From Pectinatus cerevisiiphilus (GTDB lineage Bacteria > Bacillota > Negativicutes > Selenomonadales > Selenomonadaceae): 52,793 bases of DNA. A program made the position numbers and the translations under genes. The notes below the pieces were generated by a model, which searched no databases, was not told where the DNA came from, and saw only the letters and a program-made list of their open reading frames with translations. Location of the stretch: positions 1-52,793 of the forward strand of contig NZ_SMAA01000016.1 of the NCBI RefSeq assembly GCF_004341685.1. The letters are read 5' to 3'. This document shows, piece by piece, positions 1 through 52,793 of the stretch (the first letter of the stretch is position 1; each line of letters begins with the position of its first letter).

Positions 1-93
1 TCCACCTGTTCCCATTCCGAACACAGTAGTTAAGCATCCACAGGCTGAAGGTACTTGGGGGGCGACCCCCTGGGAGAATAGGTTGTTGCCAGT
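1..93 (+). rRNA. rrf: 5S ribosomal RNA, 3' part
   Basis: The first bases read as the middle and 3' end of a 5S rRNA, including the conserved CCGAACAC block near 17-24 and the GGGAGAATAGG segment near 72-82. The 5' end lies outside the window. The exact 3' end is estimated to within a few bases. The tRNA genes that follow fit the tail of an rrn operon. Confidence 0.93.
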
Positions 94-101
94 TTAGTTT
101 T

Positions 102-131
102 ATATCAGGTTGTCTTTTGATAACCTGATAT
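102..131 (+). other. perfect 10-bp stem between 5S rRNA and tRNA-His
   Basis: ATATCAGGTT (102-111) pairs perfectly with AACCTGATAT (122-131) around a 10-base loop. Only a weak T-tract follows, so it may be a leaky terminator or a double-stranded RNA processing site that separates 5S rRNA from the downstream tRNAs. The stem is seen directly; its role is inferred. Confidence 0.5.
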
Positions 132-144
132 TGCTTTATAAAAT

Positions 145-222
145 GGTGGCTATGGTGAAGCGGTCAACACGGCGGATTGTGGCTCCGTTATTGCGTGGGT
201 TCGATCCCCACTAGTCACCCCA
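145..222 (+). tRNA. tRNA-His (GTG)
   Basis: Cloverleaf with acceptor GTGGCTA/TAGTCAC and anticodon GTG at 179-181. The extra G at -1 (145) faces C219, as expected for tRNA-His. CCA is encoded at 220-222. Confidence 0.96.
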
Positions 223-226
223 TTAT

Positions 227-302
227 AGGGGCATAGCTCAATTGGTAGAGTACTGGTCTCCAAAACCATTGGTTGAGGGTTCGAGTCCTTCTGCCCCTGC
301 CA
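227..302 (+). tRNA. tRNA-Trp (CCA)
   Basis: Acceptor AGGGGCA/TGCCCCT, anticodon CCA at 260-262, T-arm with TTCGAGT, and CCA end encoded at 300-302. It lies four bases after tRNA-His. Confidence 0.96.
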
Positions 303-316
303 TTAATTTAATAAGT

Positions 317-407
317 GGAGTGGTACTCAAGAGGCTGAAGAGGACGGTTTGCTAAATCGTTAGACCGGGTAACTGGTGCGAGAGTTCGAATCTCTCCCAC
401 TCCGCCA
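317..407 (+). tRNA. tRNA-Ser (GCT)
   Basis: A 91-nt class II tRNA with a long variable arm. Acceptor GGAGTGG/CCACTCC, anticodon GCT at 351-353, and encoded CCA at 405-407. It is the last RNA of the rrn tail. Confidence 0.95.
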
Positions 408-421
408 CTTTCGTAAGGTTC

Positions 422-457
422 ACGGCATTGGAAAGAAATTTCTGATGTCGTTTTTTT
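422..457 (+). terminator. terminator of the rRNA/tRNA operon
   Basis: ACGGCATT (422-429) pairs with GATGTCGT (444-451) with two G-T pairs, followed by a run of seven T (451-457). It sits directly after tRNA-Ser. Confidence 0.75.
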
Positions 458-645
458 GTATTTTAGAGCACAATTTTATGATTTATCGTCAATGGTTGAG
501 GTTATAAAAATTTAGAGATTACATAGACAGTAGAAAATTTGTTGTTAAGAAGTCATATCTTTTGTATTATTGAATAAATCAGCACTGTAAAGGAGGCAAA
601 TATTAGGATTTTTCTGATATAATTCTATATTGTGAGGTGATAAAC

Positions 646-882
646 ATGTCTGCCACGTTAGCACGAAGGATCGGGCTGCGTATTGCGTATTATAGGAAAT
701 TGCAAGGTTATACGCAACAACAGTTGGCACAAAAAACTGATATAAGTTTTAGTTATTTAGGGAAAATAGAATGTGGTGCTTTGAAAAATTGTGCATCGCT
801 GCCATTATTAATGAAAATTGCCAGTGGACTTGATATTTCATTAATGGATTTATTAAATGATAAATTAAACGATAATTTATAA
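646..882 (+). CDS. small XRE-family helix-turn-helix regulator
   Basis: This 78-residue protein is essentially one Cro/CI-type DNA-binding domain. It has the usual pattern of RRIGLRIAYYRK, then TQQQLAQKTDIS (first helices and turn), then SYLGKIECG (recognition helix). The ATG at 646 is chosen because GAGGTG lies six bases upstream. A GTG at 637 in the same frame falls inside that ribosome binding site. It stands alone between the rRNA tail and a secreted protein, so its target is unknown. No partner gene such as a toxin is visible beside it. Confidence 0.82.
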   Translation: MSATLARRIGLRIAYYRKLQGYTQQQLAQKTDISFSYLGKIECGALKNCASLPLLMKIASGLDISLMDLLNDKLNDNL

Positions 883-1083
883 TGATTTACGCGATGGTAA
901 AAAGTTTTTTAGACATGATGTATAAAGAATTTTTTATTGGTTATTTAAATTTTAAAATTCAAAAAGGGTTGTTTTATTATATTAGTTTAAGTATATTGTA
1001 GGAGATGTTTCTGGTAATATCATTTTTAATGAATAAAAAAATAAAATAATAATGAGTGGATTTTTAAAAAGGAGAATCATTTT

Positions 1084-1653
1084 ATGGAAAAATATGGGAA
1101 AATATTAACGCTGAGTATATTTTTTATTGGATTTTTTTGTATAGGATCCATCGTATCAGCAGAATCTGTTGGCGGTGTTTATTTATCACAAAGTATATAT
1201 GATGTGGAAGATATGTATGGATATCCAGATAAGGAATTATCAAATTCCCTATCTCAAAAATTTACCGGTGAAGATTTTTCCAATCTTAGGCATTATTATT
1301 ATAAAAATGGAATGATTGTGCATGTAGATGCTAACGATATTGTTAAAGCAATTAGTATAGTCGGTGGTGACCGTAAGCTGGATAATAGTGGACTTACTAT
1401 AGGTGCCGGTGATTGGCAATGGTTAATTTATAGTATTCCTGGATATAGTGCAAAATCGAAGGTCGCGTCTGATGTCGATGGTATAAATGTAGTGTATGTA
1501 TTTAAAGATACATCAGATGGCAGTTACATACATGTATGGATGGTTGGCGAATTAAGCTTGCATACTACTCCATATGCTAAAGCAATAACTGTATCTAGTT
1601 TGCAGCATCCTCAAACTGGTAACGTAGAACATTATGGTAGCTGGGGTTATTAG
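1084..1653 (+). CDS. secreted protein of unknown function
   Basis: A 189-residue protein. The first 27 residues look like a signal peptide: a charged start MEKYGK, a hydrophobic run rich in I and F, and a likely cleavage after VSA-E. No lipobox cysteine is present. The mature part is rich in Tyr, Gly and Asp, and starts with a segment like YDVEDMYGYPDKE that recalls small periplasmic proteins that track a preceding signal. No firm family could be assigned. A good site AAAGGAG precedes the ATG. It is monocistronic and followed by a clear terminator. In a diderm cell the product is expected in the periplasm. Confidence 0.72.
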   Translation: MEKYGKILTLSIFFIGFFCIGSIVSAESVGGVYLSQSIYDVEDMYGYPDKELSNSLSQKFTGEDFSNLRHYYYKNGMIVHVDANDIVKAISIVGGDRKLDNSGLTIGAGDWQWLIYSIPGYSAKSKVASDVDGINVVYVFKDTSDGSYIHVWMVGELSLHTTPYAKAITVSSLQHPQTGNVEHYGSWGY

Positions 1654-1710
1654 AAAGCAGAATTATGTGTTTATGGTCTTTTCCTAGGTAGTGTTAGCAT
1701 ATAGTTTTTG

Positions 1711-1766
1711 AACTGCCTCCTTCATAAGTTAGAGTTAAAAATCTAGCTTATACGGGGGCAGTTTTT
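1711..1766 (+). terminator. terminator after the secreted protein
   Basis: AACTGCC (1711-1717) pairs with GGCAGTT (1757-1763), with further pairing of ATAAG/CTTAT inside, followed by TTTTT. Confidence 0.72.
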
Positions 1767-1827
1767 ATGAACAAATTTACTTTTAAATTAATTATGGCTA
1801 AAAAGAAAGTAAGTTTTTTATTAATAC

Positions 1828-1857
1828 TTGACATATAGTAGGATTAAATAGTATTAT
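1828..1857 (+). promoter_or_regulatory. promoter of the MarR-family gene
   Basis: TTGACA at 1828-1833 and TATTAT at 1852-1857 with an 18-base spacer. The expected start of transcription near 1864 falls next to the inverted repeat at 1869-1880. Confidence 0.7.
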
Positions 1858-1868
1858 CATAGAAACTA

Positions 1869-1880
1869 GTGTACATACAC
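1869..1880 (+). promoter_or_regulatory. candidate MarR operator, copy 1
   Basis: GTGTACATACAC is an inverted repeat (GTGT/ACAC) just downstream of the -10 box. A near copy (10 of 12 bases) lies at 2420-2431 before the next gene, which suggests that both transcripts are bound by the same repressor, most simply the MarR protein encoded here. This is inference from position and repetition. Confidence 0.5.
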
Positions 1881-1919
1881 ATAGTCTGAGTGTAATGTGG
1901 CAAGAGAGGAGCTGTATCT

Positions 1920-2381
1920 GTGAAGAAACAAATAAATGTATGTCCTATGCAGGCTAGCCGTTGCAACTGTATGAATCTTCGCAGAGCCTCTAGAGCAATT
2001 ACTCAATTTTATGATGACACATTAAAACCGAGTGGATTAACCATTACACAATTGTCCCTTTTGCGGCATCTTGAGATGGTAGAAGTGGCTACTATTAGTG
2101 AATTGGCAAAAATGGTACAGATAGATCGTACCACATTAAATCGAAATATGAAGCCATTAATTAGAGAGGGATTTATTGATATCAGGCAGGGGAAGGATTC
2201 ACGTACACGGCAAATATCATTAACGCTTCAGGGGAAAGATGCAGCGGCTAAAGGTTGGAAATTATGGAAGGTGGCTCAGAAAAAAATAGAAAAATATATG
2301 GGAAATACTGAGTTGGCTAAGTTGGTTCAATTGCTCTTAAAGTTAGAAAATATTGTGTACTATGATGAAAAAAAGCAATAA
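1920..2381 (+). CDS. MarR-family transcriptional regulator with Cys-rich N-terminus
   Basis: A 153-residue winged-helix regulator. Residues 30-110 carry the MarR core: ITQLSLLRHL, TISELAKMVQIDRTTLNRNMKPLIREGFI (recognition helix), then the wing with DSRTRQISLT. The N-terminus has cysteines at positions 8, 15 and 17 in the pattern CPM...RCNC, which could sense oxidants or bind a metal; this is inferred, not shown. It starts with GTG at 1920 after AGAGGAG. The next two genes encode Fe-S redox proteins on the same strand. The inverted repeat at the promoter recurs before 2485, so autorepression plus control of the neighbour is likely. What ligand it senses is unknown. Confidence 0.88.
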   Translation: MKKQINVCPMQASRCNCMNLRRASRAITQFYDDTLKPSGLTITQLSLLRHLEMVEVATISELAKMVQIDRTTLNRNMKPLIREGFIDIRQGKDSRTRQISLTLQGKDAAAKGWKLWKVAQKKIEKYMGNTELAKLVQLLLKLENIVYYDEKKQ

Positions 2382-2419
2382 GTATGAAAGTCTGAGGAAA
2401 TAGTTATGTATTTACATAC

Positions 2420-2431
2420 GTGTATATGCAC
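2420..2431 (+). promoter_or_regulatory. candidate MarR operator, copy 2
   Basis: GTGTATATGCAC matches the copy at 1869-1880 at 10 of 12 positions. Another short palindrome, ATGTATTTACAT, sits immediately before it at 2406-2417. The site is 54 bases before the next start codon. Confidence 0.48.
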
Positions 2432-2484
2432 ATATATAGACAACAAGGATAACATAACAATGTTTTAATTGGAGTGATAATGAT

Positions 2485-3294
2485 ATGCTAGTAAACAGCA
2501 TACAAGAAAAAGTTAATGAATTTATATCAAAAAGTCCCCTGAACATAATAGAGCATCTTGATACCTTGTCCTCAACGCCAAATTCTGTTGAACCTATGAA
2601 AATATATGAATTACCTTTAATAGGTATTGCTAGTGCTGAAGATTCATTGTGGGATACATTTAAAAACAGTAATGTGATTGGGCCCGATCATATGACTCCC
2701 AATGAGTGGCTGCCGGGAGCTAAATCTGTAATATCGTATTTTTTACCGTATACTGCAAGGATACGTGCGGCAAACAGAATTGAGAAAATAACAGCAACCG
2801 AATGGCTTTATGGTCGTTGGGAAGGAGAATTTCTTAATCAAGCATTACGTCAATTTATCATTGACTTGTTTGAAAAAAATGGTAATAGTGCATTAGCGCC
2901 TGCTTTAGATAAGCGATTTACTGTTAAAAACCTTCGTGCAAATTGGTCAGAACGACATGTTGCTTTTGTAGCAGGATTAGGAACCTTTAGCCTTAGTCGA
3001 TCAATGATTACCGCAAAAGGGGCAGCCGGTCGGTTTGGCAGTGTAATAGTAAGTTCTTCATTAGAACCAACAAAACGGAGCTATACAAAATTTGATGAAT
3101 ATTGTATAAAATGTATGGCTTGCGCTAAGCGTTGTCCGCCTCAGGCGATTAATAAATTGGGGAAAGATAATGAACGTTGCAGGATACATTTATCTAAGGA
3201 AAAAGAAATGTATAGTCCACGCTATGGTTGTGCTAAGTGTCAAACAAAAGTACCTTGTGAAGACAGGATTCCAATTCAGTTTGGAAAAAAATAA
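2485..3294 (+). CDS. 4Fe-4S double-cluster protein, epoxyqueuosine reductase-like
   Basis: A 269-residue cytoplasmic protein. The C-terminal third holds two cysteine motifs, CIKCMACAKRCP near residue 210 and CAKCQTKVPC near 250, typical of two 4Fe-4S clusters. The order and the segment NWSERHVAFVAGLGTFSLSRS resemble the C-terminal part of the QueG-like family (Fe-S epoxyqueuosine reductase homologues), but it is shorter than true QueG and lacks an obvious HEAT-repeat tail. The family is often found as an electron-transfer partner beside reductases. Here a ferredoxin-nitroreductase follows, so a paired redox function is plausible. The substrate cannot be told from sequence. The ATG at 2485 follows a GGAG site. 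Confidence 0.8.
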   Translation: MLVNSIQEKVNEFISKSPLNIIEHLDTLSSTPNSVEPMKIYELPLIGIASAEDSLWDTFKNSNVIGPDHMTPNEWLPGAKSVISYFLPYTARIRAANRIEKITATEWLYGRWEGEFLNQALRQFIIDLFEKNGNSALAPALDKRFTVKNLRANWSERHVAFVAGLGTFSLSRSMITAKGAAGRFGSVIVSSSLEPTKRSYTKFDEYCIKCMACAKRCPPQAINKLGKDNERCRIHLSKEKEMYSPRYGCAKCQTKVPCEDRIPIQFGKK

Positions 3295-3401
3295 TTGGAG
3301 CATAGTAGAGAGAAACTAAGATAATATTGAATTGACATAATGTTTTACTAGATAGGCTTTAGAGAAAAATATATATAAGTTATATGGAGAGGTATAGAAG
3401 A

Positions 3402-4217
3402 ATGGAATTAATAACAGTAGATCAAAAAAAATGTATTCAATGTGGTATCTGTATTAAAGAATGTCCCTCATTTGTTTTAAGTATGGGGAAAAATGGACCA
3501 CAAGCAACAGCACCTCAGTCCTGTATCGCTTGCGGGCATTGTGTTGCCGTATGTCCACGGGCAGCAATCGATCATAAAAAAACACCTTTAGCCAATCAAC
3601 TGGATCTAGCAGATTATCCTAAATTAACTGCAACGGAGTCCGAGGTATTTTTACGCTCTCGTCGTTCAATTCGTAGTTATTTAAAAAAAGCAGTTCCGAG
3701 AGAAGATCTGTTAAAACTTGTGAATATAGCTAGATTTGCACCTACAGCAAGTAATTCGCAAGGAGTATCGTATGTAATTATCGACGATAGGGAAATCTTG
3801 GATACAGCGGTTAAAATAGTGATTGAACGTTTGGAAAATGATAAGGTATTGAAACAAATATTTGCGCACTATTTAAATGTATACTATGAGAAAGGAATTG
3901 ATGTTGTCCTTAGAAATGCGCCCAGCCTCATTTTATCGACTGCTGATATAAATGCTACACGAGGTAGAGAAAATTCCATTTTTTCTTTAGCATACTTGGA
4001 ACTATATGCACCAACACTTGGACTTGGTTCATGCTGGGCTGGAATTTTAGAGGTTTTAGCGCTTGAGCTCAAATCACCTTTACTTAAGTTATTTCATATT
4101 CCGGAGGGTAGAAAGATTACTGGAGCCGTAATGGTAGGCTATCCTCAATATAAATATAAACGATTAGTCGATAGGAATCCTTTGGTAGTTTCTTTTTATG
4201 AAAAAAATAATGATTAA
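3402..4217 (+). CDS. ferredoxin-nitroreductase fusion protein
   Basis: A 271-residue flavoprotein. Residues 1-60 form a two-cluster ferredoxin domain with CIQCGICIKECP and CIACGHCVAVCP. The rest is a nitroreductase-like FMN domain beginning with RRSIRSYLKKAVPREDL and containing APTASNSQG, the usual FMN phosphate loop region. Such fusions take electrons from the built-in clusters and reduce an organic substrate that is not known here. The ATG at 3402 is preferred because GGAGAGG lies nine bases upstream. An upstream ATG at 3384 overlaps that site. It probably forms a unit with the Fe-S protein at 2485 and the MarR regulator. Confidence 0.87.
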   Translation: MELITVDQKKCIQCGICIKECPSFVLSMGKNGPQATAPQSCIACGHCVAVCPRAAIDHKKTPLANQLDLADYPKLTATESEVFLRSRRSIRSYLKKAVPREDLLKLVNIARFAPTASNSQGVSYVIIDDREILDTAVKIVIERLENDKVLKQIFAHYLNVYYEKGIDVVLRNAPSLILSTADINATRGRENSIFSLAYLELYAPTLGLGSCWAGILEVLALELKSPLLKLFHIPEGRKITGAVMVGYPQYKYKRLVDRNPLVVSFYEKNND

Positions 4218-4298
4218 TATTGGGAAGGATATTTCTAAAGAATATATTTTTTTGCTGAATATTTTTATTATATGATGGTTTTGGATATTTGGGTTTTA

Positions 4299-4351
4299 TA
4301 CTAAAAATTGGGGTAAGCTTAAACTTTTTTGCTTACCCCAACATTTAGTAT
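4299..4351. terminator. bidirectional stem-loop between convergent genes
   Basis: TTGGGGTAAGC (4308-4318) pairs with GCTTACCCCAA (4331-4341). Outer TACTAAA and TTTAGTA arms extend the stem. It lies between the end of the nitroreductase and the end of the minus-strand DoxX-like gene, and can serve both strands. The T-tract is weak. Confidence 0.6.
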
Positions 4352-4389
4352 AGAACCTTTTTTATTATCATAAATGCAATTTATGTTTT

Positions 4390-4813
4390 TTATTGCTTAT
4401 CTAGAAAAGATAGTGTCTTTAAGCTTAGTGGACCAGAACCGAGAAATGCCAATACTACCTGCAAGAAAATCCATAAGAGAGGAAATTCATAGCCACCACG
4501 ATTAGCCCAGATGCCACTTGGAATCCAGACCTCCATAGCAGGAACTAATATCACTAATGCCAGCAATGAAATACTACGGACATAAAGCCCAAGTATCAAA
4601 CTGATGATGATAATAGTCTCAAGGGTTATATCTCCCCAGGCAAATAAGGGTGGATAACCCAGGCTGGCAAAAAATGCTTCTGTTTTGCCCATTCCTTGAA
4701 AAAATACTTTGTATCCCAAATGGACACTCCAATAGAGCACAAGTACGAGGTAAAGCAACGATACCGTAAGGTGTTAAGGATTGATTCTTTTCGAAAGCAG
4801 CCAGATACTTCAT
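4390..4813 (-). pseudogene. DoxX-like membrane protein gene, frameshifted
   Basis: The main frame (from about 4758 to 4390) encodes a four-helix membrane protein with FFASLGYPPLFAW, an acidic helix LETIIIISLILGLYVR and a Gly-rich last helix, as in the DoxX family of small quinol-linked or uncharacterised membrane proteins. That frame has no ATG and meets a stop at 4776-4774. The true start, ATG at 4813 with an AAGGAGG site, opens another frame that begins MKYLAAFEKNQSL and would join the DoxX frame if one base were removed within about 4759-4775. So the gene carries a +1 frameshift: a recent mutation, a sequencing error, or less likely a programmed shift, as no slippery run is visible. Confidence 0.72.
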
Positions 4814-5203
4814 GTATTTCCTCCTTGATTTAAACTTTAGTAACGTTATCCGTATTTACTTAGACGATGCTATTCGAATTATGTAAAATTTAGATTATTG
4901 ATGAATGGATATGATTGCGAGATATACCAGATTATACTTGGATTTACTTTTATCATATTACATTCAGAGCAACACTACTATTTAATGTGTTTATGATAAC
5001 GTCCACATTCTATAAAGTCAAGGAATTGTGTTGATATTTTTTGTAAATTTAATAATAGTTATCGGGAACATTATTTTTAAACGATAGGCCGTTCCTATCT
5101 GCGGTTATTTGGTGGATTGTTGACCATTCATAAAGTTTATCTAGGCTGGCAGGAAAATTAAAAAATTGAGGATTATCATATACGAGAAATAATTGATAGT
5201 CAT
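4814..5203. other. intergenic region, no clear gene
   Basis: A 390-base stretch. The first 20 bases hold the ribosome binding site of the DoxX-like gene. The remainder is AT-rich, and I see no convincing promoter, terminator or gene. A minus-strand open frame near 5040-5215 has protein-like composition but no start codon. Confidence 0.4.
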
Positions 5204-6631
5204 TTAAGATAAATAACCATTTATAAATTCTTCAGTGGCGCGTATATCAAACCGAGGTGATGGAATATAGTGGCAAACAGCATTATTGTCTTTCCATGTT
5301 AGTAAAAATGTGTCGATAAAGGGGCCTTGATTATAAACAAGTTTAAAATTGAAATGATTATTAGAATAATTATAAGCTGCAAAGGGTGAATTATAAAAAA
5401 CCGTTGAACAGGAATCAAATTGATTTTTGTCACCGGTTTTATTTTTTTGCCATCTATTAAAATCGGTGTTCAGTATGATGGTTTTTGTTGTCAATTCCAT
5501 CTTTATAGTAGCGGTGGAATTGTTTGCAGGGATAATTGTGATGGCTCTTAATCCCAGCTTGTTTTTAATGAAAATAAAAGATTTCTTTAAGAGAGGAATC
5601 TTTGCTGAGGATTGAGAAACAGGAAAAGGTATAGTGAGATTGGCTGCATATTTTTGAAATACTGGCTGCTTAGCCGTAAGTTTAATTGTGGTGGTAAATG
5701 AATTTATAAAATTCCATACGGTAGATAAAATGGACTGGGTTTGGCTCCGTGCGGCGCTGCAGGTCATGGCAATGACTATATTTTCATCAGGCAGGATAAG
5801 GCAATATTGCCCAAATAATCCTGCTGCCCGAAAGGCATGTTTGTGTGCGCATTTCCAGAAATAGTAGCTATAACCTTGAATGCTGTCAATAGCCAGTTCA
5901 TCCTTTTGGCAATTTTGGGTAGAAACATGAACGGAAAACAATTTTTTTATATATTTTTCATCCAAAAGTTGACGCTTTTTATAATTGCCTTTATTTAATA
6001 GGAATAAACCAAATTTGGCGAGATCAGTAGTTCTTATTGACAAGCCCCATGCTCCAGGATTATAATTTTGGGAATTTTTTTCCCAGCTAACATCTGTTAT
6101 ATCCAGTGGTTTGAAAAGGCGCGGTTGAAGATATGTATATATGTCCTCACCTGTTAGTTCTTTTAAAATAGCTGCACATAAAAACGGGCAGCGGTTATCA
6201 TAAAAGAACTCTGTTCCAGGCTCATTTTGCGGCTGTAGTTGAAAAGCTTCCTTTATCCAATCAGGCTGTAAATAAAAAAGCTGTGGTTCTTTATCTACAT
6301 AACCGAAACGCATAGATAAAAGATCTTTGACAGTTACTGCTAGAAGTTTTTTGTCAGGCAGAAAATTAATTTTATTTTTTAAGACATCATATAAAAGTGT
6401 GTTTTCGTTTAAAATTCCCTCTTGCATAGCAAACATCATAGCGACGGCAGTGAAACTTTTGCTTACAGAGTAAACTATTTGCTGCTGATTTTTATTATAA
6501 GGTTGCCAGTAGGTTTCAACGGCCAATTCATTGTTTTGGTAGATAACTAATGAATGACAATTTAATTTATCAAGTTGTTGTATAAAACGTAATAAGATAT
6601 TAGGTTTTTTATTTGAAAGTAAATAATTCAT
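5204..6631 (-). CDS. serine hydrolase of the beta-lactamase/penicillin-binding family (class C type)
   Basis: A 475-residue protein. The catalytic serine motif is SVSK near residue 75, followed by a tyrosine motif FFYDNRC near 165, and RAAGLFGQ as the likely third motif near 295, the order seen in class C beta-lactamase-like hydrolases and esterases. No signal peptide is visible, so it is probably cytoplasmic or membrane associated. The long C-terminal part (about 350-475) is not recognised. The substrate is not predictable. The ATG at 6631 is chosen because AAGGA lies seven bases upstream. A longer reading from a TTG at 6688 would run through the bioY terminator. It follows bioY on the same strand but is separated from it by that terminator. 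Confidence 0.83.
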   Translation of the reverse strand: MNYLLSNKKPNILLRFIQQLDKLNCHSLVIYQNNELAVETYWQPYNKNQQQIVYSVSKSFTAVAMMFAMQEGILNENTLLYDVLKNKINFLPDKKLLAVTVKDLLSMRFGYVDKEPQLFYLQPDWIKEAFQLQPQNEPGTEFFYDNRCPFLCAAILKELTGEDIYTYLQPRLFKPLDITDVSWEKNSQNYNPGAWGLSIRTTDLAKFGLFLLNKGNYKKRQLLDEKYIKKLFSVHVSTQNCQKDELAIDSIQGYSYYFWKCAHKHAFRAAGLFGQYCLILPDENIVIAMTCSAARSQTQSILSTVWNFINSFTTTIKLTAKQPVFQKYAANLTIPFPVSQSSAKIPLLKKSFIFIKNKLGLRAITIIPANNSTATIKMELTTKTIILNTDFNRWQKNKTGDKNQFDSCSTVFYNSPFAAYNYSNNHFNFKLVYNQGPFIDTFLLTWKDNNAVCHYIPSPRFDIRATEEFINGYLS

Positions 6632-6644
6632 AGGATATCCTTGT

Positions 6645-6679
6645 AAAAAAAACGATTGGGAAAATAGCTCATCCAATCG
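6645..6679 (-). terminator. terminator of bioY
   Basis: On the minus strand CGATTGG and CCAATCG form a 7-bp stem followed by eight T. It sits 30 bases after the bioY stop and rules out a start of the next gene further upstream. Confidence 0.82.
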
Positions 6680-6708
6680 TCTTGTCAATTATTATATAAC
6701 AGAATTAT

Positions 6709-7239
6709 CTAAGCATCTTTAGGCAATACTTTTTGTAAATGGCTGCCAATATAAGCAGCTAAGAAATTTTTTACTATGTCGCCGATTATAAAGGGTAATG
6801 CGCCTATTATAATGGCCTGTGTAATAGAAATTTTTGTAATCAGGCAAAGACCGGCAACACCAAAAAAGTAAGTGATGGGAATACTAACAAGTCCAGCAGC
6901 AAAATAATGCAATAATTTGGCATCATGTCCCTTTAACATACTGCTGATGGGATAAGCGACTATAAACCCTAAGAGATAACCACCACTTGGGGAAAGCAAT
7001 GCCCCAATGCCACCACTGCCACCAACAAATACCGGTAGGCCGACAGCACCTAAAAGAACATATACAATTAGGACAATAAACGTTTGGGAAGGCGTCAATA
7101 AGAACGCGGTTAATAGTAATGCCAGCGTTAAAAAAGTAAAGGGAATAGTAGTAAAAGGAATAGGAAAAGAAAGATATGCTGATATGCAGATTATAGCGAC
7201 ACAAACTGCCATTTTACTCATAGTGCGTGTTGAAGACAT
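6709..7239 (-). CDS. bioY: biotin ECF transporter S component BioY
   Basis: A 176-residue integral membrane protein with about six hydrophobic helices. Family hallmarks are FPIPFTTIPFTFLTLALLL in the first third, VYVLLGAVGLPVF, and GGIGALLSPSGGYLLGF, the biotin-binding region of BioY. BioY binds biotin at the cytoplasmic membrane and is driven by the EcfAAT energising module, which is not in this window. It is monocistronic, with a good promoter at 7290-7318 and its own terminator. The ribosome binding site AAGGAC is rather far from the ATG (12 bases). No obvious BirA palindrome was found at the promoter. Confidence 0.93.
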   Translation of the reverse strand: MSSTRTMSKMAVCVAIICISAYLSFPIPFTTIPFTFLTLALLLTAFLLTPSQTFIVLIVYVLLGAVGLPVFVGGSGGIGALLSPSGGYLLGFIVAYPISSMLKGHDAKLLHYFAAGLVSIPITYFFGVAGLCLITKISITQAIIIGALPFIIGDIVKNFLAAYIGSHLQKVLPKDA

Positions 7240-7289
7240 AATATCAACCAGTCCTTTTCGTTAGTTATTAGAAAAATTATAATATACTA

Positions 7290-7318
7290 TATATAGCACA
7301 CTGTTTAATATTAGTCAA
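7290..7318 (-). promoter_or_regulatory. bioY promoter
   Basis: On the minus strand TTGACT (7318-7313) and TATATA (7295-7290) are separated by 17 bases. Confidence 0.65.
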
Positions 7319-7431
7319 CTTATAAATTTATATAGTTTACTAAATGGTTTTAAATTAGAATAAGCAAAATCAATAATTTGGGGTATTTGTTTTGGGTAAA
7401 ATAGAAATGTGGACATAATCTGTTGATCCTT

Positions 7432-8247
7432 TTATTTATAAATGTGTCGGTATCCAGCGGCCTGGGCATCTTTTTCGGTAAAGAACCATTGGGCAACGTG
7501 TGTTGTTTTATTATAGTATCGGTCACCGGGCAGATGGTAGATTTTCGTTCCCCGTTCATTATCTATATGGCCTTTGATACCCTCTCCGTTTGGGCCATTG
7601 CCATAATATTCTTTTTCGTTTGAAGATGACTGGGGTGGTGCGGTTTGAGCGGGGTTCTGTTGTGTTTGTTGGGCAGAAGCAGTTTGTTCTGCTGAGGAAA
7701 ACAGAGAGACTGGTGTTTGTTGTGTTTCCTCTGCTTTTGGGGACGCAGGCACAGTAGTATTTGCCTGCATAGATGATGCTGTTGCTGAAGGAGTTGTTTC
7801 TTTTTTGCTGCTGTCAAACATATAGGATCCGATTAAAAAGAATATGACTATGATAGCAAGGCAGCCAATATAGCCTTGTTTTTTATTTGGAGATGATTTC
7901 GGTTTTAAATGGGGCGTTGGTGGTGTCGGTGGGAGATTATTATCTATAAAATGTACTTCTGCATCAACAATAGTAGAGTCGTTGTCTTCTAGCATTATTT
8001 TTTCTGTTGGAAGACTTTCTTTTATTAAAGATCGTTTGCATTTAGGGCAGGCATCCCATTGCTTACGCATACGATGACCACAAAAAGGGCACTCAGTCAG
8101 TCGTTTACTCACAGGTTTATCCAAACGCTGAATGGTGTTGAAAGTGGTAGTCAGTTTTTTAGCACATTGATTTGTAGTGCGGCTGGGATTCCTTTTTTTA
8201 CCCGTATTAAGAAGATCAGGCAATGTTTTCTGTGTTCGCCGATTCAT
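7432..8247 (-). CDS. zinc-ribbon, single-span membrane protein with a C-terminal sunset-like domain
   Basis: A 271-residue protein of unknown role. In order: a basic N-terminus; a zinc ribbon with CPFCGH and CPKCKR near residues 53-72; a Pro-rich linker; one hydrophobic helix near 128-145; a long low-complexity stretch rich in Thr, Pro, Ser and Gln; and a C-terminal module with IKGHID, KIYHLPGDRYY and WFFTEKDAQAAGYR. That module matches my recollection of the sunset domain seen in nuclease-like proteins. The layout suggests an intracellular metal-binding part and an extracytoplasmic tail. The ATG at 8247 follows AAGGTGG by eight bases. A GTG at 8259 overlaps that site. It lies just downstream of the DUF6765-like gene and may be cotranscribed with it. 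Confidence 0.75.
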   Translation of the reverse strand: MNRRTQKTLPDLLNTGKKRNPSRTTNQCAKKLTTTFNTIQRLDKPVSKRLTECPFCGHRMRKQWDACPKCKRSLIKESLPTEKIMLEDNDSTIVDAEVHFIDNNLPPTPPTPHLKPKSSPNKKQGYIGCLAIIVIFFLIGSYMFDSSKKETTPSATASSMQANTTVPASPKAEETQQTPVSLFSSAEQTASAQQTQQNPAQTAPPQSSSNEKEYYGNGPNGEGIKGHIDNERGTKIYHLPGDRYYNKTTHVAQWFFTEKDAQAAGYRHIYK

Positions 8248-8268
8248 ATCTGTGTCCACCTTCTGAAA

Positions 8269-9195
8269 CTAATCTAAAATATGTATATCTTCAGCCTCAA
8301 GCTTTTCTTTTACCCAAATATAATGTTCATCAATCGCTTCATAAAATTGTGGGCAAAAATCTGGATCGTTTAATATATAATTCTTGTCATATTTTTCGAG
8401 AGAATCATCAAAGCCAAAATAACTTTTGTTTATATAATCTACCCATACGTTATTACGATGAGTATAATCCTCATCAGTAAAACCTTTAAAGCAAGTTAGT
8501 AATTTATTTTCTTGCTCCGCAGTTAGCGTATTGGGAGTATTTTTTACTGTGGTTAATATGGCGTATATTGCTCTGGAGGCTTCAAGAAATTCTGTCCAGT
8601 TTTCCCTTCCATTAGGAAATTTAGGGGTACATTTCCAATATGCATAAGGGCGGTCTGGCCAATGGATAGCCGTTGCATGGCCTAATGGTGGCAGACTGTG
8701 TATTACAAGTGAAGAATTTTGGGCCAATTCCCAAAGGGATTGTTCAGGAGAAAGAATAGTAAGGTCTGTTAATATATTATTTTTAGAAATGCAACCTAAA
8801 AATTCTTGGTGTGACCAAGTATCTGCATAAACATGCAGCCCAATTCCTAATCGAAAAAGATTTTTATTAATTTGTAAATCAGTTGTTGATTTTAATTCGT
8901 CTGATAGTTGGAGAGCCAAATTGCTGTTCTTTTTGCAAACTAATTTATCTGTAGCATTTTTATTTAAGTTGGGTAAGAAATGAAATGGAAACCATATTTC
9001 ATTGTTGTCCTTTAAATCGGATAAATTTTCTAATGGCTCATGGCCAGAACTACGATGCTTTCTATTGATTTTTAAAGTCAGCGTATTATCATCCACAAGC
9101 TGTGAAGCTGTAGCTAATGCTTTTGCATCTAATTTGTTAAAACCGGCCCAACGTGACAATACATAAATAGTGCCAAAATGAAAATCAATATCCAT
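8269..9195 (-). CDS. DUF6765-like protein
   Basis: A 308-residue protein that starts MDIDFHFGTIYVLSRWAGF and continues with ATASQLVDD, the signature I associate with the uncharacterised DUF6765 family. A central LHVYADTWSHQEF segment supplies histidines and aspartates in a spacing like the metal-binding helices of zinc-dependent phospholipase C-like proteins, and a GHATAIHWPDRP segment may add ligands. Enzymatic activity is not shown. No signal peptide is visible. It precedes the zinc-ribbon protein by about 20 bases on the same strand, so the two are probably one operon. The start ATG at 9195 follows an AAGGTAAT-like site. Confidence 0.72.
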   Translation of the reverse strand: MDIDFHFGTIYVLSRWAGFNKLDAKALATASQLVDDNTLTLKINRKHRSSGHEPLENLSDLKDNNEIWFPFHFLPNLNKNATDKLVCKKNSNLALQLSDELKSTTDLQINKNLFRLGIGLHVYADTWSHQEFLGCISKNNILTDLTILSPEQSLWELAQNSSLVIHSLPPLGHATAIHWPDRPYAYWKCTPKFPNGRENWTEFLEASRAIYAILTTVKNTPNTLTAEQENKLLTCFKGFTDEDYTHRNNVWVDYINKSYFGFDDSLEKYDKNYILNDPDFCPQFYEAIDEHYIWVKEKLEAEDIHILD

Positions 9196-9368
9196 TCTTA
9201 TTACCTTCTTTATTATAATGATTTATGTTCTATAAATTACTATGTTTCGAATAATATTGAGAAAAAATGCATAAATCAATCTAATGTTACACTAAATTAG
9301 CATAGAATTCTACAACTCCTTTGTCATTAATAGGTACAAAATGACTGATATTTAAACTTATATAGGGC

Positions 9369-9395
9369 AAAAAAAAGAGCTGCAAAATGCAGCTC
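9369..9395 (-). terminator. terminator of the DJ-1/PfpI gene
   Basis: On the minus strand GAGCTGCA and TGCAGCTC form a perfect 8-bp stem with a three-base loop, followed by a run of T. Confidence 0.85.
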
Positions 9396-9430
9396 AAATT
9401 AGTTTTAACTGTAAGTATTAACAAGGGGAT

Positions 9431-10021
9431 TTATCTTTGTACTGAGAAATTATCCTTGTCTTTATTTTCATTCCATATGTACTCCATTTTTATGGTAATA
9501 TCATCAGCTTCTTGTTTGCCAAGTTTATCAGCAATAAAACCTAATGACATGTCAATTCCTGCTGATACACCAGAGGATGTGTAGTATTTTCCATCAACAA
9601 CCCAACGGGCAGCTTCTTGCCAATTTACTTCTGGACAACTATTTTCCACCCATGTAAAAGCCCGTTTATTTGATGTTGCCTTTTTGTTGTTTATACAGCC
9701 TGTTTTAGCTAATAAGACAGAACCTGTGCAAACTGTCAGGCAGTATTCGGCTTTATTGACAAACTTCTTTAAAGCATGAATAAATAAATCGTTATTTGCT
9801 AATGGTCGTACTCCCTGCCCACCCGGAATCAATAGTAATCCCGAGAAATTTTCCAAAGCTAATTTTTCTGTCATAACTGGAACATGCTGCCGGCTTTTAA
9901 TAATTCCACCATCCATAGAAACATAACGCAGCTTATATTTATCCACGCAACCAAATACTTCAACTGGTCCAAAGGCATCTAAGCTTTCAAAATCATTAAA
10001 TAATAGAATATTTATGTACAT
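9431..10021 (-). CDS. DJ-1/PfpI family protein
   Basis: A 196-residue cytoplasmic protein of the glutamine amidotransferase-like fold. It has the N-terminal LLFNDFESLDAFGPVEVFG, in which an acidic residue supports the active site, then LLLIPGGQGVR and the nucleophile elbow CLTVCTGSVLLAKTG with the likely reactive cysteine in VCTGS, and a later YTSSGVSAGIDMSLGF. The DAFGPVEVFG pattern is closest to the isonitrile hydratase-like and regulator-associated branch of the family, but the activity cannot be stated. The ATG at 10021 follows AAGGGAG. A GTG at 10042 overlaps that site. It is monocistronic with its own terminator. Confidence 0.86.
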   Translation of the reverse strand: MYINILLFNDFESLDAFGPVEVFGCVDKYKLRYVSMDGGIIKSRQHVPVMTEKLALENFSGLLLIPGGQGVRPLANNDLFIHALKKFVNKAEYCLTVCTGSVLLAKTGCINNKKATSNKRAFTWVENSCPEVNWQEAARWVVDGKYYTSSGVSAGIDMSLGFIADKLGKQEADDITIKMEYIWNENKDKDNFSVQR

Positions 10022-10142
10022 TAGATTCACTCCCTTTTCCACATTATAACATATTTATTAATTTAAAATGCTAGATAGAATTTGTGCGTTTGTAGTGGAA
10101 AAGTAAAACTTTTATGGCTCCTAAACGTTAAGTTTTTGTATT

Positions 10143-10286
10143 TTATCGATAGAGTCCATTTAAAACAGTTTTTATATATTTACGTCCATTTTCCATAAGA
10201 GAAAATTCACCATTGCCAAAACACCAACTTGCCATCATCCCACGGACGCTTGTTTCTAAATATAGAAATATTTCATTTGCTGTATA
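10143..10286 (-). pseudogene. remnant of a TetR-family regulator, C-terminal end only
   Basis: An open frame of 47 codons without a start codon reads as the last helices of a TetR regulator (LETSVRGMMASWCFGNGEF, then ENGRKYIKTVLNGL). A stop codon lies just upstream, and the DNA-binding half is missing. It fits a deletion scar between the DJ-1 gene and the YciI-like gene. Assignment rests on recall of the family's C-terminal pattern. Confidence 0.5.
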
Positions 10287-10334
10287 TTAATGACTTATAT
10301 ATTTATGGTATTCAATAATGAAGGAGAATGCAAT

Positions 10335-10622
10335 ATGTTTATTATTAATCTTACTTACAAAAAATCTACTGATGAAGTTGACAATATCTTGCCACAACAT
10401 ATTCTATACTTAGAAAAAAATTACGCCCAAAAAAATTTCATTTGTTCTGGCAGGAAGAATCCACGTAATGGGGGTATAATTATTTGCCGCTTAAAAAGCA
10501 TTGAAGAAGTAAAACAAATTATCCAAGAAGATCCATTCTATAAAAATGGTATTGCAACATACGATATTATTAATTTTTGTCCTTCAAAATATGCTGATGG
10601 TTTTGAAAAGTTTATAGATTAA
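10335..10622 (+). CDS. YciI-like small protein
   Basis: A 95-residue protein with a ferredoxin-like (dimeric alpha-beta barrel) pattern: MFIINLTYKKS, then HILYLEKNYAQKNFICSGRKNPRNGGIIIC, then EEVKQIIQEDPFYKNGIATYDIINF. This matches the YciI superfamily, whose members act as small cyclases, dehydrochlorinases or proteins of unknown role. The start ATG at 10335 follows AAGGAG by eight bases. An in-frame upstream extension from 10290 is not supported by a ribosome binding site. It is followed by a strong terminator. Confidence 0.85.
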   Translation: MFIINLTYKKSTDEVDNILPQHILYLEKNYAQKNFICSGRKNPRNGGIIICRLKSIEEVKQIIQEDPFYKNGIATYDIINFCPSKYADGFEKFID

Positions 10623-10625
10623 TGA

Positions 10626-10663
10626 GAAAACCTGCTGTGTTTATTGCATAGCAGGTTTTTTCC
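10626..10663 (+). terminator. terminator of the YciI-like gene
   Basis: AACCTGCTGTG and CATAGCAGGTT pair around a short loop, followed by TTTTT. It starts directly after the stop codon. Confidence 0.87.
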
Positions 10664-10751
10664 TTCTTTTATATTGATTGTGTATAAACGCGCTTTTAAC
10701 GAATAAATTTATGGTTAAATAAGTCTACCTTCTGTTCCTTAAAATCAGTTG

Positions 10752-10838
10752 TTAAATTTTTCTTAGATAGGTCTCAACAGATTTATCAATTCAGTTTTGA
10801 ATATCTTTGTCAGGCATTGTAAAATGTACTTGGTTCAT
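10752..10838 (-). pseudogene. possible N-terminal fragment of an IS256-family transposase
   Basis: The minus strand reads MNQVHFTMPDKDIQN, a stop, then IDKSVETYLRKI. This resembles the first 30 residues of IS256-family transposases. It is interrupted and isolated, so at best a remnant. The rest of 10664-10969 shows no gene. Confidence 0.33.
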
Positions 10839-10969
10839 CTTAAATCTTCCGATAGTATTGTTTTATTTGGACAGAAATATTATACTGTAAAAAGGGTTCA
10901 GATGGTTCTCTCTTTTCACACAATTATATGGAATTTATCCTAGGGCACTATCACTGTAAGGAGGCAATG

Positions 10970-11968
10970 ATGAAATATAAAGTTTTAGGAAATACAGGCG
11001 TATTAGTATCGGAGCTATGTTTTGGAACCATGACTTTTGGTAATGAGACCGATGAAACGGAAGCTGCACTCATGTTTAATAGGTGCAGAGATGTCGGTAT
11101 CAATTTCTTTGACTGCTCAAATAATTACAATGGCGGAAGAGCCGAAATCATCCTCGGAAAACTTATTGGTGATTGTCGAGATGAAGTTTTTATTACATCG
11201 AAAGTATCCCAACGGGTTGGTAAAGATGTCAATGCATTGGGCTCATCTCGGCGACATATCATGCTCTCTATCGAACAAAGTCTTTCTCGATTAAAAACAG
11301 ACCGAATTGATCTTTACTTTATTCACCATTTTGATCCGCTTACACCTATGGATGAGACACTACGAGCACTTGATGACTTAGTACATCAGGGTAAGGTCCT
11401 GTACCTTGGCGTAAGCAATTGGGCTGCATGGCAGATAGCAAAAGCATTAGGCATCTCTGAGAAAGAAAACTTGGCCTGCTTTAAATGTATCGAACCCATG
11501 TATAACTTATTAAAAAGACAAGTGGAAGTAGAAATTTTACCATTGGCTCAGTCGGAGAAACTGGGGGTCATCTCCTATAGCCCGTTAGGTGCAGGGTTGT
11601 TGACCGGAAAATATTCTAATAGCACAAAACTAGGCACAGGACGGATTGTTGAAAAAAAGCAATACAGTCAACGCTATAGCAATCCAAGATACTATGAAAT
11701 TGCTGAACAATTTACTAATTACGCACAAGAACTGGGTGTTAAGCCTGGAACACTAGCCATCAGTTGGATTATGGCTAACCCAGTGATTACCGCACCGATC
11801 ATTGGTGCCAGAAACGTAGCACAATTGAATGATTCACTTGCAGCAATCAACTTCCATATGGAACCCCAAATACTTGATCAGATTACCAGGTTTTCTGATG
11901 CTCCCGGTAATGCAACAGACCGTTCGGAAGAAGAACTCGATTCAACGTTCAAATTGAGAAACAGCTAG
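10970..11968 (+). CDS. aldo/keto reductase
   Basis: A 332-residue NADPH-dependent oxidoreductase of the aldo/keto reductase superfamily. It begins MKYKVLGNTGVLVSELCFGTMTFG. The catalytic tetrad is present: Asp in FFDCSNNYNGGRAE with Tyr a few residues later, Lys in FITSKVS, and His in YFIHHFDP. The C-terminal cofactor segment is PIIGARNVAQLNDSL. The closest type is the YajO/YeaE-like bacterial group; the substrate is unknown. Start ATG 10970 lies five bases after AAGGAGG; an ATG three bases earlier is too close. It sits alone between decayed mobile-element sequences, which suggests it may have been acquired or left over from a larger island. Confidence 0.93.
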   Translation: MKYKVLGNTGVLVSELCFGTMTFGNETDETEAALMFNRCRDVGINFFDCSNNYNGGRAEIILGKLIGDCRDEVFITSKVSQRVGKDVNALGSSRRHIMLSIEQSLSRLKTDRIDLYFIHHFDPLTPMDETLRALDDLVHQGKVLYLGVSNWAAWQIAKALGISEKENLACFKCIEPMYNLLKRQVEVEILPLAQSEKLGVISYSPLGAGLLTGKYSNSTKLGTGRIVEKKQYSQRYSNPRYYEIAEQFTNYAQELGVKPGTLAISWIMANPVITAPIIGARNVAQLNDSLAAINFHMEPQILDQITRFSDAPGNATDRSEEELDSTFKLRNS

Positions 11969-12016
11969 CCTACAATCGAGAAGAATTGGCTACTATACTC
12001 ATAGTGTGAGAGTTTT

Positions 12017-12075
12017 TCTGGTTCATCGTCAATAGTTGGGGTTATGAAAAACTCAAGATAGTACAAGAGTAGTAG
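12017..12075. repeat. short repeat shared with 478-536, possible insertion-sequence end
   Basis: The segment with ATCGTCAATAGTTGGGGTTAT here resembles ATCGTCAATGGTTGAGGTTAT near 485-505, and the similarity continues for about 50 bases with gaps. A terminal repeat of an ISL3-like element is one explanation. Neither copy is attached to an intact transposase. Confidence 0.35.
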
Positions 12076-12684
12076 GAAGATTATCCTGCCGCTTTTTTAC
12101 AATTAGCAATAAATATCAATCTATTACGGAACCGTTTAAAGTTCCTGACACCGAAACAAATTCTTTTCAAAACCTTAGTCCTGTTGTTATTGGTAAAAGC
12201 AATTAATGAATCCTTTTTACAATGTGCATGGCAACGCGGTAAAATTCATTTCATGCGAAATATTCTAGCATATATTCCGGCGAAGGAAAAAGAATGATTT
12301 GCAGGACAGTTGAAACAAATCTGGTCACAGCCTGATTATAACAGTGCTAAAACGTATGCCCATTCTTTCATAGAATCTATTGAAAAATCCTATCCGGAAG
12401 CAACAGAGGTTTTAGAAGATGGTCTGGAAGATTCATTACAGTGTTATAGTTTTACACCAATAGATTTTCGTAAAATTGCTTCTAATAATATGCTTGAGCA
12501 GCTCAATCGGGAAATTTGCCGCCGGACAACCGTTGTAGGAATTTTCCCCAGTATGGATTCTTATATACGACTAGTTGTGAGATATCTGATCGAATATAGT
12601 GAAGATTGGTCAATGAGTTATTGCTATATTAATCCGAATACACTGCAACAGGTTAAAGGAAAAAGACAAAAATCGGTTGATTAA
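12076..12684 (+). pseudogene. degraded IS256-family transposase (C-terminal half)
   Basis: From about 12180 the frame reads as the C-terminal half of a mutator-type (IS256) transposase: AWQRGKIHFMRNILAYIPAKEKE, an in-frame TGA at 12296-12298, then LKQIWSQPDYNSAKTYAHSF, YPEATEVLEDGLEDSL, and RKIASNNMLEQLNREICRRT with VVGIFPS, a strongly conserved block. The N-terminal half with the first catalytic residues is absent. The preceding 100 bases are open in the same frame and read LLRNRLKFLTPKQILF, which recalls the tail of an IS30-type transposase, so two element remnants may be joined. It cannot be functional. Confidence 0.78.
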
Positions 12685-12990
12685 TTGCTTCGGATTTACT
12701 TTAGATTTTGCGAACTACTATTGACATTAGCTTTCTAGAAGTGTTTTATTATATTCCGGATTACTCCCAGAATTTTTATGCGCTAAAAGGTAAATTAAAA
12801 AAAACAGCAAGTGCTGAGAACCCTAATGTTATCAGTTATACACTATGCTCCATAGTTGTTTCTGTGACACATGGCATAGAAGTATCTTCTTTACATTCTT
12901 CCTATTTTACTCATAATAATCATTACTTTATTAAAAGCTTCTTCCAAATTATAACAGGACCTATTTCCTAAGTTGTATTTTCTTATATAT
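12685..12990. other. intergenic region, nothing recognised
   Basis: AT-rich sequence between the IS256 remnant and the toxin locus. A plus-strand open frame from 12708 has no ribosome binding site and reads like random composition. No RNA gene or repeat was recognised. Confidence 0.4.
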
Positions 12991-13020
12991 GTTGACATAA
13001 TAGCTTTAATATTTAGCATA

Positions 13021-13029
13021 TGTTATAAT
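13021..13029 (+). promoter_or_regulatory. extended -10 promoter of the toxin mRNA
   Basis: TGTTATAAT, an extended -10 element with perfect TATAAT at 13024-13029. The -35 region is weak at normal spacing; a TTGACA at 12992 is too far upstream. Expected start is near 13036, just before GGGATAGTTGATG (13039-13051). Confidence 0.65.
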
Positions 13030-13084
13030 AATCCACATGGGATAGTTGATGTTTCGGTTTTTCCTCTTCGGAGGAGGTGGTGCT

Positions 13085-13168
13085 GTGAGTACATTTCAAG
13101 TCTTATCTTTAATGATAAGCTTTGGCTTACTTATAGTAGCCATTATTTCATGTACTAAAATGAAATAA
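13085..13168 (+). CDS. putative holin-like toxin, type I toxin-antitoxin
   Basis: A 27-residue membrane peptide starting at GTG 13085. It has STFQVLSLMISFGLLIVAII, the consensus of the holin-like toxin (TxpA/BsrG-like) family, then CTKMK. One hydrophobic helix with a charged tail fits a membrane-active toxin. GGAGGAGGTGG lies eight or fewer bases before the start, as usual for the family. It is flanked by convergent promoters, and a bidirectional terminator overlaps its 3' end, as expected when an antisense RNA from the other strand is the antitoxin. Family assignment is from the peptide pattern; toxicity is inferred. Confidence 0.8.
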   Translation: MSTFQVLSLMISFGLLIVAIISCTKMK

Positions 13169-13256
13169 GCCGACTCACGTTAGTAAGCCGGCTTTCTTTC
13201 AAACACGTCAGTATATGAGGAAAGCCGAGCCACTACGCGTCAACTATCCCTTTATG
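13160..13256 (-). ncRNA. predicted antisense antitoxin RNA
   Basis: The minus strand has TGTTATAAT (-10 at 13268-13263) and TTGATT (-35 at 13290-13285) with a 16-base spacer, so a transcript should start near 13256 and run towards the toxin gene. The AAGCCG/CGGCTT stem at 13167-13194 would end it. It would overlap the 3' end of the toxin mRNA by about 35 bases, the arrangement known for TxpA/RatA and BsrG/SR4 of Bacillus. The ends are estimates. Confidence 0.6.
13167..13197. terminator. bidirectional terminator in the toxin-antitoxin locus
   Basis: AAGCCG (13167-13172) and CGGCTT (13189-13194) form the outer stem and ACT/AGT extend it. T-rich tracts flank it on both strands. It overlaps the stop codon of the toxin. 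Confidence 0.6.
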
Positions 13257-13262
13257 TATCTA

Positions 13263-13290
13263 ATTATAACATAGATTAATTAAAAATCAA
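13263..13290 (-). promoter_or_regulatory. promoter of the antisense RNA
   Basis: TTGATT (13290-13285), 16 bases, TATAAT (13268-13263) with an upstream TG at -14. The sequence from the -10 box through GGGATAGTTGACG mirrors the toxin promoter. Confidence 0.68.
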
Positions 13291-13350
13291 TTACCTTTAG
13301 TGTTCTATTGAGAATTACCAAAAATTCTCAACTATAAATAATTGAAGAAA

Positions 13351-13416
13351 AGCAACAGGATAGCGGTTGCTCCCCTGTTGCTCCCTATGATATACGGTTT
13401 GCGTTGCTCCCAACGC
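13351..13416 (-). terminator. terminator of the tRNA-Arg transcript
   Basis: On the minus strand AGCAACAGG (13382-13374) pairs with CCTGTTGCT (13359-13351), followed by TTTTCTT. A smaller hairpin, GCGTTG/CAACGC, lies nearer the tRNA at 13401-13416. GGAGCAAC occurs three times in this stretch. Confidence 0.72.
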
Positions 13417-13434
13417 TGGAACCCTTAATTTCAG

Positions 13435-13511
13435 TGGTGCGCCAAGCAGGATTCGAACTTGCGACACACGGCTTAGAAGGCCGTTGCTCTATCCAACTGA
13501 GCTATTGGCGC
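13435..13511 (-). tRNA. tRNA-Arg (TCT)
   Basis: The minus strand folds as a standard cloverleaf: acceptor GCGCCAA/TTGGCGC, D-arm AGCTCAGTTGGATAGAGC, anticodon TCT within CCTTCTAAG, T-arm with TTCGAAT, and encoded CCA (13437-13435). Confidence 0.95.
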
Positions 13512-13624
13512 ATAAACTATATTAACAACGAAAGAAATTATACTATAAAAAAAATCCTTTGTCAAATTTATTTAAAATGATGTGAGTTTATAGTCATGGT
13601 GAATACTTAAATTTTCAATGATAT

Positions 13625-14431
13625 TCATGTGTTTAGTACTTTTTTTATAGTATTGGTAAAATTTACTAAAACTTCACTTGAGTTGGCAAATGTTTTTATA
13701 CATAATTTATCGTCATTAATAAGACTGGCACCGCCGTCAATTTCTGTAGCCTCAGTAATAAGTTGTCTAATTTTTTCCAGCAGTTTTTTACTATTAGCAA
13801 AATTAAAAATAAGTAATGTGGCTAAATGTGTATAGCCTTCGTAAAAGCCAAAAGAAACTAACTTTTGCTGCATGGGAAGGTAGCGGGTATTTTCAAAATA
13901 GCAGAGATTTTCGTCTTCGTAAATTTTTATTGAGGATATATATTTCCTATAAAGGAACCTTTCATGGTGCGCAGTTCTTCCACTGCTTAGTATTTCACTG
14001 AAAAACAGCTTGGCAGTATTATTGGCGAGATGAATAACGGTACTATCAACAAAAGCGGATTGAGCGAAGGGAATAGTTGGCTGTGGCATATAAAAAAGAC
14101 GTGTATCATTAGCCATAGTAATTTCTATGTTGCGTGTGCCCTCGGCATCGGCTAGCATTTTATGAATTTTTTCATAAGATTGTGATGTTAATTCTACATC
14201 GGCACCTTTTTCTAAACAGATATTTATCTTTTGTTGGTCTCCAGCCATAATTCCTGCTGAAGCACTTAGAATCATAAAGCGTGCGCTTGTTGCCGAGGTA
14301 AATGGCTTCATTATCTTGAAAGGAGCTGTAAAATAGACATCATCAAGAACAGTTGTTTTTCGTCGGTAGCAAAATCTTAGGATTAGGTCTGAAGTTTTAC
14401 CATAAGCATTGTTATTTTCCTGCTTAAGCAT
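13625..14431 (-). CDS. ureD: urease accessory protein UreD (UreH)
   Basis: A 268-residue protein, the last gene of the urea operon. UreD is the scaffold that binds apo-urease and, with UreF and UreG, channels nickel to the active site. Family landmarks are [50 protein letters not shown], and [15 protein letters not shown]. It overlaps ureG by eight bases, so it is translationally coupled. Placing ureD last, after ureG, is common in Firmicutes. Length and motifs look complete. Confidence 0.95.
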
Positions 14432-15032
14432 CTTCTAATAGTACCTCATGTTTTATCCAGGCTATGATTTCATCAGTGCCCTTATTTTCACGAATATTGG
14501 TAAATAAAAATGGTTTTTTGCCGCGCATTTTCTTGGCATCCCGTTCCATTATGGTGAGGTTAGCACCAACGTATGGTGCTAGGTCAATTTTATTGATAAT
14601 TAAGAGATCAGAGCGCATAATGCCTGGCCCACCTTTACGCGGAATTTTATCACCTTCAGCCACGTCAATGACAAAGATTGTTTTGTCGGCAAGCTCTGGG
14701 CTAAATGTAGCGGACAAATTATCACCGCCGCTTTCAATAAAGAAAATTTCCACATCAGGGAATTTATTTTCCATTTCTTCAATAGCTTCAAGATTCATGG
14801 ATGCATCTTCACGGATTGCCGTATGCGGGCAACCACCCGTTTCTACGCCAATGACACGTTCTTTTTCCATTACAGAATTCTTAATTAGAAATTCTGCATC
14901 TTCCTGTGTGTAAATATCATTAGTAATAACACAGATGCTGTATTTGTCGGCCAATCTGCGTGTTAGTGCTTCTATCAGGGCTGTCTTGCCGGAACCAACA
15001 GGGCCGGCTACACCAATTTTTACATAACTCAT
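14424..15032 (-). CDS. ureG: urease accessory GTPase UreG
   Basis: A 202-residue SIMIBI GTPase that supplies GTP hydrolysis for nickel insertion. It has the P-loop GPVGSGKT at residues 10-17, the metal-binding CPH motif within [19 protein letters not shown], the switch [15 protein letters not shown], and the guanine motif NKID. No N-terminal His-rich tail is present, so nickel storage may depend on UreE. It lies 18 bases after ureF and overlaps ureD. Complete and highly typical. Confidence 0.98.
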
Positions 15033-15050
15033 AAAATTTATATTCCTTTC

Positions 15051-15752
15051 CTATGACATATACAGCCGAGAGTATAATGTTTCATGCTGCATTGACCTAA
15101 TGTCAAATCCTGGTGTTGATAAACAAAAATCATCTATTGATAAAGAGGCGAGCTTATCCAGTAATTGGGGGAAATGGGTACTGCAATTACGCAATATTTG
15201 CTGGCCTGCGGTTTGGCTGAGGGGGATGCTTTTTACACAAGTGTTTATCAGTCCTGCTGTTTGTGCGTATATATAGTGAAGCAGGCAGTCTGGCAGTGCA
15301 ACACCGGCTGCTGAACAGAAAACACCATAGGCAGCCGGATGTATATGTGAACAAGGCTGGCAAACATATTTCTCAAAAATATCGTCAATTGATGTTAACG
15401 GGAGTGAACGTATTGTTTTTATAAATCTGGAGGCCAATTTGATTGTGGCTTGGCGAAGTTCGGAGGAGGCCTTTGCGGCTAGAAATGTTCTTTCTAGAGC
15501 GGAAATGCTTGCTAAATCATGCTTTTGTGTATGATTATAGGATAGCTTGACAGTTAACAGTTCACTATATAAAAAATTTGTTGATATATATTGCAGTAAC
15601 CATTCCTGCGCGCTTGCGGCATCTTTTATTAATTCATGTTGTATATAGGTTTCGAGCCCATAGGAATGGACATAGGCACCGATGGGGAAAAGTACATCAT
15701 TTATTTGCAGTAATAAAAATTTTTTGGCGATATCATTCATGTGCGACTGCAT
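15051..15752 (-). CDS. ureF: urease accessory protein UreF
   Basis: A 233-residue all-helical protein that regulates UreG on the UreD-urease complex. The diagnostic start is LLLQINDVLFPIGAYVHSYGLETY. Later segments FLAAKASSELRQATIKLASRFIKT and HPAAYGVFCSAAGVAL are also typical. It overlaps the end of ureE by 20 bases, so coupling is likely. An alternative ATG four codons in would shorten it slightly. Sequence identity to known UreF proteins appears low, as usual for this family. Confidence 0.94.
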   Translation of the reverse strand: MQSHMNDIAKKFLLLQINDVLFPIGAYVHSYGLETYIQHELIKDAASAQEWLLQYISTNFLYSELLTVKLSYNHTQKHDLASISALERTFLAAKASSELRQATIKLASRFIKTIRSLPLTSIDDIFEKYVCQPCSHIHPAAYGVFCSAAGVALPDCLLHYIYAQTAGLINTCVKSIPLSQTAGQQILRNCSTHFPQLLDKLASLSIDDFCLSTPGFDIRSMQHETLYSRLYMS

Positions 15753-16248
15753 TTGTATACGATCCTTTCATATGGACATGAGAGTGATTGTGTCCAGCTG
15801 AAGCACATATCCGCCAGCGATTATCAAGCTGCACATTTTCAATGTTAAAGGAAAGATTTAATTTTTGCAGTAATTGTTCAAAGGGACGATCATAGGGGAT
15901 AATAAATTTTTCGGTTTCCGGCATGTAATAAAATGGTGCATGGCGGTTGCCTGTTTCATAACACAAAGTAATGAGCTTAATTTTGTTATCACATGATAAA
16001 ACTAGGCATTTACTGGGAACGATGTCGACCACAATAATATCATTTTCAACTACAGCTAAAACATCACCTTGCCATAACCCGCGATTTTGGTCTTGGGGTG
16101 ACAAACGTATGGCTACGTCCCGGCCTTTTTGACTTGTCAGGCGATGTAGTTTATTTTTGCTGTCATACCATTCGATATTTACTCTATCTATAGAATTATT
16201 TTTGAATTGGGGATCATTGCTATTTCCTATTATATGTTCTATCAGCAT
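15733..16248 (-). CDS. ureE: urease accessory nickel-binding protein UreE
   Basis: A 171-residue metallochaperone that hands nickel to the UreDFG complex. It has an N-terminal peptide-binding-like domain and a C-terminal nickel-binding domain ending in GHNHSHVHMKG, a short His-rich tail. The DVLAVVENDIIVVDIVP and CYETGNRHAPFYY segments, with the conserved metal-site His, are typical. The ATG at 16248 is chosen because AGAAGGA lies upstream and it begins 17 bases after the ureC stop. A TTG at 16269 would overlap the ureC stop codon. Confidence 0.94.
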   Translation of the reverse strand: MLIEHIIGNSNDPQFKNNSIDRVNIEWYDSKNKLHRLTSQKGRDVAIRLSPQDQNRGLWQGDVLAVVENDIIVVDIVPSKCLVLSCDNKIKLITLCYETGNRHAPFYYMPETEKFIIPYDRPFEQLLQKLNLSFNIENVQLDNRWRICASAGHNHSHVHMKGSYTNAVAHE

Positions 16249-16265
16249 TGGATGTTCATTCCTTC

Positions 16266-17984
16266 TCAAAACAGATTGTATAATTGCGCTAATGCTAATT
16301 CTTTTGCCGGTTTGCTGACTAAATGGACACCGTCAACATGTACAGCATACGTTTCTGGATCAACATCAATATGTGGTGTAGCATTGTTAAGAACCATGTC
16401 TTTTTTACTGATTGCTCGACAGTTGTGTACGGGAAGGACAGTTTTTTCTAGTTTTAGTTTTTCTTGGATGCCATTTTTCCATGCTGCTTTAGAAACAAAA
16501 GTTAGGCAGCTGGTATATTTCGCTTTGCCGTCCGCACCAAACATATGACGATAAAAAACTGGCTGGGGTGTAGGAATTGATGCATTGGGATCGCCCATCT
16601 TTGCTGCGGCAATCATACCACCTTTTATGATCATTTCTGGACGTACACCAAAAAAGGCAGGATGCCAAATAACAAGATCGGCAAATTTACCTTTTGTTAT
16701 AGATCCTACATAGTCAGCAATCCCCTGCATTATTGCAGGATTGATCGTATATTTGGCTATATAGCGGCGAATACGGAAATTGTCATTTTCTCCTTTTTCT
16801 TCTGGCAAGCGGCCGCGTTCTTTTTTCATTTTATCAGCAGTCTGCCAAGTGCGGGTGATTACTTCACCGACACGTCCCATTGCCTGCGAATCAGAACTCA
16901 TCATGCTGAAAACACCCATATCATGTAAAACATCTTCCGCGGCAATAGTTTCTGGCCGTATTCGTGAATCGGCAAAAGCGACATCTTCTGGTATGCGGCT
17001 GTCAAGATGATGGCAGACCATCAGCATGTCAAGATGTTCGTCAATGGTGTTGACAGTAAAAGGCATCATGGGGTTGGTGGAAGAAGGCAGGATGTTAGGA
17101 AATCCCGCGGCTTTAATAATATCTGGGGCATGACCGCCGCCCGCTCCTTCTGTGTGATAGGTATGAATCGTTCTGCCAGCGATAGCTTTAAGCGTATCTT
17201 CAACGCATCCGGCTTCGTTGAGGGTGTCTGTATGGATAGCCGTTTGTACATCGTATTTATCTGAAACTTGTAGACAGGCATCAATTACTGCTGGTGTTGC
17301 GCCCCAATCTTCATGGATTTTTAGGCCTAAAGCACCGGCTAATATCTGTTCTTCTAATGGTCGTGTATTGGAACAGTTACCTTTGCCTAAAAAACCAAGA
17401 TTCATTGGATATTCGTCAGCTGCGCGCAGCATTTGCGCAAGATTCCATGGCCCCGGAGTACAAGTGGTGGCATTAGTTCCGTCGGCTGGACCTGTTCCGC
17501 CGCCGATCATTGTAGTGATACCGCTATAAAGGGCTGTATCTATCTGCTGCGGACTAATAAAATGAATGTGTGAGTCGATTCCACCAGCAGTAACAATCAT
17601 ACCTTCGGCGGCTATGGCTTCAGTCGAGGCACCGATGGTCATACCCGGAGTTACTTTATCCATAATATCCGGATTACCGGCTTTACCGATACCGGCAATT
17701 TTACCATCTTTGATTCCTATATCAGCTTTAAATATACCATATGCATCGACAATCAAGGCATTGGTTATAACAAGGTCGAGATCGCCGTCACTACTGAGCG
17801 TATTTACTGATTGTCCCATGCCGTCACGTAGTGTTTTGCCACCGCCAAACTTTGCTTCATCACCATAATAGGTATAATCTTTTTCTACCTCCAGAAAAAG
17901 GTCTGTATCAGCTAGGCGTACTTTATCACCCGTTGTCGGGCCGAACATCATTGCATATTCGGATGCGGTCATTTTACGGCTCAT
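16266..17984 (-). CDS. ureC: urease subunit alpha (catalytic)
   Basis: A 572-residue catalytic subunit that hydrolyses urea to ammonia and carbamate in the cytoplasm. All active-site signatures are visible: SHIHF (two nickel-binding His), [13 protein letters not shown] with the lysine that is carbamylated to bridge the two nickels, [25 protein letters not shown], the flap MVCHHLD with the catalytic His, and [16 protein letters not shown] with the nickel-binding Asp. Length matches the family. It overlaps ureB by four bases (ATGA). Nothing suggests loss of function. Confidence 0.99.
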
Positions 17985-18361
17985 AGTTCTGTTCCTTTCT
18001 GTATGAAATCAGCGTTGGCAGCTTTTTCTATGGCCAGACGTTGAGTGTCTTCATTGATGTGGCCACATGTTAAGGCATTAAAACCAAAGACCCGCTGCTT
18101 ACCACCCATAGTGGTTAATTGTACAGTTTTCTTCTCCCCCGGTTCAAAACGTACGGATGTTCCGGAAGGAATATCAAGCCTCATACCAAAAGCTTGGCTT
18201 CTATTAAACAGTAGACAACGATTTACTTCAAAAAAGTGAAAATGGGAGCCTACTTGTACCGGTCGGTCACCTGTATTACTGACAGCTAGTGTTTTGGTAG
18301 GACGGTTGCTATTTATTTCTATATCTCTATCAGCAGGTATGATTTCCCCTGGAATTACCAT
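17981..18361 (-). CDS. ureB: urease subunit beta
   Basis: A 126-residue structural subunit of the trimeric urease unit. The family start is [22 protein letters not shown], followed by [19 protein letters not shown] and [18 protein letters not shown]. It is slightly longer than the usual 100-110 residues because of a C-terminal extension after the conserved [12 protein letters not shown], as seen in several Firmicutes. Separate ureA and ureB genes mark the bacterial three-subunit type. Confidence 0.97.
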
Positions 18362-18375
18362 TTTTTATGTCCCCC

Positions 18376-18678
18376 TTATTGAATTGGATTGTGTACTGTT
18401 ACTAATTTTGTTCCGTCGGGAAAGGTCGCTTCTATCTGTACTTCATGGATCATAGAAGGAACCTCTTCCATAACATCATCACAAGTCAATATTTTACGGC
18501 CAGCCCGCATTAGTTCTGTCACCGTTTGGCCATCTCTGGCTAACTCCAGTAATTCCCTGCTGATATAGGCGATAGCTTCTACATAATTTAGCTTGATACC
18601 ACGTTCTTTACGTTGCTTGGCCACCGTTCCGGCATAATGTAGTAATAATTTCTCCATATCTTTAGGCGCTAAATGCAC
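18376..18678 (-). CDS. ureA: urease subunit gamma
   Basis: A 100-residue subunit with the standard pattern: [45 protein letters not shown], and the end [20 protein letters not shown]. It is complete. It starts 20 bases after urtE, which ties the transporter and enzyme genes into one transcript, and ends 14 bases before ureB. Confidence 0.98.
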
Positions 18679-18698
18679 AATATTTTTCCTCCCCGTAT

Positions 18699-19388
18699 TT
18701 AAATGGCGATCTTGCTCTTAATATCTTCTTGGTCCATACTGCTGACAAGACCCTGGGCAACAATATTTCCTTTATCCATAACATAATATTCATCAGCAAT
18801 ATTGAGGATGAACTCTAGATATTGTTCTACAATTAAAATAGTATATCCTTCCTTTTTTAATTGTAAGATAACCCTGCCGATATCCTGGATAATAGATGGT
18901 TGGATTCCTTCTGTTGGTTCGTCCAGCAATAATAGCTTGGGGTGGGCGACGAGCGCCCTTGCGATAGCAAGCTGTTGCTGCTGGCCACCGCTGAGATTGC
19001 CTCCTTTGCGGGTAAGCATTTCTTTTAATATGGGAAATAATTCATAAATTTCAGGAGAAATATTACCATTTCCGTTATTTACTTCTAAGCCAAGCTGTAG
19101 GTTTTCTTCTACGGTCATCTGTGGGAAAATATCTCTGCCTTGTGGGACATAGCCGATACCTGCACGTGCACGGAAATAAGTCGGTTTATTGATCAGTTCT
19201 TTATTTTGGAAGAGGATACTGCCGCTTGGAGTGCGGACAAGCCCCATAATGCTTTTTAAAAAAGTGCTTTTGCCTACACCGTTTCTTCCTAAAAGACATA
19301 CGATATGTCCTTCTTGTACTTTAAGGTTAATATCTTTTAAAATGATGCTTTCACCATAATAGGCTTGTAATTTATCAACATTAAGCAC
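18699..19388 (-). CDS. urtE: urea ABC transporter ATP-binding protein UrtE
   Basis: A 229-residue ATPase of the branched-chain amino acid (LivF) type, specific in context to urea. It has the Walker [11 protein letters not shown]-loop region [19 protein letters not shown] (a UrtE hallmark), signature [15 protein letters not shown], Walker [15 protein letters not shown] and H-loop IVEQYLEF. I place the start at the GTG 19388, giving [14 protein letters not shown], because GGGGTGG lies five bases upstream. A GTG at 19403 is possible. Either way it overlaps the end of urtD. Confidence 0.94.
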
Positions 19389-20136
19389 AGTTTCCACCCC
19401 CACGTCCTAAATAGACATCAATTACTTTAGGATTGTTTTGTACTTGACTGACGCTGCCTTCGTCTAAAATACGTCCCTCATGCATTACCGTTACCTTACT
19501 GGCATAGTCCCGTACAAATTCCATATCATGTTCAACGACAATCACAGTACAATGATGGGCAATGCTTTTCAAAAGTTCGCCCGTTTTTATTGTTTCTTTG
19601 CGTCCCATGCCGGCTACAGGTTCATCAAGTAAGATGAGCTGTAAATCCTGCACCAAGAGCATAGCTATTTCAAGCCATTGTTTTTGCCCATGGGAGAGAT
19701 CAGCAGCTTTCTTGTCACAGTAATCTTTTAGATCTACTAAATCTAATATATCATCAATTTTTTCTTTTTGTGCTTTAGTTATAGGCTGGAAAAGTGATGC
19801 CATGATACTGCGGTCATTGACAACTGACACCTCCATATTTTCGTAAACGGACAGGCTCGTAAATACAGAAGGTACCTGAAACTTGCGGCCAATACCGATA
19901 TTGACCAGCTTATGTTCAGGATAGTGCATGATGTTTTTGTCGCCATCGAAAATTATAGAACCCTGCTGTGGACGTATACGTCCACAAATAGCATCGAGTA
20001 AAGTCGTTTTACCGGCACCGTTTGGACCTATGAAAAAGCGTATTTCACCTTTTTCCACTTTTGTAGTAACTCCATTTAATGCGCGGAATCCATCAAAAGA
20101 TATTATCAGATTATTTATTTCTAAAATTGTTCCCAT
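19381..20136 (-). CDS. urtD: urea ABC transporter ATP-binding protein UrtD
   Basis: A 251-residue ATPase of LivG type. It has Walker A GPNGAGKTT, the segment GIGRKFQVPSVFTSLSVYENMEVS, signature LSHGQKQWLEIAMLL (the variant SHGQ found in UrtD), Walker B LILLDEPVAGMGRKET and H-loop VVEHDMEFV. It partners with UrtE on the cytoplasmic face of the UrtBC channel. The ATG at 20136 follows GAGG at a good distance. A TTG at 20148 would overlap the site. Confidence 0.95.
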   Translation of the reverse strand: MGTILEINNLIISFDGFRALNGVTTKVEKGEIRFFIGPNGAGKTTLLDAICGRIRPQQGSIIFDGDKNIMHYPEHKLVNIGIGRKFQVPSVFTSLSVYENMEVSVVNDRSIMASLFQPITKAQKEKIDDILDLVDLKDYCDKKAADLSHGQKQWLEIAMLLVQDLQLILLDEPVAGMGRKETIKTGELLKSIAHHCTVIVVEHDMEFVRDYASKVTVMHEGRILDEGSVSQVQNNPKVIDVYLGRGGGNCA

Positions 20137-20144
20137 AATATACC

Positions 20145-21248
20145 TCAATTCACAGATGAAGCTTTTTCTGTTGCTTTCCTTTTTTTAATAGGGCATGTTA
20201 TTTTACTGGCGTATTTTTTGACTAAACCTACAAGGCCTTCAGGCATAAATATGACCACTATAACGAAAGTTAAACCCAAAAAATATGACCATACTTCAGG
20301 AAAAGATTCACTGATACCACTTTTTAGACCATTGACGAGAATTGCACCAATAACAGCACCGATTAAAGTCCCTCTGCCACCGATAGCTACCCATATTACC
20401 ATTTCGATAGAGGGAATAATACCCATTTCCGCGGGTGAAATAATACCGACTTGGGGAACAAAAATCGCACCAGCTATTCCGGCGATAACAGCAGAAGAAA
20501 CGTAGACGAAGATTTTATAAACCGCAGGATCATAACCAGAAAAACGCACCCTGTTTTCTCCGTCACGAATTGCTACCAAAATTTTGCCGAGACGATGTTT
20601 GACTAAAAAATGGCAGTATAAATAAACTAAAACCAAAAGAAATATAGCAGCATAATATAAAATATATTTGGTATTATCGGTTGCTAACGGCATGCCGAAC
20701 ATTGTGCGAAAACCGGTAAGACCGTTGGTGCCACCGGTATAGGCTTGCTGGCCAATAAAAAATACTACAAAAATAAGCGATAAGGCTTGCGATAAAATGG
20801 AGAAGTATACACCGCGAATACGGTTGCGAAATGTAAGGTAGCCGATGATAAATGCCAAGAGGGCAGGGACGAGAACAATTAAGGCAAGCGATAACGGATT
20901 GCTAAAGGGAGCCCAGACAGTAGGCAAATTTTCCAGCCCGCTCCATGACATGAAATCAGGTAATTTACCATGGGCTGCTTCCATTTTTAAATACATGCCC
21001 ATTGCATAAGCACCAAGACCAAAAAATACACCGTGCCCTAGGCTTAAAATCCCTGTATAGCCCCAGATTAAATCAATACCAATCGCCAAGATAGCATAGG
21101 CAATAAACTTACCTAAAAGGTTTATCCTAAATACAGATAAGAACAATGGGGCTATTAAAAGTAATAATACGATAATTAAAAAGGTCTGACTCGATGGTGT
21201 TTTGAAAAAGTTTTTTGTAGTCAATTGTGCGGCCCCCTTTCTATTCAT
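20145..21248 (-). CDS. urtC: urea ABC transporter permease UrtC
   Basis: A 367-residue membrane protein of LivM type with about ten helices. Landmarks are IDLIWGYTGILSLGHGVFFGLGAYAMGMYL and the transporter loop ILVAIRDGENRVRFSGYDP, then GGRGTLIGAVIGAILVNGLKS and FMPEGLVGL. The C-terminus is basic and cytoplasmic. It overlaps urtB by eight bases. With UrtB it forms the urea pathway in the inner membrane. Confidence 0.95.
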   Translation of the reverse strand: MNRKGAAQLTTKNFFKTPSSQTFLIIVLLLLIAPLFLSVFRINLLGKFIAYAILAIGIDLIWGYTGILSLGHGVFFGLGAYAMGMYLKMEAAHGKLPDFMSWSGLENLPTVWAPFSNPLSLALIVLVPALLAFIIGYLTFRNRIRGVYFSILSQALSLIFVVFFIGQQAYTGGTNGLTGFRTMFGMPLATDNTKYILYYAAIFLLVLVYLYCHFLVKHRLGKILVAIRDGENRVRFSGYDPAVYKIFVYVSSAVIAGIAGAIFVPQVGIISPAEMGIIPSIEMVIWVAIGGRGTLIGAVIGAILVNGLKSGISESFPEVWSYFLGLTFVIVVIFMPEGLVGLVKKYASKITCPIKKRKATEKASSVN

Positions 21249-22149
21249 CCAATGAACGACTGTGGATTGTAAACAATCCTTTGGGACGCCATTGTAAAAA
21301 TAAAATAACTAAAGTGAATACCAGAACCTTGCCTAATGTTGCATCTGTTAGAAATTCCAATGTAGTATTACCAGTACCAATTAGAAATCCACCGGCAATA
21401 GTTCCCCACAAACTACCAACTCCGCCAAGTACGACAACCATAAAAGTATCTACAATATAATTGGTGCCGAGCGTCGGACCTATTGAACCAAGCAATGTCA
21501 GGGCGCATCCTGCAATGCCTGCTAAACCGGAGCCGAAGGCAAAGGTATAGGCATCTATTCTGCGTGTATTTATACCCAGACTGGCTGCCATAGCACGATT
21601 TTGCATAACTGCCCGTATTTTCCTGCCATAATTACTGCGATACATTAGATAATATATTACCACCATGCAAGCAATGACCATCAGCATAATAAAAAGACGC
21701 TTGTAAGGCAATTGTAAACCTGGATGCACTAAAAATGCACCATTCAACCAGTCAGGGCTTTTAACATCTACATTTGGTGCACCAAAAATGCTGCGGGCCA
21801 ATTGCTGTAATATAAGGCTTACACCCCATGTAGCCAATAAACTGTCTAAAGACCTTCCGTATAAGTGGCGGATAACTAATCTTTCCAATATCCAGCCTAA
21901 TACACCAGCCAATAGAAAAGATGCAGGGATAGCTGCGAAAAAGTAAAAATTAAAGAATGAAGCAGGTAAATATTGACTGAAAAAATTTTGTACCATATAA
22001 GCGGCATAAGCACCAATCATTATAAACTCACCATGTGCCATATTAATTATTTTCATAAGACCGAAGGTGATTGCCAACCCCAATGCAGCCAGCATGAAAA
22101 TTGAACTTACACTAATACCGTTAAAAATCTGAAGTAGATAAGTATCCAT
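21241..22149 (-). CDS. urtB: urea ABC transporter permease UrtB
   Basis: A 302-residue membrane protein of LivH type. It starts with LLQIFNGISVSSIFMLAALGLAITFGLMKIINMAHGEFIMIGAY, a strongly conserved segment, and ends with VVVLGGVGSLWGTIAGGF and FLQWRPKGLFTI. The RAVMQNRAMAASLGINTRRID loop contacts the ATPase. It is separated from urtA by 85 bases that contain a terminator-like hairpin, so it is likely less expressed than the binding protein. Confidence 0.95.
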   Translation of the reverse strand: MDTYLLQIFNGISVSSIFMLAALGLAITFGLMKIINMAHGEFIMIGAYAAYMVQNFFSQYLPASFFNFYFFAAIPASFLLAGVLGWILERLVIRHLYGRSLDSLLATWGVSLILQQLARSIFGAPNVDVKSPDWLNGAFLVHPGLQLPYKRLFIMLMVIACMVVIYYLMYRSNYGRKIRAVMQNRAMAASLGINTRRIDAYTFAFGSGLAGIAGCALTLLGSIGPTLGTNYIVDTFMVVVLGGVGSLWGTIAGGFLIGTGNTTLEFLTDATLGKVLVFTLVILFLQWRPKGLFTIHSRSLDE

Positions 22150-22180
22150 AGTATTTACTGCGGCCTCCTTTTGTTAATAA

Positions 22181-22217
22181 AAATAAAGCGGTATGTTTTT
22201 AAATACCGCTTTATTTT
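22181..22217 (-). terminator. intercistronic hairpin between urtA and urtB
   Basis: AAATAAAGCGGTAT (22181-22194) is complementary to ATACCGCTTTATTT (22203-22216), and on the minus strand a T-rich tract follows. As an internal partial terminator or an RNA stabiliser it would raise UrtA relative to the membrane subunits. Confidence 0.65.
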
Positions 22218-22234
22218 ATTATTCAATTAATCAA

Positions 22235-23488
22235 CTAATTAGCAAGTCCTTTTGCCCAATCATATGTTTTTAAGAATGGATCGGGGCGTATGGGATCTGG
22301 TGTGCTCCAAACTTCTTTAATCATTCCATCTGGTTGGACTTCACCAATACGGACTTTTTTCCAAAGGTGTTGATTTTCTCCTTCTATTTTTACAGTTCCT
22401 TCTGGTGCTTTAAATTCTAAGTCTTTTGCTGCTTCTTTTACCTTGTCAACATCAGTTGAACCAGCTTTTTCTACAGCTGCAGCCCATAAGTACACTGCGT
22501 CATATGCTGCTTCTATGGGATCATCTGTTACACGGTCTTGTCCATAACGAGCTTTATAATTGGTAACGAAGTCTTTATTTTCAGGTGTATCAGTTGTTTG
22601 GTAATAGTTCCAGGAAACGAGCTGTCCTGCCATGTTTTCTGCGCCAATACCGCGGACTTCTTCTTCAGCAATGCTGACTGAACAGGTAATGAGATCTTTT
22701 TCCGTTATTCCTGCATCCTTGAGCTGCTTAAAGAAAGCTACATTACTGTCACCGTTAAGTGTATTAAATACTACATCAGGTTTTTCTTCTTTGATCTTGT
22801 TGATGATTGTACTATAATCTGTATGACCCATTGGCGTATATTCTTCCCCTACGACCTGACCGCCTTCTGCTTGAAGTTCAGCTTTGATTATCTTATTAGC
22901 AGTACGCGGGAATACATAATCGGAACCGATCAAAAAGAATTTTTTGCCTTTGTTTTTTAGCAGCCAATCAACTGCTGGGACAATCTGTTGGTTCGGGGCG
23001 GCACCTGTGTAAAAAATGTTTGGTGATGATTCCATCCCTTCGTATTGTACAGGGTACCATAAGAGTCCATTGTTACTTTCAACTACAGGCAATACTGCTT
23101 TGCGGCTGGCTGAGGTCCAACAACCAAAAATAGTTGCTACCTTATCCTGCTGTAAGAGTTTTTTTGCTTTTTCAGCAAAAACTGCTGGATCTGAAGCGCC
23201 ATCTTCAGTAACAGGCTCTATTTTTTTACCTAAAACACCGCCTTTGGCATTGATTTCATCAATAGCCATCATTTCTGCATCTTTTACAGAAACTTCACTT
23301 ATTGCCATTGTACCGCTTAGTGAATGGAGGATACCAACTTTGATCGCATCCTTGGAATCGGTTCCTGTGTCACTAGATTGTGATACCTGCGAATTGCCGC
23401 AACCACTTAAAAGAGCTGATGAAACAAAAAGAGCTGTCATTGTTATAGTCGCACTTTTTTTCATTTTGGAGAAAAAATTGATTTTCAT
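22235..23488 (-). CDS. urtA: urea ABC transporter substrate-binding lipoprotein UrtA
   Basis: A 417-residue periplasmic binding protein. It has a signal peptide with lipobox LLSGC (Cys30), so it is anchored as a lipoprotein. The mature domain follows the UrtA pattern: [38 protein letters not shown], then [41 protein letters not shown] and [20 protein letters not shown] near the end. These segments separate UrtA from amide and leucine binding proteins. AAGGAAGG precedes the ATG. A long intrinsic terminator lies only 33 bases before the start codon and leaves no room for a promoter between, so expression must depend on read-through. Confidence 0.96.
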
Positions 23489-23521
23489 ATGATTCCATTC
23501 CTTCCTTGTAACAGCAAAAAT

Positions 23522-23562
23522 AAAAAAACGCTGTGGTACGTATATGCATACATACCACAGCG
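23522..23562 (-). terminator. intrinsic terminator in the urtA leader
   Basis: CGCTGTGGTA (23562-23553 on the minus strand) pairs with TACCACAGCG, with five more inner pairs and a four-base loop. Seven T follow (23528-23522). The urtA ATG is 34 bases further on. Confidence 0.85.
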
Positions 23563-23598
23563 TCGTTGCTGTTTGCTATATTGTTTTTAAGACAATAT
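23558..23598 (-). promoter_or_regulatory. tandem hairpins preceding the urtA leader terminator
   Basis: On the minus strand ATATTGT/ACAATAT (23598-23578) is followed seven bases later by CAGC-AACGAC-GCTG (23571-23558). The 3' arm of the second is also the 5' base of the terminator stem, so the two folds exclude each other. The loop AACGAC has A at position 1 and G at position 4, the pattern required in ANTAR antiterminator RNAs. The first hairpin has a seven-base loop that does not fit. Function is inferred. Confidence 0.45.
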
Positions 23599-23690
23599 CA
23601 GTTTAACAATTTTTGCTATCAGAAAAAACCATATAAAAAAGATATTTTCCAGTAAAAAAACGATAATTATCAATTCCTTTGTAAAAGTAC

Positions 23691-24437
23691 TTATTTTTTA
23701 TCATTAATATTTCTTTTATATTCACCAGGTGTCATTTTAGTATAAAGCTTAAACAGGCGGCGAAAATAATCGGGACTTGCATAACCTAAACGGTCGCTGA
23801 TTTCATAATTTTTATATTTACCAGTACGTAATAAGTATTTTGCATGTTCCATTTTTATTTTAGTTAAGTATTCATTAAAATTTTCACCCACCTTTTGTTT
23901 GAAATATTTTCCGGCATAATCACGGCTTATTGAAAATTCTTGGGCGATACTGTCTAAAGTGATATTGTCTTCAATGTGGTCAAGGATAAAGCGATATATT
24001 TTAGTGGCGATACTATTCTTGTTCATTTCATATTTTTCGGCTATTTCTTCTTGCAGATACTTTTCACTTGTAAAATAGTCACGCACACGTTGTAAAAGTA
24101 ATTGAAGCTCTTTGTCTACAGGCGGTTTTGTCATATAATCAAATATGCCTAGGCGTATGCCTTGCTGGGCATATTCAAAGTTATTGTAAGTGCTTAAGAT
24201 AATAATACAACTGCGGATTTTTTTTTGACGCAACTCTTGCAGAAAGGAAATTCCGTCCATGCCGGGCATTCGTATATCAGTTATAATAAGGTCTACCTTT
24301 TGGTGGGTTAAAAATTGCAAAGCCTCTTTTCCATCAGCTGCTTCTCCTGCTATACAAAACCCATATGCCTGCCAGTTAAAGCGTTTCAGTATATATCTTT
24401 CAGCACGATCATCATCTACCAGTAATACCTGATACAT
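23691..24437 (-). CDS. response regulator with AraC-type output domain
   Basis: A 248-residue YesN-like regulator. The receiver domain has MYQVLLVDDD, phospho-acceptor Asp54 in DLIITDIRMPGMDG, and Lys in FDYMTKPP. After a helical linker, the C-terminus carries two AraC helix-turn-helix units: ITLDSIAQEFSISRDYAGKYFKQKVG and YEISDRLGYASPDYFRRLFKLYTKMTPGEY. It starts at ATG 24437 (GGAGAG upstream), one base after the stop of the hybrid kinase, so the pair is translated together. It is directly upstream of urtA in the same direction and may control the urea operon; that link is inferred from position. Confidence 0.92.
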   Translation of the reverse strand: MYQVLLVDDDRAERYILKRFNWQAYGFCIAGEAADGKEALQFLTHQKVDLIITDIRMPGMDGISFLQELRQKKIRSCIIILSTYNNFEYAQQGIRLGIFDYMTKPPVDKELQLLLQRVRDYFTSEKYLQEEIAEKYEMNKNSIATKIYRFILDHIEDNITLDSIAQEFSISRDYAGKYFKQKVGENFNEYLTKIKMEHAKYLLRTGKYKNYEISDRLGYASPDYFRRLFKLYTKMTPGEYKRNINDKK

Positions 24438-24438
24438 A

Positions 24439-27087
24439 TTATCGCTCTCCATTTTTTCCTATTTCCTTAGATAATAAAATTGCTGCCGCGGGAAAGTCAT
24501 AGGTATTTACTTTCTGCCATAAGCGTTTGTAAAAATTTTCGCCGAAAAAACTACGTAGGGAATCTCGCATTTTGCGGCAGGTTTCTTTCGCTGTAAAATC
24601 ACCACTTTGCAGCATTAAAAGAAAATTACGTATATCATCTTTAGATGCATGTGGGGGTGTTATAGCTGCTGGCTCCTTAGTCACATTTTCTGTAAGATAC
24701 TGTTGGATTGCTTGCATCGATTCATTGAATGTACGGCTAAAATCGGTACCGAGCTTTTCCGCGTTTACTTTGTCTAACGCGGCAGAGTAGGATAATATTG
24801 CTGCATATAATCCATTTGCCCCAATATTACCAGATGCTCCCTTTAGTTCATGCAAAAGGTTGGCTGCCTTTTGATATTCTTTATGGCGGACATAATATTT
24901 GATTTTGCGCTCATCCTTTATATGGTTATCATAAAAGAGGGTGAGAATTTTTATATATGTGGCTTTTTTCCCTTTTAATTTTTTAATAATACTTTGTGGA
25001 TCGAAAAAAACCGCTGATTTTGGTACGGGAGACTGTATATTTTTTATAGAAATTTTTAAGACCTTGGCTAGTATTTTTAATAGTTTATCTAGTTGCAGTG
25101 GTTTTTCCAGATAACCTGCCATCCCTGCTGCGAGGACTTTCTCCTGTACATCGCCGAGAACATCCGCAGATAAGGCCACAATAGGCGTGTCCGTATTTTG
25201 CGAATCCTTTTGCAGGTGTGCCGCCGTTTCATAACCATCCATTATAGGCATGCGGATATCCATTAGAATAAGAGCATATTTGTTTTTCTTAGCTGCTGCA
25301 AGAGCCTTTTTACCACTATTGGCAGTAGTGACACTAAAGCCAAATCCCGAAAGTATTTCCTCAGTCATATGCAGGTTAACTTCATTATCTTCAACCAAAA
25401 GGAGTTTCATTCCGTGAAAATTTATATTTGTAGAAAGTGGTTTTTCCTGCACGATAGTTTTGTCTGTGCGTTGCACGGGAAAAGAAAAAATAAATGTTGA
25501 ACCGTGGCCAGGTTCGCTATTTACTTCAATTTTTCCCTTCATCAACAAAGCAATTTGCTGACTGATAGCTAGACCGAGGCCTGTACCACCGAAACGGCGG
25601 GAAGTTGAAATGTCCGCTTGTGTAAATGCTTCAAATAAATGCGTCTGCGCTTCTTTGGCAATACCTATACTGCTATCTGTAATGGACATCTCCAGCCATT
25701 CTTGCTCCTTTTGCAGTTTTTCCACGACTTTAAGGTTAATAAAGCCCTTTTCTGTAAATTTTACTGCGTTGGATAATAGATTTAAGGTAACTCTTTTTAA
25801 ACGAAAAGCATCACCACAAATAATATCTGGAACAGATTCACCGATTTCTAAAGAAAAAACCAATCCTTTCTTTTTGGCTTCAACATCAATCATTGTGTAT
25901 AGTTCTTTTAATACCTGCCGAAAACTAAAAGGAGCTGATTCCAGCTCTATTTTTCCTGATTCAATTTTAGAGAAATCAAGAATTTCATTGACAATAGCCA
26001 ATAAATTTTTAGCGGCCAGACCGATGTTATTTGTATAAGTTAATATTTTTGTTGTAGGGCGCTGCTGCTCCAACATGTAATGATAGCCGATAATTGTATT
26101 TAAAGGTGTCCGTATTTCGTGGCTCATATTTGCCAGAAATTCACTTTTAGCTGCGTTTGCCTTTTCTGCTTCTTCTTTCGCAAGAATCATGCGCTTTTCT
26201 GTTTCCTGGCGCCGTTTTAATTCTTGTTGGAAGGAAATATACAATGTATTAAAGGTGTCTGCTAAAATACGCAGTTCTTTGGTACCTTCTGCCTTTAAAG
26301 AAAAATGACGCTGGAATGAAAATCCTTCTAACTTTTTTGTATAATGTTGGATGGGATGGGTTATATACAGCATGAAAATACGCATTAAAACTAGAATTTC
26401 GGCAATGATTAGACATGCCAGAATGACTTGTAAAACAAAAGCATGATAAAGATTTTGCCGGGCATGCAGCAATTCATTTTCCAAACGATTGTTCATATTC
26501 TGTTGGAAAGCGGCAATTGGTTTCATAATATGTTCTTTGCTGGTATCATAGTTATCGTCGAACATGATTTCAACAGCTTTGGCTTTTTTGGCATTGTCTG
26601 ATAATGCGGCATCGCTCTCTGTTAATTTTTTAGTTGCTACTGGTGGTGGCATTAATTCCTCTGGTACATGTTCTGATTCTAATACCAATCGCATGGAACG
26701 GCGTTCGGTTTCTACCAGTTCATCAGAATATTTTTTCGCCTCTTCCAGTAACAATAATTCATTTTCTGGCGCGTTCGCTTCCTGCATTTTTTCGATAACG
26801 TAATCCCGTGTTTTGGTCTTTTCAATTTCCTGCCAATAATTTTCCATATGTGAACGGTCACCGGTAACTGCATATTTACGGCCTTCCGCTGTTAAATAGT
26901 CAGATGCTTCTGCCAGTGATTCTCCCAGTTGCTGGAACATTATACGATGTTCTTCGGCTGTTTTTTCCGCATTAATGTTTATTTTCATATATATACTGCT
27001 AATGGCTAACAAAGCTGTAATCATGAAAAAACTGATTGCCATGAATAGGCGCAGCTTTGATTGCGTCATAACAAAATTTCTTTTCAT
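24439..27087 (-). CDS. hybrid histidine kinase with receiver and Hpt domains
   Basis: An 882-residue membrane sensor. Residues 13-35 and about 215-241 are membrane helices that enclose a helical periplasmic sensor domain. Then come a HAMP-like linker, HisKA with His323 in MSHEIRTPLN, an ATPase domain with N-box NLLSNAVKFTEKG and G2 box GGTGLGLAI, a receiver with Asp610 in LILMDIRMP, and an Hpt domain with His746 in LLHELKGASGNIG. The phosphate can thus pass His-Asp-His to the adjacent AraC-type regulator. The G1 box reads DSSIG instead of DxGIG (residues 471-475), a change at a normally fixed glycine. The signal is unknown; the urea operon downstream suggests nitrogen status. Confidence 0.94.
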   Translation of the reverse strand: MKRNFVMTQSKLRLFMAISFFMITALLAISSIYMKININAEKTAEEHRIMFQQLGESLAEASDYLTAEGRKYAVTGDRSHMENYWQEIEKTKTRDYVIEKMQEANAPENELLLLEEAKKYSDELVETERRSMRLVLESEHVPEELMPPPVATKKLTESDAALSDNAKKAKAVEIMFDDNYDTSKEHIMKPIAAFQQNMNNRLENELLHARQNLYHAFVLQVILACLIIAEILVLMRIFMLYITHPIQHYTKKLEGFSFQRHFSLKAEGTKELRILADTFNTLYISFQQELKRRQETEKRMILAKEEAEKANAAKSEFLANMSHEIRTPLNTIIGYHYMLEQQRPTTKILTYTNNIGLAAKNLLAIVNEILDFSKIESGKIELESAPFSFRQVLKELYTMIDVEAKKKGLVFSLEIGESVPDIICGDAFRLKRVTLNLLSNAVKFTEKGFINLKVVEKLQKEQEWLEMSITDSSIGIAKEAQTHLFEAFTQADISTSRRFGGTGLGLAISQQIALLMKGKIEVNSEPGHGSTFIFSFPVQRTDKTIVQEKPLSTNINFHGMKLLLVEDNEVNLHMTEEILSGFGFSVTTANSGKKALAAAKKNKYALILMDIRMPIMDGYETAAHLQKDSQNTDTPIVALSADVLGDVQEKVLAAGMAGYLEKPLQLDKLLKILAKVLKISIKNIQSPVPKSAVFFDPQSIIKKLKGKKATYIKILTLFYDNHIKDERKIKYYVRHKEYQKAANLLHELKGASGNIGANGLYAAILSYSAALDKVNAEKLGTDFSRTFNESMQAIQQYLTENVTKEPAAITPPHASKDDIRNFLLMLQSGDFTAKETCRKMRDSLRSFFGENFYKRLWQKVNTYDFPAAAILLSKEIGKNGER

Positions 27088-27113
27088 AGATATATCCTCA
27101 CTGCAAATTGTAC

Positions 27114-27144
27114 AAAAAAAGCCTGACCAAATATGTGGTCAGGC
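27114..27144 (-). terminator. intrinsic terminator in the leader of the hybrid kinase gene
   Basis: GCCTGACCA and TGGTCAGGC form a perfect 9-bp stem around six bases, followed on the minus strand by seven T. It lies between a good promoter and the ATG, and no minus-strand gene lies upstream that it could end. Confidence 0.83.
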
Positions 27145-27153
27145 ACCATTGCC
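27142..27153 (-). promoter_or_regulatory. hexaloop hairpin overlapping the kinase leader terminator
   Basis: On the minus strand GGC-AATGGT-GCC. Its 3' arm is the first three bases of the terminator stem. The loop AATGGT fits AAYGRY, as in the urtA leader and in the leader at 36430-36444. The stem is only three pairs, so stability is uncertain. Confidence 0.38.
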
Positions 27154-27168
27154 AAAATCTATGTCCAT

Positions 27169-27197
27169 ATTATAAGCCAATTGCCTTAAAATGACAA
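27169..27197 (-). promoter_or_regulatory. promoter of the hybrid kinase and response regulator
   Basis: TTGTCA (27197-27192), 17 bases, TATAAT (27174-27169). Transcription should start near 27162, giving a 75-base leader that contains the terminator. Confidence 0.8.
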
Positions 27198-27218
27198 ATG
27201 TATTATTTTTTTATACCA

Positions 27219-27246
27219 TTGCAGAAAAAAATGAATATGTTAAAAT
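27219..27246 (+). promoter_or_regulatory. promoter of the receiver-kinase gene
   Basis: TTGCAG (27219-27224), 16 bases, TAAAAT (27241-27246). It is divergent from the hybrid kinase promoter; their -35 boxes are about 20 bases apart, so they may share a regulator. Confidence 0.55.
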
Positions 27247-27280
27247 GATATCTAAAAATATAGAAGAAAAGGTGTTTTTT

Positions 27281-28396
27281 ATGGCCGTTCCTTATGAGAA
27301 ACAAATCCTCATAGTAGATGATTCGCCGGAAAGTATCGAATTGGTAAGCAGTATTTTGAAACGGTCTGATTTTACTATCCGGGTTGCTAAAAGTGCTAAT
27401 TCTGCTTTACAATTATTGCAATTCCGGTTGCCACACATTATTTTGCTTGATGTTACTATGCCGGAAATGGATGGTTTTGATTTTTGTAGATTATTGAAAA
27501 ATGATTCTAAATATAAAAAAATACCTATTATTTTTTTGACAGCCAGTAATGATGAAGAAAGTATAAAAAAAGCATTTGAGTTGGGCGCACAGGACTATGT
27601 TACAAAGCCATTTAAACCAGCGGAATTAATCGCACGAGTTAATACGCAGTTGAAACTGGCACAGCGAACAGAAGAATTGGAAAATGCATACAAAAATCTT
27701 GATAGCTTTTGTTATTCTGTTGCGCATGACCTTAAAGCACCATTACTTTCTATAAAGCGTTTAATTGATTTCTTACTGCATGATTGTGCTGCAAAATTCA
27801 CTATAGATGAAAGGGAACTTGCTGCAAATATACAAGAAAAATCACATGAAGTAACAGATATTATCGATCATTTATTAGAGTTTTCACATGCAGGCAGTAA
27901 AGAGATACATATGCATAAAATTGATCCGCGGCCGGTTTTTTTGACAACATATAATGAATTGCGGGCATTGGAACCGTCCAGAAAAATCTGTTTTCATATA
28001 GAGGAGTTACCTTGTATATATGCGGATCCAATTCTTTTTAAACTTTTGTGCCAAAACATTTTGTCTAATGCTTTAAAATATACGAGGAAAAAAGAACACG
28101 CCATCATTAAAATTAGTTGTCAGCAAACAGAAGATTATCTTGTCTTTTCTGTTAAAGATAACGGTGCAGGTTTTGATATGCGTTATGTAAATCGTCTGTT
28201 CCATGTATTTGAACGGCTTCATTCAGAAAGTGAATTTGAAGGTACTGGTGTCGGCCTTGCCATCTGCCAACGCATTTTGCAAAGGCAGGGAGGAAAGGCT
28301 TGGATGACAGGGCAGCTTGAAAAGGGCGCGACTTTCTTTTTTTCTTTACCATGCATAGAAAATTTTGCAGATGATACTATCGATAATAATATATAA
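27281..28396 (+). CDS. soluble receiver-histidine kinase
   Basis: A 371-residue cytoplasmic protein. The N-terminal receiver has ILIVDDSPES, Asp57 in HIILLDVTMPEMDG, and Lys in DYVTKPFKP. It is followed by HisKA with His149 in YSVAHDLKAPLLSIKRL and a normal ATPase domain (NILSNALKYT, DNGAGFD, EGTGVGLAICQRI). There is no membrane or PAS sensor, so its input is probably phosphorylation of its own receiver by another kinase, with the divergent hybrid kinase the natural candidate. The ATG at 27281 follows AAGGTG. A longer frame from 27191 would include the promoter and is rejected. Confidence 0.92.
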   Translation: MAVPYEKQILIVDDSPESIELVSSILKRSDFTIRVAKSANSALQLLQFRLPHIILLDVTMPEMDGFDFCRLLKNDSKYKKIPIIFLTASNDEESIKKAFELGAQDYVTKPFKPAELIARVNTQLKLAQRTEELENAYKNLDSFCYSVAHDLKAPLLSIKRLIDFLLHDCAAKFTIDERELAANIQEKSHEVTDIIDHLLEFSHAGSKEIHMHKIDPRPVFLTTYNELRALEPSRKICFHIEELPCIYADPILFKLLCQNILSNALKYTRKKEHAIIKISCQQTEDYLVFSVKDNGAGFDMRYVNRLFHVFERLHSESEFEGTGVGLAICQRILQRQGGKAWMTGQLEKGATFFFSLPCIENFADDTIDNNI

Positions 28397-28407
28397 GATA
28401 ACCATAC

Positions 28408-28447
28408 AAAAAGGCTCCCTGCTATTATCTGTGCAGGGAGCCTTTTA
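28408..28447. terminator. bidirectional terminator between the receiver-kinase and aspA
   Basis: GGCTCCCTGC (28413-28422) and GCAGGGAGCC (28433-28442), with A-run before and T-run after, so it serves both converging genes. Confidence 0.9.
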
Positions 28448-28466
28448 ATAATGTAATTTACAAGTT

Positions 28467-29855
28467 TTATTCAGCAATACCAGGATGTGTCATTTGTGCA
28501 GGAGAAAGGATATGTTCCAATTTTTCTTTTGGTAAGAGACCTTTTTTCAGCACTATTTCACGGATAGGCGCACCTGTAGCATATGCTTCCTTGGCAAGCA
28601 TGGACGCATTTTCGTAACCAATATGTGGTAAAAGCGCAGTGACAATACCAACGCTTCCATCTAACCACTTCTGGCATTGTTTGCTGTTTGGCTGCAAATC
28701 GATAAGCAGTTTTTCCACAAATGTATTGACAGCGTTTGTCAGATAATTAATGGAGTTGAAGATGTTAAAAGAAATTACTGGTTCCATTACATTGAGTTCA
28801 AACTGGCCGTTTTCAACACCGAGAGAAACAGCTAAATCATTAGCTATAACTTGGTAGCAGGTCTGGTCAAGTACTTCTGCAATAACAGGGTTTACTTTTC
28901 CTGGCATGATGGAAGAGCCTGGTTGACGAGGCGGTAATTTGAGTTCATTGATGCCACAGCGCGGGCCGGAAGCCATGAGCCGGAAATCATTGGCCATCTT
29001 GATGAGAACAAGGGCGGTGACTTTTAATGAGGCTGACACATCGGCAAAACCATCAGTGTTATTTGTCGCGTCAATGAGATTGTCCGCAGTTTTGAAAGTT
29101 TCACCAGTAACAGTAGAAAGTGTTTTGGCTACAGCTTTAATATATGCAGGTTCGGCATTAAGGCCAGTACCTACGGCAGTAGCACCCATGTTTACTGTAT
29201 GGATAGAATCTACAGCTGTTTTAATGCGTTCAATACCACGGCGTACAGCAGAAGCATATGATCCCATTTCCTGTCCAAGCGCAATAGGTACAGCATCTTG
29301 TAAATGGGTACGGCCCATCTTTAAGATGTTTTTGTATTCTTCCGCTTTTTTATCTAATTCACTGGCAAGGCGTTCTAGTGCAGTGATAAGTTTCTTGCTT
29401 TTATAACTTATACATACTTTGACTGAAGTAGGGAATGAATCATTTGTTGATTGCGCCATATTGGCATGGTTATTAGGAGAAATAATATCATAGCTGCCTT
29501 TTTTTTCACCGAGTATTTCCAGCGCACGATTGACAAGCACTTCATTGACATTCATGTTTACAGAAGTACCAGCACCACCTTGTATTGGATCAACTGGGAA
29601 TTGGTCAAGCATCTTGCCTGCAATTATTTCATCAGCAGCTTGTATTAAAGCATCACCTATTTTTTTATCTAATCGACCGGTAGACATATTGGCTAAAGCG
29701 GCCGCTTTTTTTACTTTGGCAAAGGACTGAACAAAATCGGGATCAATGGTCTGTCCTGTAATATGAAAATTTTCTTTGGCACGAAGTGTCTGTACTCCAT
29801 AATATACGTCATCTGGTACATTTAATTCGCCAAGAAAATCGCGTTCTTTTCTCAT
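28467..29855 (-). CDS. aspA: aspartate ammonia-lyase
   Basis: A 462-residue member of the aspartase/fumarase superfamily that converts L-aspartate to fumarate and ammonia. The start MRKERDFLGELNVPDDVYYGVQT and LRAKENF are aspartase-like. The signature loop GSSIMPGKVNP holds the catalytic Ser. TSVNMNVNEV, NDSFPTS and GRTHLQDAVP build the active site. Fumarase C is the main alternative, but the N-terminus and overall pattern favour aspartase. It is separated by 166 bases from the dicarboxylate transporter upstream on the same strand. Aspartate supply plus fumarate respiration fits a Negativicute fermenter. Confidence 0.93.
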   Translation of the reverse strand: MRKERDFLGELNVPDDVYYGVQTLRAKENFHITGQTIDPDFVQSFAKVKKAAALANMSTGRLDKKIGDALIQAADEIIAGKMLDQFPVDPIQGGAGTSVNMNVNEVLVNRALEILGEKKGSYDIISPNNHANMAQSTNDSFPTSVKVCISYKSKKLITALERLASELDKKAEEYKNILKMGRTHLQDAVPIALGQEMGSYASAVRRGIERIKTAVDSIHTVNMGATAVGTGLNAEPAYIKAVAKTLSTVTGETFKTADNLIDATNNTDGFADVSASLKVTALVLIKMANDFRLMASGPRCGINELKLPPRQPGSSIMPGKVNPVIAEVLDQTCYQVIANDLAVSLGVENGQFELNVMEPVISFNIFNSINYLTNAVNTFVEKLLIDLQPNSKQCQKWLDGSVGIVTALLPHIGYENASMLAKEAYATGAPIREIVLKKGLLPKEKLEHILSPAQMTHPGIAE

Positions 29856-29950
29856 AATAGTACACCTTTCCTTTTTGTATAAAATGTTTTGTTAATTAGA
29901 AAATATAACTGGATAAACTTAGAATATATACTTATGATATATACTGTATA

Positions 29951-29960
29951 TTGTATACAA
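29951..29960. promoter_or_regulatory. palindrome upstream of aspA
   Basis: TTGTATACAA is a perfect 10-bp palindrome about 95 bases before the aspA start, in an AT-rich stretch with several overlapping TATA-like elements. A regulator site is possible; no protein is assigned. Confidence 0.3.
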
Positions 29961-30021
29961 CATCTTTACTCCTTCATTATACATCATTTGGATGAAAATT
30001 GATATACTTTCAAATGAATTT

Positions 30022-31446
30022 TTAGAAAAAACCAATCAACTTCATCCACGGTAATCCGATGAGTAACCAAACAACAATATGCATTGTTGAAATGAGAAAA
30101 CCTATTTTCCACCATTGTCCTTGGCTCATATAATTGGCACCAAAGAATATGGGTGTAACTCCACAACCATAGTGTGTGAGGAAGGAACAACTGTTGGCTA
30201 GAACACCTAAGATGATAAGCACACCGAGTGCCGGTGCTCCGGCAGTGATAAGGACTGCTGAGAAAGTACCGAATAAAGCCATTACGTGTGCACTGTTACT
30301 GGCTAATCCATAGTGGGCATAAACATAGACGATGGATAATACAATGAGCATTATTAACCATGAGGTGTCACCAAGACTGCTGCCTACTGCATTAGCAAAG
30401 TAATCCATCAAACCTAGCTTAGAAAGATAAGCAGCCATGTTAACCAGGACACCCATCCAGATTAAAACATCCCAAGCACCTTTTTGGTGCAGCACATCAT
30501 CCCAATCGATTATGTGCGCTATGAGCATAGCACTGAGCCCGAGCAGGGCAACAAATGCAGAGTCAATGCCATGTATAGGACTTGTAGCCCATAAGAGCAA
30601 AGCACAGAGAAAGATACCACAGAGTAGTTTTTCTTTACCTGACATTGGACCCATTTCAACTAATTTTTTGGCAGATAGCTCTCTAGCTTTAGGCGTTGAT
30701 TTGAGTTCTGGATTTATTATTTTATATAGGAGCCAAGGGGTTATTATAGACAATATAATTCCTGGCACGATACAGGCGATAAACCAGTCTGTCCAGGTTA
30801 TGGTTATACCAAACAATGTTTTTGACAGAGAAGCGGCAAGTGCGTTGTTGGAAGCGCCTGTGAGAAAAATACAAGCTGAAGTAATGACCGCGCAGTACGA
30901 ACTGAAAATGAAAAAGGACGCTGTACGATGATTTGTTTTTTCATTGGGGTTGGCACCAATTGCTGAACAAATACTGTTTACTATGGGGAAGATAATGCCG
31001 CCGCCTCTGGCTGTGTTGGAAGGTGTAAAGGGTGCTATAATGAAATCAGCGGTACTTATTACATAAGCTACGCGCAGTGAACTGGTACCAAACTTAGCAA
31101 GAAGAAGATAGGCAATACGTTTGCCAAGTCCTGTTTTGATAAAGCCTTCGGCAAACATAAAAGCGGAAACTATAAGCCAGATAGTAGTATTGCTGAAGCC
31201 AGCGAGTGCTTCTTCTGCCTTTAGTACTTGCAGGATGACAAGTGCGGTACAGGCAATAATGGATATTGCACCTATTGGCAGTGGATGTAAAATGAAACCG
31301 ACAATAGTAGCGGCAAAAATCGCTAAAAGATGCCATGCCTGTGGACTAATACCGGCTGGTACAGGCAAGAACCAGATTATCACACCGACAATGATGCAGA
31401 AAATACCTTGCCAAAGTTTAGATCGTAAGGATTTTTCATTGTTCAT
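30022..31446 (-). CDS. DASS-family dicarboxylate/anion:sodium symporter or antiporter
   Basis: A 474-residue inner-membrane protein with about 12 helices. The family patterns are present: the first repeat with SNTTIWLIVSAFMFAEGF and ISTADFIIAPFTPSNTARGGGIIFPI (the SNT-like substrate motif is TPSNTARGG), and the second with GLASNSAHVMALFGTF and FLTHYGCGVTPIFFGANY. Close relatives move citrate, succinate, malate, tartrate or 2-oxoglutarate. The position beside aspartase and a two-component system suggests a C4-dicarboxylate such as fumarate or succinate. The exact substrate and coupling ion cannot be read from sequence. Confidence 0.9.
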   Translation of the reverse strand: MNNEKSLRSKLWQGIFCIIVGVIIWFLPVPAGISPQAWHLLAIFAATIVGFILHPLPIGAISIIACTALVILQVLKAEEALAGFSNTTIWLIVSAFMFAEGFIKTGLGKRIAYLLLAKFGTSSLRVAYVISTADFIIAPFTPSNTARGGGIIFPIVNSICSAIGANPNEKTNHRTASFFIFSSYCAVITSACIFLTGASNNALAASLSKTLFGITITWTDWFIACIVPGIILSIITPWLLYKIINPELKSTPKARELSAKKLVEMGPMSGKEKLLCGIFLCALLLWATSPIHGIDSAFVALLGLSAMLIAHIIDWDDVLHQKGAWDVLIWMGVLVNMAAYLSKLGLMDYFANAVGSSLGDTSWLIMLIVLSIVYVYAHYGLASNSAHVMALFGTFSAVLITAGAPALGVLIILGVLANSCSFLTHYGCGVTPIFFGANYMSQGQWWKIGFLISTMHIVVWLLIGLPWMKLIGFF

Positions 31447-31588
31447 TTTTTAAATCTCCTTTTGTAATTTTTTAGAGAATAATGTAAGCTAACATAATAT
31501 TGCGAATTATGCTTAAACCATTCATAAATTTTAATATAATATATCGATATACTTATATTATTTTGTCCTTGTATTATATATACAATTG

Positions 31589-31620
31589 TGTCTACAGGAT
31601 TCGACAACAACCTACAGACA
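31589..31620. promoter_or_regulatory. dyad between the DASS transporter and the GlnK-like kinase
   Basis: TGTCTACAGG (31589-31598) and CCTACAGACA (31611-31620) form an imperfect inverted repeat; CTACAG also repeats directly with 20-base spacing, two helical turns. It lies about 45 bases upstream of the kinase -35 box, a good place for an activator. The binding protein is unknown. Confidence 0.42.
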
Positions 31621-31664
31621 ATATACATTATTAAAAAAATTTATTTTAAAATAACTGTTTTTGG

Positions 31665-31693
31665 TTTTCAATAAATGTTAAGCATGATAGAAT
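31665..31693 (+). promoter_or_regulatory. possible promoter of the GlnK-like kinase
   Basis: TTTTCA (31665-31670), 17 bases, TAGAAT (31688-31693). The -35 box is weak, in line with a need for an activator. Confidence 0.4.
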
Positions 31694-31736
31694 AAATATT
31701 GCATATTGAAATGTTATTATAAAGGGAGGATTTAAT

Positions 31737-33050
31737 ATGTATCCAAAGAACAAGCGGGATATAATCATATTCTTATTTATGCTCATCTGCGTTTCGCTTG
31801 CAGGAGAATTAAAAATTCATCCTTTTGATGGTGCTTTTGCTCAATTCCAAGTCAGTTTGGGTTCTCCCGTATTCCTTCTGTTTATTCTTTCTATACATAA
31901 TGCATCCTTTACTTTTATTGGTGTATGTATGGGAATTTTTGTGGTCATTTTCCGGGCGGCAATAGATATTTATACCGGTGGGATTAATTTTGGGCAGGCA
32001 GTTTGGCTGCATGTGGCGACTTTTTTCTATTATTTTGTTTATGCCGGATTTTTCTCTATCCCCAAATTTAATCATGTCTGCATATATGATAAGGCGTTGC
32101 AGATAGCTGGTTGGTCGATTTTGGCGGAAGTGGCTGCCAGTGTTGCTGAACTTTCGGCAACTTGTATAGCATTGTCAGGGTTATGGCAATTTCCTACGCC
32201 GGCAATGATTGTAAAAATAACGTTAATAGCTATTTTAAGATGTTTTTTTATTTTGAGCTTTTTCTTTTTGGCGCAGATTTATACTATGGAAGTGCGTATG
32301 AAACAGGAACGACGGGAAAAAGAAAGTATGCTGATGTTAGTTACCAATGTTTACAATGAAGTGGTACAGTTAAGTGAATCGCAAAAAAATGCGGAAGAGA
32401 CCACTCGTGAATGTTATAAAATTTATGAAGAACTGCAAGCACATGCAAAAAACGAGCCGGAGAAAAATTTAGCGCAAAAGGTGTTAAATATTGCGGGGAC
32501 GCTGCACGATATAAAAAAAGATAATCAGAGGGTTTACGCAGGGCTTATGGCAATTACCAATAATCGTGATAAAAAACTGGATGAATTTCTACCGATAAAA
32601 GCAATTGCAGAGCTGAGCGTAAATTTGCATAAAAAATATGCGAAATCACTTGCTAAGGAGATCGCTTTTCGGGTACGCCTGAATGGAGATATACCACCAC
32701 TTCATGTTTATACATTGCTTTCTATGGTAAATAATATAATGTCGAATGCGGTAGAAGCGGTTAATAAAACAGGCACTATTAGGTTATTTGTAAGCAGGGA
32801 AGAAGATATGCTGCGTATTTTGATAACAAATACGGGAAGTTTTATTGCGGCGAATAGATTGGGTTTAGTCTTTCAACCAGGCTATACGACAAAGTTTGAC
32901 AGTAAAGGGAATGCTTCAACGGGTGTAGGCTTGTCTTATGTCAAAAATCATGTTGAAAGACTGGGCGGTTCAATAACAATAAATTCAGATGGGATTGACA
33001 GTGTTGAATGTACATTGCAGATCCCTCTGAAAAAATTGGCAAAGGGATGA
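31737..33050 (+). CDS. membrane sensor histidine kinase, GlnK/YcbA-like
   Basis: A 437-residue kinase. Residues 1-190 form about six membrane helices (a 5TM/7TM-type sensor). A coiled segment follows, then the phospho-acceptor His in LHDIKKDNQRVYAGL, an unusual non-HisKA type seen in the GlnK/DcuS-like groups, and a compact ATPase domain with NIMSNAVEAV, NTGSFI, and GYTTKFDSKGNASTGVGLSYVKNHVERLGG. The adjacent YcbB-type regulator makes this the GlnK (YcbA) class, which in Bacillus subtilis responds to glutamine. GGGAGG precedes the ATG. The two genes are 10 bases apart. Confidence 0.87.
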   Translation: MYPKNKRDIIIFLFMLICVSLAGELKIHPFDGAFAQFQVSLGSPVFLLFILSIHNASFTFIGVCMGIFVVIFRAAIDIYTGGINFGQAVWLHVATFFYYFVYAGFFSIPKFNHVCIYDKALQIAGWSILAEVAASVAELSATCIALSGLWQFPTPAMIVKITLIAILRCFFILSFFFLAQIYTMEVRMKQERREKESMLMLVTNVYNEVVQLSESQKNAEETTRECYKIYEELQAHAKNEPEKNLAQKVLNIAGTLHDIKKDNQRVYAGLMAITNNRDKKLDEFLPIKAIAELSVNLHKKYAKSLAKEIAFRVRLNGDIPPLHVYTLLSMVNNIMSNAVEAVNKTGTIRLFVSREEDMLRILITNTGSFIAANRLGLVFQPGYTTKFDSKGNASTGVGLSYVKNHVERLGGSITINSDGIDSVECTLQIPLKKLAKG

Positions 33051-33060
33051 AGATGGATCT

Positions 33061-33963
33061 ATGAAATTTATGATTGTAGATGATGATAAGGCTGTATGCA
33101 CCATGTTGCAGGATATTATAGAAGATTATGAACTCGGAGAAGTGGTAGTGGCATTAGATAATGCAGTATCATTAGACAATAAGTTCTTGCGGTTGAAAAA
33201 AATAGATATATTAATAATTGATATGCTTATGCCTGTGCGTGACGGAATGCAGACGGTAAAAGATATAAAAGGCGACTTTAAAGGAAAAATTATTATGTTA
33301 TCACAGGTAGAAAATAAAGAAATGGTGGGAAAAGCTTATGCGGCTGGCGTTGATTATTATATTACAAAACCCATCAATCGAAATGAAGTTGTCGGCGTAA
33401 TACGGGCGGTCAGTGAACATACTTGTTTAAAAAATTTTGTTGATAATATTAGAATGGGATTGCATACAGTATATAATCCTGAAGAAGTTAAGAGAAATTC
33501 AGAAAATAGGCCTTTTTCCATAGTTGAAAATGGTCGCTTCATATTAAAAAATATGGGAATTGATAGTGAGGCCAATAGTCAGGAAATCTTGCTAATGTTG
33601 CAGCAGCTAGAACAGGATAAAATCGGAGAGATAGAGGAGTTTCCGTCTTTGAAAAGTATTTTTTCACGCTTGGCCTTGGAAAAGAAAGGCAAAGATGTGC
33701 AGAAGGATAGCAAAGCCATTGAGCAGCGATTGCGCAGAACTATTTTTCAGGCGATGGTAAATATCGCGTCTATAGGCATTGTCGATTTGACAAATCCCAA
33801 GTTTGATGACTATGCCTCACGTTATTTTGATTTAGCAGAGGTATATGCGTTGATGCGCAGTCTGAAGCAAGGGGAGAAACCACAAATAACGCAAACGCAT
33901 ATAAATAGTAAAAAATTTTTGCGAACATTATATATCGAATGTAGTAAAAGAGATGAAATATAA
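33061..33963 (+). CDS. response regulator, GlnL/YcbB-like
   Basis: A 300-residue regulator. The receiver has MKFMIVDDDKAV, the acceptor Asp in ILIIDMLMPVRDG, and Lys in DYYITKPINR. The C-terminal half (about 150-295) lacks a standard helix-turn-helix but matches the YcbB domain pattern: LLMLQQLEQDKIGEIEEFPSLKSIF, then IEQRLRRTIFQAMVNIASIGIVD and DYASRYFDL. In B. subtilis the related GlnL activates glutaminase and glutamine transport genes. Here likely targets are the divergent DASS gene or the amino-acid ABC genes downstream; that is inference. Confidence 0.87.
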   Translation: MKFMIVDDDKAVCTMLQDIIEDYELGEVVVALDNAVSLDNKFLRLKKIDILIIDMLMPVRDGMQTVKDIKGDFKGKIIMLSQVENKEMVGKAYAAGVDYYITKPINRNEVVGVIRAVSEHTCLKNFVDNIRMGLHTVYNPEEVKRNSENRPFSIVENGRFILKNMGIDSEANSQEILLMLQQLEQDKIGEIEEFPSLKSIFSRLALEKKGKDVQKDSKAIEQRLRRTIFQAMVNIASIGIVDLTNPKFDDYASRYFDLAEVYALMRSLKQGEKPQITQTHINSKKFLRTLYIECSKRDEI

Positions 33964-34034
33964 AAAAAGCTCCTGCGATTATGCGACAAATTGTAATAAA
34001 ATCTGTCATATAATTACAGGAGCTTTTTATAGTG
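33962..34034. terminator. long bidirectional hairpin between the GlnL-like gene and the ABC operon
   Basis: AAAAAGCTCCTG near 33964-33975 and CAGGAGCTTTTT near 34016-34027 form the base, and an imperfect inner stem (ATTATGCGACA with TGTCATATAAT) fills much of the loop. A and T tracts on the two sides let it act on both strands. Confidence 0.7.
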
Positions 34035-34062
34035 AAAATTTTTATATACGTGAAAAAATGTG

Positions 34063-34788
34063 TCAGATGAGGAAACGGGCAAGGAAAGACTTTGCACGTT
34101 CTGTTTTAGGCGCTGAAAAAAATTGGTCAGGCAGGGCATCTTCTATAATACTGCCATCGGCCATGAAAATAACACGATCGGCAACTTCCTTGGCAAAATT
34201 CATTTCATGTGTGACGATTATCATGGACATACCTTCGTCAGCTAACTTGCGCATAACATTTAAAACATCGCCTACAAGCTCAGGATCAAGTGCTGATGTG
34301 GGTTCATCAAAAAGAATCATCTTAGGCTGCATGGCCAGTGCACGGGCAATTGCCACACGTTGCTGCTGCCCACCAGAAAGAGAAGTAGGCATTGCATCAG
34401 CTTTATCAGCCAGGCCAACTTTTGCAAGCATTGCTTCGGCACATTCACGGGCTTCTTTTTTCCCGGTCTTTTTCACAAGACGTGGCGCCAGCATAATATT
34501 TTCCGCAACTGTTTTTAAGGGAAATAAATTAAAATGTTGGAAAACCATGCCGACTTCTTCACGCAGCTGCCGTATATCAAATTGTTTGCCCAGAATATCT
34601 TTTCCTTCATATAATATCTTACCTTCAGTAGGTTTTTCAAGAAGGTTCAGGCAGCGGAGCAGCGTACTTTTACCAGCACCGGAGGGACCAAGGATACAAG
34701 TCACGTCTTTAGTTTGGAATGAGAGGTTAATATCATTGAGTACAGTGTTTTCCTGATATTTTTTCTTTAGATGACGTACCTCCATCAT
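34063..34788 (-). CDS. polar amino-acid ABC transporter ATPase (GlnQ-like)
   Basis: A 241-residue ATPase with Walker [11 protein letters not shown]-loop [19 protein letters not shown], signature [15 protein letters not shown], Walker [15 protein letters not shown] and H-loop IVTHEMNFA. The HFNLFP segment is diagnostic for the polar amino-acid (glutamine, histidine, cystine) group. It overlaps the permease by four bases. Which amino acid is moved is not clear; the GlnK/GlnL neighbours suggest glutamine or another amide. Confidence 0.94.
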
Positions 34789-35444
34789 TTTGTACCAACT
34801 CCCATTTTTTTCTCTAAAAGACCTAAAATTACTGTTAATATAGAAATTAAAAATAAATAAAATACTGCTAAAGTGGTATAGCTTTCGACAAGGTTAAAAG
34901 ATGTGGCGGCGTACTGTCCTGCCTGATAAGTCATTTCTGCTACACCGATGACGGTAAGAATGGACGTATCTTTGATAGTGATAATAAATTGGTTGCCGAG
35001 AGCGGGCAGCATATTTTTAAATGCTAGGGGAAAAATTAAGTGCGTGATGACTTGCAGGCGGCTAAGCCCTAAGGATAATCCAGCTTCCCATTGACCGCGC
35101 GGGACACTTAGGATTGCACCACGTACTATTTCAGAAATATAAGCACCGGCGTTTATGGAAATACAGATTATGCCCGCCAGATTACGGTCAAAAGGAATAT
35201 CCAGTATACGGGGAAGTACAAAATATATGTACAGTGCCTGGACGATTATCGGTGTGCTGCGTACCAACCATACATAAAAACTCATTATTTTTTTCAGAAT
35301 ACAATGTTCTGTTGTGCGAATATAGCCAGTAATTAGCCCGATTATAAAGCCGATGATGATACCCGAGACTGCTATGTATATAGTGAGCTGCATACCCTCT
35401 GCGATACGGGGGAAAACAGTCATTACACCATTCCAATCGAACAC
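34785..35444 (-). CDS. polar amino-acid ABC transporter permease
   Basis: A 219-residue permease of the HisM/GlnP type with about five helices. It has [22 protein letters not shown], the segment [16 protein letters not shown] and the ATPase-contact loop [33 protein letters not shown]. It starts at GTG 35444 after AAAGGAGG. Only one permease gene is present, so it probably works as a homodimer. Confidence 0.93.
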
Positions 35445-35540
35445 AAGCAGTTCCTCCTTTTGTGATGATTATTGTTTGGTATGTATATATGAAATAAGAT
35501 AGTGGGGTGAGAAAGAACTTTTAACAATATACTCAGAAAA

Positions 35541-35574
35541 TGCAGGCTTTTGATATATTATTCAAAAGCCTGCA
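35541..35574 (-). terminator. intercistronic hairpin between binding protein and permease
   Basis: TGCAGGCTTTTGA (35541-35553) is complementary to TCAAAAGCCTGCA (35562-35574), and TTTTCT follows on the minus strand. Position mirrors the urtA-urtB hairpin and probably raises the binding protein above the membrane parts. Confidence 0.72.
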
Positions 35575-35589
35575 CATATTTTTCGGATA

Positions 35590-36375
35590 CTATTCAGAAG
35601 CCTTCGTGCTCAGCCACTTTTCTTGTATTCTATCTATAGTACCATCATCTTTCAATTCTTTCAATGCCTGATTTACCTGTTCAATGTATTTACTGTCCTT
35701 CGGGAAAGCAAAACCACATGGCACTTTTTGTACTTCGTCACCTACTATATGTAGAGTGCTGTCAGGATGGGTCTGCAAATAATACAATACATTGGGTGTG
35801 TCATAAAGAGTTGCGTCAGCGGCACCTTTTTCTACTTCTAGATATGCTGCCGATTGTTGAGGGAAGACGACAACATCAGCATCAGTATAATTCTTGGTCA
35901 CATATACATGTGCAGCTGTGCCTTTTTCTACAGCAATTTTCTTCCCATGCAGGTCATCCATGCTCTTGATAGGTGAGTCTTTTTTTACGGCAGCATGTAG
36001 TCCGGCATAATAATATGGATCGCTGAATCCTATTTTTTTCTTGCGTTCATCAGTTATGCTGATCTGTCCCGCTGCCATGTCTATGTCTTTGTTTTGGATG
36101 GAAATAAGCATAGGATCATATTCCATGACCTTTAAATTATAGGTAAAGCCGAGCTTTTGGCTCAAGGCATCGATTAAGTCAACATCATAGCCGATTTGTT
36201 TACCATCCTGATCCTGATACGAAAAAGGAGCATATGTACCTATCCCTATTGTCAGCTTTTTTCCTTTCAATGAACTGTCTTCCTGTGATGACTGGCTGCC
36301 GCAGCCGACGATGGCAAGAGAAACTGCCAATAATGATACGGCACATACAATAAACCGTTTCCAGCTTTGCTTCAT
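35590..36375 (-). CDS. amino-acid ABC transporter substrate-binding lipoprotein
   Basis: A 261-residue periplasmic protein of solute-binding family 3. The signal peptide ends in AIVGC (lipobox Cys25). The mature domain has LTIGIGTYAPFSYQDQDGKQIGYDVDLIDALSQKLG, EYDPMLISIQNKDIDMAAGQISITDERKKKIGFSDPY, and KKIAVEKGTAAHVYV, all typical. The ATG at 36375 follows GAGGGGGA. A longer frame from 36438 would enter the leader hairpins and is rejected. The ligand is not assignable beyond a polar amino acid. Confidence 0.93.
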   Translation of the reverse strand: MKQSWKRFIVCAVSLLAVSLAIVGCGSQSSQEDSSLKGKKLTIGIGTYAPFSYQDQDGKQIGYDVDLIDALSQKLGFTYNLKVMEYDPMLISIQNKDIDMAAGQISITDERKKKIGFSDPYYYAGLHAAVKKDSPIKSMDDLHGKKIAVEKGTAAHVYVTKNYTDADVVVFPQQSAAYLEVEKGAADATLYDTPNVLYYLQTHPDSTLHIVGDEVQKVPCGFAFPKDSKYIEQVNQALKELKDDGTIDRIQEKWLSTKASE

Positions 36376-36400
36376 AAGTAAATCCCCCTCTAAAATATAT

Positions 36401-36441
36401 AAAAAGGCGCCAATAATACGTTCTGTTTTGCGCATCATTGC
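36401..36441 (-). terminator. terminator-like hairpin in the leader of the amino-acid binding protein gene
   Basis: On the minus strand GCAATGATGC (36441-36432) pairs with GTATTATTGGC (36419-36409), with one bulge and G-T pairs. GCC and TTTTTATATATTTT follow. The start codon is about 30 bases further on, leaving no room for another promoter. Confidence 0.5.
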
Positions 36442-36444
36442 CGC
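36430..36444 (-). promoter_or_regulatory. hexaloop hairpin in the same leader
   Basis: GCGGC-AATGAT-GCGC on the minus strand (four pairs with one bulged G). It overlaps the 5' arm of the terminator-like hairpin. The loop AATGAT fits AAYGRY as in the other two leaders. Confidence 0.35.
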
Positions 36445-36797
36445 TTTTTATTGTAATGTATTATTTTGGAATCAATCATTGCGGAAAATTATATTATCCA
36501 CTAATAAATACTACTTTTTTAAATTCAACGGATATTTAAATTTTCCTGTCTTTATTTATTAATTTGTAAACTTATTATCTGGGTAAATGATTTGAATGCT
36601 TTGGTTATTTATTGGTAAATAAACGAATTTTTTAATGAAGAAATAGACATTTGCTTTTATAATATTTTTTAGAAAAGTATTGACGAAGACAGACATTTGC
36701 GCCAATATTAAAGTTAAAAATTATAAAAGCATGTAACATAAATATAGTATATTATATATATAAATTATGCAAATTTTATTTGAAATGAGGATGGGGT
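36445..36797. other. divergent intergenic region before the MFS gene
   Basis: AT-rich. It must hold the minus-strand promoter of the ABC operon (a TATAAT on the minus strand near 36490 is a candidate) and the plus-strand MFS promoter (TTGACG near 36680 with AATATT about 18 bases on). Neither is strong. No gene is seen. Confidence 0.4.
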
Positions 36798-38204
36798 ATG
36801 GAAGCTGCTGAAAAAAAGACACAATATCTGACGATAGGGCTTGCCCTTGCTATTTTTATGTCGTCACTTGATACGAGTGTGGTAAATGTGGTACTGCCGA
36901 CATTGGTAAAGGTCTTTAAAGCATCTTTTGCCCAGGTGCAGTGGGTCGTACTGAGTTATTTGCTGGTTATTTCGTCTGTTATTGTCGGCGTAGGGAAAAT
37001 TGGCGATATATTTGGTAAAAAACGACTATGCCTTATCGGCGTATTTATCTTCACTGCGGCCTCTGTACTATGCGGTTTGTCAGAAAATATTTTACTTTTG
37101 ATTGGTAACCGTGCCATTCAAGGCGTGGGTGCGGCAGTGATAATGGCATTGAGTTTTGCCATAGCGCAGGAGGCAATACCCAAGGATAAGATAGTCAGGG
37201 CAATGACGATATTGACTGCCATGATATCGTTAGGGTTTGCCGTCGGCCCTACTACGGGAGGCTTCTTTATTGAAAGATTTGGCTGGCAGTCTATCTTTTT
37301 TTTCAATCTGCCGATTGGGATCATTGCTTTTTTGTTGATAAAAGAGGCTCTCCCTGCTGACCAGAAACAAAAAAATAATGGTTTTGATATAAAGGGAATG
37401 GTCAGTTTGGCTACTGCCCTTGCAGCATACATATGGGCTATGACCTTAAGTGAAGTGTATGGATTCCTGTCTATACAAGTGGGGTTATTACTGCTAGCAG
37501 CATTATTTATTGGCAGCTATTTTATTTGGGTGGAAAAGAGAGGAGAAGCTCCATTAATTCCTTTATATATATTTCGTGATAAGATATTGAGTGCGAGTCT
37601 TATTGCCAGTGTTTTCGTCTACTCCAATATGACCTGTGCGCAAATGCTGGCCGCGTTTTTTCTGGCAGGGGTGAATGGTTTTTCTGAGCTGCAAATAGGT
37701 ATTGCCTTGTCCGTAGGCCCTGTAATAACTACTGTATGTGGCTTTATTGCTGGTTATCTGGAAAAATACTTTACCGAACGCAGTATTATGGTCATGGGCA
37801 TTTTGATAATGGTTTTGGGTAACCTATTTATGACAACAATGGAAGCTTCAAATTCGTATTGGGATTTTTGTTGGCGGATAGCCTTTATGAACGGTGGATT
37901 GGCTTTTTTCCAGACACCAAATAATTTGCTTGTTATGGGAAATGCCGCTCCTGAGCAGCGTGGTATAGTTTCTGGTCTACTGGCATTGGGAAGAAATCTT
38001 GGACTTGTTACGGGAGCTGCCGTAATGAGTACGATTTTTGCTCTTTTTATCATTAGAGCTGCAGGAGCAGAGGCAACGAATGCAATGGCCGATCCGAAAA
38101 TACTAGTCAGTGCGTATCATTATACATTCTTTATAATGGTGGCGTATATGTTACTGACCGCTATAGTACTTGTTTATGGTATAAAGAAAAAGGAAACAGT
38201 ATAA
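36798..38204 (+). CDS. MFS drug exporter of the DHA2 (EmrB/QacA) type
   Basis: A 468-residue inner-membrane protein with about 14 helices. Motif LDTSVVNVVLPTL in the first helix (motif D1), GKIGDIFGKKRLCLIG (motif A), NRAIQGVGAAVIMALSFAIAQEAIP (motif B), and GFAVGPTTGGFFIERFGWQSIFFFNLPIG (motif C) are the standard DHA2 pattern of proton-driven multidrug export. No EmrA-type adaptor is adjacent, so it may act alone at the inner membrane. The drug spectrum is unknown. GAGGATGGGG precedes the ATG. A hairpin terminator follows. Confidence 0.92.
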   Translation: MEAAEKKTQYLTIGLALAIFMSSLDTSVVNVVLPTLVKVFKASFAQVQWVVLSYLLVISSVIVGVGKIGDIFGKKRLCLIGVFIFTAASVLCGLSENILLLIGNRAIQGVGAAVIMALSFAIAQEAIPKDKIVRAMTILTAMISLGFAVGPTTGGFFIERFGWQSIFFFNLPIGIIAFLLIKEALPADQKQKNNGFDIKGMVSLATALAAYIWAMTLSEVYGFLSIQVGLLLLAALFIGSYFIWVEKRGEAPLIPLYIFRDKILSASLIASVFVYSNMTCAQMLAAFFLAGVNGFSELQIGIALSVGPVITTVCGFIAGYLEKYFTERSIMVMGILIMVLGNLFMTTMEASNSYWDFCWRIAFMNGGLAFFQTPNNLLVMGNAAPEQRGIVSGLLALGRNLGLVTGAAVMSTIFALFIIRAAGAEATNAMADPKILVSAYHYTFFIMVAYMLLTAIVLVYGIKKKETV

Positions 38205-38210
38205 TAAATG

Positions 38211-38254
38211 AAGCCCAGCATGTAAAAATCCTTTTTTACATGCTGGGCTTTTCT
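38211..38254 (+). terminator. terminator of the MFS gene
   Basis: AAGCCCAGCATGTAAAAA is complementary to TTTTTTACATGCTGGGCTT, then TTCT. The stem is about 17 bp. Confidence 0.85.
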
Positions 38255-38311
38255 AACATTAGATAAAGTAAAATTGCTAACTAATATTTTGTTTTGCAAC
38301 AGGAAGAAAAA

Positions 38312-39697
38312 TCAGAAGAAGAAGTCAAGACGACCATAGATAGCATTATAGTCAGCATCATTGCCATTATAGTCAGCAGACAATCTTTTACCTTTGTAGT
38401 ATTCCACCATAGCCATAACGTTGCTAGCTACAGCATAATCTACACCAATCTGCCAGCCTTTAGTATCACGTGCACTGATATCATAGGTAGGCGCGATAGT
38501 AGCAAATTGGCCGAGGTAACGATAAGTAGCATAAATATCATAGGAGCCAGGTTTGGTTACATCAGCACCTTTATATTTTAAAGTTACGTCGTAAGCCTTG
38601 CTTTGGTCATCGCCGTTGTAATTAGCAGCTTCATCCATATCACTTTTTGCGTAAAGGCCAAATAATTGAACATTTTTGTCAAATTTGTAACCTAAGCCGC
38701 CAACCCAGAAATTGGTTTTGTCAGCGTCAGCTTTAGCAAATCTGGAAAAACTATTAGAGCCATTAGCAGGGGTTATATTTTGTAATGAATAATAACTTGC
38801 CAAAGCACTTAGACCTTTATCTTTGGCTTTATGGCCAATTTCAAAAGCGGCATAGTCACCAGTCCCATCATAAGCATAATTGGAAACACCAACATTGGCA
38901 TTAGCATTATAGTCATAACGGCCAATAGTGGCTTTGGCATAATTGGTATTATCTTTACCAAGATTCCAATTGAATTCTGCACCACTGATACTACTATCAA
39001 TGATCATACCGGTACCAAAAGTATTATCACTGTAAGTAGGAACTTTACCTAACTTAGCATCAGCACCAAATAGAGGACCTTCCACAAAAATACGGTCAAC
39101 TACGGTGTCGCTTTTGTCACTGCCACCATTATTGTTTTGGTCATTTACGCTGCCACCGTTATTGGCGGAGCCTGCATTGGAATAATATCTAATGCGGGCA
39201 TTTGCTGTCCAGCCGGAATTTCCAATGAAAGCCTTTGGTTCGAGACGCAGTTCATACTGTGTATCGTTTGTTCTGTCTTGGTTTGCTGCTGTATCATCTT
39301 TTATACCGCGGTAATAATATCTGAGTCTGCCGCCCCATTTGACATTGTCTGATTTCTTTTCGAGATCGGTAACGCGAACACCGAGGTTGTCGAGTTCTTC
39401 GGAGAATTCAGCAGCAAGTTTATCAACTAAAGCTTTATCAGCTTTGTCGATGTCGGTCTTGGTCATGGCTTTAGCTACCATTTGTGCCATTTCATAGCGG
39501 GTCATAGTCTGGCCGCCTTGATAAGTGCCATCGGGATAACCGTTGACTACACCGTCAGCAGCAAGCTTTGATACAGCGTCATAAGCCCAGCTGTCAGCCG
39601 GTACATCGCTAAAAGGATTAGCTGCAGCAAAAGTAGTGCTAGCAGCGCCGATTACCAATGCGCCGGTAATCATTGATACGAGAGTTCTTTTTTTCAT
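38312..39697 (-). CDS. SLH-domain outer-membrane porin, OmpM type (copy 1)
   Basis: A 461-residue protein. A signal peptide (MKKRTLVSMITGALVIGAASTTFA) is followed by one SLH domain (ANPFSDVPADSWAYDAV to about residue 85), a short coiled segment (KADKALVDKLAAEFSEELDNLG), and a C-terminal beta-barrel with alternating aromatic and polar strands ending DFFF. In Negativicutes the SLH domain binds polyamine-modified peptidoglycan and so tethers the outer membrane, while the barrel is a porin. The ATG at 39697 follows AGGGGGAAG. A longer frame from 39754 lacks a site. It is divergent from and closely related to the gene at 40576. Confidence 0.93.
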   Translation of the reverse strand: MKKRTLVSMITGALVIGAASTTFAAANPFSDVPADSWAYDAVSKLAADGVVNGYPDGTYQGGQTMTRYEMAQMVAKAMTKTDIDKADKALVDKLAAEFSEELDNLGVRVTDLEKKSDNVKWGGRLRYYYRGIKDDTAANQDRTNDTQYELRLEPKAFIGNSGWTANARIRYYSNAGSANNGGSVNDQNNNGGSDKSDTVVDRIFVEGPLFGADAKLGKVPTYSDNTFGTGMIIDSSISGAEFNWNLGKDNTNYAKATIGRYDYNANANVGVSNYAYDGTGDYAAFEIGHKAKDKGLSALASYYSLQNITPANGSNSFSRFAKADADKTNFWVGGLGYKFDKNVQLFGLYAKSDMDEAANYNGDDQSKAYDVTLKYKGADVTKPGSYDIYATYRYLGQFATIAPTYDISARDTKGWQIGVDYAVASNVMAMVEYYKGKRLSADYNGNDADYNAIYGRLDFFF

Positions 39698-39731
39698 TAA
39701 ACTTCCCCCTGAAAATTTTTTATATTCAAAG

Positions 39732-39781
39732 CGGAGGAAAATCAGTTGAGACACCTTGTTTCCTCAAAATATTTTCTCCGC
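39732..39781 (-). promoter_or_regulatory. structured 5' leader of porin copy 1
   Basis: On the minus strand GCGGAGAAAAT and ATTTTCCTCCGC enclose TTGAGGAAACAAGG followed by TCTCAA, a hairpin within a hairpin. The TTGAGGAAAC...CTCA...TTTTCCT series recurs in the leader of the other porin (40503-40535). Confidence 0.5.
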
Positions 39782-39959
39782 ATTTAAATATCATTAAGTA
39801 TTCTATTGTATTAGTGCAAAATAAAAATAATGATATTATATTAATATCATGACGCTATATTAACATTGTTTTTAAAACAGCGCAATATTTTTTATAGAAA
39901 ATCATACAAAATTAACATATCTATAACATGGAATGGCTATTTTGACTGTTTGAAAAGAC

Positions 39960-40022
39960 ATTTGCATAGAAAAATGCTGGTTAAACGTATATGCAAAAAA
40001 GTGAAAATGAATCTATGCAAAT
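39960..40022. repeat. three TATGCAAA sites in the porin intergenic region
   Basis: ATTTGCATAG (39960-39969) is the exact reverse complement of CTATGCAAAT (40013-40022). A third TATGCAAA lies between at 39990-39997. Spacing suggests a multi-site regulator, not identified. Confidence 0.4.
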
Positions 40023-40394
40023 GATAATTATAATCAATAACAACGATATATAAATTATGTCCTACCCATTTTCTGGATAGCTGGTAACAGAATTATTGAA
40101 TGAAATTTATTCTTTGATATTATATTAATTAGAAAGAAAATAAAATGTAATGATAAATGGATAGGTAATATGGTAGTTACCGGGTAATGTGTTGCCTGTT
40201 TAAAATATGAAGGCGAAGTAATGCATGACTTAAGAAAATAAAGTATTTTATTTTCTTGCGTTTTAATAAAATGATGGTTGATTATATAGAATATTATGAT
40301 AGAAAAATGCGGCAATAAAGCAATGGTGGGTTAGATTGTCTACTTAAACAGTAAATAAATATGAACGAAAAATTGATGAAAAATGTCAATATCC

Positions 40395-40415
40395 CTGCAA
40401 TAACAGGTATTGCAG
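40395..40415. promoter_or_regulatory. inverted repeat upstream of the porin copy 2 promoter
   Basis: CTGCAATA-ACAGG-TATTGCAG, an 8-bp perfect dyad ending 25 bases before the -35 box. It could be an operator. Confidence 0.35.
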
Positions 40416-40440
40416 AGGAGAAGAAAATTGTAAAAAAACC

Positions 40441-40469
40441 TTGCCTTTTTTTTAACAATGTGGTAGTAT
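40441..40469 (+). promoter_or_regulatory. promoter of porin copy 2
   Basis: TTGCCT (40441-40446), 17 bases, TAGTAT (40464-40469). It gives a leader of about 100 bases with the shared element. Confidence 0.55.
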
Positions 40470-40502
40470 ATGCACAGGCTTAAAAGAGAGGTAATGAAAA
40501 GG

Positions 40503-40535
40503 TTGAGGAAACGTGGATACTCATACGGTTTTCCT
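40503..40535 (+). promoter_or_regulatory. leader element of porin copy 2
   Basis: TTGAGGAAAC, then GG, CTCA and TTTTCCT at the same spacing as in the leader of porin copy 1. Conservation of a non-coding segment in both paralogues suggests a common post-transcriptional control. Confidence 0.45.
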
Positions 40536-40575
40536 TACTGAAATTTTAAGCAATAAATTTTAGGAGGAATTTTTT

Positions 40576-42042
40576 ATGACAAAGAGAACTCTTGTATCAA
40601 TGATTACTGGTGCTTTAGTAATTGGTGCTGCTAGCACTACTTTTGCTGCAGCTAATCCTTTTAGCGATGTACCGGCTGACAGCTGGGCTTATGACGCTGT
40701 ATCAAAACTTGCTGCTGATGGTGTAGTTAATGGTTATCCCGATGGTACTTACCAAGGCCAGCAGACAATGACCCGTTATGAAATGGCTCAGATGGTAGCT
40801 AAAGCCATGACCAAGACCGACATCGATAAAGCTGATAAAGCTTTAGTTGACAAACTTGCTGCTGAATTCTCCGAAGAACTCGACAACCTCGGCGTTCGTG
40901 TTGCTGATCTCGAAAAGAAATCAGATAACGTTAAATGGGGCGGCGAATTAAAGTATTATTATCAGGGCGACAAAGATGATACTAATAGAAATGATGACGG
41001 AACAAAGAAAGATCGTACTAATGATACACAGTATGAATTCCGTCTTGAACCAAAAGCTTTTATCGGTAATTCTGGTTGGACAGCTAATGCCCGTATCAGA
41101 TATTATTCAAACTCTGCTTCTGCCAATAATGGTGGTAGTATAAATGCTCAAAATCATAATGGTGGAAATGATAAGAGTGATACTGTTGTTGACCGTATTT
41201 ATGTAGAAGGACCTTTGTTCGGTGCTGATACTAAATTAGGTAAACTTGATACTTACAGTGATGATGTCTTTGGTTCAGGCATGATCATCGATGATAACGT
41301 TAGTGGTGCTCAGTTCGACTGGAAATTTGGCAAAGACAAAAACAATTATGTAAAAGCTGTTGTTGGTCGTTATGATTTCGACCATGATGCTAATTTGGGC
41401 AGAGATGCTTCTAATGGCGGTGCTTATGATGGTACTGGTGATTATGGTTCTTTTGAAGTCGGCCATGCTGCTGAACATAAAGGTTTAAGTTATTTGGCAG
41501 GCTATTACACTTTAAGAAACTTTAATGAAGATTATGATAGCGTTAATCCTGATGGTAGTCGTAACTATTCAAATAGTTTTGCTTATGGTGATACCGGTAA
41601 TGGTGATGGTAACTTAGTAAAAGGTAATTCTGATAACAATGGTATCTGGTCAGCAGGTTTAGGTTATAAATTCAGTGATGACTTTAATTTGTATGGCGTT
41701 TACGCAAAGAGTAATCTTGATACAGTAGACGGATACAAAGGTGACGATCAGGATAGAGCATATGATATTACCTTATCTTATAAAGGTGCTGATCCTTCTC
41801 AGGCTGGTACTTGGGGCTTGTACACCGCATATCGTTATCTTGGTCAGTTCGCTACTATTGCTCCTACTTATGATGCAGCGGCTCGTGGTTATAAAGGCTG
41901 GGAAGTTGGCGGTCAGTGGACTGTTGCCCAGAATATCTTAGCTTCTCTGCGTTACTTCAAAGGTAAGAATTTGGCTGCTGATTATGACAATAATGATGCT
42001 GACTTTAACAGAATCTATGGTTCAGTTGAATTCTTCTTCTGA
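40576..42042 (+). CDS. SLH-domain outer-membrane porin, OmpM type (copy 2)
   Basis: A 488-residue paralogue of the divergent porin. The first 115 residues differ at only a few positions from copy 1 (signal peptide, SLH domain, coiled segment). The barrel has diverged, with insertions in likely surface loops such as NEDYDSVNPDGSRNYS, and ends EFFF. It should share the tethering and porin roles; different loops may mean different permeability or surface exposure. AGGAGG lies eight bases before the ATG. Codon choice is biased to highly expressed forms, as expected for a major envelope protein. It has its own promoter and terminator. Confidence 0.94.
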   Translation: MTKRTLVSMITGALVIGAASTTFAAANPFSDVPADSWAYDAVSKLAADGVVNGYPDGTYQGQQTMTRYEMAQMVAKAMTKTDIDKADKALVDKLAAEFSEELDNLGVRVADLEKKSDNVKWGGELKYYYQGDKDDTNRNDDGTKKDRTNDTQYEFRLEPKAFIGNSGWTANARIRYYSNSASANNGGSINAQNHNGGNDKSDTVVDRIYVEGPLFGADTKLGKLDTYSDDVFGSGMIIDDNVSGAQFDWKFGKDKNNYVKAVVGRYDFDHDANLGRDASNGGAYDGTGDYGSFEVGHAAEHKGLSYLAGYYTLRNFNEDYDSVNPDGSRNYSNSFAYGDTGNGDGNLVKGNSDNNGIWSAGLGYKFSDDFNLYGVYAKSNLDTVDGYKGDDQDRAYDITLSYKGADPSQAGTWGLYTAYRYLGQFATIAPTYDAAARGYKGWEVGGQWTVAQNILASLRYFKGKNLAADYDNNDADFNRIYGSVEFFF

Positions 42043-42098
42043 TCTTAGGTCTTGATAGTTTTAAAAATATTGATCATGGCTTGATGGGTCGTGGTTTG

Positions 42099-42130
42099 AC
42101 AGCCTCCGTTAATAAACGGAGGCTGTTTTG
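42099..42130 (+). terminator. terminator of porin copy 2
   Basis: ACAGCCTCCGTT and AACGGAGGCTGT form a perfect 12-bp stem with a four-base loop, then TTTG. Confidence 0.9.
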
Positions 42131-42143
42131 TTATGATTTATAG

Positions 42144-42172
42144 TTGCTAGAGCGATTCTTTTATGATATAAT
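42144..42172 (+). promoter_or_regulatory. promoter of rpsB-tsf
   Basis: TTGCTA (42144-42149), 17 bases, TATAAT (42167-42172). Start expected near 42179, right at the structured leader. Confidence 0.78.
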
Positions 42173-42180
42173 GTGTGACG

Positions 42181-42236
42181 GTGTAAAAAACACACACGTA
42201 TTTGTGCTGGTACTGTGCCTGAAATAGGGTTTACAC
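42181..42236 (+). promoter_or_regulatory. structured rpsB leader, possible autoregulatory RNA
   Basis: GTGTAAA (42181-42187) pairs with TTTACAC (42230-42236) and encloses a CACA/TGTG hairpin and a GGTA/TGCC hairpin, a possible multi-helix junction about 45 bases before the rpsB start. Ribosomal protein operons often bind their own product at such leaders. I do not recognise a named motif. Confidence 0.42.
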
Positions 42237-42281
42237 GGCAAAAAAGGTACGTGGAGGAAAAAAACAGGAGGTGCACCTATC

Positions 42282-43016
42282 ATGGCAGTTATTTCCATGA
42301 AACAATTATTAGAAGCAGGCGTTCATTTCGGTCATCAGACCAGACGCTGGAATCCGAAAATGGCTAAGTACATTTTCACAGAAAGAAATGGTATTTATAT
42401 CATTGACCTGCAAAAGACGGTTAGAAAAGTTGATGAAGCATACAACTTTATTCGTTCCGTTGCTGAAGCAGGCAAGTCAGTATTATTTGTAGGCACGAAA
42501 AAGCAGGCTCAGGAGTCTGTTAGAGAACAAGCCGAAAAAGCTGGCATGTACTATGTAAACGAAAGATGGCTCGGCGGCATGATGACAAACTTCGGTACTA
42601 TCAGAAAGAGCATCAACCGTTTGAAAGAACTTGAAGCGATGGAAGAAGACGGCACATTTGAAGTGCTCACAAAGAAAGAAGTACAGATGCTTCGCCGTGA
42701 AAAGGATAAACTGGAAAAAGCTCTCGGTGGGATAAAAGAAATGGATAAGCTGCCTGGTGCTTTATTTGTTATCGATCCACGCAAGGAACGTATTGCGGTT
42801 GCTGAAGCAAGAAAACTGGATATTCCTATTGTCGCTATCGTTGACACCAATTGTGACCCGGATGAAATCGATTATGTTATCCCTGGTAACGATGATGCTA
42901 TCCGCGCCGTAAAACTTTTGACTGGCTGTATGGCAGATGCTGTGCTTGAAGGCCGTCAAGGCGGCGAAGACGATGAAGAAGTTCAGCCGGAAGATAATGA
43001 AGAAGGAAAAGCTTAA
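42282..43016 (+). CDS. rpsB: 30S ribosomal protein S2
   Basis: A 244-residue protein. The start [27 protein letters not shown] is diagnostic; [33 protein letters not shown], and [45 protein letters not shown] complete the family pattern. The acidic C-terminal tail is usual. AGGAGGTG precedes the ATG. It is first of a two-gene unit with tsf, the standard bacterial arrangement. Confidence 0.99.
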
Positions 43017-43039
43017 TTAAAATAAATGCGAATATAAAA

Positions 43040-43077
43040 GGGGTAAGGGGGAAGTTAGCCCTTTACCCCTTTTTTTA
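43040..43077 (+). terminator. terminator-like hairpin between rpsB and tsf
   Basis: GGGGTAAGGG (43040-43049) pairs with CCCTTTACCCC (43059-43069) with one bulge, followed by seven T. It lies just before the tsf ribosome binding site and probably lets only part of the transcripts reach tsf. Confidence 0.78.
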
Positions 43078-43094
43078 CAGGAGGAATTTTATCA

Positions 43095-43748
43095 ATGGCA
43101 AAAGTTACGGCAGCAATGGTAAAGGAATTGCGTGAACAGACAGGTGCTGGAATGATGGATTGCAAAAAGGCATTGACTGCATGCGATGGCGATAAGAGTA
43201 AGGCAGTAGATTTTTTGCGTGAAAAGGGTTTGGCTTCGGCTGCTAAAAAAGCCGGCCGTGTAGCGGCTGAAGGTGTCGTTACCTCTTATATCCATGGCAA
43301 TGGCCGCATCGGTGTGCTGGTCGAAGTAAACTGCGAAACTGATTTTGTCGCAGGAACACCTGATTTTAAAGAATTTGCACGTGATATAGCGATGCAGATC
43401 GCTGCTGCTAATCCTAAATATGTACGGCGTGAAGAAGTCAATGAAGCCGATCTGGAACATGAACGCAAGGTTCTGCGCGAACAGGCTTTGGCGGAAGGAA
43501 AACCGGAAAAGATCGTAGAAAGAATGGTAGAAGGCCGCATTGAAAAATACTATAAGGAAATCTGCCTTATGGACCAGCCTTATATCAAAGATCCTGACCA
43601 GAGCGTTTCTGATTTAGTAACGGCAAAAATCGCTAAAATTGGCGAAAACATTTCTGTTCGTCGTTTTGTGCGTTATCAGCTTGGTGAAGGTATCGAAAAA
43701 AAGACTGATGATTTTGCTGCTGAAGTTATGGCGGCAGCCAAAGGCTGA
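43095..43748 (+). CDS. tsf: elongation factor Ts
   Basis: A 217-residue nucleotide exchange factor for EF-Tu. The start [32 protein letters not shown] and the segment [17 protein letters not shown] are signatures. It is shorter than the 283-residue E. coli form and matches the compact type found in many Firmicutes and Thermus. AGGAGG precedes the ATG. Confidence 0.98.
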
Positions 43749-43771
43749 GTCTGACATAGTATAGAAAAATT

Positions 43772-43803
43772 AAAAGAGAACACAAATTTGTGTTCTCTTT
43801 TTT
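43772..43803 (+). terminator. terminator of tsf
   Basis: AAAAGAGAACACAAA and TTTGTGTTCTCTTTT form a 15-bp stem ending in a T-run. Confidence 0.9.
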
Positions 43804-43880
43804 GAAGATATGAGATATCATATAAAGTATGAGGAATTTGTGCCTAATTCACAATTTAATATTGGACGGAGGATATGTCA

Positions 43881-44606
43881 GTGACGGTAAAACAATATAA
43901 GCGTGTAGTATTGAAGTTGAGCGGAGAAGCTTTGGCAGGAGATGAAGGGTTTGGTATAAATCCGGCGGTGGTAGAATCGATAGCCCATCAGATAAAGGAC
44001 GTATATGAACGCGGCATTGAAGTGTGTATAGTAGTCGGTGGCGGCAATATCTGGCGCGGACTTGCTGGCAGCGCAAAGGGCATGGACAGGACTACTGCTG
44101 ATTATATGGGCATGTTGGCGACTGTCATGAACTCTTTAGCTATGCAGGACGCACTGGAAAAGATTGATGTAAACACACGCGTCCAATCAGCTATTGAAAT
44201 GCGTCAGGTGGCTGAACCATATATAAGAAGACGGGCTGTACGCCATCTGGAAAAGGGACGTGTGGTCATATTCGCTGCAGGAACCGGTAATCCGTATTTT
44301 TCCACAGACACAACAGCTGCATTGCGTGCCGCGGAAATAGAAGCGGATGTCATTTTAATGGCCAAGAAGAATACTGACGGTGTATATGACTGCGATCCAA
44401 ATAATAACCCTAATGCCCACAAGTTTGAAACGCTTGAATATATAGAAGTCCTGCAGCGCGGTCTGGCCGTTATGGATGCTACGGCGACAAGTTTGTGCAT
44501 GGACAACAAGATTCCTCTTATCGTCTTTGATATTGATAAACCGGGTAATATTTTAAAAGCTGCATCGGGTGAATGTATAGGTACAATTGTCGGAGGAAAA
44601 ATGTGA
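43881..44606 (+). CDS. pyrH: UMP kinase
   Basis: A 241-residue hexameric kinase that makes UDP. It has [94 protein letters not shown] and [18 protein letters not shown], all conserved. The GTG at 43881 is favoured because GGAGG lies eight bases upstream. An ATG at 43875 is only two bases from that site. It overlaps nothing but ends two bases before frr starts. Confidence 0.97.
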
Positions 44607-44607
44607 G

Positions 44608-45165
44608 ATGGTAAAAGATATATTTAATTCGAGTGAAGTTCATATGAAAAAGACCGTTGAATCTTTAAAAAGAGAATACGGTTCTTTGCGTGCAGGACGG
44701 GCTACACCTGCATTGCTGGAAAAAGTAATGGTCGACTATTACGGGACACCGACACCTATCAACCAGGTTGCCAATGTTTCGGTGCCAGAACCAAGAATGC
44801 TAGTTATTACACCATGGGAAAAGTCAATGCTGCATGCCATTGAAAAAGCTATTATGAAATCAGAACTGGAACTTAGCCCTAATTCTGACGGAAATGTGGT
44901 ACGTCTTGCGATACCACAGCTTACGCAGGAAAGACGTACCGACCTGGTAAAAACGATAAATAAAAAGGCAGAAGATGCTAAGGTAGCTTTACGCAATGTT
45001 CGCCGTGATGCCAATGATTCGATTAAAAAGTTGGAAAAAACAAAAGAAGTAGCGGAAGATGAAGCAAAAAAAGCACAGGAAGATGTGCAGAAACTTGTTG
45101 ACAAATACGTCAATGAAATAAATAATATAAAAACAGCAAAAGAAAAAGAAATAATGGAAGTCTGA
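44608..45165 (+). CDS. frr: ribosome recycling factor
   Basis: A 185-residue protein that splits post-termination ribosomes with EF-G. Signatures are MKKTVESLKREYGSLRAGRATPALLEKVMVDYYGTPTPINQVANVSVPEPRML and VVRLAIPQLTQERRTDLVKTINKKAEDAKVALRNVRRDAND. The start ATG 44608 directly follows the pyrH stop; GGAGG lies 11 bases upstream. An earlier TTG at 44587 overlaps pyrH. Confidence 0.98.
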   Translation: MVKDIFNSSEVHMKKTVESLKREYGSLRAGRATPALLEKVMVDYYGTPTPINQVANVSVPEPRMLVITPWEKSMLHAIEKAIMKSELELSPNSDGNVVRLAIPQLTQERRTDLVKTINKKAEDAKVALRNVRRDANDSIKKLEKTKEVAEDEAKKAQEDVQKLVDKYVNEINNIKTAKEKEIMEV

Positions 45166-45168
45166 TTT

Positions 45169-45372
45169 ATGAAATATGTGGGACAGTTTTTAGCTGATGC
45201 TGTTTGGGATTTACAAAAGCAAAAATGTAAATTTACGGTAGATTATACTATTCCTCCCGATAAAGGCTATTTTAAAGTCGATACAGACGCTTTGTATGTA
45301 GTGAGGGAAAAATACGATAAAGATGGTGTGCTGCAGCTCATAGCTGCAGCTAAGATGCGAAGGGAGGTGTGA
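45169..45372 (+). CDS. small conserved-looking protein of unknown function
   Basis: A 67-residue soluble protein starting MKYVGQFLADAVWDLQKQK. The middle reads TVDYTIPPDKGYFKVDTDALYVVREKYDKDG. It starts three bases after frr and ends three bases before a ferredoxin gene, so it is clearly part of the transcript and likely translated. I do not recognise a family. Its place between frr and a ferredoxin suggests a local pair with the ferredoxin. Confidence 0.75.
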   Translation: MKYVGQFLADAVWDLQKQKCKFTVDYTIPPDKGYFKVDTDALYVVREKYDKDGVLQLIAAAKMRREV

Positions 45373-45375
45373 AGT

Positions 45376-45546
45376 ATGGCATATAAAATCACTGATGAAT
45401 GTATATCCTGCGGTGCTTGTGCTGCAACTTGTCCTGTTGGCGCAATCGCTGAAGGCGACAAGCATTATGAGATTGACGAAGCTTCCTGCGTGGAATGTGG
45501 TGCATGTCAGGCTGGCTGTCCTGTATCAGCTATTGAAGCTCCCTGA
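45376..45546 (+). CDS. two-[4Fe-4S] ferredoxin
   Basis: A 56-residue clostridial-type ferredoxin. Each half has a CxxCxxCxxxCP motif: CISCGACAATCP and CVECGACQAGCP, with the usual alanine-rich loops and DEC/DEA spacing. Such ferredoxins carry low-potential electrons. AGGGAGGTG precedes the ATG. It sits inside the run that continues to ispG, whose enzyme needs electrons from a ferredoxin or flavodoxin; a direct link is only suggested. Confidence 0.96.
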   Translation: MAYKITDECISCGACAATCPVGAIAEGDKHYEIDEASCVECGACQAGCPVSAIEAP

Positions 45547-45550
45547 TTAG

Positions 45551-45592
45551 AAGTCCCTCTTCTCTTTATATTTTAAGGAGAGGGACTTATTT
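45551..45592 (+). terminator. terminator-like hairpin between ferredoxin and uppS
   Basis: AAGTCCCTC (45551-45559) and GAGGGACTT (45580-45588) pair around a long loop, followed by ATTTTG. Read-through is likely, as uppS follows closely. Confidence 0.65.
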
Positions 45593-45624
45593 TGTATTAC
45601 CAACGACAAAGAGGTTGCCAGGTT

Positions 45625-46401
45625 ATGTGGAAAAAGTTTTTTTATAAAAGTGAAAATAAGCAGGATCAGGCAGAAATGACCAGCGTGAGAGATGACATAC
45701 TGCCAGCGCATATTGCTATCATCATGGACGGTAACGGCAGATGGGCAAAAAAACGAGGCCTTCCCCGCAAAGCAGGACACAAAAAGGGTGTTGACGCGTT
45801 ACGGGAAATAGTAAAGGCTGCCTGTTCTATTAATATAGAATTCCTCACTGTCTATGCCTTTTCAACGGAAAATTGGAAAAGGCCGACGACAGAAGTCAAT
45901 TTTTTGATGAAATTATTTTCTTATTATTTGCATTCAGAAATTGACGAGATGAACAAAAATAATGTGCGGCTTAATTTTATCGGCTGTTTGACAGAGCTAT
46001 CGGGAGAATTGCAAAGGCAGATTAGGCAAGGCGAAGCAAAAACGGCTGCCAATACTGGCCTTAATTTAAATATAGCGGTAAATTACGGTGGACGCGACGA
46101 ACTTGTGATGGCTGTAAAGGACGTGGCACAGAAAGTTTTAACTAAAGAAATAGAGTTAGATGATATAGATGAGAAAATGGTAGATAACAGCCTTTATACT
46201 GCGCATAAACCGCCGATTGACCTGCTTATCAGGACAGGTGGAGATATGCGTATCAGTAATTTCCTCTTGTGGCAGTGCGCCTATGCGGAATTTTGGTTTA
46301 CTGAAAAAAATTGGCCAGAGTTTACACCAGAGCAATTTATGCGGGCAATAGCAGACTACCAAAAAAGAGACCGGCGCTTTGGCGGCCTGGACAATGAGTA
46401 G
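45625..46401 (+). CDS. uppS: isoprenyl transferase (undecaprenyl diphosphate synthase)
   Basis: A 258-residue cis-prenyltransferase that makes the C55 lipid carrier for peptidoglycan and other glycans. Signatures are HIAIIMDGNGRWAKKRGLPRKAGHKKG, FLTVYAFSTENWKRP, LNLNIAVNYGGRDEL and LLIRTGGDMRISNFLLWQCAYAEFWFTEKNWPEF. The ATG at 45625 gives a normal length. A TTG at 45592 after AAGGAG is a possible longer start. Confidence 0.96.
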   Translation: MWKKFFYKSENKQDQAEMTSVRDDILPAHIAIIMDGNGRWAKKRGLPRKAGHKKGVDALREIVKAACSINIEFLTVYAFSTENWKRPTTEVNFLMKLFSYYLHSEIDEMNKNNVRLNFIGCLTELSGELQRQIRQGEAKTAANTGLNLNIAVNYGGRDELVMAVKDVAQKVLTKEIELDDIDEKMVDNSLYTAHKPPIDLLIRTGGDMRISNFLLWQCAYAEFWFTEKNWPEFTPEQFMRAIADYQKRDRRFGGLDNE

Positions 46402-46418
46402 TAATACGGAGGACTGTT

Positions 46419-47243
46419 TTGGGAACGAGAATTATATCGGGAATAATTGGTATTGCAGCGACGATTGTTATTATAATGTACGGCGGTTTTTTATTTATGT
46501 TTTGTATAGCAGCTTTGGCTGTATTGGCTTGGCTGGAATATGTGCGGGCTTTTGCCAAAATAGATATAAAGCTTTCTTTGTGGGTAGGGATGGTCTGTAT
46601 TATCGGGTTGGTATTGAGCGGAGCAGGTATGTCTGCCGCTTTTATACCACTGTTGATGCTTGTGCTGACACTGCTTTTATTCGAGATGGTATTTTGCCAT
46701 AAAAATTATTCGGCGATTGCAGCTTGTGTAAGTTTTACGGGAGTTCTTTATATCGGCAGCGGTTTTTATTATATAATGCAGTTGCGTCTTGGTTTTCCCG
46801 GCCAAATATTGACAGATGGCGGTATGCAAACAGGTTTTTTGCTTTTGTGGCTGACACTTATAGGTACTTGGGCAAGTGATACGTTTGCTTATTTTACAGG
46901 CTTTTTTTTAGGACGGCATAAGCTCTGTCCGTCAATCAGTCCCAAGAAAACAATAGAAGGGTTTATCGGTGGACTTATTGGTACAGTCGTGGCAGTTACC
47001 ATCATAGGCTGGTACATTAGCTTTCCTTTATGGGCAATGGCAGTCTTGGGCGCATTTATAGCTATTACTGCTACTTTAGGAGATTTGGTCGAATCAATAT
47101 TTAAACGGTATACGGGCATAAAGGACTCAGGAAATTTGATACCGGGGCACGGTGGAGTGCTTGATCGGTTTGACAGCTTGTTATTTACTGCGCCGCTTGT
47201 ATATTATTTTTATATTTTCGGACATACATTTTTATCGTACTAG
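46419..47243 (+). CDS. cdsA: phosphatidate cytidylyltransferase
   Basis: A 274-residue inner-membrane enzyme that makes CDP-diacylglycerol from phosphatidate and CTP. About eight hydrophobic helices. The C-terminal signature LGDLVESIFKRYTGIKDSGNLIPGHGGVLDRFDS is complete, with the catalytic acids. It starts at TTG 46419 after GGAGG. The gene follows uppS by 17 bases. Confidence 0.96.
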   Translation: MGTRIISGIIGIAATIVIIMYGGFLFMFCIAALAVLAWLEYVRAFAKIDIKLSLWVGMVCIIGLVLSGAGMSAAFIPLLMLVLTLLLFEMVFCHKNYSAIAACVSFTGVLYIGSGFYYIMQLRLGFPGQILTDGGMQTGFLLLWLTLIGTWASDTFAYFTGFFLGRHKLCPSISPKKTIEGFIGGLIGTVVAVTIIGWYISFPLWAMAVLGAFIAITATLGDLVESIFKRYTGIKDSGNLIPGHGGVLDRFDSLLFTAPLVYYFYIFGHTFLSY

Positions 47244-47273
47244 ATGTAGAGAGTGCACGGAAAGGGAATTTTG

Positions 47274-48434
47274 ATGAAGAATATTTCTGTATTGGGTTCT
47301 ACCGGTTCTATAGGAACGCAAACTTTGTCAGTGGTAAGGCAGCATCGGGATTTGTTCGCAGTGAAAGCACTGGCAGCAAATAATAATGATGTACTGTTAG
47401 AACAGCAGATAAATGAATTTGTGCCTGATATGGCGGTTTTATATAATAAGGATGCGGCTGCAAGACTTGCTGCAAGGTATACAGGACCTGTAAAGATACT
47501 TTCAGGTGAAGAAGGACTGCTGGCAGCTGCCACGGGTGAAACGTTTGATACGGTTGTTACTTCTTTGATGGGGTTTGCCGGTTTAAAACCAACATTGGCG
47601 GCAATAGAAGCCGGTAAGAACATTGCTTTGGCCAATAAGGAAACTCTTGTTGTGGCAGGGGAACTGGTGATGGCTATGGCTAAGAAAAAAGGGGTTGACA
47701 TACTACCTGTCGACAGTGAACATTGTGCCATTTTTCAATGTTTACAAGGAAATGACAGAAAAACAGTTAGCAAACTTTTATTGACAGCCTCTGGTGGTCC
47801 TTTCCGCGGCAAAAAAATAAACGAGCTGGAAAACGTATCAGCAAAAGAGTGTTTGGCACATCCAACTTGGTCTATGGGAAAAAAGATAACCATAGACAGT
47901 GCTACTTTAGTCAATAAAGGACTAGAAATAATTGAAGCACACTGGCTTTATGATATGCCTTATGATAAAATTCAAGTAGTAGTTCATCCGCAGAGTATAG
48001 TTCATTCAATGGTAGAATATATAGATGGCACTGTCATTGCCCAACTGGGGACAACTGATATGCGGCTGCCTATCCAATATGCACTTACTTATCCTAAAAG
48101 AGTTGCTTTAGCAGCAAAACGGCTTGATTTTTGGCATTTGTCTAGATTGGATTTCGCAAAACCGGATACAAAGACGTTTAAGGGAATTGATTTGGCATAT
48201 GCGGCAGGACAAATAGGCGGAACGATGCCATGTGCCCTGAATGCAGCTAATGAAGTGGCAGTTGAAGCATTTTTAAATGGCAGGATAAAATTTCTTGATA
48301 TTTATTCTATAATAGAAACAGTTATGCAAAAGCATAAACCTGTATATGAAGTGTCAGCTGCAGCGCTTTTTGCGGTAGATGCTGAAGTACGCAGCTTTGC
48401 GGGTGCTTTGCTAAAAAAGATGCAATATAAATGA
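47274..48434 (+). CDS. dxr: 1-deoxy-D-xylulose 5-phosphate reductoisomerase
   Basis: A 386-residue NADPH enzyme of the MEP isoprenoid pathway. NADPH-binding start ISVLGSTGSIGTQTL, then ALANKETLVVAG, VDSEHCAIFQCL, LTASGGPFRGKK, HPTWSMGKKITIDSATLVNKGLEIIEAHWLY and QSIVHSMVEY hold the metal and substrate residues. The ATG at 47274 follows AAAGGGAA; an earlier frame start at 47253 has no site. Confidence 0.98.
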   Translation: MKNISVLGSTGSIGTQTLSVVRQHRDLFAVKALAANNNDVLLEQQINEFVPDMAVLYNKDAAARLAARYTGPVKILSGEEGLLAAATGETFDTVVTSLMGFAGLKPTLAAIEAGKNIALANKETLVVAGELVMAMAKKKGVDILPVDSEHCAIFQCLQGNDRKTVSKLLLTASGGPFRGKKINELENVSAKECLAHPTWSMGKKITIDSATLVNKGLEIIEAHWLYDMPYDKIQVVVHPQSIVHSMVEYIDGTVIAQLGTTDMRLPIQYALTYPKRVALAAKRLDFWHLSRLDFAKPDTKTFKGIDLAYAAGQIGGTMPCALNAANEVAVEAFLNGRIKFLDIYSIIETVMQKHKPVYEVSAAALFAVDAEVRSFAGALLKKMQYK

Positions 48435-48465
48435 TATGTTGCGTATAAATAGATAAATATACCGG

Positions 48466-48511
48466 AGTAGCACTTCAAATTGGCTTTGCCATTTTGTTTT
48501 TTTAGATGCTA
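48466..48511 (+). terminator. hairpin between dxr and rseP
   Basis: AAATTGGC and GCCATTTT pair with one mismatch around TTT, followed by TTTTTTT, within a larger GTAGCA/TGCTAC fold. Likely a partial terminator. Confidence 0.55.
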
Positions 48512-48609
48512 CACTATGGGCAGGATGAAAATAATATATCTGGATTTGATCGACTGGATTTTGTCAGAAAGCGATTAGACAGATTAAATTTGAGATAATG
48601 GAGGATTGT

Positions 48610-49650
48610 ATGGGTTTTAGTATAACTATGCTTGTAGCTGTGGTAGTTGTATTTGGTATATTGGTTCTGGTACATGAACTAGGCCATTTTGTTACAGCAA
48701 AACTTACAGGTATGCGTGTGGATGAATTTGCCATAGGTTTTGGCCCAAAGCTGCTCAGTTTTAAATACGGAGAAACTGTGTATTCCATAAGGAGCATACC
48801 GCTGGGTGGTTTTAATAAAATTGCGGGGATGGAACAGGATGATACGGATGCCGGTGACCGGGCTTACTGGGCAAAACCAGTATGGCAGCGGATGATCGTT
48901 ATAGTGGCTGGTGCATTGATGAATATAGTGCTGGCATATGTTTTGATTGCAGCGGTGCTTTTTAGTTCGGGTATACAAACGCCAATAAAAGAAGCTCAGT
49001 TGGGCAGCGTTGTTGCCCAGAAACCGGCTGCGCAGGCAGGCCTTGAAAAAGGTGATGTCATAGTTGGCATAGACGGTGAAAAAATAGATACATGGAATCA
49101 ATTCGCGGAAAAAGTACGCTCTGCAGATGGTAAGGTCTTGCATATCCAATATCTGCGCAATGGAGAAAGTAAAACTACGAATATTATTCCTGAATATGAT
49201 AAAACTGCTAAACAGGCAATGGTAGGTGTCGTTGCAGCTACAGCAAATACACCGGTAAGTTTGCCGCAGTCTTTATTGCTGGCGGGAAAACAGGTCTGGT
49301 TTATCACGTATACAATGGTTGCTTCTCTTGCCGGTATGATTATGGGGACAGTGCATGCTGACCTCGCAGGACCTATTGGCGTTGCTGCTATCATTGGTGA
49401 GGCAGCACAGGTGGGCTTCCAATCGGTGCTAAATATAATGATTTTACTCAGTATAAATCTGGGTATTATCAATTTATTGCCGATACCGGCACTTGATGGA
49501 GGTCATTTCTTCACATTGCTGATAGAAGCTGTAAGAGGAAAACCGCTTAGCCCGGCACTTATGCGCAAATCGCAGTTTGTGGGGATGGCATTGCTTTTGA
49601 TGCTGATGTTTTTTGCTACTGCCCAGGATTTTTCCCGTTGGTTTGGTTGA
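48610..49650 (+). CDS. rseP: site-2 (RIP) zinc metalloprotease RseP/RasP
   Basis: A 346-residue intramembrane protease. It has the zinc motif HELGH in the first helix, a PDZ domain (GSVVAQKPAAQAGLEKGDVIVGIDGEKI), and the second metal motif NLLPIPALDGGHFF. In diderm cells it cleaves anti-sigma factors or membrane-bound signal remnants. The ATG at 48610 follows GGAGG by five bases. Its place between dxr and ispG is the common arrangement in Firmicutes. Confidence 0.97.
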   Translation: MGFSITMLVAVVVVFGILVLVHELGHFVTAKLTGMRVDEFAIGFGPKLLSFKYGETVYSIRSIPLGGFNKIAGMEQDDTDAGDRAYWAKPVWQRMIVIVAGALMNIVLAYVLIAAVLFSSGIQTPIKEAQLGSVVAQKPAAQAGLEKGDVIVGIDGEKIDTWNQFAEKVRSADGKVLHIQYLRNGESKTTNIIPEYDKTAKQAMVGVVAATANTPVSLPQSLLLAGKQVWFITYTMVASLAGMIMGTVHADLAGPIGVAAIIGEAAQVGFQSVLNIMILLSINLGIINLLPIPALDGGHFFTLLIEAVRGKPLSPALMRKSQFVGMALLLMLMFFATAQDFSRWFG

Positions 49651-49685
49651 TTTTACAGTAAAAAAATGGGAGAGCGACAGGAAAG

Positions 49686-50756
49686 ATGATAGAGAGAAAG
49701 CTCACACGACAAATTCATATAGGAAATGTAAAGATCGGCGGAGGCGCTCCTGTTTCTGTTCAATCTATGACCAACACCAAGACCACTGATACGGCTGCGA
49801 CCATTGCCCAGATAAAGGCATTGGCCGCAGCTGGTTGTGATATTGTGCGCATGGCTGTGCCGGATAAAGAAGCCGCCGAAAATATAAGTAATATAAAAGA
49901 ACGCACGGATGTACCGCTTGTCGCTGATATACATTTTGATTATCGTTTGGCTCTGATTGCCATAGAACGTGGGATTGATGCCTTACGCATAAATCCAGGG
50001 AATATAGGTGATAAGGAACGTGTCCAAAAGGTAGTAACAGCGGCTAAAAAAAGAGATATTCCTATTCGTATAGGGGTAAATGCCGGCTCACTTGACAAAA
50101 AAATACTCCAAAAGTATGGGCGTGTTACTGCACAGGCAATGGTGGATAGTGCGATGGAACACGTACGGATTTTGGAAGATATGGATTTCCATGATATTAA
50201 AATATCACTTAAAGCGCATGATGTGCCATTGACTATTGATGCATACAGGCTGATGAGCAGGACTGTGAACTATCCGCTTCATTTAGGAATAACTGAAGCA
50301 GGGACTGTTAATACAGGCGTGATAAAATCAGCAGTAGGCATAGGTACTTTATTAGCAGAAGGCATAGGGGATACTTTTCGGATATCGTTGACGGGAGATC
50401 CTGTCAACGAGGTAAAAACAGCCAATGAAATACTAAAGGCTTTGGGACTTAGGGAATATGGGCCTACTTTGGTTTCGTGCCCTACCTGCGGCCGCTGCAA
50501 TATAAATTTAGCTGGTATTGCTGAACGGGTCGAGCAAAAATTGGCCTCTGTTGCGGTACCGATAAAAGTGGCTGTTATGGGCTGTGTTGTCAATGGTCCT
50601 GGTGAAGCTAAGGATGCTGATCTCGGTATTGCTGGCGGCAAAGGAGAAGGATTGCTTTTTTGTAAGGGAAAGATAATAAGGAAAGTACCAGAAAATGATC
50701 TGGTACGGGAATTATTTAAGGAAATAGATAAAATAGCAGCATATAATAATAGATAA
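49686..50756 (+). CDS. ispG: 4-hydroxy-3-methylbut-2-en-1-yl diphosphate synthase (flavodoxin/ferredoxin)
   Basis: A 356-residue [4Fe-4S] enzyme of the MEP pathway (next-to-last step). It has [19 protein letters not shown] at the N-terminus, [21 protein letters not shown] and the C-terminal cluster ligands in VSCPTCGRC and [11 protein letters not shown]. Length fits the bacterial short form. It follows rseP by 35 bases. Confidence 0.98.
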
Positions 50757-50770
50757 GAGGAGTTTTGCAA

Positions 50771-52477
50771 TTGCGCGCGTCTAAACTTTATGCACCTACA
50801 TTGAGAGAAGTTCCGGCAGAAGCCGAAATTCCGAGTCATCAGCTTATGCTTAGAGCTGGTTTTATAAGAAAAGCAGCAGGTGGAGTATATACATATTTAC
50901 CGTTGGCATGGAGAACTTTACGTAAGATTGAGCAGATCATACGTGAAGAAATGGATGCGGCGGGTGGACAGGAAATAGCTATGCCTATCATGCAGCCTTC
51001 CGAGCTTTGGAAAGAATCGGGACGCTGGGAAGTATTTGGCGAAGAAATGTTTAAGCTAAAAGACAGGCATGGCCGGGAATTTTGTTTGGGCCCTACACAT
51101 GAAGAAATAATAACAGATTTAGTACGCAATGAAGTTCGTTCTTATAAGCAATTACCATTGCTGCTTTATCAAATCCAGAATAAATATCGTGATGAAATAC
51201 GTCCTCGTTTCGGTCTTATGCGCGGACGGGAATTCATTATGAAAGATCTGTATTCTTTTGATAAAGATGAAGCGGGACTCGATATCTCATATAAAAAAAT
51301 GTATGACGCATACACTAAGATATTTTCCAGATGTGGTTTGGTCTTTCGTCCGGTGGAAGCCGACAGTGGAGCTATCGGCGGCAGCAATACCCATGAATTT
51401 ACAGCTTTGGCGCAGACCGGTGAATCAGAAATCGCTGTATGCACAAAATGTGATTATGCGGCTAATGTAGAAAAAGCCGAATCGACTGTACTTTATCCGG
51501 AAGATGAAACTGAACTGCCTTTGGAAAAAAAGGCTACCCCAAATACAAAAACGATTGAAACTGTTATTGAATATTTGCAACTGCCTATTGAAAAAAGTAT
51601 TAAGGCAGTGGCCTTCCAAGATGAAAAAGACAAGCTTATTTGTGTTTTTGTCAGAGGCGACCACGAAGTGAATGAAGTGAAGGTACAAAATGCTGTAGGG
51701 GCGATCAGCTTGCGTATGGCTGATAAAGAAGCTATCTTGGCAGCTGGTGGTGTGCCCGGTTTTATGAGCCCAATTGGACTACGCAAGGGAACCGTGGTTA
51801 TTGTTGATGCAACCGTCATGGAAATGAAAAATGCCTGTTGCGGAGCGAACGAAGTAGATATGCATTATATAAATGCAAACCCTAAGCGTGATTTTGGTGA
51901 AGTGCTGGTTAAGGATGTACGCCTTATGCAAAAGGGAGATGCTTGTCCGCACTGTGGAGCACCTGTGCAGATAACACGCGGTATAGAAATAGGGCAGGTG
52001 TTTAAACTGGGCATAAAATACTCCAGTGCCCTGCGGGCCACTTTCTTGGATGAAAATGGTCGGGAAAAACCATTAATAATGGGATGTTATGGTATCGGTG
52101 TGAGCAGAACTATGGCTGCGGCGATAGAACAATACCACGATGAAAACGGTATAATCTGGCCTAGGGCTATTGCTCCGTATGAAGTGGCATTAGTACCGGT
52201 GAATGCCAAAAATGAAGCACAAATGAAGTTGGCAGAAAAGATTTATGCCGGTTTGCAGCAAGCGGGTATAGAAGTGCTTTTAGACGACAGAAAAGAACGG
52301 GCTGGCGTGAAGTTCAAGGATGCTGATCTCATCGGCTATCCTGTACGTGTGACAATAGGACCGAAGGCTGTAGAAGAAGATAAAATAGAAGTAAAAGTTC
52401 GTAAAACAGGTGAGTTAGTTTATTTTACCGAAGAAAATTACGAAGAAGGCATAAAGGCTTTATTGGCAAAGCTTTGA
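50771..52477 (+). CDS. proS: prolyl-tRNA synthetase, bacterial type with editing domain
   Basis: A 568-residue class II synthetase. Motif 1 region [26 protein letters not shown], motif 2 [29 protein letters not shown], the editing insertion (about 230-400, with [24 protein letters not shown]), and motif 3 [17 protein letters not shown] are present, then a C-terminal anticodon domain. The TTG at 50771 is eight bases after GAGGAG; a TTG at 50765 is too close. It is the last gene of the run before a terminator. Confidence 0.97.
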
Positions 52478-52522
52478 TTGACCATAAAAGTTAGAATAAC
52501 TTTGTTAGAAATCTTATATGTA

Positions 52523-52565
52523 AAAACAGCACTGGAGAAAGTGATTTCTTCAGTGCTGTTTTGTA
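52523..52565 (+). terminator. terminator of proS and the upstream cluster
   Basis: AAAACAGCACTG (52523-52534) pairs with CAGTGCTGTTTT (52551-52562). Confidence 0.85.
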
Positions 52566-52629
52566 GTTTTACCCTAATTTAATGACTTGTTAATTATTGG
52601 GAGATATTATTTTTTTTCGGTCGTTTTCT

Positions 52630-52793
52630 GTGAACGTACCCCCGCCTAAAGAGGCGGGAGCTTCCTGATTCTACGAGAACCGCACTGCAATTCCGAGGAA
52701 CTGCGGCGACTTACACTCTCTCCACAGGCGTAGATTTCCGTGCGACCCACGGTATTTTTACGAGTTTCGTCAGGCAGACATTCGCCTGGCTTC
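52630..52793 (-). mobile_element. right end of an IS200/IS605-type element
   Basis: A minus-strand tnpB tail followed by a CCCGCCT/AGGCGGG hairpin (52641-52658) marks the 3' end of the element. The outer boundary is estimated near 52630; the rest lies beyond the window. Confidence 0.62.
52646..52793 (-). CDS. tnpB: TnpB (IS605 OrfB) C-terminal fragment, cut by window edge
   Basis: An open frame enters from the window edge and reads DETRKNTVGRTEIYACGES..., the C-terminal pattern of RNA-guided nucleases of the TnpB family, and ends at TAG 52648-52646. The last 30 residues are basic. The catalytic domains are outside the window, so activity cannot be judged. In this family the guide (omega) RNA usually overlaps the 3' end of the gene and the element end. 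Confidence 0.62.
   Translation of the reverse strand, partial: KPGECLPDETRKNTVGRTEIYACGESVSRRSSSELQCGSRRIRKLPPL

Follow-up and report, generated by a model that had tools for sequence, protein, structure and literature searches.

A single-hexaloop attenuator, probably read by an ANTAR regulator, before the urea uptake and urease operon of Pectinatus cerevisiiphilus

The window analysed here, a 52,793-nucleotide stretch of the Pectinatus cerevisiiphilus genome, carries on its minus strand an operon for urea uptake and hydrolysis. The first gene (22235 to 23488) encodes a urea ABC transporter binding protein with a Peripla_BP_5 domain (PF13433), which we take to be UrtA from knowledge of the family and the gene order. 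It is followed by urtB to urtE, ureA, ureB, ureC and the urease accessory genes (13625 to 22149); the urease alpha subunit was identified by Pfam and the other genes were named by reading their translations. Upstream of urtA, on the same strand, open reading frames and Pfam domains identify a response regulator with an AraC-type DNA-binding domain (23691 to 24452) and its partner, a hybrid histidine kinase (24439 to 27087). A tRNA gene (13438 to 13511, same strand) lies after the last urease accessory gene. Rfam also gives a match to 5_ureB_sRNA (RF02514, 110 bits, 17534 to 17831) antisense to ureC, on the plus strand; it may just mirror the conserved coding sequence of that gene.

A terminator scan places a stem-loop of 17 pairs, seven of them G-C, with a 4-nt loop at 23564 to 23527 of the minus strand, in front of urtA. 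The G+C-rich stem runs directly into a tract of seven T (23528 to 23522), the first one or two of which are able to pair into the stem, and this is the arrangement of an intrinsic terminator. The segment 23570 to 23520 folds with −26.8 kcal/mol, compared to −10.0 ± 2.5 kcal/mol for shuffled versions (z −6.7; none of 200 shuffles as good), and among the 16 terminator-like sites listed in 14000 to 30000 this stem is the longest, where shuffles of the same region yield 13.2 ± 3.3 terminator-like sites of any strength. The initial annotation had described a 15-bp stem with seven T; the terminator and its T tract hold up, and the stem is corrected to 17 pairs. The leader reads AACAGCAACGACGCTGTGGTATGTATGCATATACGTACCACAGCGTTTTTTTA on the minus strand, and 33 nt (23521 to 23489) then separate its last T from the start codon of urtA, the ATG at 23488. 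These 33 nt contain the ribosome binding site AAGGAAGG (23498 to 23505), of which AAGGA is kept in the congeneric alignment, and because this site takes up the gap a −35/−10 promoter cannot fit there, as the annotation had argued. Transcription of urt-ure must therefore begin upstream and pass the stem.

Two further observations concern the same leader. No Rfam 15 family reaches its gathering score between 23400 and 23800; matches below that score, among them microRNA families, rli56 and PyrR, were set aside as apparent chance fits to the long hairpin. Separately, AACAGCAA (23573 to 23566), just before the terminator, and TTGCTGTT (23517 to 23510), after the T tract, show perfect 8-bp complementarity, and the outer helix that they form can enclose the terminator in read-through RNA; a similar helix is found at locus L003, a partial one at L004 and none at L005.

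With its end at 23691, the regulator gene stops 126 nt short of the terminator stem, close to the 130 bases first estimated. An alignment of this gap among four congeneric sequences, our own included, reveals conserved blocks at 23592 to 23662 of the minus strand, which are a candidate activator site and urtA promoter. The sole sigma-70-like site listed in the gap is weak (23673 to 23644, 9/12), and inspection by eye found no sigma-54 promoter before urtA. The start of urtA transcription need not precede the regulator gene, as the conserved blocks may act as a separate promoter, and activation of this promoter by the AraC-type regulator would fit the alignment.

The 5′ arm of the terminator is also used by a second hairpin, which is absent from the initial annotation: ACAGC[AACGAC]GCUGU, at 23572 to 23557 of the minus strand, with 5 bp enclosing a hexaloop. 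Bases 23564 to 23557 are common to both structures, and the two are mutually exclusive. A stem of at least 3 bp with A1 and G4 in its hexaloop, overlapping the 5′ arm of a terminator, is what is found here; in ANTAR systems a hexaloop of this kind forms the P2 antiterminator (PMC3369931). We searched for the UrtA protein in 60 related genomes and our own, and examined the nine best-scoring loci (L002 to L010, own included), which were thus picked by protein similarity and independently of the motif. Eight of the nine (L002 to L008 and L010) carry GCAnnGnnGC on the terminator 5′ arm, with the loops AACGAC, AAAGGC, AAAGAC, AATGAC, AATGAT, AACGGG, ATTGGA and AATGAG, so that A1 and G4 are present in all eight; the motif is absent before urtA of L009. 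As this alternative hairpin is conserved, the leader is best explained as a regulated gate, and the proposal of the annotation that transcription starts upstream and is gated before urtA is supported by the sequence. The urtA terminator of L006 has an A1/G4 hexaloop at its own apex, CGGG[AACGAT]CCCG, which may be a coincidence. In other phyla, 19 of 80 named urtA loci have a terminator in the scanned region, and three of these 19 (L085, L087 and L093) carry an A1/G4 hexaloop on the 5′ arm; since 21 of 471 terminators in those 80 loci do so as background, a one-hexaloop device at the urea loci of other phyla is only suggestive.

A second copy of the device, unnoticed in the initial annotation, precedes the kinase gene, which starts at 27087. 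Here the promoter-like sequence TTGTCA-17-TATAAT (27169 to 27197; 11/12, the best promoter-like site in 14000 to 30000) is followed on the minus strand by the hexaloop hairpin GGC[AAUGGU]GCC (27142 to 27153) and an overlapping terminator (27121 to 27144) with its T tract at 27120 to 27114. The hairpin was found by pattern and the terminator by scan, and the kinase leader recurs in two congeners (G001 and G003) with changes at loop positions 5 and 6 only. Because the kinase operon carries a gate of its own, transcripts that reach urt-ure from the kinase promoter would have to pass two gates.

These data bear on an alternative in which the stem before urtA ends the kinase-regulator operon as an ordinary intrinsic terminator, and expression of urtA depends on partial readthrough or on a weak promoter within the gap. 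The end of the regulator gene only 126 nt upstream and the lack of a strong sigma-70 promoter in those 126 nt are both in keeping with this, and ending the regulator gene is possible as a second role, as the annotation had allowed. However, a promoter does not fit between the terminator and urtA, the alternative hexaloop hairpin is conserved, and the same device follows the kinase gene's own promoter. Furthermore, at urtA of L007, L008 and L010 promoter-like sequence lies just upstream of the hexaloop hairpin, so that the device is not needed there to end another gene. We consider the plain terminator an unlikely explanation, and an attenuator before urtA very likely.

To place this leader among its relatives we consider the rest of the genome, where a hexaloop motif with a terminator-like end occurs 47 times, T-run duplicates counted, against seven for the reversed pattern. 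At least 15 of the sites are true leaders, 12 judged by eye and three added by a looser search. Besides urtA and the kinase-regulator operon, the former group precedes genes for a GlnH-like binding protein, an SsuC/TauC-like permease, a nickel-pincer isomerase, an enzyme of the hydantoinase/carbamoylase (allantoate amidohydrolase-like) family, HutD, a sodium:solute symporter, diaminopropionate ammonia-lyase, a xanthine permease, a TonB receptor and an amino-acid ABC system; the looser search added amtB, a dicarboxylate-type symporter and a membrane protein, all named by translation alone. Most of the targets are genes for nitrogen sources (urea, ammonium, ureides, purines and amino acids). Four congeners hold at least 107 distinct matches, and among the matches listed 58 have one strong hairpin and 42 of these lie in leader position. 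Such leaders precede nifH in G001 (by Pfam) and G002 (by the same first 50 residues), and amtB in G001 (by Pfam) and G003 (by translation). At L057 and L058, the promoters of the diaminopropionate lyase and xanthine permease genes have repeated GTCTCA / TCAAAATGAG-like letters surrounding their −10, which suggests an additional operator for the purine/ureide cluster.

The pairing of the hexaloop stem was assessed in two sets of sites. In 18 of 19 hexaloop sites, 84.4% of stem cells are paired, compared with 27–43% when one strand is slid, and the covariation score is 0.358 against 0.188 ± 0.044 after shuffling, with none of 500 shuffles as high. In the same 18 sites there is no excess of pairs changed on both sides (3 vs 2.9 shuffled) or of further pair types (7 vs 7.5). 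The larger set of 61 sites joins the 19 earlier sites to the 42 congeneric sites in leader position; in sites found by pattern the GC/GC pairs, A1, A2 and G4 are fixed by the pattern and provide no evidence. Outside these positions the third pair is formed in 52 of the 61 sites (40.1 expected, p = 5e-4) and the fourth in 38 (29.0 expected, p = 0.015), while the fifth (27 vs 25.2) and sixth (22 vs 25.2) do not differ from expectation. As the third and fourth pairs exceed expectation and the fifth and sixth do not, the hexaloop stem is short, 3–4 bp on average; by simple counting, P2 has only 2 bp in three of 19 leaders. A covariance model built from five leaders was rejected, having overfitted its own sequences: its 42 matches up to E 10 place the window's urtA leader at E 0.85 and lack the kinase leader.

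The described ANTAR targets have two hexaloops, P1 and P2, and a classical leader whose P1 is degenerate or was overlooked is accordingly the next reading to weigh. P1-like forms within 60 nt upstream occur in seven of 19 leaders, where 3.0 would be expected and 7 of 300 shuffles reach as many, but several of the seven fall in promoter sequence. At urtA of L003 and L005 a 4-bp P1-like form lies 17–18 nt upstream, and our own leader and that of L004 keep the loop letters without the stem; no P1 was found within 60 nt upstream of our own hairpin. Since two congeners carry the 4-bp form, a degenerate P1 is possible at urtA itself. The wider set leaves little transcribed room for a first hexaloop. 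Promoter-like sequence of at least 10/12 precedes 36 of the 61 sites (2.3 in shuffles), and the −10 of these ends 8–31 nt before the closing GC of the hairpin. With the transcript start assumed to be 7 nt past the −10, fewer than 15 nt are transcribed before the hairpin in 25 of the 36 sites and fewer than 17 nt in 27, where a 3-bp P1 needs 17 nt with the 5-nt linker of eut and 14 nt with a linker of 2 nt, the shortest given for actinobacteria (PMC8164766). In the L060 leader the distance from the predicted start to the hairpin is no more than about 3 nt. P1 was found in the transcribed part of none of the 36 promoter-bearing sites (0.45 expected), and a second hexaloop on the 3′ side of the first is at chance level (6 of 61 sites vs 3.3 expected, with a maximum of 9 in 100 shuffles). 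Taken together, these counts make a two-hexaloop leader improbable, slightly more so than a plain terminator, and favor a single hexaloop as the regulatory element.

The genome has a single ANTAR gene (C15:62593-62751, 73.5 bits). Its product combines an ANTAR domain (PF03861; 71.8 bits, cut-off 27.3) with a Response_reg domain (88.3 bits), and the adjoining gene encodes a kinase with GAF_PdtaS and HisKA_2 domains, giving a PdtaS/PdtaR-like pair. Among solved structures the regulator is closest to Rv1626 (1s8n, E 3e-54), and it matches EutV at E 3e-44. When the eight RNA-contact residues of EutV listed in PMC8934654 are mapped onto it, with an inferred numbering offset of 2, K143, Y164, M172 and R175 are identical, K147 is replaced by R, and R168, N173 and R177 differ. 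Each of the eight genomes whose urtA leader bears the motif has ANTAR, which says little because 130 of 150 genomes of the class have an ANTAR domain above the cut-off.

A second comparison uses the signature TTGACA-16/18-TAnnnT-6/36-GCAANGNNGC, searched in the same 150 genomes scored for ANTAR, with G015 (ANTAR E 7e-4) placed among those without. Within the family of the window the signature occurs in 18 of 22 genomes with ANTAR (65 matches, control 2) and in none of seven without (0 matches; Fisher p = 2e-4); counted by genus, it occurs in eight of ten with ANTAR and none of four without (p = 0.015). For the whole class the figures are 99 of 130 with ANTAR (260 matches, control 13) and seven of 20 without (10 matches, control 1), some of these genomes being incomplete. 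The link between signature and ANTAR is clear but not absolute, with kinship only partly removed. Another pattern gave a mean excess of 11.2 in 21 genomes of the family with ANTAR and 1.3 in seven without (p = 6e-4); it was set aside, as its GC/CG content is not matched by the reversed control and many of its matches lie inside genes. Two genomes (G045 and G062) hold many near-identical copies of TTGACA...CGCAAGGCGGC on many contigs, which inflate the counts for both and are probably a repeated element and not leaders. In three genomes of one genus with no ANTAR detected (G103, G110 and G125), a promoter is followed by GCAAAGGAGC in all three.

We propose that an ANTAR-read attenuator with a single hexaloop gates urt-ure as part of a nitrogen regulon, a reading we hold with good confidence; that the attenuator before urtA is read by an ANTAR protein is likely. 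By default the nascent RNA would fold as the terminator (23564 to 23522) and transcription would end before urtA. Under nitrogen limitation, the presumed signal, the PdtaS-like kinase would phosphorylate the PdtaR-like ANTAR regulator encoded beside it, and the active regulator would bind and hold the hexaloop hairpin (23572 to 23557). The held hairpin would occupy the first bases of the terminator 5′ arm, so that polymerase could continue into urt-ure. Leaders of this one-hexaloop kind would control many operons for nitrogen scavenging, that of the kinase and regulator upstream of urtA among them. With a little less confidence, we suggest that in this class the PdtaR-type ANTAR protein is probably a general nitrogen regulator, acting through one hexaloop at or near the 5′ end that overlaps a terminator, without a recruitment hairpin. 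It is very unlikely that an attenuator of this shape is read instead by another RNA-binding protein, a small-molecule aptamer or ribosome-linked events: although ANTAR binding is deduced from sequence and the signature occurs in some genomes without ANTAR, the leader has no Rfam family at gathering score, an aptamer would have little space in a hairpin of 16 nt, and the loop letters, the nitrogen theme and the family-level co-occurrence all fit ANTAR.

Consideration of the known ANTAR systems shows what is shared and what differs. The eut leaders of Enterococcus faecalis, read by EutV/EutW, have the same A1/G4 hexaloop stem overlapping the terminator 5′ arm and a REC-ANTAR regulator, but contain two hexaloops joined by a 5–12 nt linker (PMC3369931), where one is seen here, often near the predicted transcript start and with GC/GC closing pairs. 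The Klebsiella nasF leader also combines a hexaloop hairpin overlapping a terminator with a nitrogen operon (PMC3369931); it requires two hairpins for full NasR affinity, and binding of NasR to the lone P2 is weak, at around 12 µM (PMC7496416), whereas the leaders described here have one hexaloop. Mycobacterial PdtaS/PdtaR resembles the present pair, with Rv1626 as the best solved match of the regulator and GAF_PdtaS in the kinase, while actinobacterial ANTAR RNAs are dual stem-loops (PMC8164766), unlike these leaders. Ramesh et al. (2012) predicted ANTAR-controlled nitrogen regulons, for example in Desulfotomaculum acetoxidans, that likewise comprise several nitrogen operons per genome; their two-hairpin model is not expected to catch one-hexaloop leaders such as these. 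The EutV structure paper (PMC8934654), backed by PDB structures, takes a single hexaloop to be the minimal motif that ANTAR binds, and holds contact with both hexaloops to be necessary for antitermination.

The ANTAR targets listed in PMC3369931 already include urea transporters, and ANTAR-type gating of urea uptake is thus not new in itself; what is new here is the one-hexaloop architecture. Within the PMC full text examined, we found no description of a natural one-hexaloop ANTAR attenuator; the same full text yielded nothing on the ANTAR domain together with Negativicutes, and nothing on ANTAR with a hexaloop beyond the EutV and Streptomyces work.

If our proposal is correct, the requirement for two hexaloops in ANTAR antitermination is not general, and one RNA gate would be common to nifH, amtB, urt-ure and the ureide operons. 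The natural one-hexaloop leaders make the question of binding versus antitermination, as raised in PMC8934654, directly testable. These observations also suggest that searches for two hairpins would miss such regulons, which here cover the genes for urea and ammonium and, in congeners, those for nitrogenase.
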